Below are positions 1 to 64,000 of a stretch of DNA of 64,000 nt, in pieces. Source of the stretch: Flammula alnicola (taxonomy: Eukaryota; Basidiomycota; Agaricomycetes; Agaricales; Strophariaceae); the NCBI GenBank assembly GCA_015499995.1, contig JADNRV010000004.1, positions 434,001 to 498,000 on the forward strand. The letters are read 5' to 3'. A model generated the notes under the pieces. That model ran no database searches, was not told the DNA's origin, and was given only the letters and a program-made list of their open reading frames with translations. Position numbers and translations under genes: made by a program. Each line of letters begins with the position of its first letter. Position 1 is the first letter of the stretch.

Positions 1-1971
1 CCGCAGTAACCGTTAAAGTGGGTGTGCTATCACCAGCAATAGACTCAGGCATGGTATCGGAGCAACGTGAAACTTGCGAGATTGGCTGAGTCGACTCAGA
101 TGTAGTATTTGAGTGTTTAGCTGCAGGGGTAATGTCGCTGCTCATAGTAGTGGTCGATGTCATTCTGGCATTGGATACAATGGACTGGCGCATGCTATCA
201 GAAGTGTGGGGTGAAATTTGCGAGATCGGCTCAACATGAGCCGGTTCGGGTGCAGGAGGTGGGTTGGACTTGGGCGTAGTGTTGGAAGCATGATGTGAAA
301 CCGGCTGAGTGTGAGCAGCTTTGGTTGTCAATGGCGCATGTGTCTTGGCAATAGGAGGTATGTCAGACTGGGATGTGGCATCAGCAGAGTAAGCGGTGGC
401 ATGTGGGATTAGCCCAATATGAGCAGGTTCTGGCGCTGATGGCGGTTGGCTGCTGGTCATCAGAGCATCAGATTTTGGGATGTCGTGCAGAATTGGAGGA
501 ATGGCGTCTTCGACTAGAGGCGTAGGGCTACCATTGACAAACCGGAAAGGAAAACTCTTGGCCGAAGTATTCAAAAATTGAATGAGTTGATAAACGCTAG
601 CCGGCTCGCTGAGATATTCCTTTGGGTTCTTTAGCAGTACGGGTAGCGTGAAGGTCTTGATATCATAGAAATGGGATGGATTTTCTTGGATTTCCTTCCA
701 CGGAATCGAAGGTGCTGCTGCGCCCGAAGAAAAGGAGGATTCTGCAATGCTTCAATTAGAACAGGAGGTAACCAAAGTAAGAAAGTGAAATACGCACCCC
801 AGATAACCGTAAAGTAGTCTTGAAGAACCTGGACAAGCTGGACAGCAGACGCAGTAGTGAGGTTGACGTTTGGAAAGACTGGAATCCCGTCTTCATTCAT
901 GGGGATGTTATTGACGACGGCTGCTGGCTTGCCTATTTTTGATGTCAGAATGCAGCCGATAATGTGCGAAACGTATGGTACTTACGTGGAAGCAGTATAT
1001 CCGCATGTGCCTTCCAGGTGTCTCGCCACTTGTCTTGATCCTTAAGCTCGTTCAGTATTTCTTTCCCAGTTACAAGATTTTGACCAGCGTAGATACTGTT
1101 TGGTGTTTCAAATCAGTTAGTAGGCCACAACAGCACAAGTTCTTACTTACGTTCCTGCAACAACTCCATCCTTTGCATTACGAAAGCCATATGAGAGGCT
1201 CATAACGGATGATCCCAAATAGCCTTTGGCGCAAATGTTCTGAAGAGCATCCGCAATAAGAAAGGGAAATTCTTTCTGGTTTCTAAAGTACAGTCAGTTA
1301 TATTGCATGAAACAACATGAGACAAGCGACGTACGAATATGTATCCTTGGCCAACTCCTCTGTCTTCGACTCCCAATGCTTATGATCGGCCACCTCCCAC
1401 AGTTTCGCGAGCGCTTTCTTCTTCAGCCCACCTCCACGAAGGTTCGGATACTCTGACTGCATGGCCTCCATTTCAGCCTGAATCTCCTCCTCGTGCTCTT
1501 GGGCGAACAGCTGACGCGGATGAAAGTCGCCAGCAAATAACACAAAGGTACGCAGTGCAGAGTTCGAAGAGACTCTCTGAACTGCTGCAGCAGAGGATGA
1601 GCCCGAAGCGCCTTGCTTTTCCTTTGCCTTCATGTTGTTGTTGAAATAGTTGGTGAAGGTGCGCACAATTGCCTTGCAGAGTTATTCTGATTAGTATAGC
1701 TGGTAATAAAAGAGCGGCATATGAAGGGAAAACATACCTTTTTCCATGCAGGCAATGGCTTCTCTGGCGTCGCAATATCTTTGAATAAATCAGAAGCCAG
1801 AATTGACAGAGCTGTTTCAGTTTTCCATGTGGAGAGCTCATTATTATACTTCTCCAGCCCAGGATTGATGCGGTGAACCACTTTTTCGAATGCAGGCAGG
1901 TAGCTATTCAGAACCTTCTGCTGTGCATCAGAGAATATGAAACGCGTGGCTTTCGCACCCCGACCTGGCAT
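1..1971 (-). CDS. Unrecognised spliced gene, 3' end outside the window
   Basis: I do not recognise this protein. It starts at ATG 1971 and reads through six exons that join in frame: 1971-1738, 1672-1335, 1282-1151, 1095-986, 932-798 and 741 to the window edge. Every intron is 45-66 bp with GT..AG ends. At least 563 residues are encoded. The first 80 residues are helical and lysine-rich; a KAIVRTFTNYFNNN stretch follows exon 1. The middle carries a WKAHADILLP stretch. The last exon is a low-complexity tail rich in Ser, Thr, Pro and repeated EPAH and QPISQ units, likely disordered. It diverges from the gene at 2460 across one promoter region. Its position beside a TET/JBP dioxygenase and a KDZ transposase suggests transposon cargo. 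The frame is intact, so it may still be expressed. Confidence 0.7.
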
Positions 1972-2459
1972 AGTAAATTGAAGTGTCGTTAGAAGGAGAT
2001 GAAAAAATGTTAGGGCGTACCATAGAGTTTACTTGAAGGCTTTTTATGACGCGCCAAAGGATGCCACTTCGACGTTTCAACGACTATGTTTGCTTTGGCC
2101 CCACGGCATAGTGGCTGGCATGGCCCTTCAAAGCCAGCATGTCCAAGTCAAACACCGTCGGTTGGATACATGGTAAACAGGGATGGGGCCATGGGCCATT
2201 GAATTGACCGCTTTTCTGCTTCAATAGGCTGTGCCAGTAAGCGCGTGGTTGACCATTTCTAGCAAATACATGACGTCACAAGTGATTCAGCTTTGAGCGC
2301 TTTTGAGTGCCTGTAAATAGTAAGCGCCTAGGTGCGCACACACAAGCGAACCGACATGCGCTTTATGGGGACTAAAATTTATATATAAGTCGCATTTTTA
2401 GTGACGAGAACGCAACACCTTCCGGTTTCCCAGCATCCTTCCACACCGAACTCTCCAAC
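1972..2459. promoter_or_regulatory. Shared divergent promoter region
   Basis: These 488 bp separate the start codons of two head-to-head genes and contain no credible frame of their own. A TATA-like TATATAAG lies at about 2382, roughly 70 bp before the plus-strand ATG at 2460, where a fungal TATA box would fit. A C/T-rich stretch follows before the ATG. Joint regulation of the two genes is inferred from the arrangement only. Confidence 0.5.
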
Positions 2460-3493
2460 ATGGTATTTCAATCCCCAAGTGAACGCGCAGCCTACCTTAA
2501 TGATCGAGTTCCTCCGATGAGCAACGAGGACCTTAAATGTCCCAATGGTTACCCCCATTATGAAGGTCTTTGTATGGGAAAGACGGATCGGACTTATGAT
2601 GACATTGGGCGCCGCTCAACATTTGTATGTATATTTAATTTCTGCATCCTGTAGGTCGCCAAGTTCTTCATCTCTAACTCAACTATTGCAGTGCGGCGGA
2701 CCCAGGAGCTCCCGCTGTGGGCGCTTTAAGACTCCACGACATTCCCTTCAGGTTATCAAGGACCTTCACGAAGCCATGAAGATTTATGATGACCAGCAAA
2801 GGGAGAAACGTGCTGCTCAAAAGTCGAGTTCAGCTCCCACCACTCCCACCAAGACACCCGACAAGACAAGCAAGCCCATTGTGCATAGGCATGATCTCAT
2901 TAGTATTTCAGTCTTCTATTCTTAATATGTCTTTAACTGACAGCACTTTTGCAGGTCGTATTGAACTTTCTGAAGAGGATTCGGTTAAGATCTATGTCTA
3001 CTTGACGGTAAGCCAACTACATAGTCTATTAGTAACCTAGGGATTTTAACTATAATTGCTGACATGGCATTTTACTTTCGGATAGTCCAATGGCGAGAAT
3101 TTTGAGCATACAGGCAAGCTCTCCAATGGTACCTACGCCTACCTTGAGGATGCTGTGCTTCGTGAAATGTCAAAATTTCCCATTACTTCCTGGACCGTGT
3201 ACGACATCATTCAGCGCGTTTTTGTCCCGATTCCTACCTTCAGCCGTCAAGACGTGCGGCCCAATGAGTTTTTGATCCTCCGATCCTCTGCTGTTCCACT
3301 CGAAAAATGTGATGGATTGGAGGATTTGATTGACGAGCTTCACATGCATTTCACGTCATTGATCAAGACCATTCAAAAGGATAAGGGCACAGGTGCTCGC
3401 CATAAACGCAAAGTGTCGGAAGGCTCCCTGGAAGCTGGCCCCTCGCAGAGCCGCCAAAAGAAGGCAAAAATTGTTATTGATTTGACGGTTTGA
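2460..3493 (+). CDS. Unrecognised Cys-containing small nuclear-type protein
   Basis: Four exons join in frame: 2460-2624, 2692-2902, 2955-3007 and 3086-3493, giving about 278 residues. Residues 20-65 contain spaced cysteines in LKCPNGYPHYEGLC and a later CGGPRSSRCGRF, the second spanning the exon 1/2 junction. This spacing is loosely like a small zinc-binding module such as a GRF finger, but I cannot confirm that. A Lys/Ser/Thr-rich linker follows (residues 80-125). The C-terminal half has a folded-looking region ending in GARHKRKVSEG and RQKKAKIVIDL, a likely nuclear localisation signal. It diverges from the gene ending at 1971 and converges on the TET/JBP gene with a 191-bp gap. The second donor (2903) was chosen because only it keeps the downstream frame. 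Function unknown. Confidence 0.65.
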
Positions 3494-3684
3494 CAAGTTG
3501 AACTTTAGTTTATTTCCCCCTCTTTCAAATGTACTGTCATATGGAGTAACTAGCTTGATATTAGATACGCTGTTCCAAGAATATATGTATGTTTCAAATT
3601 AGGATAGCATGTGTACATAGCAAGGCATTGAGTCCATTTAGAAACACTAACTACCACCCTCATCCACCCACCGATGTGCGACAC

Positions 3685-5120
3685 CTATGCCTGCAGCTCT
3701 TCAATGGTGCTGAGCATCTCCAAGCCACGAATCCAGCGAGTGGATTGGTCATGCATTCGCTGCGCCTTCTCCTCCTCGCTCGCATTCGCCTCCCAATCAG
3801 CCTGCTTCTGACATCCATTGTCGACCCAACGGAAGAGCCCTCCGGCGCTGTATTGTGCAAAGGAATACCTGGTTTCGTTGTTGGCTATTGGAGTGTTCGA
3901 GTGCCGGATCATGGCGGAGGGGATGAGGATGGTCGATCCAGGAGGAAACCGGATGATGTACTTCAGATCCCAGAGCACGAGATGCCCTCCACGGTCCGGG
4001 TTGAAGGAGCCCAAGGCCGTGATGGCACACCATCCCCAGGTGAGGTTTGCGTAATCACGGTGGGGGAATGAAACAGTGCGAGGGCCAAAGTTAATGGTGG
4101 CAGAGGCGAAGGCGGACTTAGGGAAGGTGCGACAGATGGTGTCAGGTGACCAGCGCACAAGTTCGTCTATTGTGTCTTGGTAGTAATTGTAGAGCCGGGG
4201 GGCGACTGTCTCGAAGGCGGCTGGATGAATGTTGTTAATGAGGGCTGTAGCGGGGTAATAATTTTACTTACAGTTGGTGAATCCGACGATGCGTTTGAAC
4301 GCCGGTTGCTGCAAAAGCTCGTTCAGGATTGGGGTGCATGCTGGCGAATTCAATCGCATGCGTGGAGATGCCTGCCCGCCACCATGGGAGAGCCCAATTT
4401 GATAGGCTGGGAATGCGCCGCGACGGTGGATAGTGTGCTCGGGTGGAGCAAGCTGCTGCCGAGCAAAGTGGATGGCGCGTGATGCATCAAGGTTCACTTT
4501 GCCCCAGTCGATGCACTTGGGAGTGCCGGCAAGAAGACCAATCACGCGGTTATTTGAGACAATGATGCGCGAGTCCCTGAGGAATGGATTGTCAGCTGCG
4601 TGGTCCATCGAGGCAGAATGGGGCGGTGCTTACCTGCCGGTCCACTCGACTTCGTTCATGCTGAACTTATGCTTAAGTTCATCCGTACTCCAGTCCCTCC
4701 ACTCCTCCTTTCCATCTCGGAGACCCACCCATGCCGGCTTCGTCGTTTTGAAGTCCTTCTCCATGTCAATGGCAGGGTGAAGCGGGTTTGCCGAGGCAAT
4801 AGGCCTGTACTTTGCAGTACAGGCTTTGAGGCGACTGCCAGACAACTCCTGGATTGCCGCCCGCTTCTTCCTGCGCTCTTCTCGTTGGCGGACATTCTTC
4901 CAAGCACGATCTTTCATGCCAGGAGGTCGAATGGGCGCAGCGATGGTTGAGGGGTGGGGGCAGGTGCTTGGGGTGCGGTCAAAGGCAACGAGGGGGGTGG
5001 GTCGTCCTCATCGAGGTCAGAAAGGTCAGAAATGTCAGAAAGGGTGAGGTCTGCATCCATGTGCTGGACAAGGTGGTCCTCGAGTTTAAAGAATGATGGC
5101 GCATGCAAGGGGGATCCCAT
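3685..5120 (-). CDS. TET/JBP-family 2-oxoglutarate/Fe(II) dioxygenase
   Basis: Predicted to oxidise 5-methylcytosine (or a related base) in DNA using Fe(II) and 2-oxoglutarate. The C-terminal exon carries the fungal TET/JBP core. It has an HxD iron-binding motif in FPHRDYANL (about 4050-4070), the GWCAITALG and GGHLVLWDL strands, FPPGSTILIPSA, the distal histidine in RHSNTPI (about 3898), and the 2-oxoglutarate-binding arginine in ETRYSFAQY (about 3868). GGLFRWV follows. Exons are about 5120-4634, 4576-4272 and 4244-3685, about 450 residues. The N-terminal part is acidic, then has a basic KDRAWKNVRQREERRKKR stretch. The start is uncertain: ATG 5120 is the first in frame, but an upstream exon is possible. 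A one-base shift in a C-rich run near 4995-5005 is needed to join the acidic part to the basic part, so it may be slightly broken. Linkage of such genes to KDZ transposons in basidiomycetes is published. Confidence 0.85.
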
Positions 5121-5582
5121 ATGAATGTCGCCGGGCAAAGCACCACGCGCCGCTGGTGAGCCGGTATCTGCACAGCATATGGAGAATTTAATGAGCTTAA
5201 TAAAAATATTAAAGAGATGTAGCGCCCTTCAGTCGCGCACACGACCAAAGCAGGGCGAGGGCTTCACACAGCAGTTCCAAGGTCGGATCCGCCAAGTGAA
5301 GTCCTCGACCAGCTCAGATAGTGCACTCGATGGGAGGGCGACATATGGTACCAAAATGACCCACTTTGCATCTGTTGAGGTGTTCGCAGCATTTGCAGGC
5401 AGAGGGATATTTGAATTTCAGACAACTTATTGAACTTCGAGAATCGACGCGACCGTTGATTGTATCACGTGCCCAGTGGCACGGTCTAATCCGTTGGACG
5501 CTGGTAATATATAGCATTGTCCTTATTCTCAATTGCTGACTTGACATACCGGTCTTTTCTTGACCTAGACCTGCTGCTCACT
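5121..5582 (-). other. Upstream region of the dioxygenase with a possible cysteine-rich exon
   Basis: No certain gene. On the minus strand an open frame (about 5547-5314) contains a compact cysteine cluster, ACKCCEHLNRC then GTICRPPIECTI, with at least six Cys. A usable acceptor (TGTGCAG, near 5168) would extend the dioxygenase frame upstream through TGSPAARGALPGDIHMG. I could not find a clean donor joining the two, so I do not merge them. It may be a lost or alternative 5' exon of the dioxygenase. Confidence 0.3.
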
Positions 5583-6110
5583 CTCGGAGTCGCTCAAGCA
5601 CTTGCACCTCGAGCTCACACTGATACCCCTCCTCTCTCGGCATTCGAGGGCTCGTCGATCTCGGAAGGGTCTCAGTCCAGCATCGACCTCTCCCAGCTCA
5701 ATGTCGCCCTCTCCAACGCCACGCACTCAATTCCATGAACAGGGCTCGTGCTCGTGCTCGCGGCACAGGTCGTCGTCAGCGATATTCCAAGGCACACATC
5801 TCTCGCCCTTCCGTGTACGAGACCATCGAGCAAGGGCACAGCCAGAGGAACCACTTGGGATTGCGATCCAATGTATGTATTTTGACTATCTGCTGTCGTG
5901 TCTTTTTCTTATTGACGATTTCTTTAGACTTTCAAGCCCCAGCAGAACCAGCGGGCATGCAAGCACTTCTCGAACGCTCGGTGCAAAGCTACGGCCCACT
6001 TCCATCTGATCTCCGTCCACGTCAAATGCGCCCTCGAACCTCGTCGCGGCCACCGCCCTAACCCCAAGCACGGATCTCGAAAGGGACCCTCTCGCCAGAG
6101 CGGACCCGGA
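5583..6110 (+). pseudogene. Captured host-gene fragment, source unidentified
   Basis: Two overlapping frames read like one protein after a single frameshift. The first gives GSSISEGSQSSIDLSQLN and ALSNATHSI; the second continues with an arginine-alanine run and SRPSVYETIEQ. A GT..AG intron (about 5873-5933) joins RSN to TFKPQQNQRACKHFSN and then a basic tail ending at a TGA near 6116. Retained introns suggest DNA-level capture. Source gene not recognised. It lies between the dioxygenase and the transposase, beside other captured pieces, so it is probably non-functional cargo. Confidence 0.4.
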
Positions 6111-6248
6111 TCTTGACTGCTATCCTCGACGACTCAAATTCCAGCAATCGCCCACCGAGACCAACTGCAGCTCGCACGACACCCTTGTTGCTTTGCTGGG
6201 CGTCCTCTTACCATCTTCGCAAGCCACATACGTGGGATCTAACGCGGC

Positions 6249-7020
6249 ATGGGTGCTACCAGCGACCAAGACCCTTTCGCTCTCTTCCACACTCCGCCGC
6301 CCAACGAAACTCCCGGAGAACGAGCAGCTCGCCAGGCAATCAGATCGACGAACAGCTGAAGGCAGAGCGTTGGGCGTTGAAAAAGCAGAACTATACGGTT
6401 CGCGTGCTCTTGCTCGGTCAACCTGAGAGCGGTAAGTGCTCATCTAGCGCTCACTGTCAATTCTTATTACTATAACTAACTGGATCCTACGTTAGGTTCT
6501 CGCGAGTTGCCTCGATGATATGAAGATACTCTGGTCAGATGAAGTTGTAAAGGTCGTTTTGAAGAAACGAAGAATACGGCTGGAAGATTCGGCTGGATTG
6601 TGAGTCTTTCGTGGTGTCGTCTTCAGCCTGCTACTTATGACATGCCGTTGTTTCTTAGATGACCTCGACCGCATCGCAAGGCGGGATTACAAACCTTCTG
6701 ATGACGATGTTTTTCTGATGACGATGTTTCGGGCTCGTTTAAGGACGTTGGGTGTGCAAGAATATCGAATAAAGTTCGAAGCCAACTCCAGTGCGTTCGC
6801 TGGTGCGTTTTAGCTACTACTACTTCCCTACGACATAGCTATTTACCTCAGCCATTCCAGGCGGTATCGGAGGAGATGCTGGCAGGGACTGGCTCTTGTA
6901 TGGCGTTGGCGGATCTCGGACGATGGTACGTATGCATGTTGATCGAATGAAACCCCAGCTCATTCCACTCAATCTAGCACCATGCTTGGGTACCGTATTT
7001 CGATTTCCTCAAAAGCGCAG
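6249..7020 (+). pseudogene. Captured G-alpha (heterotrimeric G protein subunit) fragment
   Basis: This is the 5' part of a gene of the expanded agaricomycete G-alpha family. ATG 6249 opens MGATSDQDPFALFHTPPPNE, the usual start of these large G-alphas. After a frameshift comes IDEQLKAERWALKKQ and the P-loop approach VRVLLLGQPESGK. Later exons give ILWSDEVVKVVLKKRRIRLE, DDLDRIARRDYKPSDDD, RARLRTLGVQEYRIKFEA, DWLLYGVGGSRTM (the DVGG switch region) and HAWVPYFDFL. Introns are kept (for example after PESG and after SRTM), so it was copied as DNA. It is broken by a frameshift near 6340, a small internal duplication near 6705, and loss of everything after the switch region. The normal DVGG Asp is Gly here. 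It cannot encode a working GTPase. Confidence 0.75.
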
Positions 7021-7157
7021 ATTTCGTGTAACTCCTAAACGGTGCTATGATTTGTGCGCTCTTTCTATTTTTCTACTTATATCTTTCGGAAAGTCAATTT
7101 TATCATATCCCCATGGACCTTTATATTGTTGCTTCTCCATGTATATATTTCCAAGCA

Positions 7158-7325
7158 ATAAACGCCGCATTGACACCTAGTGACTTGCAGCACTATCTTG
7201 GCACTATCCGTCATCTTTTCCAACTTCGAGCCAACATCTTCTCCAGGAAGTCCCTTCAAGCCGAACTGGGGCAGGTTGAAGCAACGCGATTAATAGTTGT
7301 TCCTGCAAGTCTGTGGGTTGATTGA
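7158..7325 (+). pseudogene. Captured exon fragment, source unidentified
   Basis: A frame of about 55 residues reads INAALTPSDLQHYLGTIRHL, then RKSLQAELGQVEATRLIVV, then a stop at 7323. It has the regular composition of a real protein exon and is preceded by an AT-rich intron-like stretch. It follows directly on the G-alpha fragment but is not part of G-alpha as I know it, so it is probably a separate captured exon. No function proposed. Confidence 0.35.
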
Positions 7326-7578
7326 TCACAGGGATGTTCTGTAAGTGCCAGCGGCAGCGCTTGCCAAGGTACACACTTCTCTGCTTGTGGCCACTCCGCT
7401 TTGAACTTCGATTGGGCCTTGATATTTCGCGTGCATTGTTCTAAGGGCCACTATGGCTTGTAAACACGGAGTTGATATGTGAGTGGCCTTATTCAAGCGA
7501 TATTCTTAAGACTTTATACGCATTACCGTTCAGAAATCCCTCACCCCTTTTCTCCTCCCTTAGGACCCACTTTCCGAT

Positions 7579-10500
7579 ATGTCGACACTGAAGCTACGAG
7601 AAAAGAAGATGGCGCAGCTGAGGGAAAAATATGCGAGTCGCATCCACGAGGACGATCAGACGGCCTACTCTGAATATACAGTCATTGCTGGTACGGCACA
7701 TTCATACCATCCCCTGCTTTTCCCATCGCAAATTCTCCTTACCTTAGGATCAACTGTGACAACTTCGTTGTCAGCTTTGCCACTCCCGCCACAGCCACTT
7801 GAACAAATGGATCTCCCGAAACCTTCTTCTACTGAGACTCCAAAATCGGAGAAAACAAAGGTGGCGCGTACACAGGTTCGTCGCCTTCCATGATCCATCC
7901 CCTCTAGCAGTTCATTCTCAAGTTTATTACAGAGATCTGAGCAACTCGGAGAATTCGAAGATAATTTTTCTTGGATCTTGGACTGTATGTTCAAGCTTCA
8001 AGCCGACAGATCGATTGGCGAGGACTGTCCGTGCGGTACTCCAGGAGCAACAAGAACAACGAGGTGTTCCGACTGCATGTTTGGCAGCCAACCAACCTGC
8101 TCCAAATGTTTTATTGCCGCTCATCACGCCAAACCTACGCATTGGGCCGAGAAGTGGGACTCGGACAAGGGATTTTTCATTCGACATGACATTTCAACTC
8201 TTCGTCCACAGGGGTACTCCATCCAATTCGGGCATCTTGGCGTAGTTTGTCCCTATACTACAGAGGAGAATGAGGTCTTCTTTCACATCATAGACTGTAA
8301 CGGCATCCACAATACCAAGGTTCGCTTTTGCGGCTGTCCAGGTTCCTTGGATCGCGCAAAGCAGCTTCTAGCACATGGCCTATTTCCTGCAACGTTGGCG
8401 CGGCCCCAAATGGCATTCACATTCCAACTTCTTGAGACATTCCACATCCTTCACCTCGAATCGAAAATCGCAAAGTATGATTTTGTTGGTGCTCTTCGAC
8501 GACTAACTGACAATGCGTTTGTGCATAACGTATCTGTAAGCACATTTAGTTTGCTTTTGTAATTGAATGTTAATTGTTCAAATATTAGGACCCCTATCCC
8601 CAATTTCGGGTCGTGACCCAGGTCTGGACCGTGCTTAAGGCAATGATGCGTCTTGGACAGTGTCACGGCATTGACCAGATTCTACCAAACCGTCGTCCTG
8701 GAAACCTTATTGTTTTCTGTCCGGCATGCCCAGAGCCTGGCGTGAATATGGAACCAGGTTGGGAGCGTACTCCTAATCACCTCCGGTGAGTTTCAAAATT
8801 GTAGAATATCCGGCCTACTCTTCTCAAACTTGCAACATCCCTAGTCACCTCAATCAGACAAGGTTTACAGCAGATGGAAATTTTCATTTGAACCACTTCA
8901 TTAAGAATAACGATCCAGAAGAAATCTCTCTGTTTCGAGGCAATGCATACTTTCCGAAAGATGAGAAGTTTAAACCCTACATAGCGAGAGTCTCTAGCGA
9001 TATTCCTGAGGTACGAGGAACATGGTTCACATTCAGCACAATGCCTAATCGTGACATTTGTCTAGAAATCGCACCCCTGCAGCCATCTGAGCGTCTTGAA
9101 GAATCGAAAGGAAAAGAAGTTTGACTACATGGATGTATCGGGTGCTTCCCAAGTTGCATGCAGCCATGTTATCATCAAATCAACAGTCGATCTTCAGCTT
9201 GGAGAGCGGTATGTTGTTTTATTCTGCCATTTTTAACTCTTGGTAACGAAATACATTAGGTTTGCGAACACCGACTACGCCCTAGCGCACGCAATACAGC
9301 AACATCGACCAGTTGAGAGGGGCACAAAGATGAACTGCGACCATCTCATGTCATACGATATTGCATGTGCCTACCACATCAACATCGTTGACCGGTTTAA
9401 GAAGAATTTTCCCGAGCTCGTTGCCGACGTGGAGGCAATTAGGTGGCTTATACCCTTGGTTCACATTCAAAACCACAAGGATAACTGCACCTATCTGCAC
9501 TCATCAGCATACACACCAAGCGCTGGGCATTTCCACGGAGAGACAGCCGAAATGCCTTGGTCGGAGTCAAATCAACTTGGGCCTCAAACAAGGCAGATGA
9601 ACAATGGACAGCGAAAGGATGTTCTGATCGACAATGCTGGGGATTGGAACTGGAAGAAGACCGCAAACATGAGTAAGTGGCTTTACGTCTGCAGCGAAAT
9701 CTCAACTAAATGGGCTATTCAAATTTTAGCGACGACTCTTTATAATGAAATCATTCGAGCGAAAGTTCTAGCAGATGAAAAGCGGGAGGCATTCAAGGCC
9801 TTGTGTGAGCTGTATCCTGGCCGCATAGAAACTTGGAATAACCTTGATCGCGAACGTCGGGTAGTCTCGAAGGGAAAAGAGGTTGAGTGTGTTTATCGAC
9901 ACAGCCAGAAAAAAGGTAAGAAATTCTGCTCCGACATGGTTGGCTATTATTAGCATATTAACAGCTTTATATCTTCGACAGAACCTTCACATACCAGAAT
10001 TTACAACCTCCTCATTGACGAACTTCAAGCGAAGATATCAATCGGAACAATAGCGCCAGAGATGGGTTTAATCCCTTCATTTCTGAAGGATGGATTGAGT
10101 ATCTTGGAGACTAAGTATGTTTTTCAGATGGGACCTTAGTATTTGAAATTAAAATTTATCTACTTTGTAGGCGCCGCATAACTTCTAAGCTGTCGACACA
10201 GCAGCATGGTGTGGCAGATCCCAAGTTGAATGATGAGATCTCTAAGCAGCGAAGTAAACTCCGTAACCAGATCAACAAGTGGAGACGCGTACAGAGGAAA
10301 ATTGCGCCTCAGGTGGGCGATCATGTGGCCAAACAAGCCTTATCATTCAAGACACTCGACTCCACTGAAGACGAAAACCTCTTCCTTCCTTCCGACTTCT
10401 CCCTCAGTGATCGCCTCTCACTCAATTTAATCCAACTTTCCGAACTTCAGCGACGATATTTTCAAGGATATGCACACAATTACAAGGATCAGGTCCGCTT

Positions 10501-11797
10501 GATTTCAAAATCGCTCTCAGCGCTGCGTGTAGAGAAGAAGAAAAATGCCTACGGTCAGGACCGACATACTCGGGCCGCGGCGAGGATCTCGGATGTCGAA
10601 CATCGCTTGGACCTCGCAATTGAAGACTACAATGCTACACGTAGTGCCTTGGTTTCATTGGGCATGAGCGAGGATGATCCGGAATTCCCTCCTTTGACAT
10701 TGAAGGATACATTTCGAAAGAGGACGAACACTAAGCGCGCGGTTGGTGATACCTATCGTATGGATGGGCTCATCTGGACAAATACGGGCGCAACAGGTGG
10801 CGCTCGCGCATCTCAAGCCGCATCTAGTGGTGAATGTGCCGTTTCCATTGCAACTCAAGGTTCCAGGGCAAAAAAGCGTGCGTATCAGTATCACAGTATT
10901 CTTTGCCAGTTTTTTTATCTCAATTACCTTTCAGGGCAATATGTTGCAGGGAAGGCAGGCCATCGTAAGGGAAAACGTCGCCGCCTCAATGGTGACGAGC
11001 CTGGTGAAGCTGGCAGTGCAAAAGACCAGAAGAAAAATCGAACAGGTATGAATCTCAGTGTTTTTTTTTACTTTCTTCATAGATTCATTTATTCTAATAC
11101 AGACGGTTGGATCTGGCGTCCCACTCCAGGCACTGATCTTACGGAGAAGGAGCTCGCAGAGTGGATCGAGGAAGGTAAAGCTATTTTTACTTACATGCAT
11201 CTAACGCTTACATTTTCTGCTAGGTGACCGCGTTCAATGGTTTCGTGCAGAAGCCGAGATGCAGCGCTGGCAGGAGGAGCTTGAAACTCTTCAAGCAGAT
11301 TTCATGCGCTGCATCCGCACCTTTCAGAAAATGTCTGAGGTCTGGAAAGATCTCGCAAAGTCAAATTCCGGTGAACCTGGAAAAACCGCATATGCTAGAA
11401 AAAAGTCCTCGATGTTCACCGAAATGGCGATCCGTGGTCAGCAGCAGTTCGAAAACGCCGGGTACAGCAATCGCGTCCTCGAGGAAGGCAAAATCCTCGC
11501 TGATTACCTTGAAATTGACCGCAGTGACTTGGAAAAGAGCCTTCAACATCTTCTTGTAGGCGTATCTTTCTCTGTCATTTTGATCTGCTCCTAAAAATCA
11601 TCCTGTTTAGCAACCATTGCAGTCAGGCACGGAAAATATGAATGGTAGCCATGATGGGCTCTCTCTTCATCCAAACGACGAGTCGTCTATGGATACTGAC
11701 ATGACCTCTGAAGGGATGTCGGGCACGGAGTCAGAGGTGCGTCCATTTTTGGCCAGAATACATCCACTCTACTGATATTAGCTCCTAGGAGGATTAA
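7579..11797 (+). CDS. KDZ transposase with CxC2-type cysteine cluster
   Basis: Transposase of the Kyakuja-Dileera-Zisupton class, expected to cut and join the ends of its own element in the nucleus. Fifteen exons all join in frame with GT..AG introns: 7579-7690, 7748-7875, 7933-8535, 8589-8785, 8845-9010, 9066-9208, 9260-9672, 9730-9915, 9982-10114, 10171-10877, 10935-11045, 11103-11174, 11224-11555, 11611-11736 and 11789-11797. This gives 1145 residues with no stop. Residues about 110-155 form the cysteine cluster (CPCG, RCSDC, CSKC, then HH and THW). The core has MSYDIACAYHINI, with the first likely catalytic Asp, then HIQNHKDNC, AGHFHGETAEMPW and KDVLIDNAGDWNWKK, all family landmarks. The C-terminus is helical and charged, with basic GHRKGKRRRLNG. 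It looks potentially functional. It lies downstream of, and on the opposite strand to, the TET/JBP gene. Confidence 0.9.
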
Positions 11798-12120
11798 ACT
11801 GTCCAAGGTTAGGTGTTCAAGTGGCAACAAGTTTTAATCTCCTCCGTCTTTAATCAATGTTTTAATCTCATGTGATGTTTAATCACCTACGTGTTTAATC
11901 AGAGCCATGTTTTGCACCTGTCATTATTTACCGGCTGTAATCAGTATTTAAATCTATGTTTAATCACTGATATAAGTAGATTTTTTGCTGTTTAAACACT
12001 TTTATGCACCGTCTGTACTACCTCTAATGGTATCACTACTTTAACATATGTTTTAAACGTAATTTAAACTGTTTAATCACACCGCCTTACTTAAGGTCTG
12101 ATGTTTAATTAATATCCATA
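11798..12120. repeat. Cluster of TTTAATC motifs, possible subterminal repeats of the KDZ element
   Basis: About nine copies of TTTAATC or its close variants lie between 11830 and 12115 in both orientations, irregularly spaced, in otherwise non-coding AT-rich DNA just after the transposase stop. Short clustered motifs near element ends commonly serve as transposase binding sites. The matching left end is outside the window, so the terminus cannot be placed. Confidence 0.4.
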
Positions 12121-12470
12121 TGGTTACGGATGGTACTTTAATATGTACGGCGAGCGCAGAATACAATTACAATCTACGAGATGATTTCATTACTTTTACC
12201 AAACTCTAACCTGACCCATAGAACATGACTGTTATTGAACCTTTACATGATGTTACTGGGACATATATTTGAGAAAATGTTGCCATCAAATCAGTCTGCA
12301 ATCGTCTGACCGATACATGACTGAAATGCAGAAACCGGACTCCGAACGAACATATACGTGAGTCAGCCGGACTTTTGTGATTTACTGAGAGTCACTAGTC
12401 AATTTTGATTGACTTTTGACTGATCAAACACGCAACAAACACGCACTTCAAAGCAGCCGCACATGACCCA
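12121..12470. other. Non-coding spacer
   Basis: No gene or clear repeat seen. The right end of the KDZ element must lie here or just before. The stretch CTAGTCAATTTTGATTGACT (about 12396-12415) is a short inverted repeat but is not clearly an element end. Confidence 0.4.
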
Positions 12471-13254
12471 TACACACGCAGCACCAGGACCTCCGAAAAT
12501 ACCCTGGTAGGTCAGATACAAAAAACCAAAAATTTCTGGGTTTTTGGGTGAACAAAATTTTTCATTTTAGGGCCTGATTTCGGGTGAATTCCCAACCTGA
12601 CCTCCAAAATTTCGCAATTTCGGGTGAACAAAATATCTGACCTCGGTTTTGCTCATATAATTAATTGGTGATTTTAAATCATTTATTAATCATAAGCCTC
12701 ATCGTTTCACACACTTCTTATCATTATCTTAGTCTACAAATTGTTGACATTCTTCTTCTTTCACGTATTGCATTGTTCTAACAATTTGCAGAGGAGGTGC
12801 CATCAAGTACATTTTGCATATGGGTCATTGGCCCAAACCTATTAATAACCTGCCGGTTCCGGAGTTCCGGTCATTGGTTGTCGACGGCAGTCGGGTGAAC
12901 AACATCTGACCTTGGACGGTAGGGCCGACTTTTGGGTGACACAAGGGGCAAACCTTGGGGCGGTCCATTTTGGACCGCCCTTGAAGCGGTTGGCCTGCGG
13001 TTGGCCTGCGGTTAGCCTGTGGTTAGGTGTATTTCATATAACGACTTACGTGATATGCGTGAATCCAAATAACATATGCGTGATGTCTGAACGGTCACGT
13101 GGTTGGGACACCATCTGCAAAAGACAAAGGAAATGCGCGACACGACGTGCTAGGGCCATTTTAGTGCTGCAATGAGGCTGCCTACGTCGACATGTGTTCT
13201 GTATTTCACAAATCCAATTTTTTTTACTTTTGCATTTGTACCCCCACTGCTCTC
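12471..13254 (+). repeat. 5' non-coding end of a second Plavaka-like element
   Basis: This stretch leads into the accessory gene at 13255 much as the left end of the Plavaka element at 42978 leads into its own. It holds short repeated motifs: GGGTGAAC about five times, ATCTGACC or close, and GCGGTTGGCCT twice with degenerate copies (13000-13025). A palindrome, GGGCGGTCCATTTTGGACCG, lies near 12960. These resemble transposase-binding repeats. I could not place the exact terminus or a partner inverted repeat. Confidence 0.45.
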
Positions 13255-14290
13255 ATGGCGAATATTCATGCTTCCTCGGATGCCCCAGATGTCCCAATGG
13301 ACGGCCCCTCTCAGATGCTTGTAACTACACAGCCACAAGCCAGCTCCTCCGGGTCTAAACGCAAGCGGTCAATTGGCGAGAATATTGCTGAGTCCAGTAC
13401 TACCGCACCGCGTGCAAAGAAATCCCGCCGTGATCGCTCAAACAAACACAAGAAGCCCAAAAGGCCAAGTGACTGGCATTTGAGAAAAAAAGAGATACCA
13501 GAAGACGCAGAGAGAACAAAGGTGTGATATCAATATTATTTTGCTCTTTTCTATTCTAATTTCAACTCTTATGTAGGCCGCACTTGAGCTCCATATCCGT
13601 ACTCTTTGGTGTCTCCCAGACCAGAATTCCGTCCCGCCAATGGTCACTGATGCCATCAAAACGACATTCAATCGACGTTTCTCCTCTGAAGCGCAGCTGA
13701 ACCGCACAGTTGCTGGCTATCTGAACGAGCATGCTACCGGCATCAATGAAGCTCGTCAAAGGGTGCAGCAGCTCCGACAATCTTTACCGGACAACAGCAC
13801 CTAGGGAATAGCATGGGTCACCCATGGGTATTTTTTCAGTGACCCACACCCACACCCACGCCAACCCATACCCATGCACCCATGGGTTTTTTGTCTATGG
13901 GTGCTTGGGTGTCGATGGGTCAGTGCTGAAATTACAGGACATTCACATCTCAGTGTTTGCTGAAATGTGTGACCAACAGTTTGTCAGTGGGTTAACTTGA
14001 TCTTCTGAGTCAACCACCACTTCCATCCCTCTACATGTCTTCAATAATGAAAAATATTGTCAAAAATGCGGTTTTGGGCCATGGGTTATGATGGGTCATG
14101 GGTATCGCAGAGCTGACCCGCACCCATACCCATGGGCACCCATACCCATGACCCATGTGGGTATGCCTGACCCATGCACTTCCCTAACAGCACCATCTCG
14201 AATAATATCAAACGTTGTCAGCGTGAAAAGATGTTCACTTGGGTTTCGCCGGAATGTACTTTATTCGGGCTATTCCAATTTATTCTAGAA
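13255..14290 (+). pseudogene. Broken copy of the Plavaka accessory gene
   Basis: Paralogue of the gene at 43451-45065. Exon 1 (13255-13521) has a low-complexity start, basic KRKRS and KKSRRD signals, and the shared RPSDWHLRKKEIPEDAERTK ending. Exon 2 starts at 13577 with AALELHIRTLWCLPDQNSVP, matching LALEVHLRALWMLPHQNAIP of the other copy. It is interrupted after SLPDN by a 385-bp MITE. Beyond it the frame resumes as STISNNIKR, matching SSMTSNHIRR, then decays within 80 bp. The rest of the gene is missing, so this element cannot make the full protein. Confidence 0.75.
13802..14186. mobile_element. hAT-type MITE
   Basis: A 385-bp non-coding insertion with short terminal inverted repeats: TAGGGAATAGCATGGGTCA at the left and TGACCCATGCACTTCCCTA at the right. 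It is flanked by a perfect 8-bp direct repeat ACAGCACC (13794-13801 and 14187-14194), the length made by hAT transposases. The interior is filled with ACCCATGGGT-type palindromic units. It splits the accessory gene copy exactly at the duplication. No transposase is encoded, so it depends on an element elsewhere. Confidence 0.85.
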
Positions 14291-14394
14291 ATTAGTTCCA
14301 AATGCAAATATCTCAACTTATGTAGTAAATGAGATAAATTAAATTTGACTTGGAGCTTAAAGGGTTAGCCTAGTTGACAGTAAGTTCTTTGTAG
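14291..14394. other. Short AT-rich spacer
   Basis: Follows the decayed accessory-gene tail; nothing recognisable. Confidence 0.4.
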
Positions 14395-14850
14395 TCAAAC
14401 AAAGAGTTGTAAGATGAAAGATGTAAGATGTAAGAAGTTAATGAAGGAACTTCTTATTAGATAGACAGAGAGACGTTGAGCGTAGTTAAGTAAGAAGTAA
14501 ACAATGGAACTTCTTATTAGACAGAGAGATGTAGAGCGTAGATGTAAGAAGTAAATACGAAGGGACTTCTTAATAGACAGAGAGACGTAGAGTGTAAAGA
14601 CATAAGAAGTAATACGAAGGGACTTCTTAATAGACAGAGAGACGTAGAGCGTAAAGACGTAAGAAGTAATACGAAGGGACTTCTTAATAGACAGAGAGAC
14701 GTAGAGCGTAAAGACGTAAGAAGTAAATACGAAGGGACTTCTTAATAGACAGTAAGACGGAGAAGTAGCGGTATACTTCTTATAAGTGACGTTAAGTAAT
14801 TCGGAAGACGATAAGACTAAAGAAGTAATGATATACTTCTTTGAATTCAA
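14395..14850. repeat. Tandem repeat, about 57-bp unit, about six copies
   Basis: Each unit contains GGGACTTCTTAATAGACAG, then AGAGACGTAGAGCG and GTAAGAAGTAA. The middle copies (about 14560-14760) are nearly identical and the outer ones diverged. The minus-strand open frame through it is a by-product of the repeat. Confidence 0.85.
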
Positions 14851-15133
14851 TAGACGATAAGTTCAACTCTTAGTTGAACTTGTATATACAGATAGACTTA
14901 GATTCGCGCTAGTCAATTGATAACTTTAAGTGGTAATTGGTATGATGATATTTCAAGGGGAAACGGTCAGTTATTTATACTAATTCTATCTAGTGGCTGT
15001 GCTAGGACTTTAATGTGCTTTGAATAAGCGCCGAGAGTGTTATTGGTAAGATTATTACTCATCTGCACAGTTATGATTATCAAGCGCGCAGCTTTGCACA
15101 GTCAAGCTTACCAAGCCCTCAGTTATGCTTATT
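14851..15133. other. Spacer between repeat blocks
   Basis: AT-rich, no gene seen. A short inverted repeat, AAGTTCAACTCTTAGTTGAACTT near 14860-14882, is present but has no clear role. Confidence 0.35.
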
Positions 15134-15450
15134 GAGCGCTTATCAAGCACATGGGTATGATTACTGAGCGCTTATCAAGCACATGGGTATGATTACTGAG
15201 CGCTTATCAAGCACATGGGTATGATTACTGAGCGCTTATCAGCACATGGGTATGATTACTGAGCGCTTAGCAACTGCTCATGGGTACAGTTTCTTGAGCG
15301 CTTAGCAACTGCACGGTTGTGATCATTTGAGTGCTTACCGTTTGTATGGTTACAGTCATCTGAACACTGAGCGACTGCCTGGATACGGACATCGGAGCAC
15401 TGAGCGACTGCATGGTTACGGTCATCTGAGCACTGAGCGATTGTGCAGAT
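15134..15450. repeat. Tandem repeat, 32-bp unit, with degenerate continuation
   Basis: About four nearly identical 32-bp units containing GAGCGCTTATCAAGCACATG and GGTATGATTACT run from about 15134 to 15265. More diverged units sharing GAGCGCTTAGCAACTG or GAGCACTGAGCGACTG continue to about 15440. No coding potential beyond the repeat itself. Confidence 0.85.
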
Positions 15451-15796
15451 GTCTCTCTGTACACATAGTATTGTTTAGGTAAGTGTCCCATCATGTGATT
15501 ACAATAATATTATTATTTTGCTAAGTGAAGGTGAGCGGTTTGATTCAGAGTTTCACTCCAAACAAAGTCAGCGCCTGACAGCGTTCCCGCGCTTGCCACC
15601 TTTAACATAACTGGTTGTATTGGGCAAAATACTAACTACTTGCCTGAAGTCCAGAGTGAGTAACTAAGGACTTCTGGCAAATGTCAAAAGACTTTATATA
15701 CAAAATAGAAAGGATCTAGACATGATCTGGAGATCATCTAGAACTTGATAAGAATCTAATCTACAAATGCACAACAAGTGAAAAGGAGGAAGTGCA
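15451..15796. other. Non-coding stretch, nothing recognised
   Basis: No convincing frame, RNA gene or element end seen. Confidence 0.35.
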
Positions 15797-15862
15797 GATA
15801 AGAGATAAGATAAGAGATAAGATAAGATAAGATAAGATAAGATAAGATAAGATAAGATAACT
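15797..15862. repeat. GATAAG/GATAA microsatellite
   Basis: About ten copies of GATAAG, with a GAGATAAGATAA irregularity at the left. It abuts the broken 3' side of a minus-strand LINE and makes that reading frame continue as a false Leu-Ser-Tyr repeat. Confidence 0.9.
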
Positions 15863-16920
15863 TGGAGACATGTGTAAGCAGTTTTAACAGCATGGCATCC
15901 GTAAAAATAACGACACAATTAACATCGGGATACCGAATGGCATTCGCGATGGCAATCCTGACGGCAAAGAGCTCTGCATCAGTGCTAGTAGCCCTGCCAG
16001 CAGAGTGGGATCCAGAATAAACCTGGCCATCCTCCCGTTTGATAACAACACCAGTAGTGACCTGCCACGGGCCCAGAGGCGCGCTGCCGTCTACTCCAGC
16101 ATAGATAGAATGAGGCTCATCATCGAGCTTCTCGACGAGCTTGTTAAGCATGATCTTCCATGCTGCATCAGGGTCTGCTGCATTGGAAAACTGGGGGAAC
16201 TGAGTCCACTTGAACTGGTCAGAGAACTGATCCAATAAACGATGACCAGGTCGAGCTTCTGGAGCAAAAGGCTCCATAGGTTCAATCCTGAGAGGAAGAC
16301 CATATGTGTTCTCCATGACAGCACCGAGCACCCTCGGGTGCTTGCCGACCCCCATAAACTCTGCAGACCTCACATGGGGTTCTGCTCGTTTAAGAAATGG
16401 TCCAGCCATAAGAGACCGGACTGGATGAGTATCTGAAAGGGTGGCGACACGGAACATAGCCCGATTGCGCAATCTATTCAGAAGTATAGGGATGGGGAGG
16501 AGGCCTGCAAGGGCCTCGACCCCTCCTGTAGGTGAAGTACGGAATGCACCTGTGATCCAGATAGCTGCCTTACGCTGCATGGTCATAAGGTGTTTCATGA
16601 TGCCTTTGCACTTGGCACCACGGAAATACCACATGCGAAACCCATAGGTAGCTATGGGCAGCACACATGTACGATAGAGGAGTCTCTTCTGCATGGGCAA
16701 GAGACCCCTCGTGGAGGAACCAAGCATTTTCATTGAAGTAACCGATGTCAATGCCTTGGTGGTATAATACCGCGCATGCTCATTAAAAGTCAGCTTACGG
16801 TCAGAATAAAAACCCAAGTATCACCAGAACAGCTTGGGTTTTAGGGGAGTAGCTCCAGTGTACGGGGCATAGCCCAGGTCAATGGAGGGATTTTTCTTCT
16901 TGTGTGACCAGTCGAAGTGG
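15863..16920 (-). pseudogene. LINE D, 3'-side part (RT thumb and RNase H)
   Basis: Downstream half of a Tad1-like non-LTR retrotransposon ORF2, continuing from 18549-19296 across a nested insertion. Read on the minus strand it gives NPSIDLGYAPYTG, a stop in the FW*YLGFY stretch (near 16820), FNEHARYYTTKALTSV, the post-RT region, and an RNase H start with YAGVDGSAPLGPW and STDAELFAVRIA. It ends inside RNase H at VVIFTDAM and runs into the GATAAG microsatellite, so the RNase H C-terminus, zinc-binding tail and poly(A) are lost. Not functional. Confidence 0.85.
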
Positions 16921-18507
16921 AGGCGGACTTGTGGGCAATGCATTGTTCCACCCCGCTGGTCTGGAGGAACTGGAGCCTTTTGCTCCGGACGCCAGGCCTG
17001 GATATCGTCTAATGGACCGGCATGCGAGCCGGTTTACATGGATGGCTAAACCCCGTATCAGCAGGGCTGAAGACCCTGATGCTGCGTGGAGAATTATACT
17101 GGATAAACTCATCGAAAAGTGTGACGATGAGCCAGGTACCGCATATGCTGGTGTCGACGGCTCGGTCCCTCCGGGGCCCTGGCAGGCCGCCAACGGCATT
17201 GTTATCAAGCGGCAGGGCGCTCTGGTGTTGGCCAGATGTCACTCTTCTGGACGAGCTATTAGCACTGATGCTGAGCTCGATGCCATCTCGGTGGCCATCT
17301 CCGCAATGGTAGCATTCGGAGACGTCACCAGGATAGTCATTTTCACGGATTCGATGCATGCTGCTCGAATGGCCATTGATCCTTCCCCGCATTCTCATCA
17401 GGGTTCCTCTCTGATAGTGTGTCGGACACTTGAACGATGGTTCCAAGGTGGTGGTAACCGAAAAGTCGTCTTTGCAGAGTCGCCCTCCGACATGGAGTGG
17501 GACATTCATCAAGAGGCTCATGACCTCGTCCTTGGGTTTCCGGGCGTACCTGTTGCACCGGATACTCCTCTATCTATCGCTTGGCTTAAGAATAAAGCCG
17601 ACACTGTAGCGCGGGATGCCTGGTCGACAGAGGTCGACGAGGTCCCCAATTTACTTGGCTCCGACTTCTTGGAGTTAGAGGATCTAAAGGGTAATCCTCT
17701 CCGTCCGACCCCCGTTCGCGGCGGGCCGTGGCTTGAAGTGGGCGGCCGCAACTCTCAGTTGTTCGCCCGCATGTGCCCTGCTATCACGAATCATGCTCCG
17801 ATCGGCTCGTACTACGAGCGGTTCAAAATCGAAGATCCACTTGCTCTCGGTTGTACGTGTGGGGTTTATCCTCAGACGCGCGACCATCTCTTTGGGTGCC
17901 TGAAGCTCCCGATGCTACCTCACAGGGCCCCGCACCTAGTGTGGGGTCTTGAGAAATTTTTGACAGACAACGTTACGGTGTTTGCCTTCAACTGGCCCCC
18001 AGCCGGAGTCGGATGAGGGACTCTGGATGGGGGGTGATCCTGGGTGCGGTTGGGGCCTTGGCCCAAAACCTAGTGCCTGCAGGTGTTTTCATGTTGGACT
18101 GTTCCGGACCCGTAAGGGCGAGGGGCCTGTTCGTCGCAGGCTTCGATTGTCGGCCTTAGTGGGCGGCTTTTGGCACGATATCCCGTGGAGGACCCGCATT
18201 GGTGTAACGAGGACGTCGAGTTTGCCGAATAAGTGGGGAGAGCCGGGCAAGCTCTGACTTCATCTGGGTGACCCCCTTGTCCACCCTTTTAATCCATATC
18301 TACCTTATGTTCGGTAGCGTTAACAACGCCGCGCGTTTGTATTTCCTGGGCTGCGAGGTCCGTTATTTGGGTTTCAGGCTGCTGCGCAGTCTCACATGCT
18401 CCCCTGCGAGCAACCAATTTCTTTCTTTTGCGATGGGTGTTGTAGCGTACTCGTTTGTATTAGTTAGAGTCCGAGCTGCGTTCGAGTTTCGGAATATAAA
18501 CTGTTGA

Positions 18508-18548
<41 letters not shown>
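16921..18548 (+). mobile_element. LINE E, 5'-truncated Tad1-like copy
   Basis: A dead-on-arrival LINE insertion in LINE D. It starts within the region before RNase H (ELEPFAPDARPGYRLMDR), keeps RNase H (AGVDGSVPPGPWQAANG, STDAELDAISVAIS, IVIFTDSMHAARM) and the zinc-binding tail (CTCGVYPQTRDHLFGC). ORF2 stops at 18016. A 3' UTR of about 495 bp ends in roughly 37 A residues. It is flanked by a 13-bp target duplication CCAGTCGAAGTGG (16908-16920 and 18549-18561). The intact tail and exact duplication indicate a young insertion, in the opposite orientation to its host LINE. Confidence 0.93.
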
Positions 18549-18550
<2 letters not shown>

Positions 18551-19296
18551 AGTCGAAGTGGAAGACCTCTGACTTGTCATGCTCAAGAGCGAGTGCAAAC
18601 CTCGTAAAGAGGTCGAATATAATAGCATATGCCATGGTAAGCATAGCGTTATTCCCTTGAAGTGAGCCACCCTGAGTAATCAAGGTGCCATCATCTACAT
18701 ATGAGAGCAAGTCGACCTGCTGAGGAATTTCCCCAGCGGCACGCTGCTCAAACAAACACATAATAGGTGAAAGATAGAGGGCAGAAAGGACCGGCGACAA
18801 TGCCGACCCTTGTCCAACCCCCACATCTGCCTGAAGAGGGTCTGACAGAAAGGAATTCCATGTATACCGTGTTTTCCTATCTATCAGATAAGATGCAAAA
18901 AACTTGACTACCAGCGGTGGAAAGCCAAGCTTCTGAAGAATAATCACGAGAGCGTCGTGATTGAGAGAGGGGAAGAACTGAGCGAGATCGAAGGCGACCA
19001 CGCTAGTCTTCATTCCTCTGGTCCACCCAGCGCGCACTAAGTGCATAAGGTATAGACCGGCATCCTCAATGGAGCGCTGGCGAACGCCCCCAACCTGGTT
19101 GGGATGAAAAATGTCCAGATTGACAGCGTCAAACTGGATGCGATTCGAGATCATCTTCTCGACAAGTTTACTGAGGGTGTTCAAGAGCACAATGGGTCTG
19201 AACGCCTTCAGGGCAGAGTAGGAGGGTTTATTCAGCTTTGGAATAATGACCGAGAGGGACTCCTTAAATACTGATGGCCAGTAGCCCACACGCATC
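18549..19296 (-). pseudogene. LINE D, 5'-side part (reverse transcriptase)
   Basis: Minus-strand Tad1-like reverse transcriptase core. In order it shows VGYWPSVFKESLSVIIPK, FRPIVLLNTLSKLVEKM, FDLAQFFPSLNHDAL, GVGQGSALSPVLSALYL, and the catalytic LLSYVDDGTLI. It ends at HFDW, where LINE E is inserted, and continues at 16920. The 5' side is cut at 19296 by the start of LINE C, so the endonuclease and ORF1 are absent. It is a fragment, not a working enzyme. Confidence 0.9.
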
Positions 19297-19416
19297 ATCT
19301 CTCCTTTTCCAGTAACTACTACGGTCGACCGTGGGAACAAGTACAGCAACCAGCAACATCGTCCCCCACAGCTTCACACCGTCGAGCGCTCTTGGGCGCT
19401 CTGTTACTAGCAAGCA

Positions 19417-21510
19417 ATGCCGCCCAAATCCAATCCGAATCCCAAAGGTGGTGGCGATCGATCTACCCGATCGCCCGCCACACCTGCTCTCGTCGATCCG
19501 CTGGTTGGTTTATCCCCAGCGGAGAGACTCGCTGTTCAGCAGGCCGCCCTCGCAAGGATGGCCCCTTCTACCACTGCGTCTGTCCAGGCAGCGCAGTCTA
19601 CTGCATCTCCCTCTCCCCAGAGGCAGGTGTATGCATCCCCAGTTCCTCAGCAGACGAGGCAACTTACTCCGAGGCCCGATCATCCCAGATCGAGGTCCTC
19701 GATTATCCACGACGACAGTGAGGTGCCCTATGGCGAAGAGGGCAATCCTGGCGACGAAGACGAGGACATGTATGGGGAGGATGCCCCCCCTGCAGGCCCT
19801 TCTACCCGCGATAGCACCACCGCACCTCCGGAGACAGACGACGAGGTGATGCATCGACTCTCGGAGTCTCTCCGGATGGCATCGTCCTGGTTTCGTCATT
19901 CCGGCGGCGAGGCCTTTGATACTGCTGGTTCGGAGGTCTCTCGACCTCTCGCATCATCCATTGTTGGGTTTATCTCAGCGGTGTACTCATCTTCATGGTG
20001 GGAAGCCACTACACTCAACGTGGACGGTAATCGCACCGTCCACGAACTTACTTCGACGGTTGTGGCCTTGGTCTCCTCCCATGAGGAGACGATTCATGCC
20101 TGCACGGCCCCCATCCTCCCTGGTGCTTCCAGGTCGGGTCCCATGGACACTGACACGGACACTGGGATGTCATCCGCGACCCCCGCCCCCAGGACTAGGA
20201 AGTCCACTGGCAAGGTTAGGGCGCCGGCGTTCACAGCGCCATCTGGTGCAGAGGCACCTCCGAAGTCGCAGCCTTTGGCTGCGCCTTCGAAGGGTGCCCC
20301 TGCCCCCCGTCAGCCTCGCAAGAGGCCGGCGGACTCCTACCTGAGGCCCCCGCCTCCTATCCCCCCCAGCCAGCCGGTTATCCGTCCACCCGTCAGAGCT
20401 ATGCTCAGATGGCTGCGGCCAACCCGTTGTCCCAGAGGGACCCCGCCATGGGCCCTGGTGCCTTTGGTGGTGGACCCCCTCGTTATCCACCCGCGCCTCG
20501 AGTTCCTGCCATGCAGGCAGAGCTCTCTGGCAATAAACAATTCCTGTCGTCTCCGATGGGGCCGTCCTCTGCGAAGAAGCAGAAGACTACCCCATCGTTT
20601 ACTTCGTCTGGACCTACTCGCAAGCAGGTCCTGATCCAGTACTCTGGCCCTGGGGAGCGCCCCAAGGACAGTAAGATCGTCGAGCTTCGTGATAAGATCG
20701 ACAAAGGACTCCGAGATGCAGCCAGGACCTGCATACGAGGGTATATCTCTCGCTACCTCTGGTGTGGCTAACGAGGCCGACCTGAACGTCATCCATGGAT
20801 TCGTCCACGCTATCACTCCCACATCCGACACTCTTGACGTGTGGGTTGGGCTCCCTACCTCGAAGTCTTATCTCAAGGCTCTCGATTTACCTGCGTTCAG
20901 TGACTACAACACTAGGACCCCTACCAATGCGACAGAGGTCAAGATGGCGATGCTTGCCTCTCCTCTGTCCATGGATATCATGCTCGCGGGCCCTCCTCGC
21001 GTCATCCACAACTCGAAGGCGAGCTCTACCGCTCACGCCTTCTTCGAAATCTATGACTCGCAATCGGGTCAACGTGCGAAGCGTCTTATCAACAAGACCT
21101 TCATGTTCTGTGGAAGGGTGATCCTCATTCGCCCAACCATAGTCAGCGCCGGCGTCCCCCTCTGCACTCGTTGCTGGAGGTGGGGCCACCTGAAGAATTC
21201 CTGCAAAGCGCGCCAGCCCATCTGCGTGCGCTGCTCTGGCCCACACGAGACCGATGTTCATCGCATCGCCGCCTCGTGCTGCAAACCTCACCCGGAGGCT
21301 AAGCCCCCGACCAAAGGCACTCCGCTTGGTACGGACTGCCCCCACACTGCGCGGTGCCCTTCGTGCCGCAAAGATCATTGGGCCTCTTCGAGCCATTGCT
21401 CGTTTTGGCGACACCGCTTCGACCGTCCCTGGATCGAGGCTAAATATGCTGAGGTACATGATTTTTGGTTAAATCGTCGTCCCACCCATCGCTCACATAA
21501 CGTAGCTTAA
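19417..21510 (+). pseudogene. LINE C ORF1 (gag-like, zinc knuckles), frameshifted
   Basis: Nucleic-acid-binding ORF1 protein. It begins MPPKSNPNPKGGGDRSTRSP with a long Pro/Ser/Thr-rich disordered region. After a one-base shift near 20395 it continues YAQMAAANPLSQRDPAMGPG. A deletion of about 20 bases near 20730 (compare the LINE B copy) breaks it again, and the C-terminal third resumes at YEGISLATSGVANEADLN. That third contains CTRCWRWGHLKNSC and CVRCSGPHETDVH zinc-knuckle motifs and a Cys/His-rich end. The stop overlaps the ORF2 start as TAATG (21508-21512). Confidence 0.85.
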
Positions 21511-23172
21511 TGCCAGTACAACCCATGCTGGATGAGGTGCGGGTGCTGAGTTGGAACGTGGCCAGGGACGGGATGTCCCTGGATGTGATTCTATCTAAAT
21601 GTAACAACATATATGATATCATATTCATGCAAGAACCCCCTTGGCCCGATCGGTTCAAATGGCTTTCCAAGCCACGCTTTAGCAGGTCCGAAGATCCTGA
21701 AGCGGCTTGGAAGCTTATCCTGGATGCGTCTCTCGAGTCTCTCGAGGACGATCCAGACGCTGCGTACGCTGGTGTTGATGGCTCCTGCCCTCCGGGGTGG
21801 CAAGCCGCCACTGGCGTCGTCATCAAACGGCAGGGCGCACAGGTTTATTCTGGGTGTCATGCTGCCGGGAGGGCCTCATCTACGGATGCAGAGCTCTTTG
21901 CTATTCGCATAGCCATCTCCAATGCCGTTGGCTTTGGGGATGTCAAACGCGTTACTGTTTTCACTGATGCGATGCATGCCGCGCGCCTCTCAGTGGATCC
22001 CTCTCCACACTCCTTTCAGTCTCAGTCGCTGATGGTGTGTCGTCTACTTGAGCCGTGGTTCAGGCGCTCGCCTGACCACAAGGTTACTTTTATCGAGTCT
22101 CCCTCCGATATGGAGTGGGATATTCAAAACAAAGCACACGATCTCGTTGCTGGTATGCGCGGCGTTGCCGTCGTTCCTACCACCAGACTCTCCCTCCAGT
22201 ATGTCCGCGACTTCGTGGACAAATCGGCACGCGCAGATTGGAAACAAAGAGTTTCCGATCAGCCACTTCTGCTTGGCTCCAACTTTATGGAGCTGCAAGG
22301 GTTGAACGGAGACCCTGTCCAGCCTAGTCCCACTCGCGGGGGACCTTGGCTTGAAGCCGGCAGTCAGAGCGTTTCGCTCTTTGCCCGCATGTGCCGTTTA
22401 ATTACGAATCATGCGCCGATCGGCTCGTACTACGAGCGGTTCAAAATCGATGACCCTAGGGCCCTCGGTTGTGAGTGTGGGGTTTATCCTCACACCCGCG
22501 ATCATGTATTCAAGTGCAAGAAACAGCCTTGGACTCGCCGGAAGCCGAAACTCGTGTCGGAGCTGGCGACTTATTTGTTGGAGCACCCTACGGCGTTCTC
22601 CTTCTCCCGGCACCCCGCTGGAGTCGGATGAGGGACTCTGGGAGGGGGACGATCCTGATCGCGGAGTGGGCCGCGGTCAAATCTACTCGACTACCCGTGA
22701 TGTGTTTCCGTTTGGCGGCGGCGAAGTTCCGCAAGTGCTTAGGGCCCTGGTCGTCCCAGGGCCGGTGGCGTCGACTCTCTGAGCTGGTGTCATGCGCCGC
22801 TGACGGAGGACCCAGTTCGGTGGACGGCGGTGGGGGCTTCGGCTCCTGCTTAGCTATTACAATGTAAATTTTACCGTTGAACCGGGGAGGGTCTGGCAGG
22901 CTCTCTTCGCTTTCGGGTGACCCCTCTTCCCATCCCAATACTCTTATCTGCCGTTCGTGCGGTAGCGTTAACAACGCCGCAACGTCGGACATTCTGTAGT
23001 TGCGAGACTACCTATCTGGGTTTCAGGCGGCTGCGCCGTCTCACCCGCGCCGCGCTCGCACGCGTCGCATGCTCGCCGTCGAGCCAACTTCTCTCTTTTG
23101 CACACGTAGTTTACCGCCTCCGTTTGTATTAGTTAGAGACCGGACTGCTTTCGTGCACCGGTATAAAATTGT

Positions 23173-23210
<38 letters not shown>

Positions 23211-26158
23211 CCTCTTGGCGACACATAAGGACGGCCCCGTCTGCTAAAACCAGAAAGGGCGAGGATGTCATAGGCGCACCGAACCACCCAGATTGGGTGG
23301 CAATGGTCCGTGCGCCCACTACTGCTGACGAGCGACCCCGGGTTATGACCTACGTTTCGACTAGGTTAGCCCGGTATCGTCCGTCTATACGAAGGGATGT
23401 GATTGATTACCCCGACATACAGGTCCTGTCACTCTCAACAAGTGCCGAGACCTTCTTTTTGATGAACGTCTATTCTGACGCGGATCATGGGGCCATTAAT
23501 TGGCTCAAGGCCCACGATACTACACTTCCCCGCTTCCACTTTATGGGCGGGGACTTCAACACACACTCCGAGGACTGGGACGAAGGTCACAGTGGCCAGG
23601 AGGGATGTGCTCTTTCACTGCAGCAGTCCGCTGCTATTCTTGGGCTTGAACTGGCTGCTTTTGGCAACCCAGGGCCCACGCACATACCAAGAGATCCCAC
23701 CAAGCGCAAAACTGTGATCGATCTCGCTTTCGTCCCACCTAACCAGGTGATTGACGGTACTGTTGTCCGATGCCCGGACATTCAACTCAAATTGGATCAT
23801 ATTCCGATTTCGATCATACTGGACATCTCTCCCGCCCCTAGCGGGGCGGTTCGGATGTCTCTTCCTACTGATGATGTTCCGGCATTCATCAATTCTATCA
23901 GTTCGGGGCTTCGGGCTATCAACCCGACTGCCCCTCTTAACACCGAGGAACAGATCGAGGCTGCTGCGCAAGCGGTGGCTTTGGTCTTCTCTTCTGCATG
24001 GGACTCCCATGCTAAAGAGTCCTTTGTTACCTGGCGATCTAAGCCCTGGTGGACCCAGGAGTGCTCAGACGCCCTTGACACGTTCCGGCGCAGTCGCCTG
24101 CCCGAGGACTGGAAATCCTTTCGGAAAACCATCCGAGATGTCAAGCGCGAGTTCTTTGATCAACGGATCCATGAAATCGCGTCTGCTAACAAGCGCCCGT
24201 GGGACCTCATCAACTGGGTCCAACAGCGCAAACTTCCTCCTTGTGAGGCTCTCCATTATCGTGGCGAGCCCTGCAACGACATGCCCGCCCTTTGAGACGC
24301 GCTCCACGGTACCTACAACTCTGCGTCTGACAGAGTGTTTGATGCCAATTTGTTGAACTCTCTCCCTACGCTTCCTGTTAGGGAGTGGGTTCGCTTTTCT
24401 GCGCTGGAACTCACGGAGGCTCTCTCTGCATGTTCTGGTCTGTCTGCTCCGGGTCCGGATCATGTCAATTGGTCCCACCTGAAGGGGATAGTACGTCGCG
24501 ACCCTCATTCCATTGAGGTCCTACTCTCGATTGCCAATGCCTGCATGCGTGTGGGCTATTGGCCATCTGTATTTAAGGATTCGCTTTCAGTAATTATACC
24601 TAAGCCGAATAAGCCATCCTACTCTGCACCTAAGGCATTCAGGCCTATTGTCCTCCTGAATACCATTGGTAAATTAATTGAGAAAATGATCTCAAACCGC
24701 ATTCAGTTCGACGCTGTCGGGCTGGATATTTTCCATCCTAACCAGGTGGGTGGGGTGCGTCAGCGCTCCACTGAGGATGCTGGGCTCTTCCTGACACACA
24801 TTGTGCATGCAGGCTGGGCTAAGGGTTTGAAGACTAGCGTGGTCGCCTTTGACCTCGCTCAGTTTTTCCCTTCACTTAATCACGACGCGCTCGTGATTAT
24901 TCTTCGGAAACTTGGCTTCCCTCCGTTGGTGGTCAAGTTTTTCGCATCTTATCTGGTAGAAAGGAAGACGCGGTATGCGTGGAACTCCTTTTTATCGGAC
25001 CCGTTACAGGCAGACGTGGGGGTGGGCCAAGGGTCGGCCTTGTCCCCTGTCTTGTCGGCTATTTACCTGGCGCCTATCATGTGCCTATTCGAGAAGAGAT
25101 GCCTCGACCTTGGGTTGAGAGTCGACCTCCTCTCGTATGTTGATGATGGCACACTCATCGTGCAGGATGAGTGGCTGGATCACAATATTGTGATGCTGAA
25201 GAAGGCGTACGCTGTTATCTTCGAATTGTTCAAGGCGTTCGCTTTGGTGCTCGAGCACGATAAGTCCGAGATTTATCACTTTGATAGATCTCATGCTTAT
25301 TATAATCCCAGCATTGATCTCAGGTATGCACCTTACACCGGAGATCGTGCTAATTACCTCAAGCCCAAGCCGTTTTGGCGGTACTTGGGCTTCTATTTTG
25401 ACCGCAAGCTCACCTTCAACGAGCATGTGCGTTATTACTCCACCAAGGGATTTACATCGGTTGTGTCGATGAAGATGCTTGGCTCCTCTACTCGGGGGCT
25501 CTTGCCTATGCAGAAGCGCCTCCTGTATCGCACCTGTGTGGTCCCCATATTCACGTATGGGTATCGCATGTGGTTCTTCAAGGGTGCCCGCAACAAGGGC
25601 CTCATCAAGCAGCTTACGCAAGTTCAGTGCAAGGCCGCTCTCTGGATTACGGGTGCATTCTGTACTTCGCCTTCGGGAGGGGTGGAGGCCCTTGCGGGCC
25701 TCCTACCCATCCCTATACTTCTCGAAAGATTGCGAGACCGTTCTACTGTGCGGGTCGCTACTCTCTCGGACACTCACCCGATCCGGTCATTTATGTCCGG
25801 ATCATCACTTAAGCGCACAACCCCCCATCCTATGTCGGTTGAACGCATGCCTGCCGCCCATCGCCGCAAGGTGATGGGTGCTGTTATGGATAATGTCAGT
25901 TATTCAAATGTCCCTGTTGAGTCTACGGAGCCTTTTGCCCCTGAGGCTCGACCGGGTTATCGAATCCTCGATCGGTATGCCGATCGGTTCAAATGGCTTT
26001 CCAAGCCACGCTTTAGCAGGTCCGAAGATCCTGAAGCGGCTTGGAAGCTAATCCTGGATGCGTCTCTCGAGTCTCTCGAGGACGATCCAGACGCTGCATA
26101 TGCTGGTGTTGACAGCTCCTGCCCTCCGGGGTGGCAAGCCGCCACTGGTGTTGTTATC
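21510..26158 (+). pseudogene. LINE C ORF2 (endonuclease, reverse transcriptase, RNase H), interrupted
   Basis: ORF2 starts at 21510 with the endonuclease strand VLSWNVARDGMSLDV and QEPPW, where LINE F is inserted. It resumes at 23220 as RHIRTAPSAKTRKG. The AP-endonuclease motifs NVYSD, MGGDFNTHSEDW and LKLDHIPI follow. A TGA at 24293, where CGA (Arg) is expected, breaks the frame. The reverse transcriptase reads FRPIVLLNTIGKLIEKM, FDLAQFFPSLNHDAL, GQGSALSPVLSAIYL and SYVDDGTLI. The frame enters RNase H (YAGVDSSCPPGWQAATG) and stops at the poly(T) of LINE A. AGVDS replaces AGVDG of the other copies. Target-primed reverse transcription would be its role if intact. Confidence 0.88.
21646..23205 (+). 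mobile_element. LINE F, 5'-truncated Tad1-like copy in LINE C
   Basis: Begins at DRFKWLSKPRFSRSEDPEAA, just before RNase H. It keeps a full RNase H (AGVDGSCPPGWQAATGVV, STDAELFAIRIAIS, TVFTDAMHAARL) and the zinc-binding tail CECGVYPHTRDHVFKC, stops at 22631, and has a 3' UTR ending in about 28 A. It is flanked by a 14-bp duplication AGAACCC(C/T)CTTGGC at 21632-21645 and 23206-23219, one mismatch. It lies in the same orientation as its host, so the joined frame looks like an internal deletion until the duplication is seen. Confidence 0.92.
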
Positions 26159-27290
26159 TTTTTTTTTTTTTTTTTTTTTTTTAAATCAACAGTTTATATT
26201 CTGAAACTCGAACGCAGCTCGGACTCTAACTAATACAAACGAGTACGCTACAATCCCCATCGCAAAAGAAAGAAATTGTTTGCTCGCAGGGGAGCATGCG
26301 GCGCGCGCGAGCGAGACTGCGCAGCAGCCTGAAACCCAAATAACGGACCTCGCAGCCCAGGAAATACAAATGCGCGGCGTTGTTAACGCTACCGAACATA
26401 AGGTAAATACGGATTAAAAGGGTGGACAGGGGGGTCACCCAGATGAAGTCAGAGCTTGCCCGGCTCTCCCCACTTCGTTGGCAAACTCGACGTTGTCGTT
26501 ACACCATGGCGGGTCCTCCAAATGATGCGTGCCATAGACTCAGAGAGTCACAAGCGAAGCCATGCAACGAACACGGCTGCGGCCCTCGTGGGATTTGTCG
26601 CACCATAATGGAAACACCTGCGGGCACTAGGTCTTGGGCCAAGGCCCCAACGACACCTAGGATCACCCCCCATCCAGAGTCCCTCATCCGACTCCGGCTG
26701 GGGGCCGGTTGAAAGCAAACGCCGTAACGTTGTCAGTCAAAAATTTCTCAAGACCCCACACTAGGTGCGGGGCCCTGTGAGGTAGCATCGGGAGCTTAGG
26801 GCACCCAAAGAGATGATCGCGCGTCTGAGGATAAACCCCACACGTACAACTGAGAGCCAATGGATCATCGATTTTGAACCGCTCGTAGTACGAGCCGATC
26901 GGAGCATGATTCGTGATAGCACGGCACATGCGGGCGAACAACTGAGAGTTGCGGCCGCCCACTTCAAGCCACGGCCCACCGTGAACGGGGGTCGGATGGA
27001 GAGGATTACCCTTTAGATCCTCTAACTCCAAGAAATTGGAGCCAAGCAAATTAGGAACCTCGTCGACCTCTGTCGACCAGGCATCCCGCGCTACAGTGTC
27101 GGCTTTGTTTTTAAGCCAAGCGATAGACAAAGGGGTATTTGGTGTAACAGGTACACCTGGAAACCCAAGGACGAGGTCATGAGCCTCTTGATGAGCGTCC
27201 CACTCCATATCCGAGGGAGACTCCGCAAAAACGACTTTTCGGTTACCACCACCTTGGAACCATCATTCAAGTGTCCGACACACTATCAGA
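26159..27290 (-). mobile_element. LINE A, 5'-truncated Tad1-like copy
   Basis: Minus-strand copy whose poly(A) appears as 24 T at 26159-26182. The 3' UTR is followed by the end of ORF2: IGSYYERFKIDDPLAL, CTCGVYPQTRDHLFGC, and upstream the end of RNase H with ESPSDMEWDAHQEAHD. It is truncated at 27290 and abuts LINE B, same strand. I found no convincing target duplication: the left neighbour is LINE C (plus) and the right is LINE B (minus). A rearrangement at this junction is therefore likely. Confidence 0.82.
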
Positions 27291-28725
27291 TCGATAAAAG
27301 TAACCATATGGTCAAGCGAACGCCTAAACCAAGGTTCAAGTACGCGACACACCATCAGTGACTGAGACTGAAAGGAGTGCGGAGAAGGATCCACCGAGAG
27401 GCGAGCGGCATGCATCGCATCAGTGAAGATAGTAATGCACTTGACTGGCAACGCGAATAGCAAAGAGCTCTGCGTCCGTAGACGAGGCCCTCCTGGCAGC
27501 ATGACACCCAGAATAAACCTGTGCGCCCTGCCATTTGATAACAATGCCAGTGGCGGCTTGCCACCCCGGAGGGCAGGAGCCGTCAACACCAGCATATGCA
27601 GCGTCTGGATCGTCCTCGAGAGACTCGAGAGACGCGTCCAGGATTAGCTTCCAAGCCGCTTCAGGATCTTCGGACCTGCTAAAGCGGGGCTTGGAAAGCC
27701 ACTTGAACCGATCGGCATACCGATCGAGGAGTCGATAACCCGGACGAGCCTCTGGAGCAAAAGGCTCCGTAGACTCAACAGGGACACTGGAATAATTGAC
27801 ATTATCCATAAGAGCACCCGTCACCTTACGGCGATGGGCGGCAGGCATGCGTTCAACCGACATAGGATGGGGGGTCGCACGCTTAAGTGATGATCCGGAC
27901 ATAAATGACCGGATCGGGTGAGTGTCCGAGAGAGTGGCGACCCGCACAGTTGAGCGGTCGCGCAGTCTTTCGAGAAGTATAGGGATGGGTAGGAGGCCCG
28001 CCAGGGCCTCCACTCCTCCCGAGGGCGAAGTACAGAATGCACCCGTAATCCAGAGAGCAGCCTTACGCTGAACTTGCATAAGCTGTTTAATGAGGCCCTT
28101 GTTGCGAGCACCCTTGAAAAACCACATGCGATACCCATACGTGAATATGGGAACCACACATGTGTGATAAAGGAGGTGCTTCTGCATAGGCAGAAGTCCC
28201 CGGGTGGAGGAACCTAGCATCTGCATCGAAACAACCGATGTGAACCCCTTGGTGGAGTAGTAACGCACATGCTCATTGAAAGTGAGTTTGCGGTCGAAAT
28301 AAAAACCCAAGTACCGCCAAAACAGCTTGGGCTTGAGATAGTTAGCATGATCTCCGGTGTAAGGTGCATACCCGAGATCAATGCTAGGATTATAATAAGC
28401 ATGAGATCTGTCGAAGTGAAAGATCTCAGACTTGTCGTGTTCGAGCGCCAAAGCGAATGCCTTGAACAGTTCGAAGATAACTGCATATGCCTTCTTAAGC
28501 ATAGCAATATTGTGATCCAGCCACTCATCTTGCACGATGAGTGTGCCATCATCAACATAAGAGAGTAGGTCGACCCTCAACCCAAGGTCGAGGCACCTCC
28601 TCTCGAATAGGCGCATGATAGGCGCCAGGTAGATAGCCGACAAGACAGGGGACAAGGCCGATCCCTGGCCCACCCCCACGTCTGCCTGTAGCGGGTCCGA
28701 TAAAAAGGAGTTCCACGCATACCGC
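27291..28725 (-). pseudogene. LINE B segment 1: RT core to RNase H
   Basis: 3'-most surviving part of a minus-strand LINE that can be followed to 60189. It carries LLSYVDDGTLIVQDEW, KPKLFWRYLGFYFDRKLT, the RT thumb, and RNase H (AGVDGSCPPGWQAATGIV). A small deletion with frameshift near 27440 removes about 35 bp in RNase H. It ends at DHMVTFI where LINE A begins, so its own 3' end is lost. The upstream end at 28725 is a 9-bp duplication bordering MULE M1. Confidence 0.85.
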
Positions 28726-29830
28726 AGTACTTTACCCTCCTCCACCTATTCCTGGTGGACTCCACGGACTCCGCATAAAATTGGCGGAGTCCAGATGGAC
28801 TCCTGATGGACTCCACATGGAGTCTGGTGGAGTCCACTATGAAGAAGTGGAGTCCATATGGACTCCACCTGGACTCCACATAGAGTCTGGTGGAGTCCAC
28901 ATGGAGTCCACATGGAGTCCGGTGGAATCCACATGGACTCCATATAAACTCCGGATGGACTCGTCCACAAATGACGCAACGTCAACTGGTGGACTTAGAC
29001 AAAACTCAGAAAAAAAATATTATCAAAAAGTTTGCATTAAGCAGTAATTGAACCCAGAGCTACCAGAGAGCTATCAGAACAAACCATTTAACCACTACAC
29101 CAGAGAACCTTGTCTAACCAAGCACAAAAAGCGCCCTATATACCTCCCTTTCTCTAATATATCTATCTATTTTGTGACATTAGTCACAAGATTCAGGGTC
29201 AAGTGGGGTACCATCAGATTCAGAAATTTAAGGAGATTCTCACCAGATTATGTCAGCATGATATATTGCTTTATTTGGCTGGTCCCAGGACCGTGGGAAC
29301 TTTTTGCCAAAAAAGGTAGTTATAGAGCCTGCTTTCAAAACCCTAAATATGCAAAAATCCTATTAATAGATGCTTCGGTTGGTGAGAAAAACACAAAATA
29401 CTCGACCGAACACGAGTCTTTTAAAAATTGTGCTTGCTAAATATGGAATTTGTTGATTACAAATAGATCCAACAGTGCCACTTTGATGTCATTTTATGTA
29501 ATAATATGTAATTTTTATATAGTTGCTAAAAATAACAGTATGTCCAAAAAAGGAAACCACCAGACTCCTGTTGGACCACCTGGACTCCTGTTGGACTCCA
29601 TCTGAACTCCTGGGACTCCTGTTCCACTATAAAACCAGTGGACTCCTGGGACTCCGCATGGAGTCTCTGGAGTTTGTCCGGACTCCATCTGGACTCCACC
29701 AGGAGTCCGGAATAAAATTTGGCTGGGGTCTCAGCCAAAAAATAGTCCACCTGGACTCCATATGGACTGTTCCACTCCGCCGGAGTCCATCCGGAGTCCA
29801 CCAGGAATAAGGGGGGAGGGTAAAGACCTC
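28726..29830. mobile_element. MULE-type non-autonomous element M1
   Basis: A 1105-bp insertion with imperfect terminal inverted repeats of about 38 bp. The left is AGTACTTTACCCTCC, the right (reverse complement) GAGGTCTTTACCCTCC, both leading to TATTCCTGGTGGACTCC. It is flanked by a perfect 9-bp duplication GCATACCGC (28717-28725 and 29831-29839), typical of Mutator-like elements. Both ends are arrays of GGACTCCA-type units, which create false open frames. The centre is unique and contains a tRNA-like stretch (29042-29110). No transposase is encoded. It interrupts LINE B within the reverse transcriptase. Confidence 0.9.
29042..29110 (-). other. tRNA-like sequence with Pol III boxes inside M1
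   Basis: On the minus strand it has an A-box-like TGGTGTAGTGGTTAAATGG and a B-box-like GGGTTCAATTA about 35 bp later, in the order of a tRNA gene. The 3' acceptor arm does not clearly pair, so it is not called as a tRNA gene. The same feature is in M2. Confidence 0.5.
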
Positions 29831-29973
29831 GCATACCGCGTCTTCCTCTCTACCAGATAAGATGCGAAGAACTTGACCACCAATGGAGGGAAGCCAAGTT
29901 TCCGAAGAATAATCACAAGCGCATCGTGATTAAGTGAAGGAAAAAACTGAGCGAGATCAAAAGCGACCACGCT
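29831..29973 (-). pseudogene. LINE B segment 2: RT fragment
   Basis: Encodes VAFDLAQFFPSLNHDAL and KFFASYLVERKTRYA, exactly the part of the reverse transcriptase missing between segments 1 and 3. Bounded by the M1 duplication and by the ACGCT duplication of the LTR-like element. Confidence 0.88.
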
Positions 29974-31415
29974 AAAGTGCTAGGTTTCGTCTACATTGGA
30001 AATGATCTAGCTAGTGGTGCAGAAAGAACTCTACACTCAACACAACCAAACCACCAAACCAACAACTTGACTAGACGTAGTCTTGTGTGCGAGTCTCGGG
30101 GGTAAAGTATGAAAAAGGAGAAGTGCTTCGACTTGTAAACAAGTCTACGCGGGTTTTTGGTATGGGGCGGGTTTTAGTTCCGTAGAACTGGTGGTGACTT
30201 TCTAACTCAAACAATGCCGAACTTGGACTTCCTTTAACTTGACGACTGCTTATGACCTTTGACTTTAACTTGACTTTAACAACCTGTAACTTTCATGCAG
30301 GGACCGCGACGAGTATGCACTACAACTTTCACGCTACCACGACGGGTACGCGCTACAACTTTCACGTGGTCACGACGGGCGCACGCTACACTTTACAGAA
30401 ACACGCGTCAAACTCTAGTTAGCTACTCCTCAAACTTGCAGTGATCGCAAAGCTGTTTTGAAGCGTCAAACGTTGGTCTTTATTAAATTGGGTCTGGTGC
30501 GACGAGGTTTAATCGTTCCCTTAGGTGTTTTCACTGGTTTTAAAGTGTCAACTGCGGGGTGGATTGCCTACCCTACTACGTGCGTTACAAGCGTATTTTA
30601 TATCTACTGAGCGCCAAGCCTCTACATGTTGCATATGATTCTACGCGTCTAATAGCCCTACTTTTACTGGTTCATGGTGTCGTGATTATGAGTCTGCTCG
30701 GGTACGGTAACTGGTGAGCCTTCGCCCCCTATCATATGTTTTGGTTTCATGGATGAACCGCTATGTCGCGGAGCACCGTCTTTGGGTCAATACAGTTGTG
30801 TCCGTTTTTAGACACATTATTGCCCGATTTGGATGCTCAGCACATTCGGCGCGGGTTTCTCTTTTGCCGGTACGGCACGGTCGTCGGTTAATTTGGAGCC
30901 GCCGCCTCTATAGCGGCGTTCCCCGCGTGATTCACAAGGAGCCGGTCTTGGAGAGATTGGCCTGTTCGGAACCGAACTACTCGGCCGTCCTACGCGTGTA
31001 ACGGACAGGTAGGTGCACGGAACGATGTAGATTGTCAGGTCACGTGTTCTTTGGGTCGCGATTGACGCGTCTAACGCCGTGTCCATATTAAGCTATTCGT
31101 GCCTCAAGGCTTCGGGATTCTCATTCTACGCGGGTTCCTCCAGTCGAAGCCTCTTGTTTGATTCGCAGGTACACACGGAGGTCATGCTTCTTTGGCATCA
31201 ACCTTGTTTCTACGCGTACTTCCGAGCTTACTAGCTAGATCCGCCGGACCGTAGATAGTTACTTCCGTTTGTACTAGGTTATGTGGTTTCCCGCGTGTAA
31301 CCCACTTAGTCGGCCAGCACGAGGTCTGCTGCCTACCCTTGTTTCCCTTAGTGTAATAGATTGATTGATTGGGAAATCGCGAAATTTCACGGGGGGACCG
31401 CACCGCGCCCTATCA
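29974..31415 (+). mobile_element. 1.44-kb LTR-like element L1 (copy 1)
   Basis: A non-coding insertion starting AAAGTGCTAGG and ending CCCTATCA, flanked by a perfect 5-bp duplication ACGCT (29969-29973 and 31416-31420). A second full-length copy lies at 38482-39945. There are no terminal inverted repeats and no internal genes. A 5-bp duplication and this size fit a solo LTR or similar LTR-derived element, but the start is not the usual TG. Many CpG sites are retained, unlike copy 2, so this copy appears younger or better protected. Confidence 0.75.
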
Positions 31416-31906
31416 ACGCTAGTCTTCAAACCCTTAGCCCATCCCGCACGCACAATGTGCGTCAGGAAGAGCCCCGCATCCTCTGTGGAGCATTGGCGTA
31501 CGCCCCCCACCTGGTTAGGATGGAAAATATCCAGACCGACAGCGTCAAACTGAATGCGATTCGAGATCATTTTCTCGACCAATTTACCAATGGTATTCAG
31601 GAGGACAATGGGCCTGAATGCCTTAGGTGCAGAGTAGGACGGCTTATTCGGCTTGGGAATAATCACCGAAAGCGAGTCCTTGAATACAGACGGCCAGTAG
31701 CCCACACGCATGCAGGCATTGGCGATCGAGAGGAGGACCTCAACGGAATGAGGGTCGCGACGTACTATCCCCTTCAGGTGGGACCAATTGACATGATCCG
31801 GACCCGGAGCGGACAGACCAGAACACGCAGAGAGGGCCTCTGTGAGTTCCAGTGCAGAGAATCGAACCCACTCCCTGACAGGCAGCGTAGGGAGAGAGTT
31901 CAGTTA
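31416..31906 (-). pseudogene. LINE B segment 3: N-terminal RT
   Basis: Encodes VREWVRFSALELTEALSA, VGYWPSVFKDSLSVIIPK, FRPIVLLNTIGKLVEKM and GWAKGLKTS. It joins segment 2 at the ACGCT duplication. On its 5' side it stops abruptly at the SINE; about 760 bp of LINE expected between here and segment 4 are missing. Confidence 0.85.
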
Positions 31907-32625
31907 TGGTTTATTTACACCTATGACGCACAGCCCACAGGCTTCCCACATGCATCGGCGGCATGGATCCCCAGTATGTCCAGAGTCTCTGTCTTGCAGG
32001 AGGCGCCCCGGCTGTGTGGCCGGGGAGAACAGACTCCTACTAACGACTGAGTCCACACATAATTCCCAGCATCGGGTGTCCTGTCCCGGGTTTCGGCTGA
32101 GGTCCCTCGCGGGGAGCCTAGCCCAGGTCGGATGGTTTTCAGACCCATACCCGATATCTTATTGTGTCCTATCCTTTCAGCCCCTTGCAGGGTACTATCC
32201 TTGGTGCTCAACCTTAGTCAGCAGGACCCCGGACACTCCCACCACAGCCCACTGGCCTCTCACATGGTGTTCATCGTGCCCAACCCCTGCGGCGGCCCTT
32301 AGACCATTGCTCCCTACAGCGAGGAGACCGTCCCACGGTGCACCTGCTACGCCCCACAACATGGTGGACGATTTATGCCAGCTCCAAAGTATGCCTCCAT
32401 GTTGCCCAAAGGGGACTGCAGTGGTCCGCCCAGGCCCCTTAGACCACGATACACCGACAACGCACCCAACGGCAGCGAATTACATCAGCATTCCATGGAA
32501 TGGAACCCAGGTCACAAGCTTATGGTACTTGCTATGTGCAGGAATCGAACCCACAATCTCTCGGATAGTGCACAGCCACCCTTAAGGGCAACACAGTAAC
32601 CGCTAAGCCACCACGCCCCTCCCAG
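31907..32625 (-). mobile_element. tRNA-derived SINE
   Basis: About 719 bp, head at the right. The head reads like a tRNA: A box TGGCTTAGCGGTTA (about 32595-32608) and B box GGGTTCGATTCCTG (32539-32552). The spacing suggests a long variable arm as in tRNA-Leu or -Ser, but I do not assign an isotype. A long body of unknown origin follows and the tail is GTGTAAATAAACCATAA near 31910. It occupies the site of a roughly 760-bp loss in LINE B. No clear target duplication was found. Confidence 0.7.
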
Positions 32626-33217
32626 TCCTCGGAGTGTGCATTGAAGTCCCTGCCCATGTAAAGGAAGCGAGGAAGTGCATGATCATGGTTCTTGAGCCAG
32701 TTAATGGCCCTATGATCCATGTCAGAATAGACATTCATCAAAAAAAAAGTCTTGGCACTTGTTGAGAGTGACAGGACCTGTATATCGGGGTGATCGATCA
32801 CATCCCTTCGTAGAGATAGGTGATACCAGGCTAGCCTAGTTGAAACATAGGTCATAAACCAGGGTTGCTCGTCAGCAGTAGCAGGCGCACGGACCATTGC
32901 CAGCCAATCTGGGTGGTTCGGTGCACCAATGACATCCTTGCCCTTTCTGGTTTTAGCAGACGGGGCAGTCCTTATGTGCCTCCAAGGTGGTTCTTGCACA
33001 AATAAAATATCATATATGTCGACACATGTAGATAGTATTACATCCAGGGACATCCCGTCCCTGGCCACGTTCCAACTCAAAACCTGCACCTCATCCAGCA
33101 TTGGTTGTACTGGCATTAAGCTACATTGTGTGAGTGAGAGGTGGGATGACGATTTAACCAGAAATCATGTACCTCAGCATATTTCGCATCGATCCATGCA
33201 CGATCGAAGCAGTGACA
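32626..33217 (-). pseudogene. LINE B segment 4: ORF1 end and endonuclease
   Basis: Contains the end of ORF1, the TAATG stop-start overlap near 33115, and ORF2 start MPVQPMLDEVQVLSWNVARD. AP-endonuclease motifs follow, QEPPWRHIRTAPSAKT, NVYSDMDHRAINWLK and DFNAHSEDW. The site where LINE F sits in LINE C is uninterrupted here, which confirms the LINE F insertion. It ends at the SINE. Confidence 0.88.
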
Positions 33218-34294
33218 GAGGTCTTTACCCTCCCCTCCCAGATTCCTGGTGGACTCCGGGTGGACTCCGGCGGAGTGGAACAGTCCATATGGAGTCCAGA
33301 TGGACTATTTTTTGGCTGAGACCCCAGCCAAATTTTATTCCGGACTCCTAGTGGAGTCCAGATGGAGTCCGGACAAACTCCAGAGACTCCATGCAGAGTC
33401 CCAGGAGTCCACTGGTTTTATAGTGGAACAGGAGTCCCAGGAGTTCAGATGGAGTCCAACAGGAGTCTGGTGATTTCCTTTTTTTAGCAACCATATAAAA
33501 ATTACATATTATTACATAAAATGACATCAAAGTGGCACTGTTGGATCTATTTGTAATCAACAAATTCCATATTTAGCAAGCACAATTTTTAAAAGACTCG
33601 CGTTCAGTCGAGTATTTTGTGTTTTTCTCACCAACCGAAGCATCTATTAATAGGATTTTTGCATATTTAGGGTTTTGAAAGCAGGCTCTATAACTACCTT
33701 TTTTGGCAAAAAGTTCCCACAGTCCTGGAACCAGCCAAATAAAGCAATATATCATGCTGACATAATCTGGTGAGAATCTCCTTAAATTTCTGAATCTGAT
33801 GGTACCCCACTTGACCCTGAATCTTGTGACATTAGTCACAAAATAGATAGATATATTAGAGAAAGGGAGGTATATAGGGCGCTTTTTTTGGTTGGTTAGA
33901 CAACGTTCTCTGCTGTAGTGGTTAAATGATTTGTTCTAATAGCTTTCTGGTAGCTCTGGGTTCAATTACTGCTTAATGCAAACTTTTTAGTGATATTTTT
34001 TTCTGAGTTTTGTCTAAGTCCACCAGTTGAAGTTGCGTCATTTGTGGACTCCATATGGAGTCCATCCAGAGTTTATATGGAGTCCATGTGGATTCCACCG
34101 GACTCCATGTGGACTCCATGTGGACTCCACCAGACTCTATGTGGAGTCCAGGTGGAGTCCATATGGACTCCACTTCTTCATAGTGGACTCCACCAGACTC
34201 CATGTGGAGTCCATCAGGAGTCCATCTGGACTCCGCCAATTTTATGCGGAGTCCGTGGAGTCCACCAGGAATAGGTGGAGGAGGGTAAAGTACT
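33218..34294. mobile_element. MULE-type non-autonomous element M2
   Basis: A 1077-bp near copy of M1 in the opposite orientation, with ends GAGGTCTTTACCCTCC and GGAGGAGGGTAAAGTACT. The 9-bp flanks GCAGTGACA (33209-33217) and GCGGTGATG (34295-34303) match at six positions. All three differences are transitions. The LINE ORF1 frame FWHHRFDR is restored if one flank is removed, so this is a genuine but aged duplication. The GGACTCCA-type arrays and central tRNA-like sequence are shared with M1. Confidence 0.87.
33904..33972 (+). other. tRNA-like sequence with Pol III boxes inside M2
   Basis: Counterpart of the M1 feature: TGTAGTGGTTAAATG then GGGTTCAATTAC. Differences from M1 are few and mostly transitions. 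Not a functional tRNA call. Confidence 0.5.
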
Positions 34295-35378
34295 GCGGTG
34301 ATGCCAGAACGAGCACTTGCTCGAAGAGGCCTAATGATCCTTGTGGCATGAAGGGCATTGCGTGGAGTGGAGGCAGTCTTCCTGTGGAGGAGTGCCTTTG
34401 GTTGGGGGCTTGGCCTCCAGGTGGGGTTTGCAGCATGAGGCAGCGATGCGATGCACCTCTACCTTGTGTGGACCAGCGCAGCGAGCCCACCTCGGCTGGG
34501 GCACCCTGCAGGAAGTCTTCAGATGGCCCCACTTCCAGCACCGAGTGCAGAGGAGGACATTGATGCTAGCTGCAGCTGGGCGAATCAAGGTCACTCTGTC
34601 ATGGAACATGAAGGTGCTGTTGATAAGACGCTTCACTCATTGACCCGATTGCAAGTCATAGATTTTGAAGAAGGCATGAGCGGTGGTGCTCGCCTTCAAG
34701 TTGCAGATGATATGAGGGGGGCCTGCGAGCATAATATCAGTGGCAAGAGGGGAGGCGAGCATCACCATCTTCACCTCCTCGCCGGTGGTGGGGACCCTGG
34801 TGACATAGTCACTGAAGGCAGGTAGATCGATAGCCTTAAGATAAGACTTCGAGGTGGGCAACCTAACCCACACGTCAAGAGTATCAATGTAGAGGTGATA
34901 GCATGGACGAATCCACGAATGATGTTGAGGTCGGCCTCATTGGCCACACTCGAAGTAGCGAGGGATATACCCTCATACACACGAGAGGCAGACAGGACCC
35001 AAAGGGTCCTGGCTGCATCTCGGAGTCCTTTGTTGATCTTGTCACAAAGCTCGACAAGTTTGGCGTCCTTGGGGTGATCCCCAGGGCCAGAGTACTGAAT
35101 CAGGACCTGCTTGCGAGTAGGTCCAAATGAGGTAAACGACGAGGCAGCCTTCTGCTTTTTGGCAGGCGGCAGCCCCGTCGGATTGGACAGGAATTGTTTG
35201 TTGCCAGAGAGTTCTGCCTGCATGGGAGGAACCCAAGGCATGGGTGGATAACGAGAGGGTCCACCACCAAAGGCACCAGGGCCCATAGCGGGGTCCCTCT
35301 GGGACAACGGGTTAGCAGCAGCCATCTCAGCATAGCTGAGACGACTGCTCTTCCAGCCAGCTGGCTGAGGAGGAAGAC
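34295..35378 (-). pseudogene. LINE B segment 5: ORF1 C-terminal half
   Basis: Minus-strand ORF1: SRLSYAEMAAANPLSQRDPA, FTSFGPTRKQVLIQYSGPG, RTLWVLSASRVYEGISLATS, then the zinc-knuckle part with CTRCWKWGHLKTSC and CAGPHKVEVHRIAASC. It shows the bases missing from LINE C ORF1 near 20730. It has its own frameshifts (near 34640 and 34880). Its 5' end at 35378 abuts the composite insertion and continues at 59103. Confidence 0.85.
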
Positions 35379-36849
35379 TGTACTTTACAGTGCCCCACTT
35401 GTCCACATGGACTCCACGGACTCCATAGAATTACATGGACTTTCCATGGACTTTCAACTTAATGACATTTTTCTTGTTTTTGTTAAAATTAGTCCACAGA
35501 TGTCCATGGACAGTCCACACCAAGTCCACACCTGGTCTACACCCAGTCCACACTCAGTCCATAAGCATGAAATTAGCAGTAAATATTATGTTTGTGGACT
35601 ACTGTGGACTCTCTGTGGACTTTGGACTTAAGCATAATTTAGAGTTCTAAGTTGGACATACCAAAGTCCACAGAGAGTCCATGGACTTCTGTGGACTTGT
35701 CACTACAACAGACATTACAATTCATTAAATTAATGATATTTTAAAAAACTAATAACAATACATGGGTAAACTACTATGATGGGCTAAGGTGGAGAGGTGG
35801 GATGGGGGAAGGGGGGGTGGATATGCAGACACAGGATAAGGGGCATTGGACAACACGGCAGCTCTCACTGCACTCATGTGCCTGCAGAGTCATCACAGCG
35901 GTGTCATCATTTCTGTGGTCACTTCCGTGATTGCATCATAGTTGCATCGTGGTTGCGTCGGGTCTGTGGTTGGGATGTGGTCATGTTCGTGGTCGCGTCG
36001 TGGTCATCAGGTCCATAGTTGGGTAGTGGTCGGGTGGTCACCTCAGTTGGCATGCTGGGTTCGGTCGTCGCTTCAGTCTCATGTTGGGTGGGTCACTTGT
36101 CACCTCGTCGTCGTGTTGCTTGTCACCTCATCGTCGTGTCGTTGGTTGCCTCATCATCGCATCTTTGGTTGCCTCATCATTATGTCATTGGTCACCTCAT
36201 TGTTGCATTGTTGGTTGCATTGTTGGTTGCATTGTTGTCACCTCCATGGTTACATTGGTCATCGTCGCTTCGGTCATTGTGTCAGTGGTCGCGGAGTGGT
36301 TGGGTCGGTGGTTGGGTCGTCATCGGGTTGGTGGTGTCATTGGGTTAGTGGTGTCGTCAGGTTGGTGATGTGGTTGGATCAGCGGTTGGGTCACTTGTCA
36401 CCTCATCGTGGTTGGGTCAGCAGTTGGGGTGCTTGTCGCCTCATTGTTGCATCGGCCGTTGCACCGTCACTGTTGTGACTGCTCACCCGACATCAGAATG
36501 ACATAGGAGCATGACATGGTGCTCCCGCTGCCATTGCCATCACGTGCCTGTCATGGCGGTCATGTGGCAGGTGTGGTTCTAGTAGTCCATTGCATGGGAT
36601 GCTGCTGTCGGCATCATTTCAGCGCCCGACGGGCACATCATATCTGTGGGGGACAGAGTGGAGGGTTAGCTGTGCCTGCGGGGTCATCGTTTACAACATA
36701 CCTTGTGGGCCTCCCATTTCCTGGGACCCCCCTTCCTATCCAACACCCCCCCCCTCCGGCACATTTTCCCTCATGCACCATGTCCTCGCACTGTCCTCGC
36801 CATCGTCATCATTGTGTGGTGCACTGGTGGCGACTGCCGCCGCTCTTGT

Positions 36850-36955
36850 CGCCATCGTGGTGGTCGTGGTCGTGGTCATGGTGGTCATGGTGGTCGTGGT
36901 CATGGTGGTCATGGTGGTCGTGGTCATGATTGTCATGGTTGTGCGGTGGTCCGCA
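36850..36955. repeat. GGTCGTGGTCATGGT minisatellite in M3
   Basis: A short GT-rich array of GGTCATGGTGGTCGTGGTCA-type units. The related stretch in M4 (58500-58590) has GTCGTTGTCGCGGT units. Confidence 0.8.
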
Positions 36956-37097
36956 TGGAGGGAGGATGGTGAGAGAGAAGAAAGGTGGTGTCGTGGCAAT
37001 GTTGCAGCTGTGTCACCATTGTTTGGTAACCGGTTGCTGGTTTGTCGATTTGGTTGGTATATGTATAACCTAATTTAGTATTTTATAAATGTCCCCT

Positions 37098-37165
37098 TGG
37101 TGCAGGTGGCTACAGCGTGGCTATAGGTATGTTTCTGTAGTCATGAGTTCAATTCTTCTCTATGC
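37098..37165 (+). other. tRNA-like sequence inside M3
   Basis: CAGGTGGCTACAGCGTGGCTA resembles a D-arm and A box up to the first 20 bases, and AGTTCAATTCT resembles a B box. Aligns with the better preserved version in M4. Confidence 0.4.
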
Positions 37166-37447
37166 CATTTTATTTTTTTGACTATTATTATTAATATAGT
37201 AAGGGCCAGTCCACAAAATCCATGGCATTGTCCGCGGATAGTCCATGGAGTCCACACCCAAAATGGACATTGTGTGGACTTTTCGTGGACTTTTCGTGGA
37301 CTTTGTGTGGACTAAAAATTGCAATTTGGCAGGTGTTTTCACCAAAATCAAATCTAAAAAAAAATTGTAAAAAGTCCACAGATTGTCCATGGAGTCCGTG
37401 GAGTCTGTGGAGTCCACATGGAACAGGTGGGGCAGTGTAAAGACCTC

Positions 37448-38481
37448 TCTTGACAAACACCCCTGGGTATTTTAGATCACCCAAAAACACTCACAGAAAG
37501 GGGGGGAAAATAAAATAAACAGTTTAATCATACAAAAAATTGCATATTTGGGCATTTTAGAATGCCTGCAGAACATTAATCTAAAAGTAGGTTGGGCATC
37601 ACCAGCATTTACAGTGCTTATCTAAAAAATAAATCAGACATTCCTGTCTATTATTCCTGGCTATTATGTCAGGGTCCAATATGCCTATTTGATGCATGAT
37701 GGCATTGCCTTAAAGCATTCCCAAGGTGTTTCTCAAACCCATGGATATAAGTTAAAACCTGTCAGAAATAAAACAGTGCTGACTGACATTTGTTATACTT
37801 TTTTACCCCTTTGAGCAATTCAAGGTCCTGGAGTTTGCTCTCATTGACAACTCAATAGAGCATTAGTTTTTATGGCAGAAATAAAGAGCAGAACTCACCT
37901 TCCAAACATTTCTGCAAATTATTCACCTCAATGTGATGCTTGGAACTTGCAATCACAGCTTCATCCTTATACTCATGGTAGAGATTTTGCAGGGCAACTT
38001 TTGATGGCAATAGATCCAGAGGGTCAGAATCAAAAGATAAAGCATGTACAACATTCATTGTTTAACCTCTCCTTGCACGCTTCATATAAGGCATCAAGGT
38101 CCCTCCAGTTGGTAGATTGGGATTGCAACTTCTTGTCCAGATCCTCAAATATGGCTGCTTGTGATTGCACCTTCTTCTTTAGGTCCTGTATTGTTTCTGT
38201 CTCAATGGCAGACCCGCGCACTCATTTTGTCATGGAAATGGACCCGGGGGTTAAAATAATGGTGGTTGTTGAAAAAAATGCTGGAACAGCATGCCAATAT
38301 CAGAGCTTACACTGAGTAGCTTGACTGAACATGAACCAACATGATGAGGGAACAAAAAGTGGGTTATGACTTGCTATTACCAAAGCCAACAGCAATGCTA
38401 CAGAGTGAAAGTCAGAAGTTGAGCTGGGAGTTTAGACAGGTATGTCAGCAAGGCTTATAGCGCTACTAAAGGATTCACCAG
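37448..38481. other. CpG-poor decayed DNA
   Basis: No intact gene. Very few CpG dinucleotides and many TG/CA. Minus-strand frames at about 38220-37870 give coiled-coil-like text (IQDLKKKVQSQ, FEDLDKKLQSQSTNWRDLDA) that may be a relic of a coding element; source not recognised. Confidence 0.45.
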
Positions 38482-39945
38482 TAATAGGGTGCAGTGCAGT
38501 CCACCTGTGGAATTTTGCAATTTCCCAATCATTAGAACCATTACACTAGGATATCAAGAGTAGGCAGTATATCTTGTACTGGCCAACTAAATAGATTGCA
38601 CATGGAAAACCACATAACCCAGTACAACAGAAGTAACTAGCTATAGTCCAGAGGATCTAGCTAGTAAGCTTAGAAGTACATGTAAAATAAGGTTAATGTT
38701 AAAGAAGCATGACTATTGTGTGTAACTGCAAATCAAACAAGAGGCATTAACTGGAGAAACCTGTGTAGAATGAGGATCCCAAAGTCTTGTGGTGCACAAA
38801 GTCTAAACATGCATGTCATGTGACAAGGAAAGCAGACATAGTTCAGATGCACCCACCTATGCATTACATGTATAGAATGACCCATTGCTAGGCTTAGTCT
38901 GGTGACACCAGAAACCTGCATGGAATGGGAGTCCAAAAGCACTGTGGCACACATAGGCTAAATATAGACCTGTCATTAAGTGCACCTATCTGGACATGTA
39001 CATCATGTGACCAGAAAAGTGGAAACAGTGAAATGCATGCATCTATGCATTACATGCATAAAACTGCTCATTGCTAGACTTAGTCCAGTTGTTGTCTAGA
39101 CTCCAGAAACATGGAGAAAAGCAATTTCTGAAGAAACCATTCTGTGGCTGTGTCAAGCTGAGACAGCAGAAATCTGCATCAAATGTTAACTACTATGGTG
39201 TCCTGCAGATGATGTTAGTCTCCCAGTTTCCCATGTAGACTCATAATCATGACACCATGGACCAGTAACAGTAGAGCTATTATATGCATAAAATCATATG
39301 CAGCATGTAGAGGCTTGGCACTCAGTAGGTATAAATACACTTGTAATGCACATAGTACAGGAGGAAATCTACTCTATATTGATCCACTATAGTGAAGGCC
39401 AAGAAGATTAAACCTCGTTGTAACTGACTAAAATTAATAGAGACCCAAGTTTGACGCTTCAAAATAACTTTGTGATGAGTGCACGTTTGAGGAGTTGGCC
39501 AAGCAAAGTTTGATGCAGGTTTCTGTAAAGTTGTAGTGTGAGTCCATCATACCCATGTGAAAGTTGTAGGGCATACCTGTCATGGTCTTTGCATAAAAGT
39601 TGTAGGTTGTTAAAGTCAAGTAAAAGTTGTAGCACATACTCATTGAGGTTCCTGCATGAAAGTTGTAGCATGATCCCATCATGGTAGCATGAAAGTCAGA
39701 GTGCATACTCATTGTGGTAGCGTGACAGTCAGAGTGCATACTCATCATGGTCACTGCACCCAAAAACCTGTGTAGACTTGTTTTCAGGTTGAAGCACTTA
39801 TTCTTTTTCATACATTGCTCCAAGACTCACAACACAAGACTATGTCTAGTCAAGTTGTTGGTTTGGTGGTTGATTGTTTTGAGTGTAGAGTTCTTTCTGC
39901 ACCAATAACCCGCTCATTTCCAACTTAGATGAAACTTAGCACTTT
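38482..39945 (-). mobile_element. LTR-like element L1 (copy 2), CpG-decayed
   Basis: 1464 bp on the minus strand, starting AAAGTGCTAAG and ending CCCTATTA, flanked by a perfect 5-bp duplication ACCAG on the plus strand (38477-38481 and 39946-39950). It aligns along its whole length with 29974-31415. Where copy 1 has CpG this copy usually has TpG or CpA, as in GAGCGCCAAGCC versus GAGTGCCAAGCC. That is the pattern of methylation-driven deamination or RIP. Confidence 0.8.
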
Positions 39946-39950
39946 ACCAG

Positions 39951-41209
39951 TATTTAATGAGATATAATAGAAAGAGAATATACACCAACAAGAAGAACTG
40001 CAAGGAGTCAGTTGAGAGCTGCTGGTAACAAAGCCAACAATAATGGTCCATGATTCCAGTGGGAAGTTTAAGCTAAGATCAATGTTAATGATGTGGGCAA
40101 TATCCACAACACTATCTAAATGCTGCAGGTTGTTCAATGAAGTTTGGTAGAGAAATGGGATAATGAGAGAAGTTGATAACAAATATTTCTGAGTTCCCTG
40201 TGTTGGTCAGCCCAGCTTTTGCTGATTCCATTTAATTTTGAAGACAGTGCAATTTGGCACTTGCAAGATTAAACCTTGCACTTCTTAGGGTTCCTACAAC
40301 AAGACAGCTGGTGAGTTTAACATAAGTATTTATTAGGGCCATCTATCATACCTTATATACCTCTATAGTTGGACCTTATATATCTAGATAGTGTTGGAAT
40401 GTGTAGCACAGTATATAAGGCTTGACTTATGCAACAACTGCTCTTGACCTTGAACTACTACCACCATCCATCTATAGCCAGTGCATCTTATCCTCTGAAT
40501 TACATAAGCAATTCCAAAATTTTATCTATCTCTGTCTTGTCTCTGTCCCTACTGATTGTCATGGATTTTGAAACCTGTGCAGATTATGGGTAGGGTAAGC
40601 TGGGGTAAGGGTACAGGTTGGATTTGTCTAACTCTTACCATACCTGTACTCTCAGCAGGGGTTAACATGCTACCCACAGAATTTCATAAGGCTAGTAAAG
40701 TATGGTGTTTAAGTTAACTTGCTGCAATGACAATAGCTGACCTCCTTCTAAATTTTCAGTCCAGCATTGCTCTGAACACAATGCCTCTCCTATTTATCTC
40801 TGTCTTCCCTCAATTCTACCACAAAGTCCTAGACTTCCTAGGCATGTCTTCCAGTGACAATGAATGGTGTGAAATGCCCTCTGCCTCAATGCCAATCTTC
40901 AGCTACTGTGATCATATTCAGGTACAGTTCAAGCTAGAAAGAACTGATTGCATGAACAAGTTATATGTCGCTGAGCTCAAGCTGTAAAAAATCTATGCAA
41001 AATGCAGGCATGAGTATGACATTCCCATAGTAGTCACACCCAATAGCAAATTTTTCTACTTTGCTATTGAGCATAGCTGCAGTTGCACTTGAAGGAGGCT
41101 CCTCCATCTGTTCCTGCTGCCTGATCTAAGTCTTGTTATCATCTAGTAAGACTTCTCAAATATGTTCCAAAGAGAATGGTCTCAATTCTGCAGAAATCCT
41201 GACTAGAAT
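39951..41209. other. CpG-poor decayed DNA
   Basis: No recognisable gene. A frame at 40727-40987 of 86 residues resembles nothing I know and has no support. Poor in CpG. Confidence 0.4.
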
Positions 41210-41800
41210 CCACAGGAATGACCAAGATTGTAGATAGGACTTCAACTTGGTGGACTTATACAGAACTCAGAGAAATAGTCTGAGATATCAGCTGCTGGAT
41301 TTCTGCCAGGGCTCTGGATTCAATTACTGAAAGAGGCAAAATCTTTAAGTGATATTCAATTCTTACACAAAAGGACCTTTTTTGACCTATCAAAAATATC
41401 AGACTATATACCTGTAAGCCTGGCCCCCAGTCTTACACACATGGACTTTTGTCCAGTTCATGTGACTGTGTCATTGTACATCATAAATATCTTTTCCTTT
41501 TCTTCTTCACATACTGTTCCCCTGCCTCACTTGTGCTTGTCTTGTTCTTGACAATACATCATGGTCCTATTAATCCTTTGTGATTGTGGTGCTCCAGTGT
41601 TGCCCATTTGACATCAGGCTTCCAATACTCTATGTATCTATAATATATTTATAGATTGCAGAATCAATTTTGAGGGATTCAGGGTCAATAAAAATACCAT
41701 CAAATTCAGAATTTTAAGGACATTCCCAATATATATATGTCATCTCACTCAGATAACTGAAATCATCTTATTTGGTCTATTTGAAATCATTTGGTGGTTT
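41210..41800. repeat. Decayed relic of an M1/M2-type element interior
   Basis: Two stretches match the unique centre of M1. One includes AACTTGGTGGACTTA and GGATTCAATTACTG (B-box-like); the other includes GATTCAGGGTCA, TACCATCAAATTCAGAA and TTAAGGA. The ends are not recognisable and the CpG content is very low, so this is an old insertion. Confidence 0.5.
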
Positions 41801-42977
41801 ATTATATTAACAGGCACAAATCCACTGCCATTAAAGTACATGGTAACAGTTGTTAACTAGACTGTCTTGAGCATACTCATACTGATTTCCAGTGGAGTGA
41901 AAAAGAGAGTTATTTGGAAACTGACCATGTTAAACAGACATAAATCCACTGTCATTAAAGTAGGTAGTATCTTGGCTTTGTCTGAGGTGCTTAATACTGA
42001 TATTGACAGAGAACTCCTCAAGATGTTGAGGTTTGCAGTCATGCTAAGGATCTGTAGAACAGGTCAAAAAAGCTTTTGAAGTAAGGCTGAAGTATGTAAA
42101 GTCATCTGGAAAACAAGATATAAGTATGACAAAGTCCATACTGCAATAGAGGGATTTTGAGCACCTTTCAAAGTTGGTGCAAGGACAGTTTCAGAACCCT
42201 TTTGAAAAAGTCACTACTATTTGAAAAAATGCCATTTGTCAGTAGCCTCAAACAACTAGTCAGCCAAAGTGGACAGGTGTCTAATAGAAGGTGGATTAGT
42301 CAGGAAGAAAGCCTTGGTAATTCAATATAGGACATATCTTATGATGATGACTTGGCCACCAGTAAATTGACCAGTTGACTGTTGTTGAGTGGTTGAGTGG
42401 TTGAGTAAAGGCTGGTCAAGGGACAGTTGTTGCAAAAACTTTAACTGCTCGAAACATAATATGTCCATAAAAGCATTGATAGACCTTGTCATTCTCAAAT
42501 AGAATAACATTAGTATGAGCTTCAAGCTTAGTGTGGTCATAAAGCAGTGTCATTAGACTCTTCTTCTTGAAAATAAAGTAGTTAAGAGTATAATTCATCA
42601 GAAACATATTGGCAAAAGTGACCTGGAAATTTAGTGGCTAAGGAGAATTTGGAGGTGTTCAAAATGCTGGTAAGTTGGATTTTTGGGTTTTGGACTGGTT
42701 AACAATAATGTGTGATGTACTTGTGCATTTTGGTCTTCAGGTCCAAGAGTATGAGGATGCACATAAAGCAAAGGATCTTCAGCTAAAATGAGAGATAGAG
42801 AGTAAGAGACAGGAGGCCAAGAGTCAGAGAGTGGTAGAGACTGAGTTAGAATAAGCAAAGAAATTGACTGATGCAGAGATCACCTGCCTCAAGCTGGGTA
42901 CAGGTTTGAACAGGTACAGGGTATGAGCATAGGTTGCAAAAAAGACCCCACAGATTGCCTGTGTTATTTACTAGTGA
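41801..42977. other. CpG-poor decayed DNA up to the Plavaka insertion
   Basis: No supported gene. The last three bases (42975-42977, TGA) are the left target duplication of the Plavaka element. Confidence 0.45.
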
Positions 42978-43070
42978 CACTGGAGGCAAACAACGAGGCG
43001 GTTGATATTGAACTGCCTTTAGGTCGGTTGATAAGGCAGTTGAAACACGGTTGACTCACGGTTGACTCAC
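42978..43070 (+). repeat. Plavaka left terminal inverted repeat
   Basis: 93 bp. After CACTGGAGGCAAACAACG it contains repeated GGCGGTTGA, GGCAGTTGA and CGGTTGACTCAC units, likely transposase-binding sites. Confidence 0.9.
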
Positions 43071-43450
43071 GTTTATTATTAATCCTAGCGGCGCCTGTCC
43101 CTAAAATAAATATGGATAAATAATGTAAATTTGAATATTTTTTAGCCCTTTCTGCGTGGCCTGCCCCTGCGTAAATCATTTTTTGAGGCCTTACATATCT
43201 ATTCAAATATTTCTGAAGTAGTTTTAGAGGCACAGCTATTGCCGTGCCGTTTTTGCGCGGAATGGATGCATGCAGAATTGGGGCGATGCGGCCCGGAGTC
43301 ACATGCCTATCACGGTCATGCCTAATTATCATCCCTGAAAGTCCTTTGTTCTCTGACGCGAAGGGCGCATACGACTGCACGATGCATTCTACACATGTCT
43401 GTCCGCATTTTTAATAAAATATATCCTAGTTTCTCCCCTCATCTTTCTCT

Positions 43451-45065
43451 ATGGAAGAACCAGATGCTTCAATGGAACCTCCTGCAGAGGGTTCAAGCCG
43501 CTCACAGGCTAAACGGAAGCGTTCTGCAGATGAACCGGAGCCGGAAGCAAGCACCTCACGCACAAAGAAGCCCCGCCTTGCTATTGCTCGTCAGCCTGCA
43601 AAGCCAAAGACACCTAGTGATTGGCATATGCGAAAGGGTGAAGTACCGAAGGGTGCAGAGAAGACAAAGGTGAGTTCACACCGCATTTATTTTTGGTGTA
43701 TATCCTCACTTCTTTTCAGCTAGCCCTTGAAGTCCACCTTCGTGCGCTGTGGATGCTCCCACATCAGAATGCAATCCCGCCTACGGTCAGCGCTGGCAAT
43801 AAAGCACATTACAACCAACGCTTTTCTTCGGAAGCCGCCATCAAAGCGTCTGTGACAGCTCAGCTGGACAGCAATGCTGGTAGCATTGCTGATGCTAGGG
43901 CTCGAGTTCAGGAGCTCCATAACCTTCTGGCAGTGCATGGATCTAGCATGACCTCAAACCATATCAGACGCATTTCGGAGGGTCATCTTTTGATTATCTT
44001 CCGCACTGCCGCTTCCTTTGGACTTGCACGTTGGGCGCCTGACATTCTCAGTGGCGATCCCGATTCCATGTATAATCTTCTCCATGAGTACATTGCTCTC
44101 CACACCTTTGAGCAGGTCTCGACTGCTTTCGGCTACACCCATGTTGGCAACAACTTGTCTGTTATCCAAAACTTTGTCCTTATGCGCAAACTTTACCGGA
44201 GTTTTGTCTATTCGCATATGGTCAAGATTGCAAAACTCGAGGCAAAAACCCCAGGAAGAGTCGCAAAGTTGAATGATATGGGTAATGTGTACAAACGCCG
44301 TGATGAGGTATGTACATGTCTTTTACTTTCAGCTGGTTATTTATTCACAACTTACATTTTATCTCAATAGCTTACCCAGGGCCGAGTTGAGACCGTCAAA
44401 GAGCAAGGCTTCAATGAAGCTGTTGTTTTACTGGTGGAAGAGACCGCGGCCAACTCTGACGACGAATTTGCATTGACTGCGAACCAGTTGAACCAACAAA
44501 CTTACCACATCAAGGCCAAAGCAGGCCGTTCGAAGAAAACAACAAAGTTCGTTAGAATGTTGGATGGAGTGCGTCGTGAGGTCGCCCTGAGAAAGAAGAC
44601 TGCCCGACATAATAGGTTCATATTCCCCTTTTTTATTATTACATTTTCTGACCAATTTTTTTTAGGGTAGAACGTATCCGTGTGGAGCCTGACCCACCAA
44701 AGGTATCAGAGCTCACAGCTATGCCAAAGTCTGTGCCGATCGACTGGTTTGAACCTGAATACTGGAACGACACTCTGACTCTGCGTGAGCGTGCGGACTT
44801 CATCAAAGGCGGGGTTTTTGTCGCACTACCACTCGAGCAACACTTCGAGACGTGGGGGAAGTGCAAGGCATGGAAGAATCTACCGGAGGCCGAGTTTATG
44901 CAAAAGTTCGGCAAGGATGTCTTGGCCTTGTATGAGATGCCAACGGAACAGGAGCTCCAGCAGCTGGAGGAATGGGATGAAGGGGAGAAAGCTGACGACA
45001 TCGAGATTGACGAGGGCGAGGGCGAAGTGGAGGATGAATTGAGAGATGACGTCGAGGATGCTTAA
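43451..45065 (+). CDS. Plavaka-associated accessory protein, function unknown
   Basis: Four exons join in frame: 43451-43669, 43720-44307, 44371-44615 and 44666-45065, giving 483 residues. I do not recognise a domain. Residues 1-70 are low-complexity and basic (KRKRS, TKKPRL), a likely nuclear signal, ending in PSDWHMRKGEVPKGAEKTK. Residues 75-270 are mostly helical, including LALEVHLRALWMLPHQNAIP and YIALHTFEQVSTAFGYTHVG. A basic region follows (AKAGRSKKTTKFVRM). The C-terminus is strongly acidic (EGEVEDELRDDVEDA). A broken paralogue lies at 13255 next to similar subterminal repeats, so the gene travels with this transposon type. A role in transposition or chromatin binding is inference. The 5' leader also survives as a relic at 56483-56827. 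Confidence 0.8.
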
Positions 45066-45228
45066 CGAGATCGCAGATACTGAGAATTCCGGCCAATGTA
45101 TGATATTTATCAAAATACATACAAGTTGATCTTGTACTACTAGGTTCTGTTGAACCCCAGCAAGCGCCTCAAGCATCCGCCGCTCTCACATTGCCGCCGC
45201 CTCGCATCGTCGCCGCCCTTGTAGTAGC

Positions 45229-45305
45229 GTGATGCTCCGTGCTGCTTCCGCGTCCAAGCTCTGTGGCCATCAAGCATTACCTGTGAGGGCAAGGATGGTA
45301 TCTAC
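45229..45305 (+). pseudogene. Captured 5' exon with a mitochondrial presequence-like start
   Basis: ATG 45229 opens MLRAASASKLCGHQALPVRA followed by RMVSTI. The text is rich in Arg, Ala and Ser with no acidic residue, like a mitochondrial targeting peptide, and is followed by a possible donor GTACGC. Source gene not identified; it may be the start of a different captured gene than Fzo1. Confidence 0.4.
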
Positions 45306-45469
45306 TATACGTACGCTCTTGTTTCTTTCTTTCCATCATCTGGGTCATCGACTTCTCTCAGAGCTTATCTCTTTCTTAATTGTTATAGACCCTCTCCTGA
45401 GTCCCTGGCTCACTAAATCAACTTGTGGACAGCTTAATGGGCTTCGAACTACGCCCGCCAACACAACTC

Positions 45470-46090
45470 GCCAGAAGCCGGACAGGAGCGGATGGATTGC
45501 CTCAACGTTCGCATACGCGTTCAACGGCGGTGACAGCGGGATCGAGACCAGCAGACGACCAGCTGCTCAACATCATAGCACCAACGGAAGAATGTGATCG
45601 ACTGCGGCGACAGCGCGGATCGACAACAGCGCGGCAGACGACCAGCTGCTCGACATCGTCGACAGCATGCGCTTGTGGTCTTGTGTCCTGCCGCTTGCTG
45701 ACTCGGGTGCTCGCTGCGGCTCGTCGTGGAGTGGATGGAGGATGGGCGCGAGAATCGCTTTGGGCGAGGACTGTGCCAGGTGCCCTCAATGTCGGTAACC
45801 AGCTCGGTACGTACCTTCCATCCCCGTGCATAAATCCATTCTAACCATCCCGTATAGGTTACGCCACTCCCTCCGCAATCTGCCAGCCATTTGAATGTTA
45901 GGCACGATTCGTGTCGCATGTGCTTGAGGGCTAGGGAGATGACGGGATGGACCAGACCATGGTAAGTTCCCATTTTCAACACGAAAATGAGATCAGGATT
46001 GCTTACCTATCTCGCTCTTCAGGCCTCTCGTCCTCGTTGATGACCAGGCACCTCCGAAGACGACTCAGCAAACATGTTCGACGCATAGCA
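45470..46090 (+). repeat. Cargo direct repeat, copy 1
   Basis: About 600 bp, similar to 47270-47840. It includes GCCGGACAGGAGCGG, then GACGACCAGCTGCTC, TCGTGGAGTGGATGG, GGTAACCAGCTCGGTA and CCCATTTTCAACACGAAAAT. It appears to hold short host exons and introns of unknown source, with no intact frame. Confidence 0.7.
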
Positions 46091-46474
46091 TATGGGCACG
46101 TACCGGCGCACAGACACCGGCGTCGTTCAGTTCTTTGGCATGTGAAGCTGGGATGAAGGGTTCGCGGAATGGGATGCAGCTGATGCAGGTAAGTGTTAGA
46201 TCGACAACGAGAACAGGATATGGCCCATCATATGGGATACTTACCTTGCCTGCGTTGCAGTGTTTGTCATCCAGCCCCATTGTGCCAGCAGCATCCGATA
46301 AATCGGACGGGGACAGGCGTGTTATTGGGAGGTTTAAGGGGCTCAGGAAGCTGTTGCCATTTCGACGACCGTAACGCAGGCGCGAGATTTCACCCCAGAC
46401 GACTTTCCAGCACTCGGAGGGCAAGCACAGACTTCACAACGAGCTTACCTCCGATTTCAATGTTCTCCATCTGG

Positions 46475-47045
46475 ACTCAAGCTTCTTAATCGCGACAGCT
46501 TGAAGACCAAGCTGTCTTCGCTCGCCAAGAGGAAATCGACGTCGTTGTCTTCATTGTCTCCGCCGAGAACCATTTCACTCTTTCTGCCAAGGAATTCCTG
46601 TGGAATGCCAGCAACGAGAAGGCCTATCTCTTCATCGTGGTCAACAAGTACGATCAAATCAAGAATAAAGATAAATGTCGACTGGTCCTCGAGCAAATCA
46701 AGCAGCTTAGCCCAAGAACCTACGAAGACGCGGAAGATCTCGTCCACTTCGTTGATTCCGCCTCTGCTCCCAACCTTTCGCCACTGACCCAGCCTTCGAT
46801 GACCTCGAACAATCCCTGAGATCCTTTGTCCTCGTCAAGAGGTCGAAGTCGAAGCTCCAACCCATCGCCACCTACCTCTCCAACCTCCTTGCCGACATCG
46901 AGCTTCTTGCTGGTGCCAATGCCATCGTCGCCAACTCTGAGCTCCAACATGCATGCGAGGAGCTCGCAGAAGCCCGCCCTGTCCTCGAAAAGATGAAATG
47001 AAGAGTGGACGCGACGTACTCGAGCATGCCCTTGAGAACGTGGTG
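46475..47045 (+). pseudogene. Captured mitofusin (Fzo1) fragment
   Basis: Middle part of the mitochondrial outer-membrane fusion GTPase. After LNRDSLKT (frameshifted) it reads [20 protein letters not shown] and [20 protein letters not shown]. It continues [15 protein letters not shown], with the NKxD guanine-binding motif, then [20 protein letters not shown] and, after another shift, [19 protein letters not shown] and LEKMK. Tracts are close to the Fzo1 family as I know it. It lacks the P-loop, the transmembrane part and both ends, and has at least two frameshifts (near 46510 and 46795), so it is not functional. Confidence 0.8.
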
Positions 47046-47269
47046 GAATCGGGCTTTCATCTATCGAAGATTCATGCACTTTATAAATTGGGCGGATGTG
47101 TTTGGCTCTGGAAAGAAGGTCACCGAGAGCCGTACGCGACGAAGGGGTCCGGTAGGTCTTTCTTCCTCTGCTCGTCTGCATTTGAACTCACAAACCATGG
47201 CCACAGTAACTCTCCTCACAACAGGCCACAAGACATTTTTCGGGGAAGTCTGCGATGTATGCTGCAGGA

Positions 47270-47840
47270 ATGCTCGCCAGAGGCCGGACAGGAGCGGGTG
47301 GATCGCCTCAATGTTAACATATGGGTTCAACGGGCGGGAAGAACGCGATCGATGACACACCAACGTGAAGAATGCGATCGACTTCGGCGACAGCGCGGAT
47401 CGACTTCAGCGCGGCAGACGACAAGCTGCTCGACATCGTCGACAGCGTGTGCGTGCAATCTTGTGTCCTGCCGCCTGCCGACTCGGGCGCTCGCAGCCGC
47501 TCGTCGTGGAGTGGATGGAGGAGGGGCGCGAGATCTGCTTTGGGCGAGGACTGCGACAGGTGCCGTCAACGTCGGTAACCAGCTCGGTATGCCCTTCCAT
47601 CCCCGTGCATACATCCATTCTAACCATCCCGTATAGGCCACCTATGCCACTCTCTCCACAATCCGCCAGCCATTTGAACGTTAAGCACGATTCGTGTCGC
47701 ATCCCGCAGACCATGGTAAGTTCCCATTTTCAGCACGAAAATGAGATTCAGGTTGCTTACATAGCTATCTCGCTCCACAGGCTTCTCACCCTCGTTGACG
47801 ACCATGGCACTTCCGAACACAACTCAGCAATCACGTTCGA
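47270..47840 (+). repeat. Cargo direct repeat, copy 2
   Basis: Second copy of the unit at 45470-46090, about 1.75 kb downstream, with the same order of segments and small indels. It indicates duplication inside the cargo after capture. Confidence 0.7.
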
Positions 47841-49179
47841 CACATAACACGGAGGGCTGGGATATGGTGAGTATTCGACCACCAGAAATGGATACAGGAC
47901 ACTTACGATGCCTGCCTTGCAGCATTCTCGTCGTCCAGCCCCATTGTGCCAGCATCGTCCAAGAAATCGGCTACGCAACCGTCCAGAGCAGCGCAACAGC
48001 AGAGCCACGTACGACCTCCGCGTCGTCTGCTGTCCTTCAGCCAGGCTTTTGAGGTGCCGGTGGCGATATCGAGGAGGAGATGTACCCAACAATTGCGGAT
48101 TCGAGAGATGGCGGCGGGTATGGGGAAGAAGAGGGGGCAGAGCAACGTTCACGCCGTAAGCATCCAGACGTGATACTATGGCTTTAGCGCTCACTCTTTC
48201 CTGTGTTTTCCAGCAACAACACCTTTCGCTACTTCCTCCGTGATCCAACAGTCATTTGAACATTGCGTATGGCAAGTGCGGCGTGTGTTTGAAGGCTCGG
48301 GGCAGTGGGCAGGGCGGTGGCGATTGGACTTGCAAAGGCACGGTAGGTTCTCGTTTTCAGTACGAAAATGGGATTGAGGATGCTTACTCACCTCTTTCCT
48401 CAAGCCTCGCCCTCGTTGACGATCACAACGCTTCTGAAGACAACTCAGCAAGAATGTTCGACACATGGGATATGGCAGCACGTACCAGCGCACAGACACC
48501 GGTGTCGCGCAGTTCTTCGGCATGCCAAGCGTGAATTTGCACGCTGGACGCTGGGATGAGGGGTTCGCGGAATGGGTAGGAATGCAGCTGATACAGGTAA
48601 GCATTAGATCGACAAGGAGAACTGGACCTAAGATATTTTACTTACCTATCTTGCTTTGCAGCGTTCTCGTCCAGCCCCATTGTGCCAGCCTCATCCAATA
48701 AATCGGCTCCGTAACCGTGCATAAAGCGCAGAAATGGAAGTATGTACGACCTCCGTGCGTACGACCTCCGTGTCATTGTACATTGTGCTCCAGTGTTATT
48801 CTCTTCTCTTCTACCAGGCTTTCGAGGTGCAGGCGGCATGCTGTCCAGGAGACGATGTTCAGAGCGAGCTAATGGAGGCACCCAGGTGCCGCCAACCTTG
48901 TGTATTCGAAAGTAAGCCATCCCCGACACACAGAATACGATGTTCTGCGTTTACCAGCTAACAGCTCACAGTACAGCCTTCTCGTCATCCATCCGCGACC
49001 CAATCTTCCATGAAACGGCTCCGCAACCGTCGATAGCAGTGCACCAGCAGATGCCTGTACGACCTCCGTGTCATCTGCTAATCCCAAGTGTTGCTTCCCT
49101 TCGATTCGGCCATTTTTTCGAGGTGCGGGTAGCGATATCGACGAGGAGTCATGCTCGGAGCAGGGCAGGATGCGGCAAG
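47841..49179. other. Scrambled cargo region, including a third partial repeat
   Basis: Around 48240-48610 a third partial copy of the repeat is seen (TACGAAAATGGGATTGAGG, CTCGCCCTCGTTGACGA, GCACAGACACCGG). Fragments such as AACAACTCAGCAA and AGCCCCATTGTGCCAGC recur several times in 46000-48700. No intact frame and no recognised gene. Confidence 0.5.
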
Positions 49180-49390
49180 AAGGGATTTAACAGGTGTCAG
49201 GATCGCTTTCGCCATCAACATCCGACAATGCCAACCCTATCAGCCCTGCGGCACCCAAGACACTAGCTGATGAGGGCGTCGAGTTCTTCCAGGCCAAATC
49301 GCAGCCAGGAGAGACCCCTATTTGTGTCTATGAGCTCAGGCCACATCTTGATGGGCCCAGCAAGCCGCTCTCCGTACGTGTTTTTCTCTA
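49180..49390 (+). pseudogene. Captured exon fragment, source unidentified
   Basis: A frame gives LADEGVEFFQAKSQPGETPI and CVYELRPHLDGPSKPLS, ending at a plausible donor GTACGT (about 49373). The composition is that of a real protein exon. Not recognised. Confidence 0.4.
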
Positions 49391-49449
49391 GTGATGGCAT
49401 TGCGCGTGCTGATTTTTTGCAGTACATCTGTATATGCCCTATATCCTAT

Positions 49450-49670
49450 GTGTCTCCATCCAGGCTGGATCGCCTGCTGCCAGGAATGGCATCTTCAAGA
49501 CCAACTTTATGCGCACTGCCCCAAACCTCTTCAGCCTCCTCGGTCGCATCGCCATTATCACAGGTGGGCACCGCGGCATAGGGCTCGAAATAGCCCTAGC
49601 CTACGCCAAAGCCAGCGCCATCGTCTACTGCCTCGACCTGTCTCCGAGCTTGCCTATTCTCAACTCGGGC
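49450..49670 (+). pseudogene. Captured short-chain dehydrogenase N-terminal exon
   Basis: Encodes NLFSLLGRIAIITGGHRGIG then LEIALAYAKASAIVYCLDL, the first Rossmann strand and TGxxxGIG cofactor-binding loop of the SDR family, as in fungal sorbose/mannitol-type reductases. Only the N-terminal cofactor part is present; the catalytic YxxxK is absent, so it is a fragment. It is the last piece of cargo before the 3' end of the transposase gene. Confidence 0.78.
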
Positions 49671-49817
49671 AATCTTAGGGCTCTTCCGCATGGTGAAGGC
49701 GCTGTACTCAAGGGTAAGCTTGAAAATCTACCATTGAATGGTCTCTCAATTCTTACGGTCATATCAAAGTGGATGGGCGCTACATTTACAGACTGATTGT
49801 ATATATTATCCACTTCC

Positions 49818-52800
49818 CTATCGCCTCCCTCTATTTAAAGCCCAACACACGACTAATGTTTCTTTTTCAATACCATAAGTTCCTTTTGGCCTCCGGAAAG
49901 TTGTGAGATGTGTGATAATATGGGTGGGCTCGATGATTGCAAAGCTTTTAGAGGGGAGTGCATCGTAAATCCGAGTCATAAACCCAGGATAGTGAATGAA
50001 TGGTGCACGCTCCTCATCGAGATTGGATAGTGGACAGTGAGTTTGGACAACAACAAATGTGTGAATTACCGCATTAAGTGGTAATCTCCAAATTGTATGG
50101 ATAAATCCTGTATCCTGGCTTTGCGTTAGAGGATTGTAGAACTGAATAGCACTATTTCCCTGGTGTGACTGCTGGCAGCTAAAGGTATGCTCGAAATGAT
50201 GGAACTGTAAAGGATGTGCTGCATATGGGGGGAGAACAAGGGCATTGGGGGGGTGAGGAATAGCATGGAAGGCACGATATTGACGTCCAGTGTGCTGCAG
50301 ATAGTGAAGCAAGGCATCATAGTCTTCTGGCACAAATTGAGTTGCATTCTTTAGGAATGTTGCCACTTCAGTTGGATGGAGAGATGGTGGGCTATTTCTG
50401 GATACATCCATGGGTTCCAGGATATTGGCAAACTCTTTTGAAGATGCATCTCCATCATGCAGCAAAGCATCCAAATATGCTCGACGGCTCATTTGTCGGA
50501 GCATAGTGAGATCAAGATCCCCTAGTATATTCTATATTAGCTATACTGTATACATTTTATATAAAATTGTGAAAACATACTGAATTTTCGATTGGTCTTG
50601 ATTTTCTGCAACATGCCATTCATTCGCTCACCTGGAAACTCGCTGAGAGCTGGAAGAGGCCCCCAGTATTTGAGAAGAGCTCCATTATGCATTGCATAGT
50701 GGTGATTCGGCTTGGAATGGTAATGTGGAAAAAGGGCTTGAATTGATGCTCGATATTGAACATAGTGTTGGGTGTAGGCATCTGCAGCGGCATTTGAAGT
50801 TTTGAATGAAGAGATAATGTTGGTGGCAGAAACAAGATGGTGGAAAGATTCAAGATGTCGGCGAGGAGATTCCGTAGCAGCGGCAAAATACCAGAACTCA
50901 GGAATAATGAGAGGGAAAATACAACTGAACAGTGACAGGTGATCGCGAGCTTTAAGCTTTCCGTGGCTTTTTTCACCTAGATTGGTTGGTGGCCGCTCTA
51001 CCCATGTTGGAAGAGTAATGGTGGAAATACAATCCCGGATTGCTTGGAGCTCTGTGTCCTTGAAGCTGAAAGGAGGGATATCAATCGGGACAAAATCAGG
51101 GTCCCCAGGATCTGGGTCCTCGTGCTCTTCATCCATATCATAGAGAGCAGAATATGTTTGGTGGCTGTTCTGGGTTGGTGTTGTAGATGAGCCTTGGGAT
51201 GATGTCTGAGAAGATAGTGTTGAGGAACGTGTTGGACGATGAGATGTAGATGGGATAAAGCTAGCAGCCTGGCTGTCATACTCTGCTGCTTCTTGGCGTA
51301 GATCATCAAGCTCATCGGCAGAGTCAGAAACATCTGTTTCTGTCCACTGCTCATCCTCCTCTATTTCTTGGACCTTTTCAGTATCCCCAATATCCCGTCC
51401 GATACCCCAGAGTGTCCGAAGCTGATGCTCGAGAATGCCCTCAAGCCAGTTGTGCATAAAGCCCAGCATAACATGTGCTACTGGGTCCCAGTATGGAAGA
51501 CGATGGAGTGGAGTCCACCGAACGCCAGTTGCTTTCGAATGCTCTTCTCGTCCACTCTTCGTTTCTAAATCTAGCCACATCTGGGCCTGGGCTCGTACCT
51601 CTGCACCACTGCGGAGCTGCCAGGATTGAAAATTGAGATCTTCAATCTGGGCAGAAGTACAGAGGCAGAAAGAGCAGAACATAGTAGCGGCGTGCGCCAA
51701 AAAACCACCAACTTTGCGGCTTGCTTCCAAATCTGAAATCAGAGGTGCAGTCTTTACTTCCACGGGAATACCATTCAGATATTGAAATGTTGGTACAAGC
51801 TGACCTGGAGCAGGAGCATATTTGAGGACAGAATCGACCAGAGGATTGATAACATGAGAGATGGTTGTCATGTTTGGGGCACGAGGAGGAGGTGTGAGAC
51901 CAACAATGAAGATGTTCTCAGGTCGGTAGCGTAGATGTGGGGGTAAATTCAAGCAATAAAGTGCAATAGTTCCACACGATGCAGTCTTGCCTTTTCAGAA
52001 AGTTAGAAATATCTTTGAATATACAATTAAATGACTTACCTGCAATTTTATTACCGAAAGGATTAAACCAATCAACATAAATTCCAAATACTAGATGATA
52101 AGGTGTCTGAAAAACACCATTCAAATGCTGCCAAGCAGGGCTATCCTGCACGTCATGCATATCTCCACCATATGCAGCTGTTGGATTATTAACGCGTTGG
52201 TGAAATGTATCCCTAAGGCTTTCTTCAATTATCTGGCGAGATAAGAAGAATCGAAGCCAGGAATCAAAGGATTGTGTAGAATACATGCGCTGGGGAATCC
52301 ATTTTGGCCCTTTGGATGTGTTTTGGAGTTTCCAGAGCTCAGTACCACAGGGTCGCGATCTGGGAGACTCCTTCCATTGACATGTCCAGGGAATTGGGCG
52401 AGAAATGAGGGAGAAACACCGAGGACAGCAGACTGTTCGAATGATATCAGGCTCTGCACACTGCCGCTGATATGCTGTACGAACATCGCGAGGAAGTTGG
52501 ATATCAGGAAGCTTGACATGGATGCCCGATAAACCAAGAGCAGTTTCAATGAGGTGGATAGTTGCCGAAAGAATGAACCGGATAGCATGGAGAACAGTAT
52601 TAGCCACCAAACGGCTCACACCAGCTCGAATATGGAGCCAGATAATAAGAACACAGATGAATTTCACAATTGGTTCCATTGAAAACACAATCTCTGAATT
52701 ATTTATTAGCCAGAATCAATTAAAATACTTTCATTACACACCCTTTGGAGAGGAGTCTGATCCTTTGGAAGGCTTTGGTGCTGAGCTTGGTCGTGATGAT

Positions 52801-53039
52801 GATGGTGATGAATATCGTTTGTGGGCGCTGGAAGGTGATGCATGTCGTTGATTCTGTCTTTCATGATCTCGTCGTGTTATTATAGACACTTCTCGGCCTG
52901 GTTGTTGTGTGCCATGGACAGTGACAGTGGATTTTATACACTCAGAGCAAGTGCAAATGACCATGATGGTGGAGGAGAAACAACGAGCAAATTCATCAGA
53001 CGTCTGAAGATAAGTACGGATGTTATCGGGAAAGATCAT
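49818..53039 (-). CDS. Plavaka transposase
   Basis: Transposase that mobilises the surrounding CACTA-type element. Four exons join in frame: 53039-52742, 52693-52040, 51990-50581 and 50521-49818, about 1021 residues, no stops. The N-terminus has CTCSECIKSTVTVHG and PGREVSIITRRDHERQ, then a Ser/Pro-rich basic linker. The core has VCCPRCFSLI, DSWLRFFLSRQIIEE, the family landmark FGIYVDWFNPFGNKIAGKT, CLNLPPHLRYRPENIFIVGL, and LPYWDPVAHVMLGFMHNWLEG. An acidic linker follows, then ERMNGMLQKIKTN and RQMSRRAYLDALL. These are the typical blocks of agaricomycete Plavaka proteins in the usual order. The start ATG 53039 is 99 bp inside the right inverted repeat. It looks functional. Confidence 0.92.
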
Positions 53040-53137
53040 CCAACGTGATCTCTAGTCACGTGCCAGTACAGCCGGAATTGATTGTATCCCAATTTGGCTG
53101 CAATGTGGTGTCGATCACGCAGCCATATGGGTCAACC

Positions 53138-53230
53138 GTGAGTCAACTGCCTTTCAACTGTGTTTCAACCGCCTCATCAACCGACCTATAGGCAGTTCAA
53201 AATTAACCGCCTCGTTGTTTGCCTCCAGTG
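53138..53230 (-). repeat. Plavaka right terminal inverted repeat
   Basis: 93 bp; its reverse complement starts CACTGGAGGCAAACAACG and carries the same GGCGGTT and GGCAGTT units as the left end, with about 11 differences. Confidence 0.9.
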
Positions 53231-56200
53231 TGATAGCTGGCCTACACTAAGCACCATGCAATATGTGTGTATTCTATGAGGTACACTGAGCTCCACATCA
53301 CTATTTCTATGCCATGTTCCTACATTGTACCTTTTTCATCTCTATGTTGTCTTTATACCATCTCTATGTCATTTCTAGAGAAATGCATGAGTAACTCACA
53401 GGTATCTTGGTGCCTATCTATATCTATACCTATGAACATCTATACCTATAATCCATCATGACCCACATGGGTTTACCCATCAAAACACATCAAAAAACAG
53501 CAAAAATAGCCAACAAACAAACAATCCAATATCTATCCAGAATTTTTTTTTTGATCTTTAACTAAAACAAGAAGCAATTTCTTTTTAAAGCCTGACCCAC
53601 AGACCTACACATCACTAATTGCTTATTAGGTAAATTTATGCAATATGATCTGTGTACATACTGCAGATGTGTGTAATTACATGCAGGCATAGTAAATCAA
53701 GGACAGTCTGTGCATTTTATAACCCAGTATACCCTGATTCATCTCACACTGTGTTGTTTGAACAATATAATTATTTTACTCTATAATTACAGCACATGTA
53801 TCCTCTGATTACATAATTAAAGGACCTTTAAACTATGTTCAATGCAGGTGCCCACAAACAAGGTCAATTGAAAATAAAAAAGTGTCATTCACAGGATGCA
53901 GAAGTGGGCATCAATTTTACACTATTTTTGAATCATTTTGAAGATTCAATGCATGCTGGATTTTCAGACAAAAAAGTAAAATAGAATTGGCTAAAAATTT
54001 CAGTTGCAACAAAGCCTATTATTATTATTATTATTATTATTATTAGAGAAGCATTATTATAAATAAAATTTATTTATTTATATACATAAAACAGCAGATG
54101 TTCATGCTGCTTCACCACTGATATTCTCAAGGTCCTGGTTGTATTTCCTTCATCTGCATGTAGGAGGTCTGCAAGCCTCATCTCAGGGGCTTCATCACTT
54201 CTCTATTGATAGTGGTGGTCATAGCGTGAGTCTTCTGAACAACCATGGCTTGATGAAGAATAGGATGAGTGCTATTTTCATTGTTGGTACCATCACTGTT
54301 GCAAGTAGTAGCGATAGTTGAGTTGACCCCTGTCACACTTTTGCCTCAGGAAGTGGGTTTGGATAGGCAATAGCATGGGTAAACTCATGTGTATCACCAC
54401 AAAAACCTGTACCCTACCCATAGAATAACCCTACCAGCAACCCCACTGGTTTACTCATCAAAACAAGCCTTAAAACATTGAAATCAGACAAGTTTTGAGG
54501 GAAATACACTCAAAATGATTATAATTAATCATTTTGACTGTATGTCACCCAAAACTCACCTATTTTGGACATTTCAGGGCTTGATCAAAAGCTCACGGGT
54601 AAGAGAAATTTAACCCATATCCTACTTATGCCATACCCTATCCATTAACCCATGCAGGTTACCTGAACCCATGCTATTGCCTAGTTTGGAATGGACACCA
54701 GTCTTCTTTGGTATATTGGTAGTTATTTTCTGCTTGAAACAAAGCTAAAAGAGTGTATAATGGAATGTTATAGTTCTGGGTAGTGGTTCAGATTGTCAAA
54801 GTAGAGAGGAAAGAATGGATTGGCCATATATCACCAGAGCCTGATGGTGATATTACATTTTCAAATTCCATAGAGGCCCATCCCAATAACCTTCTATTTA
54901 CACTTCTTACCAGCCACCAGTTCCATCCACTCAAGCACTTATGCCTTGAGATCCCCTATATATACTGTGTGAATGCTGCAATACCCTGATGACTCAGAAG
55001 CGAGAATGTGCTTATTGACTCAAAGCACACACCACCTATCATGATTCAAAGGCCATGATAGCCAAGCAACCAAAAGTCTGACATGTTTACTCACTATCCA
55101 GCAATGAGGCCAACTTGGAAAGTGATGAATCTCAAGACCTAATATTGGACAATATTGACATCCCTCATCAAGATATTCCAGTACACAAAGCCAATTTCTC
55201 TGGGCTTGAAGATAGTGAAGTGATTTTATGATTGGCCCATTGTACAGCACTTTCCACATGTAGGTTATTTTCTTATTGATGGAATTCTGCACCTCAGCCA
55301 TTTACACTCACTGTGTGACATCTGATGTCAGTCTGTCTACCCATCCTACATTTACTCTTTATTCACTAAACATTATTGTGCTTCATAACTACAGGTGTAA
55401 AGATAGTCATTTACACTCACTGCACTACATTAAACCTTATTGAAGGTTTCTGATAACAGAATATCTATGAATATTCTGAGCTATTGACCAAAGTTAAGGC
55501 TAATAATCCAAAACTGTCAGTACTTTATAGATCTGCCTGTGATCCTGTGGCATAATTTTATCAATGTAGGTGCCACAATACATCAAAAGAGGGAAAAGTT
55601 TATAATTTTGACAGGGTCTTTGGGTGCAGCTTCTTTGGGTGCTTCTTCTTTCATTTAAAAATAGATTATTGATCTTCTACTTTATTTGGTCAGTTGTTAT
55701 TGTTGACTGTTATATAGTTATGGGTTACTCAGGAAAATATTATACTGATATTTCAAATGTTCATTAGCTGCACAAGTACCCAACATTTGTACTTTTTGAC
55801 ACAACAACTTATTTGTTCTCTAGCATTGACTAGCCATTATAATAGATTGCATAAAAGGATGGCATGGAATGTCTGGGACAATTTGACATCTGCTGTCACA
55901 TTGAAATGTTTATTGACCCAAGATGTCATACATACATAGCACAAGGCAATTCTGATGCATCCCTGAATCTCACAAGTAAATGAGTTAATATGGAGAGAAG
56001 TACAACTATGCCATATGCCAGATAGAAAAGGCTTTCATCTGAGATGTTCGAAAGACATAAACTATATGAGAAATTCTATTATGCCTCAACACTGTAGTCT
56101 TGCACTCAAGAGGTTTGTAGATTCTTCTGTTCCCTAAGTTGATCCTCAATTTCTTTCTGGACCTCTGGTTGCAATATGGGGTGAATCTGCTGCCAAACTA

Positions 56201-56482
56201 AAAAGTAGATGTGTAAATAGTTCATCATCAATATGTCAAGAGAAAAACATACTACACCCAGTGAGGACTGTCATCTTGTTGAACTCTGCTGCATAGGCAA
56301 CAGCCTTCACATCTTCTTTCATGTATCTGCTTTCTTGCATATCCTGAAAAGTGAACCAAGTTAATGTCAATGATAAGAATCAGATAGATTAAAGAGGAAC
56401 CCTACATGTTTCAATGCCTCTCATAGAGACCACTCGCATCGTGATGGCATTGGTTACAACATCCATTTTCCAACATCAGAAA
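53231..56482. other. CpG-poor decayed DNA with relics
   Basis: Begins with the right TGA duplication. No supported gene in 3.25 kb. Extremely poor in CpG and rich in TG/CA. Stretches such as CCATCATGACCCACATGGG (53454-53472) and later ACCCATGCAGG-type text recall the MITE interior at 13802-14186, so old MITE relics are likely near 53450-53480 and 54350-54680. Confidence 0.45.
54018..54045. repeat. ATT microsatellite
   Basis: About nine ATT units in AT-rich decayed DNA. Confidence 0.9.
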
Positions 56483-56827
56483 AGAGGTGTAAAATTGAAT
56501 ATTTTTTTAACCCTTTCTGCATGGCCTGCTACTATGTAAGTCATTTTTCGAGGCCTTACATATCTAACCAAATATTTCTGAAGTAGTTTTAGAGGCACAT
56601 CTATTGCCGTGCCATTTTTGCATGGAATGGATGCACTAAGTCAGTCAGTGCTCAATGCAGAATTGGGGCGATGCGGCCCAGAGTCACATGTCTATCACAG
56701 TCATGCCTAATTATCATCTCTGAAAGCCCTTTGTTCTCTGATGCAAAGCATACAACTGCACAATGCAGTCTACACATGTATGTTTGCACTTTTAATAATA
56801 TATCTTGGTTTCTCCCCTCATCTCTCC
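56483..56827 (+). repeat. Relic of a Plavaka left end, CpG-decayed
   Basis: Aligns with 43115-43445, the leader before the accessory gene: TTGAATATTTTTT, GGCCTTACATATCTA, TTTTAGAGGCAC and GCAGAATTGGGGCGATGCGG. Many CpG sites of the intact copy are TpG or CpA here. It is cut at 56827 by M4, just before the accessory-gene start would occur. Confidence 0.75.
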
Positions 56828-59102
56828 TGTACTTTACAGTCCCCCACCTGTTCGCATGGACTCCACGGACTCCATGGAATCCATGGACAATCTGTGGACT
56901 TTTAACTTAATGGTGTTTTTCTTACTTTTGGAAAAATTAGTCCACGGATGTCCATGGACAGTCCACACAAAGTCCACACAAAGTCCACAAAAAGTCCATG
57001 CTCAGTCCACAACATGAAATTAGCAGTAAATATCATGTCTGTGGACTTCTGTGGACTTTCTGTGGACTTTGGACTTAGAGTCAACTTAGAGTCAACTTAG
57101 AGTTACATTAAGTTGGAAATACCAAAGTCCATGGAAAGTCCACAGAGAGTCCATGGACCTTTGTGGACTCAGAATTATAACCAAACATATAATCTAATAA
57201 ATTGATGATATTAAAAAAAAACTATTAAAATACATGAATTACACTATTAAGGTACAGAATGGGGTGATAGATGGGGTAGACAAATGGTGGCCAAGGGCCA
57301 TGCAGATGGGATGAGAGCACATGGTTCAACGGGGAGCACAACATCATGCACCCTGCATCTGTGGTCTCATTGGCATGGTCTGGTCATCTCTGTGGTCGTG
57401 TCGTGGTCGGGTCCATGGGCAGGTTGGTGATCAGGTAGTCGGGTCGTGGTCGCCTCGGTGGTTGTATTGTCATCATCGTCGCCTCGGTGGTTGGGTCAGG
57501 TCAGTTGTTGCATCGGTCATGGTGGCACGGTTGGGTCAGTCATTGTGTCGGTCATCAGTTGGGTCTCCTGTCATGTTGGGTCAGCGGTCACCTCATTGTC
57601 ACGGTGGTGTTGGGTCAGTTGTTGTGTAGGTGGTCGCATTGTTGTCGTGTCAGTGGCCACATCAGTGGTCGCGTTGTGGCTCAGTCCATCATCGGGTCGT
57701 GGTAAGTGGTCTCATCATCGGGTTGGTCGTGGTGTCGTGGTCAGCTCCATGGTCATGGTGGTCGGGTCGTGGGTCATTGTCGCCTTATTGTCACCTTGGT
57801 CATTGTGTCGTTGTTGGTGCAGCCGCTCACTAGACATCAGAACAACAGCAGGAGCACGACATCATGCTCCCGCTGCCTTTGCCGTCACGTGCCTGTCATG
57901 GCGGTCGCGTGGCAGGTGTGTTGTGGTCTTCGGTCATGTGCGACACTGCCGTTGGTGTCGCTTCGGTGCCCGGCGGGCTCATCACACCTGCGGAGGATGG
58001 AGAGGGAGGTTAACCTGTCAGTGCAGGGTCGTCGTTTATGCACCATCGGTTGTCGGTGCCCGCGAGGCATGGGGCTGGTGGCAGGCTCGCCGGCGTCAGC
58101 ATGGTTGATGTAGCTCCGTCATGTCCACTGCTGTTGTTTTCACCACCCGCGTGACGTCAGAACGACATGGGAGCACAATGTCATGCTCCCGCTGTCGTTG
58201 CCATCACGTGCCCGTCATGGCGGTTGTAGTTGCAGTGGGCGGCCATGTGCGACACTGCCATCAGCTTCATTTTCGGTGCCCGGGGCACCTCAAGCTGCGA
58301 GGAATGGGGTGCAGGTTAGGTGTCATCGCAGGGGTTGTCGTTTATGATGTACCATGTGGGCCTTCCATTTCCTGGGTCCCCCCTTCGTAACCAACCCCCC
58401 GTGGTGTGTTTTCCCTCACGCGCTGCGTCGTCATGTCATCCTGCTGGCTGGGTTCTGCATATCCACACTGTCATCATCATTGTTGTTGCGTGGTGCGCTG
58501 GTGGTGACCGCTGTCACGGTCATTGTCGCAGTCGTTGTCGCGGTCGTTGGCGCTGTCGTTGTCGCGGTTGTCGCGGTTGTCGTGGTCACAGTTGTGTGGT
58601 GTCAGCGGGTGGTCCACGTAAAAGGGGATGGTGGTGGAAGGGAAGAAGGTGGTGACATGGCAACATTGGAGCCGCGTCACCATCATTCAGTAACTGGTTG
58701 CCAGTTTGCTGATGCTGATTGGTATATGTATAACCAAATTTATAATTTTAGAAATACCTTCGTGGCCCAGGTGGCTAGAGCACGGCAATAGTAATATTGC
58801 TCTAGTCGCTGGTTCAATCCTCCACTATGCCATTTTATTTTTTGACTATTATTATTAATAAATAGTAAAGCCAAGTCCACAAAATCCATGGCATTGTCCA
58901 CGGATAGTCCATGGAGTCCACACCCAAAATGGACACTGTGTGGACTTTTCGTGGACTTTGCATGGACTACAATTTGCAATTTAGCAGGTGGTTTCACCAA
59001 AATCAAACCTGGAAAAAAATTGTAAAAAGTCTACAGATTGTCCATGGATTCCGTGGAGTCCGTGGAGTTCACATGGAACAGGTGGGAGAGTGTAAAAACC
59101 TC
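56828..59102. mobile_element. MULE-type element M4
   Basis: 2275 bp, sister of M3 in the same orientation: left TGTACTTTACAGTCCCCCAC, right GGGAGAGTGTAAAAACCTC. It has the same interior plan, with GGACTTT-type arrays at both ends, a GTCGTGTCGGT-rich degenerate repeat (57370-57810), a GTCGTTGTCGCGG minisatellite (58500-58590), and a tRNA-like sequence. No 9-bp duplication immediately surrounds it; its right flank pairs with the left flank of M3. No transposase. Confidence 0.82.
58758..58830 (+). other. tRNA-like sequence inside M4
   Basis: Best preserved of the four. It has CCTTCGTGGCCCAGGTGGC then TAGAGCACGGCA (A-box-like), a self-pairing CAATAGTAATATTG arm, and GGTTCAATCCT (B box). The 5' and 3' ends do not form a clear acceptor stem, so I do not call a tRNA gene. 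Confidence 0.5.
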
Positions 59103-60189
59103 AAGGAAGAGGAGGCAGAGGCCTCAAGTAGGAATCTGCTGGCCTCTTGCGAGGCTGACGGGGGGCAGGGGCACCCTTCGAAGGCTGCGACTTCGGAGGT
59201 GCCGCTGCACCAGATGGCACTGTGAACGCCGGCACCCTAGCCTTCTCAGTCGACTTCCTAGTTGTGGGGGCAGGGGTCGCAGATGACATCCCGGTGTCTG
59301 TGTCAGTGTCCATAGGACCCGACCTAGAAGCGCCAGGGAGGATGGAGGCTGTGGAGGCATGAATCGTCTCCTCATGAGGGGAGACCAAGGCCACAACTGT
59401 CGAAATAAGCTCATGGACAGTGCGATTACCATCTGTGTTGAGAGTAGTGGCTTCCCACCATGAAGATGTGTATACCGCCGAGACAAACCTGATGATGGAT
59501 GATGCAAGAAGTCGAGAGACCTCTGAGCCAGCAGTATCCAAGGCCCCACCACCGGAGCGATGAAACCAGGATGATGCCATCCAGAGAGACTCAGAAAGTC
59601 GATGCATCACCTCGTCATCTGTCTCCGGAGGTGCGGTGGTGTTATCGTGGGTAGAAGGTCCTGCAGGGGGGGCTTCCTCCCCGTACATGTCCTCGTCTTC
59701 ATTGACAGGATTGCCCTCTTCACCATAGAGCACCTCACTATCATCATGGATGATAGAGGACCTCGATTGGGGTTGATCAGGCCTCAGAGTGAGTTGCCTC
59801 CTCTGCTGAGGAACTGGAGATGCGTACGTCTGCCTTTGGGGAGAGGGAGACACAGTAGCCTGCCTCTGGGAAGAGGGAGACACAGTAGCCTGTGCTGCCT
59901 GAACAGACGCAGTGGTAGAAGGGGCCAACAATGCAAAGAAGGCCTCCTGTGCAGCACGCTTCTCCACTAGGGTCAGACCAGCCAGCGGATCAGGAGCAGG
60001 GGGAGTAGCGGGCGATTGGGTAGATTGCTCGCCACCAACTTTGGGAATTGGGATGAGCTTTGGCGGCATTGCTTGCTAGTACTAGAGCGCCCAAGAGTGC
60101 TCGACAGTGTGATGCTGTGGGGGACGATGTTGCTGGTTGCTGGATTTGTTCCCACAGTTGACCATAGTAGTTATTGGAAAAGGAGAGAT
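59103..60189 (-). pseudogene. LINE B segment 6: 5' UTR and ORF1 N-terminus
   Basis: The 5' end of LINE B. It starts at about 60189 with ATCTCTCCTTTTCCA, the same start as LINE C, followed by ORF1 from 60069: MPPKLIPIPKVGGEQSTQSP and the Pro/Ser-rich region. It is open to DSYLRPLPPLP, where the composite insertion begins. A small in-frame duplication is seen near 59840-59890 (SPSSQRQATV repeated). Continues at 35378. Confidence 0.87.
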
Positions 60190-60864
60190 GTTGAGCGCGG
60201 GAGGTGCAGATGAAGTATTAAGTGCAGAACCAATGGTGGAAGCATCCGAGGTGCGATGGCGATGCTGCGCTTCCTCTGTGACAAATGCCTGCTGAATTGT
60301 GGACTTGTCAAGCTTGTCCATAAGCAACAGAGATGAAGCAAAGGTGCTGTACTCGTCTGGAAGCACGCGGATCATTGCCATGGATGCGAGCTCATCATCA
60401 AGCTTGGCAAGGTCGAATCCGGTAGGGCGAAGGTCCTGAATGCGGCAAATGGAGGTATCAACTCTATTCATCAAAGTCTGAAGAGTTTTATCCTCTTGCT
60501 TCCGGATGGAGAATAAGTCATCATAGGCATTAAAGCGAGCGCCTGGATGCTTCTGCTGATGAATATCATGCAGAGCAGTCCAGATCTTGACTGGATCATC
60601 CTCAATTCCATTGAAGTGTATCTTCTGATCATCCTCTACAAGCATATACATCATTCTGGATGCTTTGTCTGATTTAAGCATCCAGTCATCAAATGCTTTG
60701 GTCTCCTCTGCTGTAGGGGTTGCAGGGAGTGTAGGCTTGGTAGATGTGTCATTTACAATGTGCCAGATGCCATTTGCATGGAGCCAGGCCTGCATATCAC
60801 CAGACCAAGTGTTATAATTGAAAGCATTCAATTTAGTGATTTGGGGCATGTAGGAAGAAGACAT
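60190..60864 (-). pseudogene. Copia gag, truncated by LINE B
   Basis: Gag-like protein of a Ty1/Copia retrotransposon. ATG 60864 opens MSSSYMPQITKLNAFNYNTW, the typical start in which N-terminal LxxxNYxxW leads into a helical capsid-like domain. It continues ASRMMYMLVEDDQKIHFNGI, KIWTALHDIHQQKHPGARF, EDKTLQTLMNRVDTSICR and DDELASMAMIRVLPDEYSTF. After LNTSSAPPALNI the frame runs into the LINE B 5' leader. Zinc knuckle, protease, integrase, RT and RNase H are absent from the window. Confidence 0.85.
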
Positions 60865-61216
60865 GATTGCAAGGGATCCGTGGAGAGCGGAGGAGCACGA
60901 GTCAGCGGGGATATGCAGAATAGTGTCCAGATATGTGTAAATGAGTTGTAGGGTGTTCCGTGCGCAGTAGGTGCAGCGAACTTGGAAATGAAATGAAAGT
61001 GTAAATTAGAGTATTCTAGACAACACTATATAAAAGTGTATGTAACTCGGAGTCCAGGTGGTTGTTCCGAGCACAACTCAGCCCTAATGGCGTGCAAGCT
61101 CATCCTTACTAGCAGCGGCAATATAAGGCCGGGCCTGGCAAGGGTTTACAAGTAATGAGAGGTAATATGCATGATGAAAGCTAACTACTAATAGATTTCG
61201 TTCGCAAAACACCTGT
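60865..61216 (-). promoter_or_regulatory. Probable Copia leader and 5' LTR remnant
   Basis: The non-coding DNA upstream of gag. On the minus strand TGTGCTCGGAACAACC (about 61076) could start an LTR and GCGCACGGAACA (about 60967) could end it, with a TATA-like TTTATATAG between (about 61028). No primer-binding site was identified with confidence and no second LTR is in the window. Confidence 0.35.
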
Positions 61217-61443
61217 TTGAAGTGCTTAGAGTGTGGGGCCCATAACCTGTTAAAGGTGAAACATTATAAAAATCATATAAAACAGACAAAAAAAATGGAG
61301 GCCGCAGCAAGTGCATATTTGGTCGAAGGGCCATGGGCCCCGAGGGCAGCATCGTCAATCAGCTACAAAAAACAGAGGCAGTGCAAAGTCACCGAGGAGA
61401 GGAGGGAGGCAAGAAGACTATCTACAAACATGACTGACCCACT
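61217..61443. other. Non-coding stretch downstream of a pseudogene
   Basis: No convincing gene. Likely the 3' flank of the minus-strand pseudogene that ends at 61444. Confidence 0.35.
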
Positions 61444-63675
61444 CTACACCTTCTTGCCAGCAGCCTTCGGCTTCCAAATTGTTCCCTTCACCTTCGAGGG
61501 TCCTGCCTTCGCAAGCAAGTGCTGCGGTTTCACCTTCTTCGGGGCCATTCATTCCTCATCCTCATCACCATTGACATCCCCTCAACCCTTACGCTTCTTT
61601 GACTTGGGCACCTCCTCCTCGGGTTTAGACTCCTCACTCGAATTGATGCCCAGGGGAAGGGCAATCGCCTTCATGCAGTTCCGCATATGGTCAGCCACCA
61701 TGGAAGGGATGACTGCCTCTTCTTCATCCTCTTCAGCATGTGGTGCCCTCGATGCACTGGATTCTGGGCCACCAGTGGGCTGACGAGATGGGATGGGCTG
61801 AGGTGAGGGCACTGTGGCCCCTGAGGTGGGTGGGGCCAGCAGTGTCGATCCACTGTGGATATCACCCTCTTCTTTGCTGTCGCTGACTGGGGGCCCTTTC
61901 GACTGGGTTCAGTGAGAGGCAGTGCGAGCGGCTTCTGCAGTGCGGGCGGCTCCTGCAGTGCGGGTGAGGGTGTCCGTGGGGGCTCAGTGATTGCGATGGG
62001 TCAAGGAGGGGTTTGAGGCTGTGGTGTCACCTCAGGGGCTGGGGGCATATTGGGAGGCTGGGGTGTATGCAGATGAGGTGTCACCTTTTTGCTGCAAGGA
62101 GGGGGCAAGAGAGGCTGAGCCTGAGGTGTCACCTTCCTGAGGGGTGTTTGAAGCTGCGGGGGGAAGGCGCTGGGGCTGACCATGCAGCTGTGAGGCTGAG
62201 GATGAGCCCTTGGCATCATATGCCATCCTTGACCAGAGGGCAGTCTGCACCGCCCTCATCTCCCTGTGCAGCTCCCTCTTCTCCTCCTTTGTTTCTCACA
62301 CAGTCTGAAGGAGCTCAACAAGGAGCTCCCCCAGCATTATTGGCCCTTTGGGGTTCTCACCTGCAGTCCCCACACCTGGAACGCCATCGGCACGGGAGGA
62401 GGCAAGGCCAAGCAAGTCAGCCAGGTCGTCGAAAGGTGTGGTGAGGTCGACGACGACTGGGCCCGAGGACCGCTCATTAGGGAGACACCCGATCTTCCTC
62501 ACCTTGCACTGCCAGCATGCCTTCAGGCCCACTTTCTTGATGGCCTCGGGTGTCCAGAGGCACCACTAGCTGTGCTTCATGCAGTGGATGCACTTTTCTT
62601 CCAGCTCCAGGCAGTCAGAAGGTGGGGCCTCGGGGCGGGTCTGGGCAGCTTTCTTCACCTCCGCGCATGCCTGTGCAGACTCCAGTGGCTGCGGTTCCTC
62701 GACTGACCCCTCAGACTCGTCAGTGTCTGCCATGCTCTTTGCCTTTGACTTAGGCTTGGCCTTAGCCTTGCACTTGCCCTTGCTCTTCTTCTTCTCCTCT
62801 TCATCGTCCGAGCTCTCCACCATCAGCTTCGATGTGATCCTCCGCTTGGTGACCTTCTGCTCCTTCTGCTTGTCGACCTTCAGCAGCTTTCCCTCCTTGC
62901 TCTACTCGGTGCTGGCGTCTGCTCAGCTTCCTCCCTTTGAACTTTCTTCAGCCCTCAGTCTTCGCACCATCCTTCATCCATGGGCATCTGCTGCTCTCTT
63001 CCTCACTCGACTCTGACTCCTCAGGCTCCACCACCTTCACTTTTCTCTTCGCCTTTCCACTCACCTTCACCTCGGCGTCCTTCTCCTTTCCTACCCTCTC
63101 CTCCTTCTGCACATTTCCCTTGGCTTCCTTTTGCTTTACCTTCTTCACATGAGGCCCCTCGGTCCTCTCCTTCCCTCTCCATTCCCCGTCCTTTTCCTTC
63201 TCCTTATCCTCAGCCTCTCTCATCTTGTCCTCCCTCCAGTCCATGCCCTTGGCACCTCGGTCCTTCGCCCCTGACATCTTGTGCCCCTCCATGGCCTTCC
63301 AGTCCTCAAACTTCTGCCTGTACCTCTTCAGCTTCTCGAAGTCCGCATTGAGCTTGACGGTGCCGTTGGGCAGTTTTAGCTGGCCCTTCATAAATACATG
63401 GACCAAGAACTCCAGCAGCTGAAACTCATCTGTGGGGCACTTGTAAACCTCCAGCGCCTTGTTTGCTTCATGCTAAGGGATACACCGTGACTATCAAGTT
63501 GAATATAACAAAAACTCAGACTTACCAGGGCAAGGTATAACCCCTTCTGGTTCCTGTCGAACCCCTTCTTGTCATCTGTGTCAAGATAGCATGTAACACG
63601 TGCCTCGAATCTGTCAGCCAGCCAATGTGCTTCTGCCTCTGAGACATTGGGTTGCGTGATTTTGGAGGATGACAT
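61444..63675 (-). pseudogene. Degraded basidiomycete gene with CxxC motifs, function unknown
   Basis: Starts at ATG 63675 (MSSSKITQPNVSEAEAHWLA) with an intron 63525-63473. Exon 2 continues HEANKALEVYKCPTDEFQLL and a Lys/Glu-rich region to a TGA at 62948. After a frame change the same frame runs from 62823 to a terminal TAG at 61444. It passes EEKCIHCMKHS, VGLKACWQCKVRKIGC (two CxxC pairs like a binuclear zinc site) and VVVDLTTPFDDLADLLGL. At least six in-frame stops interrupt it (62566, 62296, 62032, others to about 61548), mostly TGA. The architecture resembles multi-copy, transposon-linked agaricomycete genes of unknown role. Not translatable as one protein. Confidence 0.65.
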
Positions 63676-64000
63676 GACAGATAACAGAGGGCTGTGGATC
63701 AACGTGGGAGTGGGTGAGATGACAGTGGAGGATGGTGGATGAAGATGGAAGTGGTAGTGAAGAGAGCGTGCTCAAAATGAACTTCACCAATTTCAACCAT
63801 GTACAAACAAACACAATGTGTCACGTGACCATCCCGGGCTCTGATAAAGGCTACTGATTGATAAGGAGATCAGTCAACTTGCCTTTATACCATATCTATG
63901 TCTAAGAACTTCTCCAGATGTTCAGCAGCAGCACACAAGATGTCTCCAGCTGTGGAGATCACCAGTACTTCTCTCCAAATTGCTGGCAATCAAGCAGGCA
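63676..64000. other. Upstream flank of the pseudogene
   Basis: No gene seen. It would hold the promoter of the minus-strand gene starting at 63675; no clear TATA box. Confidence 0.35.

What the first reader, a model, noticed from the sequence alone, without database searches (positions are those of the whole stretch)
1..12120. KDZ transposon that carries a TET/JBP DNA dioxygenase and unknown partner genes
A KDZ transposase of 15 exons with a fully open joined frame lies next to a TET/JBP dioxygenase with its iron and 2-oxoglutarate residues visible, plus two unrecognised spliced genes. KDZ-TET/JBP linkage in mushrooms is known (Iyer and colleagues, PNAS 2014). The extra pair of genes may be part of the same system for editing methylation marks on or around the element.
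Basis: partly seen in the sequence, partly recalled or inferred. Interest (0 to 1): 0.88.

Follow-up and report, generated by a model that had tools for sequence, protein, structure and literature searches.

The report
Mushroom transposon carrying a TET-like enzyme
This is a complete, apparently recently mobile DNA transposon of a mushroom that carries its own transposase, a putative DNA-bending protein, a small unknown protein and a TET-like enzyme that may strip silencing marks; the type of element is known, but its enzyme belongs to a branch different from the usual one.

Summary
It starts 834 bp left of the window, ends at 12129, and has 147-bp inverted repeats (96%). Four full copies exist in the genome, all with perfect 7-bp target duplications and all four genes. 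The host is Flammula alnicola. The left gene is a divergent HMG-box-like protein. It occurs at 7 diverged KDZ loci that lack the dioxygenase, 3 of them with the second unknown gene, so both look like partners of the transposase. The dioxygenase is not the classical mushroom TET: below Pfam's cut-off, without the AG-type residues. In this genome 16 KDZ loci carry its family and 16 others classical TET genes; none carries both. It is under strong purifying selection (omega about 0.08), and differences among young copies are mostly CpG transitions, as if methylated. KDZ-TET elements are known; this is a new variant.

The parts
1..12129 (+). KDZ element, the part inside the window; the whole element is C334:433167-446129, 12963 bp
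   Evidence: four copies end at the same points
12130..12136 (.). right target-site duplication ATGGTAC; the left copy is C334:433160-433166
11977..12123 (.). right terminal inverted repeat, 147 bp, 96% identical to the left one at C334:433173-433319
11792..12079 (.). right subterminal array of TTTAATC/TTTAATCA motifs; the left array lies in the first 700 bp of the element, mostly outside the window
   Evidence: TTTAATCA: 6 in left 700 bp, 5 in right 400 bp, 0 between; TTTAATC: 7, 8 and 2
1..1971 (-). gene1, 657 aa, 7 exons (continues to window position -336): HMG-box-like domain at residues about 122-200
2460..3493 (+). gene2, 278 aa, 4 exons, no known family; N-terminal Cys/His cluster
3685..4917 (-). 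TET/JBP-like 2OG-Fe(II) dioxygenase, 374 aa, 3 exons (442 aa with an N-terminal extension in copy D)
5514..7309 (+). captured host DNA: pieces of a G-alpha gene (6108-7153, two internal deletions) joined to other host pieces; not a working gene
7579..11797 (+). KDZ transposase, 1164 aa, 14 exons, with CxC2 cysteine cluster

Best explanation
A complete KDZ-class DNA transposon of about 13 kb. SHOWN: identical ends in four copies, 7-bp duplications, joined flanks matching uninterrupted sites elsewhere, four genes moving together, purifying selection on dioxygenase and transposase, CpG-biased decay. INFERRED: the KDZ transposase moves the element using the inverted repeats and the subterminal TTTAATCA arrays; gene1, an HMG-box-like protein, bends DNA to help pair the ends, and gene2 is a second helper of the transposase; the dioxygenase oxidises 5-methylcytosine on the element and so keeps its promoters readable. 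The dioxygenase and the G-alpha pieces entered a cargo slot between gene2 and the transposase; only the dioxygenase was kept under selection.
Confidence: 0.7

Rival explanations
1. The dioxygenase is passive cargo, like the G-alpha pieces beside it, and does nothing for the element.
For: The same slot holds other captured gene pieces; its N-terminal extension is out of frame in two copies; the 7 related gene1-bearing KDZ loci lack it.
Against: 10 synonymous against 2 other changes between copies, while the G-alpha region shows 2 against 12; the family lies within 8 kb of a KDZ at 16 of 43 loci, P about 2e-17 if placed at random, although many of these are near-identical copies and four are this element.
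Confidence: 0.15
2. One reading: gene1, gene2 and the dioxygenase form one system for editing methylation marks.
For: All travel together in 4 of 4 copies.
Against: Gene1, and in 3 cases gene2, persist beside KDZ at 7 of 7 diverged loci without either dioxygenase family.
Confidence: 0.1
3. The enzyme is a 2OG-Fe(II) dioxygenase with another substrate (6mA, RNA or protein), not a TET.
For: Pfam Tet_JBP is below cut-off in every member scanned here and absent for the C556 and C123 relatives; no PDB TET matched; weak profile match to classical TETs of the same genome (probability 25.5%, E 7.5e-4); UniRef names some relatives, such as P0044 and P0045, after prolyl 4-hydroxylase.
Against: Tet_JBP is the top Pfam family in the members that match, best 9.5e-7, and 3 of the 120 listed relatives carry a precomputed Tet_JBP assignment; HxD, H and R align collinearly with AG-type TETs; the H+5 residue is Asn as in human TET2.
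Confidence: 0.3
4. The copies arose by segmental duplication, not transposition.
For: None found.
Against: Homology stops at the element ends and each copy has its own perfect 7-bp duplication; joined flanks match uninterrupted sites.
Confidence: 0.02

Closest known systems
TET+ Kyakuja transposons of Agaricomycotina (Kojima 2025, PMC12730594; abstract, sections 1, 3.2, 3.4, part 1 of 2 of section 4, figure legends and found passages seen)
   Same: KDZ transposase with a TET/JBP-type gene in one element; 7-bp target duplications
   Different: Kojima: 5'-CA..TG termini and no inverted repeats, AG-type enzyme. Here: ends ATAAAT..TTACGG, 147-bp inverted repeats, enzyme with Asn/Cys in place of the AG Gly or Ser/Asp
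KDZ-TET/JBP association in basidiomycetes (Iyer et al., PNAS 2014; not held; recalled)
   Same: KDZ with TET/JBP; I recall its abstract naming additional proteins including a divergent HMG domain, which would be gene1
   Different: Could not be checked; the ends and duplications, gene2 and the disjoint dioxygenase families may or may not be there
CcTET of Coprinopsis cinerea (PMC11040006, passages only)
   Same: HxD iron site
   Different: CcTET has Gly331 and Asp337; here Asn and Cys at the matching positions
HMG-box proteins (HMG-D, SSRP1, Abf2p)
   Same: best structural and profile matches of gene1 residues about 122-200
   Different: no Pfam hit for gene1 itself; the rest of gene1 has no known relative found

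Membership tests
KDZ transposon | KDZ transposase domain over the curated cut-off | tested here: met
   161.5 bits against 26.6
KDZ transposon | cysteine cluster CxC | tested here: met
   CxC2 110 bits against 27
KDZ transposon | mobile unit with defined ends and target duplication | tested here: met
   4 of 4 copies; uninterrupted sites
TET+ Kyakuja sensu Kojima | 7-bp target duplication | tested here: met
   rule
TET+ Kyakuja sensu Kojima | CA..TG termini without inverted repeats | tested here: not met
   ATAAAT..TTACGG and 147-bp repeats; rule
TET+ Kyakuja sensu Kojima | AG-type enzyme: Gly or Ser at H+5 and Asp at H+11 | tested here: not met
   Asn and Cys in the window and in 119 of 120 listed relatives; my search pattern required the Cys; rule
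PE-type TET | HxE instead of HxD | tested here: not met
   HxD; rule
PU-type TET | PU-specific residues | not tested
   residues stand in a figure that is not held
Pfam Tet_JBP | score over 34.9 bits | tested here: not met
   19.5 bits; best relative scanned 28.6; 3 of 120 relatives carry a precomputed assignment to a newer version of the model
2OG-Fe(II) dioxygenase | HxD, distal H, 2OG-binding R | tested here: met
   H318, D320, H371, R382 of P0006 invariant in 20 rows, 19 of them distinct
HMG-box protein | HMG domain | tested here: inconclusive
GRF-type zinc finger (gene2) | C..G..H ... GRR...C ... C | tested here: inconclusive
   pattern shared by two versions of gene2, resemblance recalled; no Pfam hit to a GRF finger

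The most novel reading that the evidence does not exclude
The dioxygenase is a further class of transposon-borne TET/JBP enzyme beside PU, AG and PE. With Asn at the TET2 Asn1387 position it is directed at 5mC rather than 6mA, it moved between KDZ lineages as cargo, and in this element it joins an HMG-box helper, gene2 and subterminal motif arrays into a self-unsilencing transposon, while other KDZ elements of the same genome use classical AG-type TET for the same purpose.
Probability: 0.4. Interest if true: 0.72.

Novelty: new variant of a known kind. Interest (0 to 1): 0.5.

Why it matters
Transposons that carry an eraser of DNA methylation are a clean case of an arms race with host silencing. 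Here one genome holds two families of putative erasers on disjoint sets of KDZ elements, together with a young family whose copies differ mostly by CpG transitions. That makes two questions testable in one fungus: does the element-borne enzyme act on its own element, and why do different KDZ lineages keep different enzymes? The dioxygenase-free relatives that keep gene1 (three of seven also gene2) are natural controls.

Tried and rejected
Considered and rejected: gene1 and gene2 as partners of the dioxygenase (they occur without it); classical AG-type TET identity; segmental duplication; a working G-alpha gene (2 synonymous against 12 other changes; two internal deletions).

Led nowhere: gene2 in Pfam and PDB, and its fold without relatives, mean pLDDT 40; most of the gene1 fold; Foldseek against PDB gave no match at E 0.001 or better for gene1; TET in PDB by sequence or profile; a paper on this fungus' transposons. 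The gene finder failed on the dioxygenases of C556 and C123, so stop-to-stop frames were used. In the small KDZ tree the rows L001 and L002 were read in a wrong frame and must be ignored; it was made from domain pieces, and I rely on the identities instead.

Rows dropped or not independent: the 83 KDZ and 43 dioxygenase loci are my hand-merging by place of 119 and 50 hits; C4 is counted twice among the KDZ, and the tool calls its counts of repeats lower bounds. Of the 43 dioxygenase loci 27 have no KDZ within 15 kb; of 26 classical TET loci over cut-off 10 have none; 6 further classical hits under cut-off were left out. Of the 17 matches, two are the window's own flanks and two cover only the right flank; of the 13 that cross the join, seven are about 11 bases shorter than the query. 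The 7 diverged gene1 loci amount to 3 or 4 families: C60/C176/C612, C97/C568, C201, C4. Of 696 dioxygenase relatives only the best 120 were listed and examined. In one search only the 7996 candidates sharing most words were scored. A simpler count of changes gave lower omegas: dioxygenase 0.06, KDZ 0.13, gene1 0.40, gene2 0.56, G-alpha region 1.92.
Full report
WHAT WAS GIVEN. The window is part of a 74.4-Mb assembly of 861 contigs held as G000, at C334:434001-498000. Contigs that carry this element or its relatives have the same lengths (381414, 36550, 807652, 84431) as contigs whose proteins are named Flammula alnicola.

THE ELEMENT. Comparing the window and 20 kb upstream with two other loci gave homology that stops at the same two points. 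A fourth copy was found with the right inverted repeat and fetched. The element runs from C334:433167 to 446129, that is from 834 bp left of the window to 12129. Its 147-bp inverted repeats are 96% identical, set 6 bases in from the ends. All four copies are flanked by perfect and different 7-bp duplications: ATGGTAC, CTGAGCT, CTGCAGC, GGTTCAT. Copies A (window), B (C143) and C (C290) differ by 13 to 29 substitutions in about 12.9 kb; D (C364) differs from them by 292 to 302. With the element and one duplication removed, the joined flanks match 13 other places across the join at 85-91% identity; the best six have 239 bases against 240 of the query, the other seven are about 11 bases shorter. 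So the element sits in another repeat family, and the join is precise to within a base. The motif TTTAATCA occurs 11 times in the element, 6 in the left 700 bp and 5 in the right 400 bp, none in the 11.9 kb between; copy D has a 56-bp insertion made of further units. The ends are AT-rich, so part of this enrichment is expected.

THE GENES. A small splice-aware gene finder written here gave gene1 (657 aa), gene2 (278 aa), dioxygenase (374 aa) and KDZ. Gene1 and gene2 were then found as database proteins of the same lengths at 100% identity as rounded; both stand on the contig of copy C. The KDZ model contained one unspliced 57-base intron (11046-11102), shown by a length change in its T run; corrected it has 14 exons and 1164 aa. 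KDZ is open in A and, apart from length changes inside introns, in C. It is broken in B (one base) and in D (277-bp insertion and one base); D also has a stop in gene2. The database holds the dioxygenase of copy D as a 442-aa protein. Its N-terminal extension is in frame in C and D but out of frame in A and B by one base of a C run at 4950; the 374-aa part is open in all four.

GENE1 AND GENE2 BELONG WITH THE TRANSPOSASE. In the whole genome gene1 has 11 loci: the four copies and 7 diverged ones. All 11 lie 5.6-10.4 kb from a KDZ (start to start) and point away from it. Gene2 has 7 loci, all beside gene1 and on the KDZ strand. None of the 7 diverged gene1 loci has this dioxygenase or a classical TET within 15 kb. 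The window's KDZ domain is 61% identical to that of C612 and 58% to that of C201, both gene1 carriers, but 31% to a KDZ with a classical TET (C59) and 28% to a KDZ with the same kind of dioxygenase (C123), although the dioxygenases of the window and C123 are 49% identical. The enzyme therefore probably entered this KDZ lineage from elsewhere; loss in the relatives is not excluded. In the related C612 element the interval between gene2 and KDZ holds a Suv3 helicase fragment that C60 and C176 lack.

WHAT THE DIOXYGENASE IS. It has the iron site HxD...H and the 2OG arginine, invariant in 20 aligned rows, 19 of them distinct proteins. It scores 19.5 bits to Pfam Tet_JBP against a cut-off of 34.9; 9 of the 20 rows hit Tet_JBP at E 0.01 or better, best 9.5e-7, none over cut-off, while 3 of the 120 listed relatives carry a precomputed Tet_JBP assignment. 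A genome search with Tet_JBP itself finds 26 loci over cut-off, none within 15 kb of any of the 43 loci of the window's family. Sixteen of the 26 lie 3.7-5.8 kb from a KDZ, and 16 KDZ loci, four of them this element, have the window's family; the overlap is 0. Two of the classical loci, read here, have Ser or Gly at H+5 and Asp at H+11, the AG-type signature given by Kojima. The window's family has Asn and Cys there in 119 of 120 listed relatives, with the caveat that my pattern required the Cys; the one miss lacks the first His. A profile comparison aligns the two families collinearly, HxD to HxD, but weakly (probability 25.5%, E 7.5e-4, few sequences). Asn at that position is what human TET2 has (Asn1387), where it contacts 5mC and hinders 6mA, according to passages of PMC11040006. 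The prediction of 5mC preference is inference.

SELECTION AND METHYLATION. Between A and D, with the observed transition bias in the neutral model, the dioxygenase has 10 synonymous and 2 other changes (omega about 0.08, P 1.7e-4), KDZ 44 and 21 (0.20, P 4e-10), gene1 22 and 30 (0.60, P 0.048), gene2 5 and 11 (0.95, P 0.56). In a simpler count the G-alpha region has 2 and 12. These tests pool all branches since the copies split. Among the young copies CpG transitions make 10 of 13, 15 of 19 and 23 of 29 differences, and 133 of 292 between A and D. That is the footprint expected of methylated CpG. The element as a whole is not clearly CpG-depleted (o/e 0.85-0.88, flanks 0.93 and 0.76), and I did not compare with non-transposon DNA.

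CARGO. Bases 5514-7309 contain pieces of host genes. The stretches 6108-6497, 6494-7003 and 7002-7153 match G-alpha genes on C855, C117, C856 and C54 at 87-91%, with about 0.7 kb of the source missing at each of two joins; the left part matches another family (C259, C812, C10, C612). C142 carries the left part and the first G-alpha piece side by side, at 92-95%.

COMPARISON WITH WHAT IS KNOWN. Kojima 2025 (abstract and outline, sections 1, 3.2, 3.4, part 1 of 2 of section 4, figure legends and found passages seen) shows that complete TET+ KDZ elements with 7-bp duplications exist in Agaricomycotina, with CA..TG ends and no inverted repeats; the word HMG does not occur in it. A passage of PMC12477816 says KDZ elements often carry accessory genes in fungi, citing Iyer et al.. 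I found no description of gene2, of this dioxygenase family on KDZ elements, or of the disjoint distribution in the listings of searches of an open-licence library that lacks Iyer et al., nor in the parts of Kojima's paper that I saw; its supplement was not seen. The claim of novelty is therefore limited.

VERDICT. A real, complete KDZ element that moved recently enough for three copies to be nearly identical. The most interesting point is that KDZ elements of one mushroom carry two distinct TET/JBP-type families on separate sets of elements.

Noticed in passing
window 5514-7309: Mosaic of captured host gene pieces including a G-alpha subunit gene (6108-7153) with two internal deletions; nearest joined relative on C142 at 92-95%.
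   Followed up: partly
L049, about 4720-5120, minus strand: The related C612 KDZ element carries a fragment of a Suv3-type helicase between gene2 and KDZ (PF22527, E 4e-34).
   Followed up: partly
window 6677 and 8947 (insertion points in copies C and D): Copy C has an 854-bp insertion with inverted ends and a 9-bp duplication AAGGCGGGA; copy D has a 277-bp insertion with inverted ends and a TA duplication, inside KDZ: nested small elements.
   Followed up: partly
G000, 26 loci such as C59:97570 and C73:101999: Classical TET genes over Pfam's cut-off, 16 of 26 beside other KDZ elements; the two that were read have AG-type residues.
   Followed up: partly
window 12137 and the flank left of the element: The element sits in another repeat family with at least 13 further copies at 85-91%.
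   Followed up: no
window 14442-14784 and 15114-15273: Two arrays of short direct repeats, units about 57 and 32 bp, to the right of the element.
   Followed up: no
G000:C645:63342-64084: A diverged relic of the N-terminal part of this dioxygenase gene (83% DNA identity) with stops.
   Followed up: no
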